Assembly (NCBI GenBank): GCA_021823385.1
Contig: JAKAOC010000048.1
Location: 1 to 9,864 of the forward strand
Length of the DNA stretch: 9,864 nt
Direction: 5' to 3'
Origin: Actinomycetes bacterium
Lineage (GTDB): Bacteria; Actinomycetota; Acidimicrobiia; Acidimicrobiales; Acidimicrobiaceae
A program made the translations under genes and the position numbers. Below, piece by piece: positions 1 through 9,864 of the stretch. The first letter of the stretch is position 1. Every line of letters begins with the position of its first letter. A model generated the notes under the pieces. The model made no database searches, was not told the origin of the DNA, and saw nothing but the letters and a program-made list of their open reading frames with translations.

Positions 1-268
1 GAGGCTCGCCGAAGACGGCTCCTTGCACTCGGTTCCCAGGGAGAACATGTTCGGCGCGCAGACTCCACAGGGTTTTCGGGCCGATGTCCTGAGGGCCGTG
101 CATGCAAGCGGATTGGACACCACCGATGACGGAGGCGCGGCCGAGGCGATGGGAGTTCGCGTAGCCTGTGTTGACGGCGAGCGAACCAACCTGAAGATCA
201 CGACGCAGGCGGACCTTGTGGTCGCCCGGGCGCTCGCCAGAGCATATCTGGAGGGGTCGGGCAGATGA
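1..268 (+). CDS. ispD: IspD C-terminal part (2-C-methyl-D-erythritol 4-phosphate cytidylyltransferase), 5' truncated by window edge
   Basis: IspD transfers CMP from CTP to 2-C-methyl-D-erythritol 4-phosphate, the third step of the cytosolic MEP route to isoprenoids. The frame is open from base 2, giving 88 visible residues before the TGA at 266-268; the start and the N-terminal CTP-binding Gly-rich loop lie outside the window. Visible family marks are AQTPQGF (substrate-side loop), TTDDGGAAEAMG (the segment that in the family carries an acidic pair followed by the E-A dyad) and NLKITTQADL near the C-terminus, whose Lys is the conserved nucleotide/substrate contact. The protein ends about where IspD proteins normally end. 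Its stop overlaps the ispF start in an ATGA, so the two are almost certainly translated together. An internal TTG at 23 is only a frame opening, not a start. Confidence 0.93.
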   Translation, partial: RLAEDGSLHSVPRENMFGAQTPQGFRADVLRAVHASGLDTTDDGGAAEAMGVRVACVDGERTNLKITTQADLVVARALARAYLEGSGR

Positions 269-768
269 CGACCGAAGGGGACCTCAGGCGCCTGCGAGTC
301 GGGAGCGGCTTCGACCTTCATCCGCTGAGTTCCGATTCTCGGCGCAGGTTCTTGCTGGCAGGGGTGGAAGTCGCGGGATCCAATGGGCCCGTGGGCCATT
401 CCGATGCCGACGTCGTATGCCACGCAATCGCCGATGCCATCCTCGGTGCGGCTGGATTGGGTGGCATCGGCGACCACTTTCCCGCCACCGATCCAACGCT
501 CGCCGGTGCCGACTCGGTCGCGCTGCTGGCCAAATGCGTGCGTGTCGCCGAGGGCGCGGGATTCGAGATCATAAACGTCGACTCGACCGTCATACTCCAA
601 GCTCCTCGCCTGGCGCCGTTCCGGACGGCGATGGAGTCGCTCATGTCCGAAGTGGTGGGCGCGCCGGTTTGCGTGAAGGCGAAGAGCCCCGAGGGCGTGG
701 GGCCGCTCGGGGAGGCGCAGGCCGTGGTTTGCACCGCCACGGCGCTACTACTCGCCCCTCGGCCATGA
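265..768 (+). CDS. ispF: IspF, 2-C-methyl-D-erythritol 2,4-cyclodiphosphate synthase
   Basis: IspF cyclises 4-diphosphocytidyl-2-C-methylerythritol 2-phosphate to the 2,4-cyclodiphosphate with release of CMP. The 167 residues match the usual ~160. The metal site is present: D17-L-H19 in GSGFDLH, then GHSDAD (H45, S46, D47) and H53 in VVCHAIAD. GAAGLGGIGDHFPATDP (62-77) and NVDSTVILQAPRLAP (104-118) are standard family blocks. The C-terminal block is divergent: KAKSPEGVGPLGEAQA (138-153) stands where most IspFs have KATTTEKLGFTGRGEG, so the trimer-interface Arg is replaced, although the catalytic-region Glu (E143) is kept. About ten residues precede the usual RIGxGFD start; no other in-frame ATG/GTG/TTG would shorten it, and the ATG overlaps the ispD stop, so 265 is the start. 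Confidence 0.95.
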   Translation: MTTEGDLRRLRVGSGFDLHPLSSDSRRRFLLAGVEVAGSNGPVGHSDADVVCHAIADAILGAAGLGGIGDHFPATDPTLAGADSVALLAKCVRVAEGAGFEIINVDSTVILQAPRLAPFRTAMESLMSEVVGAPVCVKAKSPEGVGPLGEAQAVVCTATALLLAPRP

Positions 769-880
769 TGCACCTGCAGCGCGGTTAGTATTGTCGACTT
801 TGCCGGTTGCGCGCCTGCGCCGCCGCTGCTTGGGACGGCCCGAGGCTGTTTTGCCTGCGCCGGCCGGAAGGATTTGACAT
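769..880 (+). other. ispF-rlmB intergenic spacer (112 bp), position where cysS often sits
   Basis: No reading frame with coding character and no hairpin followed by a T-run is visible. The only clear signal is the purine-rich GGAAGGA at 866-872 that serves rlmB. In many actinobacteria, as I recall for Mycobacterium, cysS lies between ispF and rlmB; it is not here and no cysS remnant is recognisable. Confidence 0.6.
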
Positions 881-1699
881 ATGGCCAAGGAGCCAAGAAA
901 CAAGAGCCAGGGCCAGCGGCAGAGCACCGAGCGGCACAACGTGGTGAGGCGCCGGTCCCTGGGCGGCGAGCAGATAGAAGGCCGGCAGGCGGTGCGAGAG
1001 CTGTTGGCAGCCGGTCGTCGGCGCGTCGAGCAGGTCTGGATCGAGGAGTCCGTCCAGCGAAAGGGAGTTGTCGAGGAGATCGCCAACCTTTGCGTTTCCC
1101 GGCGTGTCCCACTCATCACGGCCTCCCGCCGAAAGTTCGAGATGGCCACCCGCTCTGAGGGGCACCAGGGCGTGCTCGCCCGCGCTGCGGCGCTGCGCGA
1201 GGTTGACCTCGATGAGTTGGTCGAGTCGTCCGGCCAGCCGTTCCTCGTCGTGGTTGACGGCATAACCGATCCCCACAACCTCGGCGCCGTGCTGCGCTCG
1301 GCGGAACTTGCCGGAGCCACCGGAGTGGTGCTTCCTCAGAATCGGACTTCCCTGATAACGCCGACGGTGGCGAAGGCGGCGGCAGGGGCGGTCGAGTACC
1401 TGCAGTTCGCTTTGGTTCCCGGCATCCCTAACGCGCTTCTGCAGTTGGAAAAGATGGACATCACCCGTATTGGACTGGACGTGCGCGGCAAGAGCAGCGT
1501 TTATGCGCTCACTGCCGGCGAAGCCTCCCGGGTGGCGCTGGTACTGGGTGCCGAGGATCGCGGACTGGCACGACTCACGGCTCAACGTTGCGACCGCCTG
1601 GTTCGGATTCCGCAGGTGGGCAAGCTCGACTCGCTGAACGTTTCGAACGCGGCGGCCATCACACTTTTCGAGCTGGCTCGCCTGCGTTTAGCGCAATAG
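881..1699 (+). CDS. rlmB: RlmB/TrmH-family (SPOUT) rRNA guanosine 2'-O-methyltransferase
   Basis: This is a SAM-dependent ribose 2'-O-methyltransferase, most likely acting on 23S rRNA (the RlmB type methylates G2251 in E. coli). Residues 1-27 are a basic Lys/Arg/Gln tail. About 28-105 is the SpoU substrate-binding domain, beginning GEQIEGRQAVRELL. The knotted SPOUT domain carries all three motifs: motif 1 DGITDPHNLGAVLRSAE (126-142, with N133 and R139), motif 2 VLGAEDRGL (221-229) and motif 3 RIPQVGKLDSLNVSNAAA (242-259). Motif 2 has EDRG where most members have EGKG or EGxG, a mild variation. At 272 residues the length is normal. The ATG at 881 has GGAAGGA eight bases upstream. Position after ispD-ispF matches a common actinobacterial order. 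The exact target nucleotide cannot be read from the sequence; TsnR-like resistance methylases are the main alternative. Confidence 0.92.
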   Translation: MAKEPRNKSQGQRQSTERHNVVRRRSLGGEQIEGRQAVRELLAAGRRRVEQVWIEESVQRKGVVEEIANLCVSRRVPLITASRRKFEMATRSEGHQGVLARAAALREVDLDELVESSGQPFLVVVDGITDPHNLGAVLRSAELAGATGVVLPQNRTSLITPTVAKAAAGAVEYLQFALVPGIPNALLQLEKMDITRIGLDVRGKSSVYALTAGEASRVALVLGAEDRGLARLTAQRCDRLVRIPQVGKLDSLNVSNAAAITLFELARLRLAQ

Positions 1700-1726
1700 G
1701 ATCCCTGATCAGACGTAAAAAATCCG

Positions 1727-1799
1727 AGCCGGTGGTGGGACTCGAACCCACGACCTGACGATTACAAGTCGCCTGCGCTACCAACTGCGCCACACCGGC
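1727..1799 (-). tRNA. tRNA-Thr (anticodon UGU)
   Basis: Read on the minus strand, the 73 nt fold fully: acceptor stem GCCGGTG/CACCGGC, D-stem GCGC/GCGC, anticodon stem GGCGA/TCGTC around loop CTTGTAA with anticodon TGT (bases 1764-1766), a five-base variable loop, and T-stem GTGGG/CCCAC around TTCGAGT. The anticodon reads ACA and, by wobble, ACG. The discriminator base is T. CCA is not encoded, as CGG follows. A run of six T (on the tRNA strand, 1722-1717) lies just beyond the 3' end and may aid termination, though no separate hairpin precedes it. The tRNA is convergent with rlmB, whose stop is 27 bases away. Confidence 0.97.
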
Positions 1800-1872
1800 G
1801 TTCCCCCGCGGGCTACCATGCCCAGGGCATATAAATCATAAGAGAAGATCTCGCAGGCGGAGGCGTCCGGAA

Positions 1873-1918
1873 GGTCAAGGGATCAGGGGCGGGGTTCGAG
1901 TGCATGGACCCTTTGACC
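1873..1918. repeat. Imperfect inverted repeat GGTCAAGGG / CCCTTTGACC
   Basis: Arms at 1873-1881 and 1909-1918 pair over nine bases, with one unpaired T (1912) in the right arm and 27 bases between the arms. It could be a regulator-binding site or a hairpin in the leader of the 2135 gene. No T-run follows it on either strand, so it is not an ordinary terminator. Confidence 0.5.
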
Positions 1919-2049
1919 AAAACGATCCGGCGGCGGCCGTGGCATAATTTACTGGAGTGCGTGTTCGCTTGGAATTGACCGACTCCGAGTGGCAATAAGA
2001 CATGTTTCGCCGAGATGTTGCAAGCCTGTGTGCACTCGGTGCGGCAAAC

Positions 2050-2055
2050 TACAAT
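2050..2055 (+). promoter_or_regulatory. Possible -10 element (TACAAT) for the LytR_C-otsB unit
   Basis: TACAAT matches the -10 consensus at five of six positions and sits in the only AT-rich patch upstream of the gene, about 80 bases before its ATG. No good -35 is found at 16-18 bases; TGTGCA at 2029-2034 is a poor match at 15. Weak call. Confidence 0.3.
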
Positions 2056-2134
2056 AATGTTATTTACGGGCGTTGTCGTTTTGTGACCGCAGCGATCGTG
2101 GGGCCGAACCCGATGGCCACGGGGAGGAAAGCTC

Positions 2135-4177
2135 ATGGTTGAGGGCAGGTATCCATCTGACGACATCTTCCGCGGCGACTTCGATCCAGAGATACGCAAG
2201 AAGAAGTCCGCCGCCGCCAAGGCCATCGAGCGCAAGGCGGCAACATCAAAGCAAACCTCCAAGTCGCAGTTGAGGCGTGGCCTATCGCTCCTAGCCGGAA
2301 AAACGGAAGAACTGCCACATCGATTGTTGGGCGGCACCAAGAGTGAAGTCTCCCAGACATCCGTCGACCCCGAAGCTGAAGCGAACTTCCGCGTAGCGGA
2401 GGATTCCTCGGATGAGGCGACATCCTCGCCTACCCGAGCGATCAAGGCGTCCCAGCGCACGCCACGCATCTTCGGGCGAGCAGGAGATGACAGCTCCCCA
2501 GTGGCTCAGGACGCCGGTGAAGAGGCGAGTGAGCCATCTTCGAGCCCCATCAGCGCTCCCTTTGCGCGATCCCTCTTTTCGGAGCCGTCGGTCCGTGAGC
2601 CTGAGGCGGACGAGACCGCTTACCCTGAGGGCGCTTTTTTCGAGGATGAGGAGCCAGCATACGTCGATCGGAAGCACCGCTTCTTTTCTCGTTCACGTAT
2701 CGAGCCTGCGCCAGACGAGCCATGGGGTGAAGAGTCATCACCGCCGGACATCGACGTTCCGACCGCCCAGCCCTGGGCCGAAAGCCTGTCAGGAGGCGTC
2801 AAGCGCTTCTTCTCCCGGGTCACGCACCCGGAGACTCTTTCTGATGTGCGCGAACACGATGACGCCGGCGCTTCTCCGTGGGTAGATCCGGGCTTGGCGC
2901 AAACCGACGCGGCCATAGCCGAGACACGTGGACCCGTCGATGCGACGCTCGGTCATGACCAGGTGGGGATGCCGACCGCCAGTGCGGCACCGGCGGTCTG
3001 GCCGGTGATCCTCGAAAAGGCGAAGAACTTCTTCTTTCAAGTTGAGGAGGTGGAGCTTCCAACTCGAAAACCGTCGGGGGCCCCAACGGAGCACGGGCAA
3101 CCCTTGGGCCGTCTTGCAGCTGGACTCGGTGGTTTTCGGGCTTCCGTCACGCGCTTGGGGCAACCTTCCTCTCTTGGCACCGAGCGGGTCGTACCTGATG
3201 CCGACGACTCTTTGGTGGCGGAGAAATCGGATCCGGCGCAGCCTTCGCATGCAGAGCTAACCAGCGCCGGTTCGGTTGGCGCCTCGGGCCAAGAGGCCAA
3301 CAGCGCGTCGACGGGCCTGCCATTGCGCCGACCCGCCGGGCGCCATTTCGCAGCGGAGGGCTCGACCTGGGAGCCACCGCAATGGAATCTTCAGGCTCAG
3401 GAGCGGATCGATCCGCCATTGGCCAAGCCGAGTTCCGCATCAGCGGGTGATTTGAGGCATCGGCCCCGGCAGCGAGTCGCCGAGCGGCACATTCGGCCCA
3501 GCGCCCCGGAGCGCTTGGCGGCAAGTGCATCGGTGCCGTACACCCCGAGGCGTGTGCGTCCCCGGGGGCAAACGGGTGGCGATGGGACCACTAGCGGTGG
3601 ACTGCCATCGGGCGACCGTGCGGGACGTGAGACGGTTGCCTTGATCATCAGCGTCTGCCTGATTCTGGCAATCGTGCTCGGGATCGGCAACCTTCGCAAC
3701 GCGGGTGGCCTGGCGGCAGGCAAGACTTCGGCGGCGGATCTGGCTCCGTCCACGACCGTCGTGCCCCAGCCTTCAACTACCACGGCGCCCAGTACTACGG
3801 TCACCACGGCTCCGCCGACGACGATTGTGGTTACCACGACGACACAGCCGGCAATCGCAGCCGGAGCCAACCCCGCCAATGCCCAGGTGACCGTGAGGGT
3901 GGCAAACGGGACGAGTGTTGCCGGCGCAGCCGGCCGCATCACCAAGAAGCTCCAGAGCCTTGACTTCAATGTCGTCGTTCCCATCAACGCGACGGTGTCC
4001 AACCTGACGACGACGACCGTCTATTACTACTCGGGCTTCCAGGTGGCTGGACAGGCGGTTGCGGAACTCCTTGGCCTTCCGGCCTCGGCGGCCAAACCCT
4101 TCACCGCCGCTGCGCCGCTGCCCAATATCTATCCATCCGATGTGAACGTGGTTCTCGGGACTGACGTTGCCGGCTGA
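2135..4177 (+). CDS. Single-pass membrane protein: long disordered cytoplasmic N-terminus, TM helix, Thr-rich linker, extracellular LytR_C domain
   Basis: The function is unknown. In the family, LytR_C (PF13399-type) domains occur at the end of LytR-CpsA-Psr cell-wall glycopolymer ligases and also alone; no LCP catalytic domain is present here. Residues 1-50 are Lys/Arg-rich; about 60-495 is low-complexity, rich in Ser, Pro, Glu, Asp and Arg. One hydrophobic helix (501-518) follows GRET, with no signal peptide before it, so the N-terminus is predicted cytoplasmic. A Thr/Pro/Val linker (538-572) leads to the domain VTVRVANGTSVAGAAGRITK... ending VNVVLGTDV (about 584-677). Aromatic-basic motifs recur in the disordered part: HRFFSR (181-186), KRFFSR (223-228) and KNFFFQ (297-302). 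The ATG has a strong GGGGAGGA (2121-2128) at normal spacing. The 3' end overlaps otsB by 11 bases. Confidence 0.85.
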   Translation: MVEGRYPSDDIFRGDFDPEIRKKKSAAAKAIERKAATSKQTSKSQLRRGLSLLAGKTEELPHRLLGGTKSEVSQTSVDPEAEANFRVAEDSSDEATSSPTRAIKASQRTPRIFGRAGDDSSPVAQDAGEEASEPSSSPISAPFARSLFSEPSVREPEADETAYPEGAFFEDEEPAYVDRKHRFFSRSRIEPAPDEPWGEESSPPDIDVPTAQPWAESLSGGVKRFFSRVTHPETLSDVREHDDAGASPWVDPGLAQTDAAIAETRGPVDATLGHDQVGMPTASAAPAVWPVILEKAKNFFFQVEEVELPTRKPSGAPTEHGQPLGRLAAGLGGFRASVTRLGQPSSLGTERVVPDADDSLVAEKSDPAQPSHAELTSAGSVGASGQEANSASTGLPLRRPAGRHFAAEGSTWEPPQWNLQAQERIDPPLAKPSSASAGDLRHRPRQRVAERHIRPSAPERLAASASVPYTPRRVRPRGQTGGDGTTSGGLPSGDRAGRETVALIISVCLILAIVLGIGNLRNAGGLAAGKTSAADLAPSTTVVPQPSTTTAPSTTVTTAPPTTIVVTTTTQPAIAAGANPANAQVTVRVANGTSVAGAAGRITKKLQSLDFNVVVPINATVSNLTTTTVYYYSGFQVAGQAVAELLGLPASAAKPFTAAAPLPNIYPSDVNVVLGTDVAG

Positions 4178-4988
4178 GGTATACGCGGAGCTGGCCTCGG
4201 CGACGGCCGAGCTCGTTCGCGCGGGCGGTGGAGTCTCGTTCATACTGGATTTCGATGGCACCATAGCGCCGATAGTCTCCGTGCCTTCGCAAGCACGGGC
4301 TCATCCCTCGATGGCGCTGGTGCTCAAGCGCATCGCATCCCATGCACGCCTGTCCATAATCTCGGGAAGGTCTGTCGGATTCCTCGCTGAACAGCTCGCT
4401 TTCCTCAGGGAGGAGGATGGCCCCGGACACGTGGAGCTGTACGGCCAATATGGGCTGATTCGAGCCGACCTTCTGGGGAACGTTCTGGCGACCGCCCATC
4501 TGGACGAGGAGCAGCTTGCGATGTTGGACGAGGTTCGGCGTCAGTGGCTGGAAGCACCGGTCGACGGGATTCTCTTCGAGGACAAAGGTGCCTCCCTCGC
4601 CTTTCATTACCGCAACGCGCCGGAAATGCGAGAGCCGCTGCTGAACTGGATCGACATGGTGCTGCCGAACCACGGTCTCAGCGCCTTGGTGGGGAAGATG
4701 GTCTTCGAGATTGCCCCGGAGTCCGCGCCGAGCAAGCGCGCCGCGGCACTCGGCATCCTTGAGAGCGGAGTTCCATGTGTCTTCGCGGGCGACGACTACG
4801 GGGACCTCGAGGTGTTCAAGACCATGCACGAGCAGCGCCTTGCCGGCGAACCCAGGGTCGCGATACTCGTTCAAGGAGGTTTCGAGACTCCGCCCGAGCT
4901 GCTTGGGTTGAGCGAGGTCCACGTTAGGGACCAGGACGAACTCGCATTCGTGCTGGACCAGCTCCTCCGGGCCGTGTTGCCCTCCTAA
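4167..4988 (+). CDS. otsB: OtsB, trehalose-6-phosphate phosphatase (HAD superfamily)
   Basis: OtsB removes the phosphate of trehalose 6-phosphate to give trehalose in the cytosol. The 273 residues show the HAD motifs in order: motif I DFDGT (28-32; nucleophile D28, acid/base D30), motif II SGR (66-68), K177 in VGKMVFEIAP (motif III region of OtsB), and motif IV AGDDYGD (207-213). Family cap segments YGQYGL (92-97) and FEDKGASLAFHYR (137-149) are present. Motif IV is slightly unusual: GDDYGDLEVF replaces the common GDDxTDExxF. The likely start is TTG at 4167, 11 bases inside the preceding gene with a weak GGGA at 4157-4160, implying translational coupling; it places motif I at a normal distance from the N-terminus, and no ATG/GTG alternative exists before motif I. 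Mannosyl-3-phosphoglycerate phosphatase-like HADs are less likely, given otsA next door. Confidence 0.9.
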   Translation: MPAEVYAELASATAELVRAGGGVSFILDFDGTIAPIVSVPSQARAHPSMALVLKRIASHARLSIISGRSVGFLAEQLAFLREEDGPGHVELYGQYGLIRADLLGNVLATAHLDEEQLAMLDEVRRQWLEAPVDGILFEDKGASLAFHYRNAPEMREPLLNWIDMVLPNHGLSALVGKMVFEIAPESAPSKRAAALGILESGVPCVFAGDDYGDLEVFKTMHEQRLAGEPRVAILVQGGFETPPELLGLSEVHVRDQDELAFVLDQLLRAVLPS

Positions 4989-6370
4989 TCCGAGATCTGA
5001 GCCTCCATCCAGAGTGTTGGGCTATGCGCGGCCAGAGCGGAGCGCAGTTTTGCCGACCTCGTCTTGCGCTCATCTTCGTCCAGCTGCAGGGCGGCGAAGA
5101 GAGCCAGCGCCGTCTCCCGCACGTCGAACGGGTTGACGATCTGGGCCGCGTCGTCAACAACTTCGGCGATACCGGCGTTGCGCGAGAGGACCAACGGGCA
5201 GTCCTTCAGGTTGAGAAGCGGACCCTCGCTGGCCACCAGGTTCAGGCCGTCGCGGATCGGGTTGACCAGCAGGACGTCGGACTGGCGAAGCAGTGCTATC
5301 GAGAGGGCGTAGTCATCAACGCTCATTACCTCGATCGGGTCGCCCGGTGGCTCGAAGCCGAGCATCTTGGCCATGGCCCGGAGATACGTGTTCGCCTCCT
5401 CCGCGGCCGCGATCACCTCTGAGGCGTAGGAGGCGTAGTCGTTCAGCGCCCCGCGGCTCGGGTAGCAATTGGCGATGTGCACGACTTCCAGCATTCGCCA
5501 GGGGTAGAACTTGAACAGCTCTACGACTGCCTCGATCCCTCGCAGGATGTTTTTCGACGGCTCCATCCGGTCAACCCTGCCGATGATGCGGCGCCCCTTG
5601 GCAAGGGACGCGAGCTCCTCAGTACGCTCCGCGACTGCCGGCATGCGCGACGAGTCCTGCAGCTCGCCGAGGTCCGAGCCCAGCGGGCGGACCCATGCGG
5701 ATCCCGCGGGGTGGGCTCCGTTGACCTTGGCGGTTGCGAGGTAGTTATCCTTCCAGCGATGGCTGTGAAAGCCCATGCGATCCAGGTTGCCCAGGGAGGT
5801 AAGGAGCTCGGAGGCCACTGAGGAGGGCAGCACCGAGAACTCCCCGGGGTCGGCGAACGGCGTATGCAGGAAGAGCGAGAGGCGCAGGTCGGGGCGCAGG
5901 CCGCGCAGGAACTTCGGGACCAGGAACACGTGGTAGTCCTGTAGGAGCACGGCGGCTCCTTGGGGAAGTGTTTCGGCCAGATGCTCGGCGATGACCTCAT
6001 TGTACGAGCTGTACTGCTTCCAATATGTGTAGAAGCGCGAGTCGAAGGAGGGGGTGCGGCTCAGGGAGAACATCCCGTGGTTCATGTACCAGAGGATCTC
6101 GTTCGAGATCCGGTTGTAGGCACCGTCGTAGTCGCTTGGGTCGACCGGCACCGGATCGAGGCCCGGCAATTCCTTACCATAGAGCCCTTCGGAGAGCGCG
6201 GCGGCTTCGGGCTCGGTGGAGATTGGGAAGGTCCAGGCCATCGTGCCCTGGCGCACCAGTGGCAGCATGGCTGTCACCAGGCCGCCGGCACCTCGCTTAA
6301 GAGCCGGCTGCCCGTCGCGCAGGTAGGCGCTGTAGGGCCCTCGATTCGAAACCACGAAATATTCAGCCAT
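4985..6370 (-). CDS. otsA: OtsA-type trehalose-6-phosphate synthase (GT20 glycosyltransferase)
   Basis: GT20 enzymes join glucose from UDP-glucose (or GDP-glucose) to glucose 6-phosphate. The 461 residues are close to the E. coli length. Visible family positions are SNR (8-10), RGAGGLVTAM (26-35), DYDGAYNRISNEILW (80-94), QDYHV (144-148; D145), LFLHTPF (166-172; H169), DRMGFHSH (197-204), VDRMEPSKN (266-274; R268 and K273, which in OtsA hold the nucleotide phosphates), PSRG (304-307; R306), RDGLNLVASE (373-382) and VNPFD (412-416). The family signature VDRLDYSKG is therefore altered to VDRMEPSKN, with R and K kept. The ATG at 6370 directly precedes the first beta strand (EYFVVSNR). No clear Shine-Dalgarno is seen; a CTAG-AAA-CTAG repeat lies just upstream (6374-6384). 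The gene is convergent with otsB and overlaps it by four bases. Other GT20 products, or a pseudo-glycosyltransferase, cannot be excluded. Confidence 0.87.
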   Translation of the reverse strand: MAEYFVVSNRGPYSAYLRDGQPALKRGAGGLVTAMLPLVRQGTMAWTFPISTEPEAAALSEGLYGKELPGLDPVPVDPSDYDGAYNRISNEILWYMNHGMFSLSRTPSFDSRFYTYWKQYSSYNEVIAEHLAETLPQGAAVLLQDYHVFLVPKFLRGLRPDLRLSLFLHTPFADPGEFSVLPSSVASELLTSLGNLDRMGFHSHRWKDNYLATAKVNGAHPAGSAWVRPLGSDLGELQDSSRMPAVAERTEELASLAKGRRIIGRVDRMEPSKNILRGIEAVVELFKFYPWRMLEVVHIANCYPSRGALNDYASYASEVIAAAEEANTYLRAMAKMLGFEPPGDPIEVMSVDDYALSIALLRQSDVLLVNPIRDGLNLVASEGPLLNLKDCPLVLSRNAGIAEVVDDAAQIVNPFDVRETALALFAALQLDEDERKTRSAKLRSALAAHSPTLWMEAQISD

Positions 6371-6432
6371 TGACTAGAAACTAGCCCAGCCCGTCGCGTG
6401 GGTCCGGCCCGGGGTGCCTGGTCGATGCGGGC

Positions 6433-6438
6433 TAGAGT
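6433..6438 (+). promoter_or_regulatory. Possible -10 element (TAGAGT) for a leaderless glycerate kinase transcript
   Basis: TAGAGT ends seven bases before the GTG chosen as start (6446), the usual distance between a -10 box and the transcription start. That would make the mRNA begin at or near the start codon, as often seen in actinobacteria, and would explain the lack of a Shine-Dalgarno at 6446. No -35 match is visible. Confidence 0.35.
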
Positions 6439-6445
6439 GCATGGC

Positions 6446-7459
6446 GTGCGAGTCCTGCTTCTCCCCGACAAGTTTCGCGGGACGCTTGCCTCCAGGGAGT
6501 TCATTTCCGCGGCCCGCTCGGCTCTTACGGCGGTGGCCGAAGTTGACGGGCGAGTCGTCTCCGACGGGGGAGAGGGCCTGATCGAAGCACTTGATGGCAG
6601 GCTGGTTGAGGTCGAGACGGTGGATGCCCTGATGAGGCCGATCACCGCCTCCTTTTCGGTGCTGCCCGGCGGAGATGCTGTGGTGGAGATGTCACGCGCA
6701 TCCGGCTTGGCTCTTTTGGGGGGTCCGGCAGAGAACGACCCGGTGGCCGCCAGCACCTACGGCACCGGAGTTCTGATACGGGCTGCGTTTGAACGAGGCG
6801 CCCAGCACGTCGTGGTCGGATGTGGCGGCTCTGCAACGACGGACGGCGGCATGGGCGCCCTCGAGGCGCTGGGGCCTCGCGGAATCCCGGCCGGTTCATC
6901 GGTGTCGGCGGCTGTCGACGTTCGCACGTCCTACCTCGACGCGGCTGAGGAGTTTGCCCCGCAGAAGGGCGCGACCGCCGTCCAGGTCGCCTTCCTGAAG
7001 CGGCGCCTGGCCGGGAGCGCCGAACTGCTATTTCGCCGCTTTGGCCGCGATCCAAGGGGCGTGACCGGATCCGGCGCGGCCGGCGGGCTGTCGGGGATGC
7101 TTTGGGCGGCCGGTGCGGAAATCGTCGAGGGATTCTCCGTGGTGTCCGAATATCTCGGGCTGGACGACCTGGTAGAGGCCGCTGACCTGGTGATTACGGG
7201 AGAGGGCCTTCTCGACGACGAGTCGTTCAACGGCAAGGTGGTGGGCAGCGTGGTGACCCTGGCGGCCCGGCACGGCAGGAGGTGCCTGGTAGTTGCCGGC
7301 ACAGCCACGGAGGAGGGAAGACGGCGTCTGAGCGCGGAGGGAGCCGAGCTGCTGGAGCTTGCGGCCGAGTTCGGCGCGGAGAGGTCTCTTACCCAGGCCG
7401 GAGAGTGCGTGAGCCAGGCACTTTCGGTCTTCTCGCGCAGCTGGGGACGGCCGTCCTGA
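6446..7459 (+). CDS. Glycerate kinase (GckA/GarK/GlxK family)
   Basis: The family phosphorylates D-glycerate with ATP, usually to 2-phosphoglycerate, feeding glyoxylate, serine or sugar-acid breakdown products into glycolysis. With the GTG at 6446 the protein is 337 residues, beginning MRVLLLPDKFRGTL, which aligns directly with the family N-terminus (MKIVIAPDSFKGSL). Further family blocks are SDGGEG (39-44), GCGGSATTDGGMGALEALG (125-143), FAPQKGAT (170-177), GSGAAGGL (208-215) and DLVITGEG (247-254) followed by GK (263-264). It is somewhat short against the usual ~375. The frame is open from GTG 6398, and ATG 6425 or GTG 6437 are alternative starts; 6446 is preferred for the alignment and the -10-like TAGAGT seven bases upstream. 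It is divergent from otsA across about 75 bases. Whether product is 2- or 3-phosphoglycerate is not readable. Confidence 0.9.
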   Translation: MRVLLLPDKFRGTLASREFISAARSALTAVAEVDGRVVSDGGEGLIEALDGRLVEVETVDALMRPITASFSVLPGGDAVVEMSRASGLALLGGPAENDPVAASTYGTGVLIRAAFERGAQHVVVGCGGSATTDGGMGALEALGPRGIPAGSSVSAAVDVRTSYLDAAEEFAPQKGATAVQVAFLKRRLAGSAELLFRRFGRDPRGVTGSGAAGGLSGMLWAAGAEIVEGFSVVSEYLGLDDLVEAADLVITGEGLLDDESFNGKVVGSVVTLAARHGRRCLVVAGTATEEGRRRLSAEGAELLELAAEFGAERSLTQAGECVSQALSVFSRSWGRPS

Positions 7460-7473
7460 ATCTCCCGGCTGTC

Positions 7474-7479
7474 TAGAAT
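7474..7479 (+). promoter_or_regulatory. Probable -10 element (TAGAAT) for the riboswitch-metM-metO unit
   Basis: TAGAAT matches the consensus at five of six positions and would place the transcript start near 7486, giving a leader of about 120 nt that contains the whole riboswitch. No convincing -35 lies at 16-18 bases. An inverted repeat, ATCGGG-AA-CCCGAT (7478-7491), overlaps its end and the expected start point. Confidence 0.4.
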
Positions 7480-7507
7480 CGGGAACCCGATCGAACTTTC
7501 ACAATCG

Positions 7508-7596
7508 AGATCATCAAGAGCGGTGTAGGGACGGGCCCGAAGATGCCGCGGCAACCAGTCGAGCGACCAGGTGCCAATGCCCGATCGATGAGGAGG
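7508..7596 (+). promoter_or_regulatory. SAM-I-type (S-box clan) S-adenosylmethionine riboswitch
   Basis: The conserved S-box core reads in order: ATCAAGAG (7513-7520), AGGGAC (7527-7532), GGGCCC (7533-7538), GGCAACC (7550-7556) and GGTGCCAAT (7570-7578). Stems can be drawn: P1 TCATC (7511-7515) with GATGA (7587-7591); P2 GCGGT (7520-7524) with GCCGC (7545-7549); P3 ACC (7554-7556) with GGT (7570-7572), capped by GTC-GAGC-GAC (7558-7567). A separate P4 hairpin is not evident, so the subtype may be a compact SAM-I or a SAM-I/IV variant. No terminator hairpin with a T-run follows. The last base of P1 is the first of the AGGAGG (7591-7596) serving the next gene, so translational control by SAM is likely. 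S-box RNAs normally switch off methionine or SAM supply genes when SAM is plentiful. Confidence 0.88.
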
Positions 7597-7607
7597 TGTG
7601 ACCCAAA

Positions 7608-8849
7608 GTGTCATACGTGGAATGCCTGGTGTGCAAGGAATGCGGCCAGACCTACGAAGCCAAGGCACTGCACGTCTGCGAGTTCTGCTTTGGCCCGCTA
7701 GAGGTTCGTTACGACTACGACGCCATTGCGGCCCACGTCAGCCACGAGTCGATCGCCAATGGCCCCCTCTCCATTTGGCGCTACCGTGACCTGCTCCCGG
7801 TGGAGGGCGAGCAGTACGTCTCCCTAGGGGCGGGCTTCACTCCGCTGGTGCGCGCCGAACGCCTTGGCAACGCACTGGGCCTCTCGGATCTTTGGATCAA
7901 GAACGACACGCTGAATCCGACCGGCTCGTTCAAGGACCGGGTGGTCTCGGTGGCGCTGTCGCGGGCCAGGGAGCTGGGCCTCAAGGTGGCCGCCTGCGCC
8001 TCCACCGGCAACCTCGCCAACTCGGTTGCCGCTCACGCTGCTTGGGCGAACATGGAAGCCTACGTTTTCGTCCCAGCCAACCTCGAACGTGCCAAGATCA
8101 CCACCACCGCCGTCTACGGCGGCAACCTGGTGGCGATCGACGGCAACTACGACGACGTCAACCGGCTCTGTGCCGAGATCGCCTCGGAGGAGCCCGACTG
8201 GGCGTTCGTGAACGTGAATGTGCGCACCTATTACGGGGAGGGTTCGAAGACCCTGGCCTTCGAAGTTGCCGAGCAGCTCGGCTGGCGGGCCCCGGACCAC
8301 GTGGTGGTGCCGGTCGCCTCGGGCAGCCAGCTCACCAAGATCCACAAGGGATTTCAGGAGCTGTATCGTGTCGGCCTGCTCGACAAGGAGCCAAAAGTCC
8401 GGATCTCGGGGGCTCAGGCGGCAGGCTGCTCGCCGGTGGCGACCGCCTTTGCCAGCGGAGTCGATGTCATTCGCCCGGTAAAGCCCGACACCATCGCCAA
8501 GTCGTTGGCCATTGGCAACCCGGCCGACGGCTACTACGCCCTCGACATCGTGCGGCGGACCGGCGGATCCTTCGGGTCGGTCACCGACGAAGAGGTTCTG
8601 GACGGCATCCGCCTTCTTGCCCAGACCGAGGGGATCTTCGCCGAGACCGCGGGAGGCGTCACCATCGCAACTCTGGTCAAGCTTGCCCGTGAAGGCGTGA
8701 TCGGCAAGGACGAGAAGACCGTCGCGTATGTGACCGGCAACGGGCTCAAGACTGTCGAAGCGATGACCGGGGCCGGCCCGACCATCACCATCGATCCTTC
8801 CCTGGACTCGTTCTTCGGGTTCCTCAAGACGCAAAGGAGCGCAAGATAG
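7608..8849 (+). CDS. metM: Threonine-synthase-family PLP enzyme; probable O-phosphohomoserine-dependent homocysteine synthase (MetM-like), otherwise threonine synthase ThrC
   Basis: This is a fold-type II PLP enzyme of 413 residues. A zinc-ribbon-like N-terminus has Cys pairs C9/C12 and C24/C27. The PLP lysine is K109 in NPTGSFKDR (103-111), and a phosphate-binding loop ASTGNLANS (131-139) follows. Threonine synthase uses O-phosphohomoserine and water. Where the ThrC enzymes I recall have PVGNAGNI before the PLP-phosphate region, this protein has PVASGSQLTKI (235-245). Three context signs favour sulfur transfer: the SAM riboswitch just upstream, a sulfur carrier gene overlapping the stop by one base (TAGTG), and no hom or thrB nearby. 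The Streptomyces MetM/MetO pair, as I recall it, makes homocysteine from O-phosphohomoserine and carrier thiocarboxylate with this gene arrangement. GTG 7608 is the start, with AGGAGG at 7591-7596. The family is certain; the reaction is inferred. Plain ThrC is the alternative. Confidence 0.78.
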   Translation: MSYVECLVCKECGQTYEAKALHVCEFCFGPLEVRYDYDAIAAHVSHESIANGPLSIWRYRDLLPVEGEQYVSLGAGFTPLVRAERLGNALGLSDLWIKNDTLNPTGSFKDRVVSVALSRARELGLKVAACASTGNLANSVAAHAAWANMEAYVFVPANLERAKITTTAVYGGNLVAIDGNYDDVNRLCAEIASEEPDWAFVNVNVRTYYGEGSKTLAFEVAEQLGWRAPDHVVVPVASGSQLTKIHKGFQELYRVGLLDKEPKVRISGAQAAGCSPVATAFASGVDVIRPVKPDTIAKSLAIGNPADGYYALDIVRRTGGSFGSVTDEEVLDGIRLLAQTEGIFAETAGGVTIATLVKLAREGVIGKDEKTVAYVTGNGLKTVEAMTGAGPTITIDPSLDSFFGFLKTQRSAR

Positions 8850-9130
8850 TGTCAGTCACCGTGCGGGTACCCACCCAGCTTCGCAGCCTCACCGATGGAG
8901 TTTCCGAGGTGTCCGTGGAGGGCAAGACGGTCGGAGAGGTCCTGACCGAGCTTGGCAAGAGCTACCCCGGATTCGCAGACCGCCTCTTCGACGACGGTGG
9001 CAACCTGCGACGCTTCGTGAACGTGTTCCTGGCGGACGAGGACGTGCGCTTCCTCGACGGGGTGGACACCCCCGTGGCCGCCGGCCAGGTGCTTTCCATC
9101 GTTCCCGCGGTTGCAGGCGGTGCCTCCTAG
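8849..9130 (+). CDS. metO: Ubiquitin-like sulfur carrier protein (CysO/MoaD/ThiS family, MetO-like) with a Gly-Gly-Ala-Ser C-terminus
   Basis: The 93-residue protein has a beta-grasp sulfur-carrier pattern: VTVRVPTQLRSLTDG (3-17), TVGEVLTELGKSYPG (27-41), LRRFVNVFLADEDVRF (53-68) and SIVPAVAGG (83-91). The RFVN...DEDVRF stretch and PAVAGG end closely resemble mycobacterial CysO as I recall it. Such carriers are adenylated by an E1/MoeB-like enzyme and thiocarboxylated at the terminal glycine, then deliver sulfide to a partner enzyme. Here two residues, A92-S93, follow the Gly-Gly, so the carrier should need trimming, as with QbsE-type and other JAMM-processed precursors. The GTG start overlaps the stop of the PLP enzyme gene by one base, with AAAGGAG at 8833-8839, which ties its role to that enzyme. 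A MoaD role in molybdopterin is unlikely from context. Confidence 0.85.
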   Translation: MSVTVRVPTQLRSLTDGVSEVSVEGKTVGEVLTELGKSYPGFADRLFDDGGNLRRFVNVFLADEDVRFLDGVDTPVAAGQVLSIVPAVAGGAS

Positions 9131-9168
9131 CGAATTTTTTTGGCGGGAGACTCCGCACGAACCGGAAG

Positions 9169-9195
9169 TTAGCACTCTAGTATTGAGAGTGCTAA
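9169..9195 (+). promoter_or_regulatory. CIRCE operator (HrcA binding site) upstream of groEL
   Basis: TTAGCACTC (9169-9177), nine bases, GAGTGCTAA (9187-9195): a perfect match to the CIRCE consensus and spacing. HrcA binds it and represses the chaperonin gene until heat or unfolded protein titrates GroEL. A TAGTAT at 9178-9183 inside the spacer could be the -10 box, so that HrcA would cover the promoter; no clear -35 supports this. Confidence 0.97.
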
Positions 9196-9222
9196 ACGGT
9201 AACCCAATGGAGGGATCCCTAA

Positions 9223-9864
<642 letters not shown>

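Follow-up and report, generated by a model that had tools for sequence, protein, structure and literature searches.

A SAM riboswitch-linked operon in relatives of Acidithrix predicted to encode a MetM/MetO-type homocysteine module

The locus and its closest described counterparts

In the CysO/CysM/Mec+ system of M. tuberculosis, a CysO-type carrier feeds a fold-type II PLP enzyme for cysteine synthesis, and in Wolinella succinogenes HcyS/HcyD/HcyF together with MetY form homocysteine from a carrier thiocarboxylate after a metalloprotease has removed the carrier tail. A third system is the MetM/MetO pair of Streptomyces, in which MetM of S. albulus is reportedly dependent on its carrier. According to PMC12172450, S. 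albulus MetM was identified as a homocysteine synthase by Hasebe et al. (2024, Appl Environ Microbiol 90:e01247-24), which agrees with the Streptomyces pair named in the initial annotation of the DNA described here. The same text implies a SAM riboswitch upstream of S. albulus metM, and it describes a ThrC of M. aeruginosa that is 51.6% identical to S. albulus MetM, has a metO-like neighbour and is reported to act as a threonine synthase and deaminase, a homocysteine product not being clear there (PMC12172450).

The window, i.e. the whole stretch of 9,864 nucleotides analysed here, lies on contig C90 of a 2.78-Mb draft genome of 333 contigs that is 82.75% complete. It contains the following features.

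7508..7594, plus strand: SAM (S-box) riboswitch aptamer, compact, P4 hairpin absent (RF00162, 62.3 bits)
7591..7597, plus strand: Shine-Dalgarno AGGAGGT of the metM-like gene (read from the sequence)
7608..8849, plus strand: metM-like gene for a fold-type II PLP enzyme, a predicted carrier-dependent homocysteine synthase acting on O-phosphohomoserine; annotated thrC elsewhere
7632..7688, plus strand: stretch with the cysteine codons of the N-terminal zinc ribbon (C9, C12, C24 and C27; the cysteines occur in each of the 32 clade rows aligned)
7932..7934, plus strand: codon of K109 in the SFKDR motif, the predicted PLP Schiff-base lysine (aligned with SFKDR of ThrC)
8833..8839, plus strand: Shine-Dalgarno-like AAAGGAG of the carrier gene (read from the sequence)
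8849..9130, plus strand: metO-like gene for a ThiS/MoaD/CysO-type sulfur carrier of 93 residues (ThiS PF02597, CysO match)
9116..9121, plus strand: codons of the Gly-Gly pair, the predicted thiocarboxylate site (sequence and family analogy)
9122..9127, plus strand: codons of the C-terminal Ala-Ser tail, a predicted JAMM peptidase target (tail variability, JAMM co-occurrence)

We consider it very probable that this operon encodes a homocysteine module of the MetM/MetO type controlled by a SAM riboswitch, a route known from Streptomyces and found here in relatives of Acidithrix. The window and the Streptomyces pair share a ThrC-like enzyme of the same clade, a carrier gene downstream and a SAM riboswitch upstream, whereas the window differs in the 51-55% identity of its enzyme, an Ala-Ser after the Gly-Gly, an aptamer without P4 and a probable additional metX/metY. 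The predicted use of a CysO-type carrier by a fold-type II PLP enzyme recalls CysO/CysM/Mec+, whereas the window enzyme belongs to the ThrC branch instead of CysK/CysM and its predicted product is homocysteine. Homocysteine formed through a carrier thiocarboxylate is likewise the product in W. succinogenes, but there a MetY-type enzyme uses O-acetylhomoserine, while a ThrC-type enzyme and O-phosphohomoserine are predicted here. With threonine synthase itself the enzyme shares the fold, the PLP lysine motif and the presumed substrate; it differs in its separate clade, its zinc ribbon, altered positions conserved in ThrC and methionine-type control. A search of titles and abstract beginnings, in which the carrier tail was not used as a search word, found nothing on MetM/MetO in Acidimicrobiia, on a T-box before it or on the carrier tail, topics that the primary MetM paper may cover; the methionine T-box, the exchange with MetX and the carrier-tail pattern described below are apparent additions to the published MetM/MetO system.

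The initial annotation had placed a full S-box core directly before a ThrC-family gene that overlaps a CysO/MoaD-like gene by one base. The aptamer passes the threshold of RF00162 (gathering score 44.4; E 6.9e-13) and ends 13 bases ahead of the GTG start of the metM-like gene, and the enzyme stop TAG (8847-8849) and carrier start GTG (8849-8851) share one base, so that placement and overlap both hold. The description of the core as full is right for P1-P3 and not for the whole aptamer, in which the consensus P4 hairpin is deleted and three outer P1 pairs are non-standard. In helix P1, bases 7587-7591 pair with 7511-7515, and base 7591 belongs both to the last P1 pair and, as its first base, to the Shine-Dalgarno sequence. 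Free folding of the leader did not stand out against shuffled sequences (z 0.50). An outer helix, UCACA/UGUGA, around the ribosome-binding site was considered and dropped as uninformative, because the closest relatives carry it unchanged and the remaining ones show no clear counterpart; G018 and G024 were probably read on the wrong strand in that comparison. Downstream of the carrier gene lies the start of groEL with a CIRCE element.

The order was surveyed in 60 genomes, the window's own included; 37 had an enzyme match, and after removal of two (34% and 44% identity) 35 were counted as MetM genomes. A SAM riboswitch lies upstream of the enzyme in 33 of the 35, the two genomes in which it was not found matching the enzyme with a partial gene only. 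With start codons estimated, the gap between riboswitch and start is at most 14 bases in 32 of the 33 genomes and 129 bases in one. A terminator hairpin would not fit into so short a gap, and we infer that the riboswitch acts on translation.

The genome has its own thrB (181.8 bits; cut-off 168.25), and hom and a thrC stand together on one contig. A MoeB-type activator reaches 561 bits with NF006444 (cut-off 449), the MoeZ model NF005902 not being reached, and a JAMM gene, a gene for a CysO-like carrier ending in GGSD and a CysK/CysM-family gene stand in a row, the last scoring below curated cut-offs. On the observed basis of the genes, their order, the riboswitch, the clade of the enzyme, the companion genes and the phylogenetic pattern, we propose the following scenario, in which every chemical step, the tail trimming and the translational control are predicted and the chemistry of the enzyme is assigned by homology with published work. 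Hom and ThrB would supply O-phosphohomoserine. The JAMM peptidase would cut Ala-Ser off the carrier, after which a MoeB/MoeZ-type enzyme, with an adenylyltransferase and a rhodanese-like part, would convert the exposed Gly-Gly to the thiocarboxylate. MetM may then eliminate phosphate from O-phosphohomoserine and transfer the carrier sulfur to the gamma carbon; the resulting homocysteine would be passed on to methionine and SAM. With abundant SAM, helix P1 would form where it borders on the ribosome-binding site, and translation would be switched off.

Descent of the enzyme

The metM-like protein has 413 residues and matches the PALP domain with 250 bits and the ThrC model TIGR00260 with 297 bits, above its cut-off of 167. 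Its nearest solved relatives are threonine synthases, and the only product name among the best 120 relatives in each of two listings, both with many nameless rows, is threonine synthase, just as the initial annotation had anticipated in expecting automatic annotation to call the gene thrC. A predicted structure (mean pLDDT 82) also matches ThrC best, yet with an rmsd near 12 Å, and no claim on the active site is based on it.

The phylogenetic tree comprised 47 rows and was rooted on a very long CysM row, the genome's own CysK row being unmatched and left out. In this tree, built as the initial annotation had advised, the window enzyme fell inside a clade of 33 rows (support 98/99) that includes five Streptomyces-like proteins, to which it is 51-55% identical, and proven ThrC proteins stood apart. 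The latter group had eight rows (95/85): the bacterial ThrC enzymes of known structure (four rows), Arabidopsis TS, a further actinobacterial ThrC and, in two copies, the hom-linked ThrC of the window's own genome. The sequence of S. albulus MetM is itself not a row of the tree, and assignment to Streptomyces is by named relatives from that genus, which one Streptomyces-like clade protein matches at up to 94%. The two copies of the own ThrC come from the hom-thrC contig and from a second, near-identical contig carrying the same thrC; a second thrC beside hom, for which the initial annotation had advised looking, is present in the genome. By descent, the enzyme is supported as something other than a threonine synthase, though it passes the threonine synthase profile.

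The SFKDR motif with K109, which we take from general knowledge to form the Schiff base with PLP, is conserved in both the MetM clade and the ThrC rows of the alignment. Three residues that are fixed in seven of seven ThrC rows are replaced in 32 of 32 clade rows (the comparison leaving out the survey match of 44% identity), namely T88, R160 and N188 of the T. thermophilus enzyme, where the window enzyme has L136, Y209 and S238, respectively. Some of these positions presumably bind the substrate phosphate in ThrC.

These replacements bear on the alternative that survives best, namely that the enzyme is bifunctional and turns one substrate into two products, homocysteine when the carrier takes part and threonine when it does not, as a second threonine synthase. 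The two reactions share their substrate and their chemistry up to a vinylglycine-type intermediate, and the M. aeruginosa relative is reported to make threonine in vitro (PMC12172450). Against this stand the dedicated ThrC of the genome, the replaced ThrC positions throughout the clade rows compared and the kind of control elements found, SAM riboswitches and a T-box of methionine type, and we judge bifunctionality to be rather unlikely.

As for close relatives of the enzyme, the MetM of a same-genus genome (G002) is identical to that of Acidithrix ferrooxidans, and the genus is that of Acidithrix, in the family Acidimicrobiaceae. The A. ferrooxidans enzyme is 87% identical to that of the window. 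A search of plasmids for the enzyme returned no close relative, the best match being 55% identical and from Nonomuraea.

The sulfur carrier and its tail

The MetO-like protein matches ThiS PF02597 with 53.3 bits (cut-off 22.5), and its best solved relative is CysO of M. tuberculosis (3dwg, E 2.8e-21). It terminates in Gly-Gly followed by Ala-Ser; the Gly-Gly presumably bears the thiocarboxylate, as we take to be general for ThiS/CysO carriers, and the tail varies among relatives. A complete carrier end was available for 29 genomes of the order. In 20 of them the carrier has one or two residues past the Gly-Gly, and all 20 also have a JAMM-domain gene. The carriers of the other nine lack a tail, and a JAMM gene is present in six and absent in three of these nine, two of the three belonging to one genus (Fisher p 0.023). 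That a JAMM gene is common alongside tail-less carriers is expected if JAMM also serves CysO. The co-occurrence suggests that a JAMM peptidase trims the tail and so exposes the Gly-Gly.

The carrier gene also accompanies the enzyme beyond the order. It was found downstream in 109 of 110 loci from several phyla (30 from whole genomes and 80 from named contigs), loci that are not independent because the set includes the window's own locus and several genomes twice. The single locus without it has no room downstream, and in one other (L124) the locus ends within the carrier. Measured between open frames instead of start codons, the carrier frame opens at most 158 bases past the end of the enzyme frame in 107 of the 109 loci. 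The carrier's C-terminus is GG, either bare or followed by a short tail, in 107 of these loci as well; at L098 it is WG. A carrier was also found in 24 of 26 further actinobacterial loci and in eight of eight Streptomyces-like loci, seven of these eight carriers terminating at GG. Three further sets of 20 loci, some of whose genomes overlap the 35 above, had a riboswitch in 20, 8 and 11 cases, respectively, as did eight of eight Streptomyces-like loci and six of six other clade loci, while ten Nitrospirota loci scanned had no SAM riboswitch; the RNA-family scan covered half of the 80 named loci, those other than L109-L148. The conservation of enzyme, riboswitch and carrier indicates that the arrangement is not due to chance.

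These counts also weigh on a second alternative, in which the enzyme would make homocysteine from O-phosphohomoserine with free sulfide and the carrier would serve another protein. Other PLP enzymes of the same fold use sulfide, and eight clade members showed no carrier gene within the 3-4 kb examined, six of them with a riboswitch (L243, L245-L249) and two more (L219 and L222). The presence of the carrier at 109 of 110 loci, nearly always close to the enzyme, and the carrier dependence reported for S. albulus MetM make free sulfide an improbable donor, and a carrier-dependent MetM remains the preferred reading.

Methionine control and distribution across the order

In one lineage, represented by L098 (the same contig as L286), a T-box stands before the MetM orthologue, and its specifier AUG is that of methionine. 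The specifier frame was calibrated on seven T-box leaders of genome G351, whose genes were named by family search, the specifier codon lying one base past the conserved GAA. Four of the seven were clean calibrators (UCC before serC, AUG before metG, UUC before pheS and UGC before cysE-cysS); of the other three, ilvD was read as CUC across a gap, a branched-chain aminotransferase gave the misfit ACC and one leader precedes unrecognised genes. In the T-box alignment, L289 fell below the cut-off and L296-L299 were left out. Tandem T-boxes before hom-thrC-thrB have been described in Bacillota (PMC12452182), and a T-box before a thrC-type gene is thus not new in itself.

The distribution of MetM was compared with that of MetX, counted at 390 bits or more, since the 500-bit cut-off of the model was reached by none of the 60 genomes and none of 14 controls; one protein counted in this way, that of G003, passes two other MetX models. 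MetM was present in 35 of the 60 genomes and MetX in 33, with 13 having both, 22 MetM only, 20 MetX only and five neither (Fisher p 0.0015). In these counts MetY was not scored separately, the window's own genome stands as MetM only despite a MetX end, and G018 stands as both. Among the 40 genomes at least 90% complete, five had both, 15 MetM only, 19 MetX only and one neither (Fisher p 1e-5). By genus the corresponding numbers were 4, 13, 13 and 2 (p 0.0005), and outside the window's family 0, 10, 12 and 2 (p 7e-5). The genomes share ancestry and the events are not independent; the pattern is that, across the order, one of MetM and MetX tends to take the place of the other.

A thrB match of E 1.6e-44 or better was found in 35 of 35 MetM genomes, and eight of the 20 MetX-only genomes had no thrB match. 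A strong match to PF01053, the MetY/MetB family, was present in 20 of 20 MetX-only genomes and in 14 of the 22 MetM-only genomes, the type of this protein having been assigned for the window's own genome only, and eight MetM genomes (G016, G022, G027, G034, G043, G044, G049 and G057) had no strong match. In G018, where MetX and a PF01053 protein are present, the frames of both MetM and the carrier are broken, possibly through assembly error.

The view of the initial annotation, that the locus is a methionine module and not a threonine gene, is supported by the enzyme's clade (98/99), the hom-linked thrC, the methionine T-box and the replacement of MetX, and a SAM riboswitch before metY in G039, where MetM is missing, adds to this. 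Weighing against it are the probable metX/metY of the genome, the product reported for the M. aeruginosa enzyme, the eight clade members in which no carrier gene was seen, the PF01053 proteins of 14 MetM-only genomes and the TIGR00260 score. The contrary reading, an ordinary threonine synthase placed under SAM control to balance the threonine and methionine branches, can point to the TIGR00260 score, the nearest solved proteins and the database names, and it was rejected on the tree, the second ThrC and the methionine T-box; with the adjoining carrier gene and the exchange with MetX also against it, we hold it to be very improbable. Activity on O-acetylhomoserine, as an accessory to MetX where both occur, would fit the MetX end fragment of the genome and the genus relatives that have MetX, but it is highly implausible given that 22 of the 35 MetM genomes (own included), 15 of these 22 being at least 90% complete, have no full MetX and that all 35 have a thrB match.

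The homocysteine module proposed here is probably not the sole source of homocysteine in its own genome. The initial annotation had suggested looking for an absence of metX and metY, and this expectation failed. Contig C115 opens with a MetX C-terminus of 61 residues (58.9 bits), and three relatives (G003, G005 and G011) have metY-metX in addition to MetM, both proteins of G003 having been identified individually; metX/metY are thus probably present in this genome as in its nearest relatives. The MetX end and the metY-metX pairs of the relatives indicate that the MetM route is probably an additional one in this genome. The only strong PF01053 protein of the genome is nearest to cystathionine gamma-lyase and falls below the cut-off of that model. 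MetM does not stand in for missing canonical homocysteine genes in the window's own genome, which a MetM need not strictly do. The combination named in the initial annotation as contrary evidence, a sole thrC with a complete metX/metY route, was nevertheless not what was found, since a second thrC is present and MetX was seen as an end of 61 residues.

MetX is absent in 15 of the 20 MetM genomes at least 90% complete. Since relatives of the enzyme are named only as threonine synthase, the capacity for methionine synthesis is probably misjudged in many genomes, with MetM in the absence of MetX in 15 of the 40 well-covered genomes by a count of MetM and MetX only. The exchange with MetX and the presence of two kinds of methionine-sensing RNA before one enzyme make the assignment directly testable.

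As a tentative extension, which we regard as possible while favouring it less than its opposite, the carrier precursor may be cut by the same JAMM peptidase as the cysteine carrier, gating both sulfurs, with a switched MetM beside an unswitched MetX/MetY and with the control RNA following the supplier of homocysteine, mostly MetM and in one genome MetY. That genome, G039, has no MetM and carries a SAM riboswitch before metY. It is one of three readable cases among 11 extra riboswitch sites, the other eight preceding unrecognised genes. The second is a further SAM riboswitch before hom in G042, and the third is a riboswitch in G007, where the contig breaks off shortly after MetM begins; this genome was scored as having neither MetM nor MetX.

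Aptamer size and leader type upstream of MetM

The SAM riboswitch aptamer (RF00162; 7508–7594, forward strand) upstream of the MetM-like gene, the predicted homocysteine synthase, lacks the consensus P4 hairpin. Aptamers preceding MetM were 87–89 bases long in 10 of the 11 genomes of the window's genus, the exception being that of genome G007 at 101 bases, whereas those in Streptomyces-like genomes measured 128–165 bases. At locus L098, the place of the SAM riboswitch is occupied by a methionine-type T-box (2143–2441 of that locus), and the carrier protein ends in WG, not GG.

MetM-like and other ThrC-like genes

In the tree, the first branch within the MetM clade was L254, a relative (42–44% identical) that is accompanied by a carrier gene and belongs to a genome, G040, possessing the canonical methionine-route enzyme MetX. 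A SAM riboswitch was not found in the L254 locus. The function of L254 may differ from that of MetM. The MetM-like gene of L322 and its carrier both had broken reading frames, reflecting either decay or assembly error; its genome, G018, also has MetX.

The window's own genome carries a third ThrC-like gene (L008, contig C75), which formed a long branch in the tree and lies approximately 5 kb from the gene for a MoeB-type activator, the predicted carrier activator. Its best-matching models were threonine synthases, though none reached its cut-off. Furthermore, thrC and its neighbours were present twice, on the near-identical contigs C192 and C190, suggesting either that the assembly mixes strains or that this region is duplicated.

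Other features of the window

2135–4177, protein of 680 residues carrying a LytR_C domain at its C-terminus
9169–9195, perfect CIRCE element, TTAGCACTC-N9-GAGTGCTAA, upstream of groEL
9223, start of groEL

The LytR_C domain was identified by domain search, and the long N-terminal part of the same protein matched no Pfam or NCBIfam model. The CIRCE element lies 5' of groEL, a gene named from sequence reading, and heat-shock control of the HrcA type would be expected for groEL through this element.
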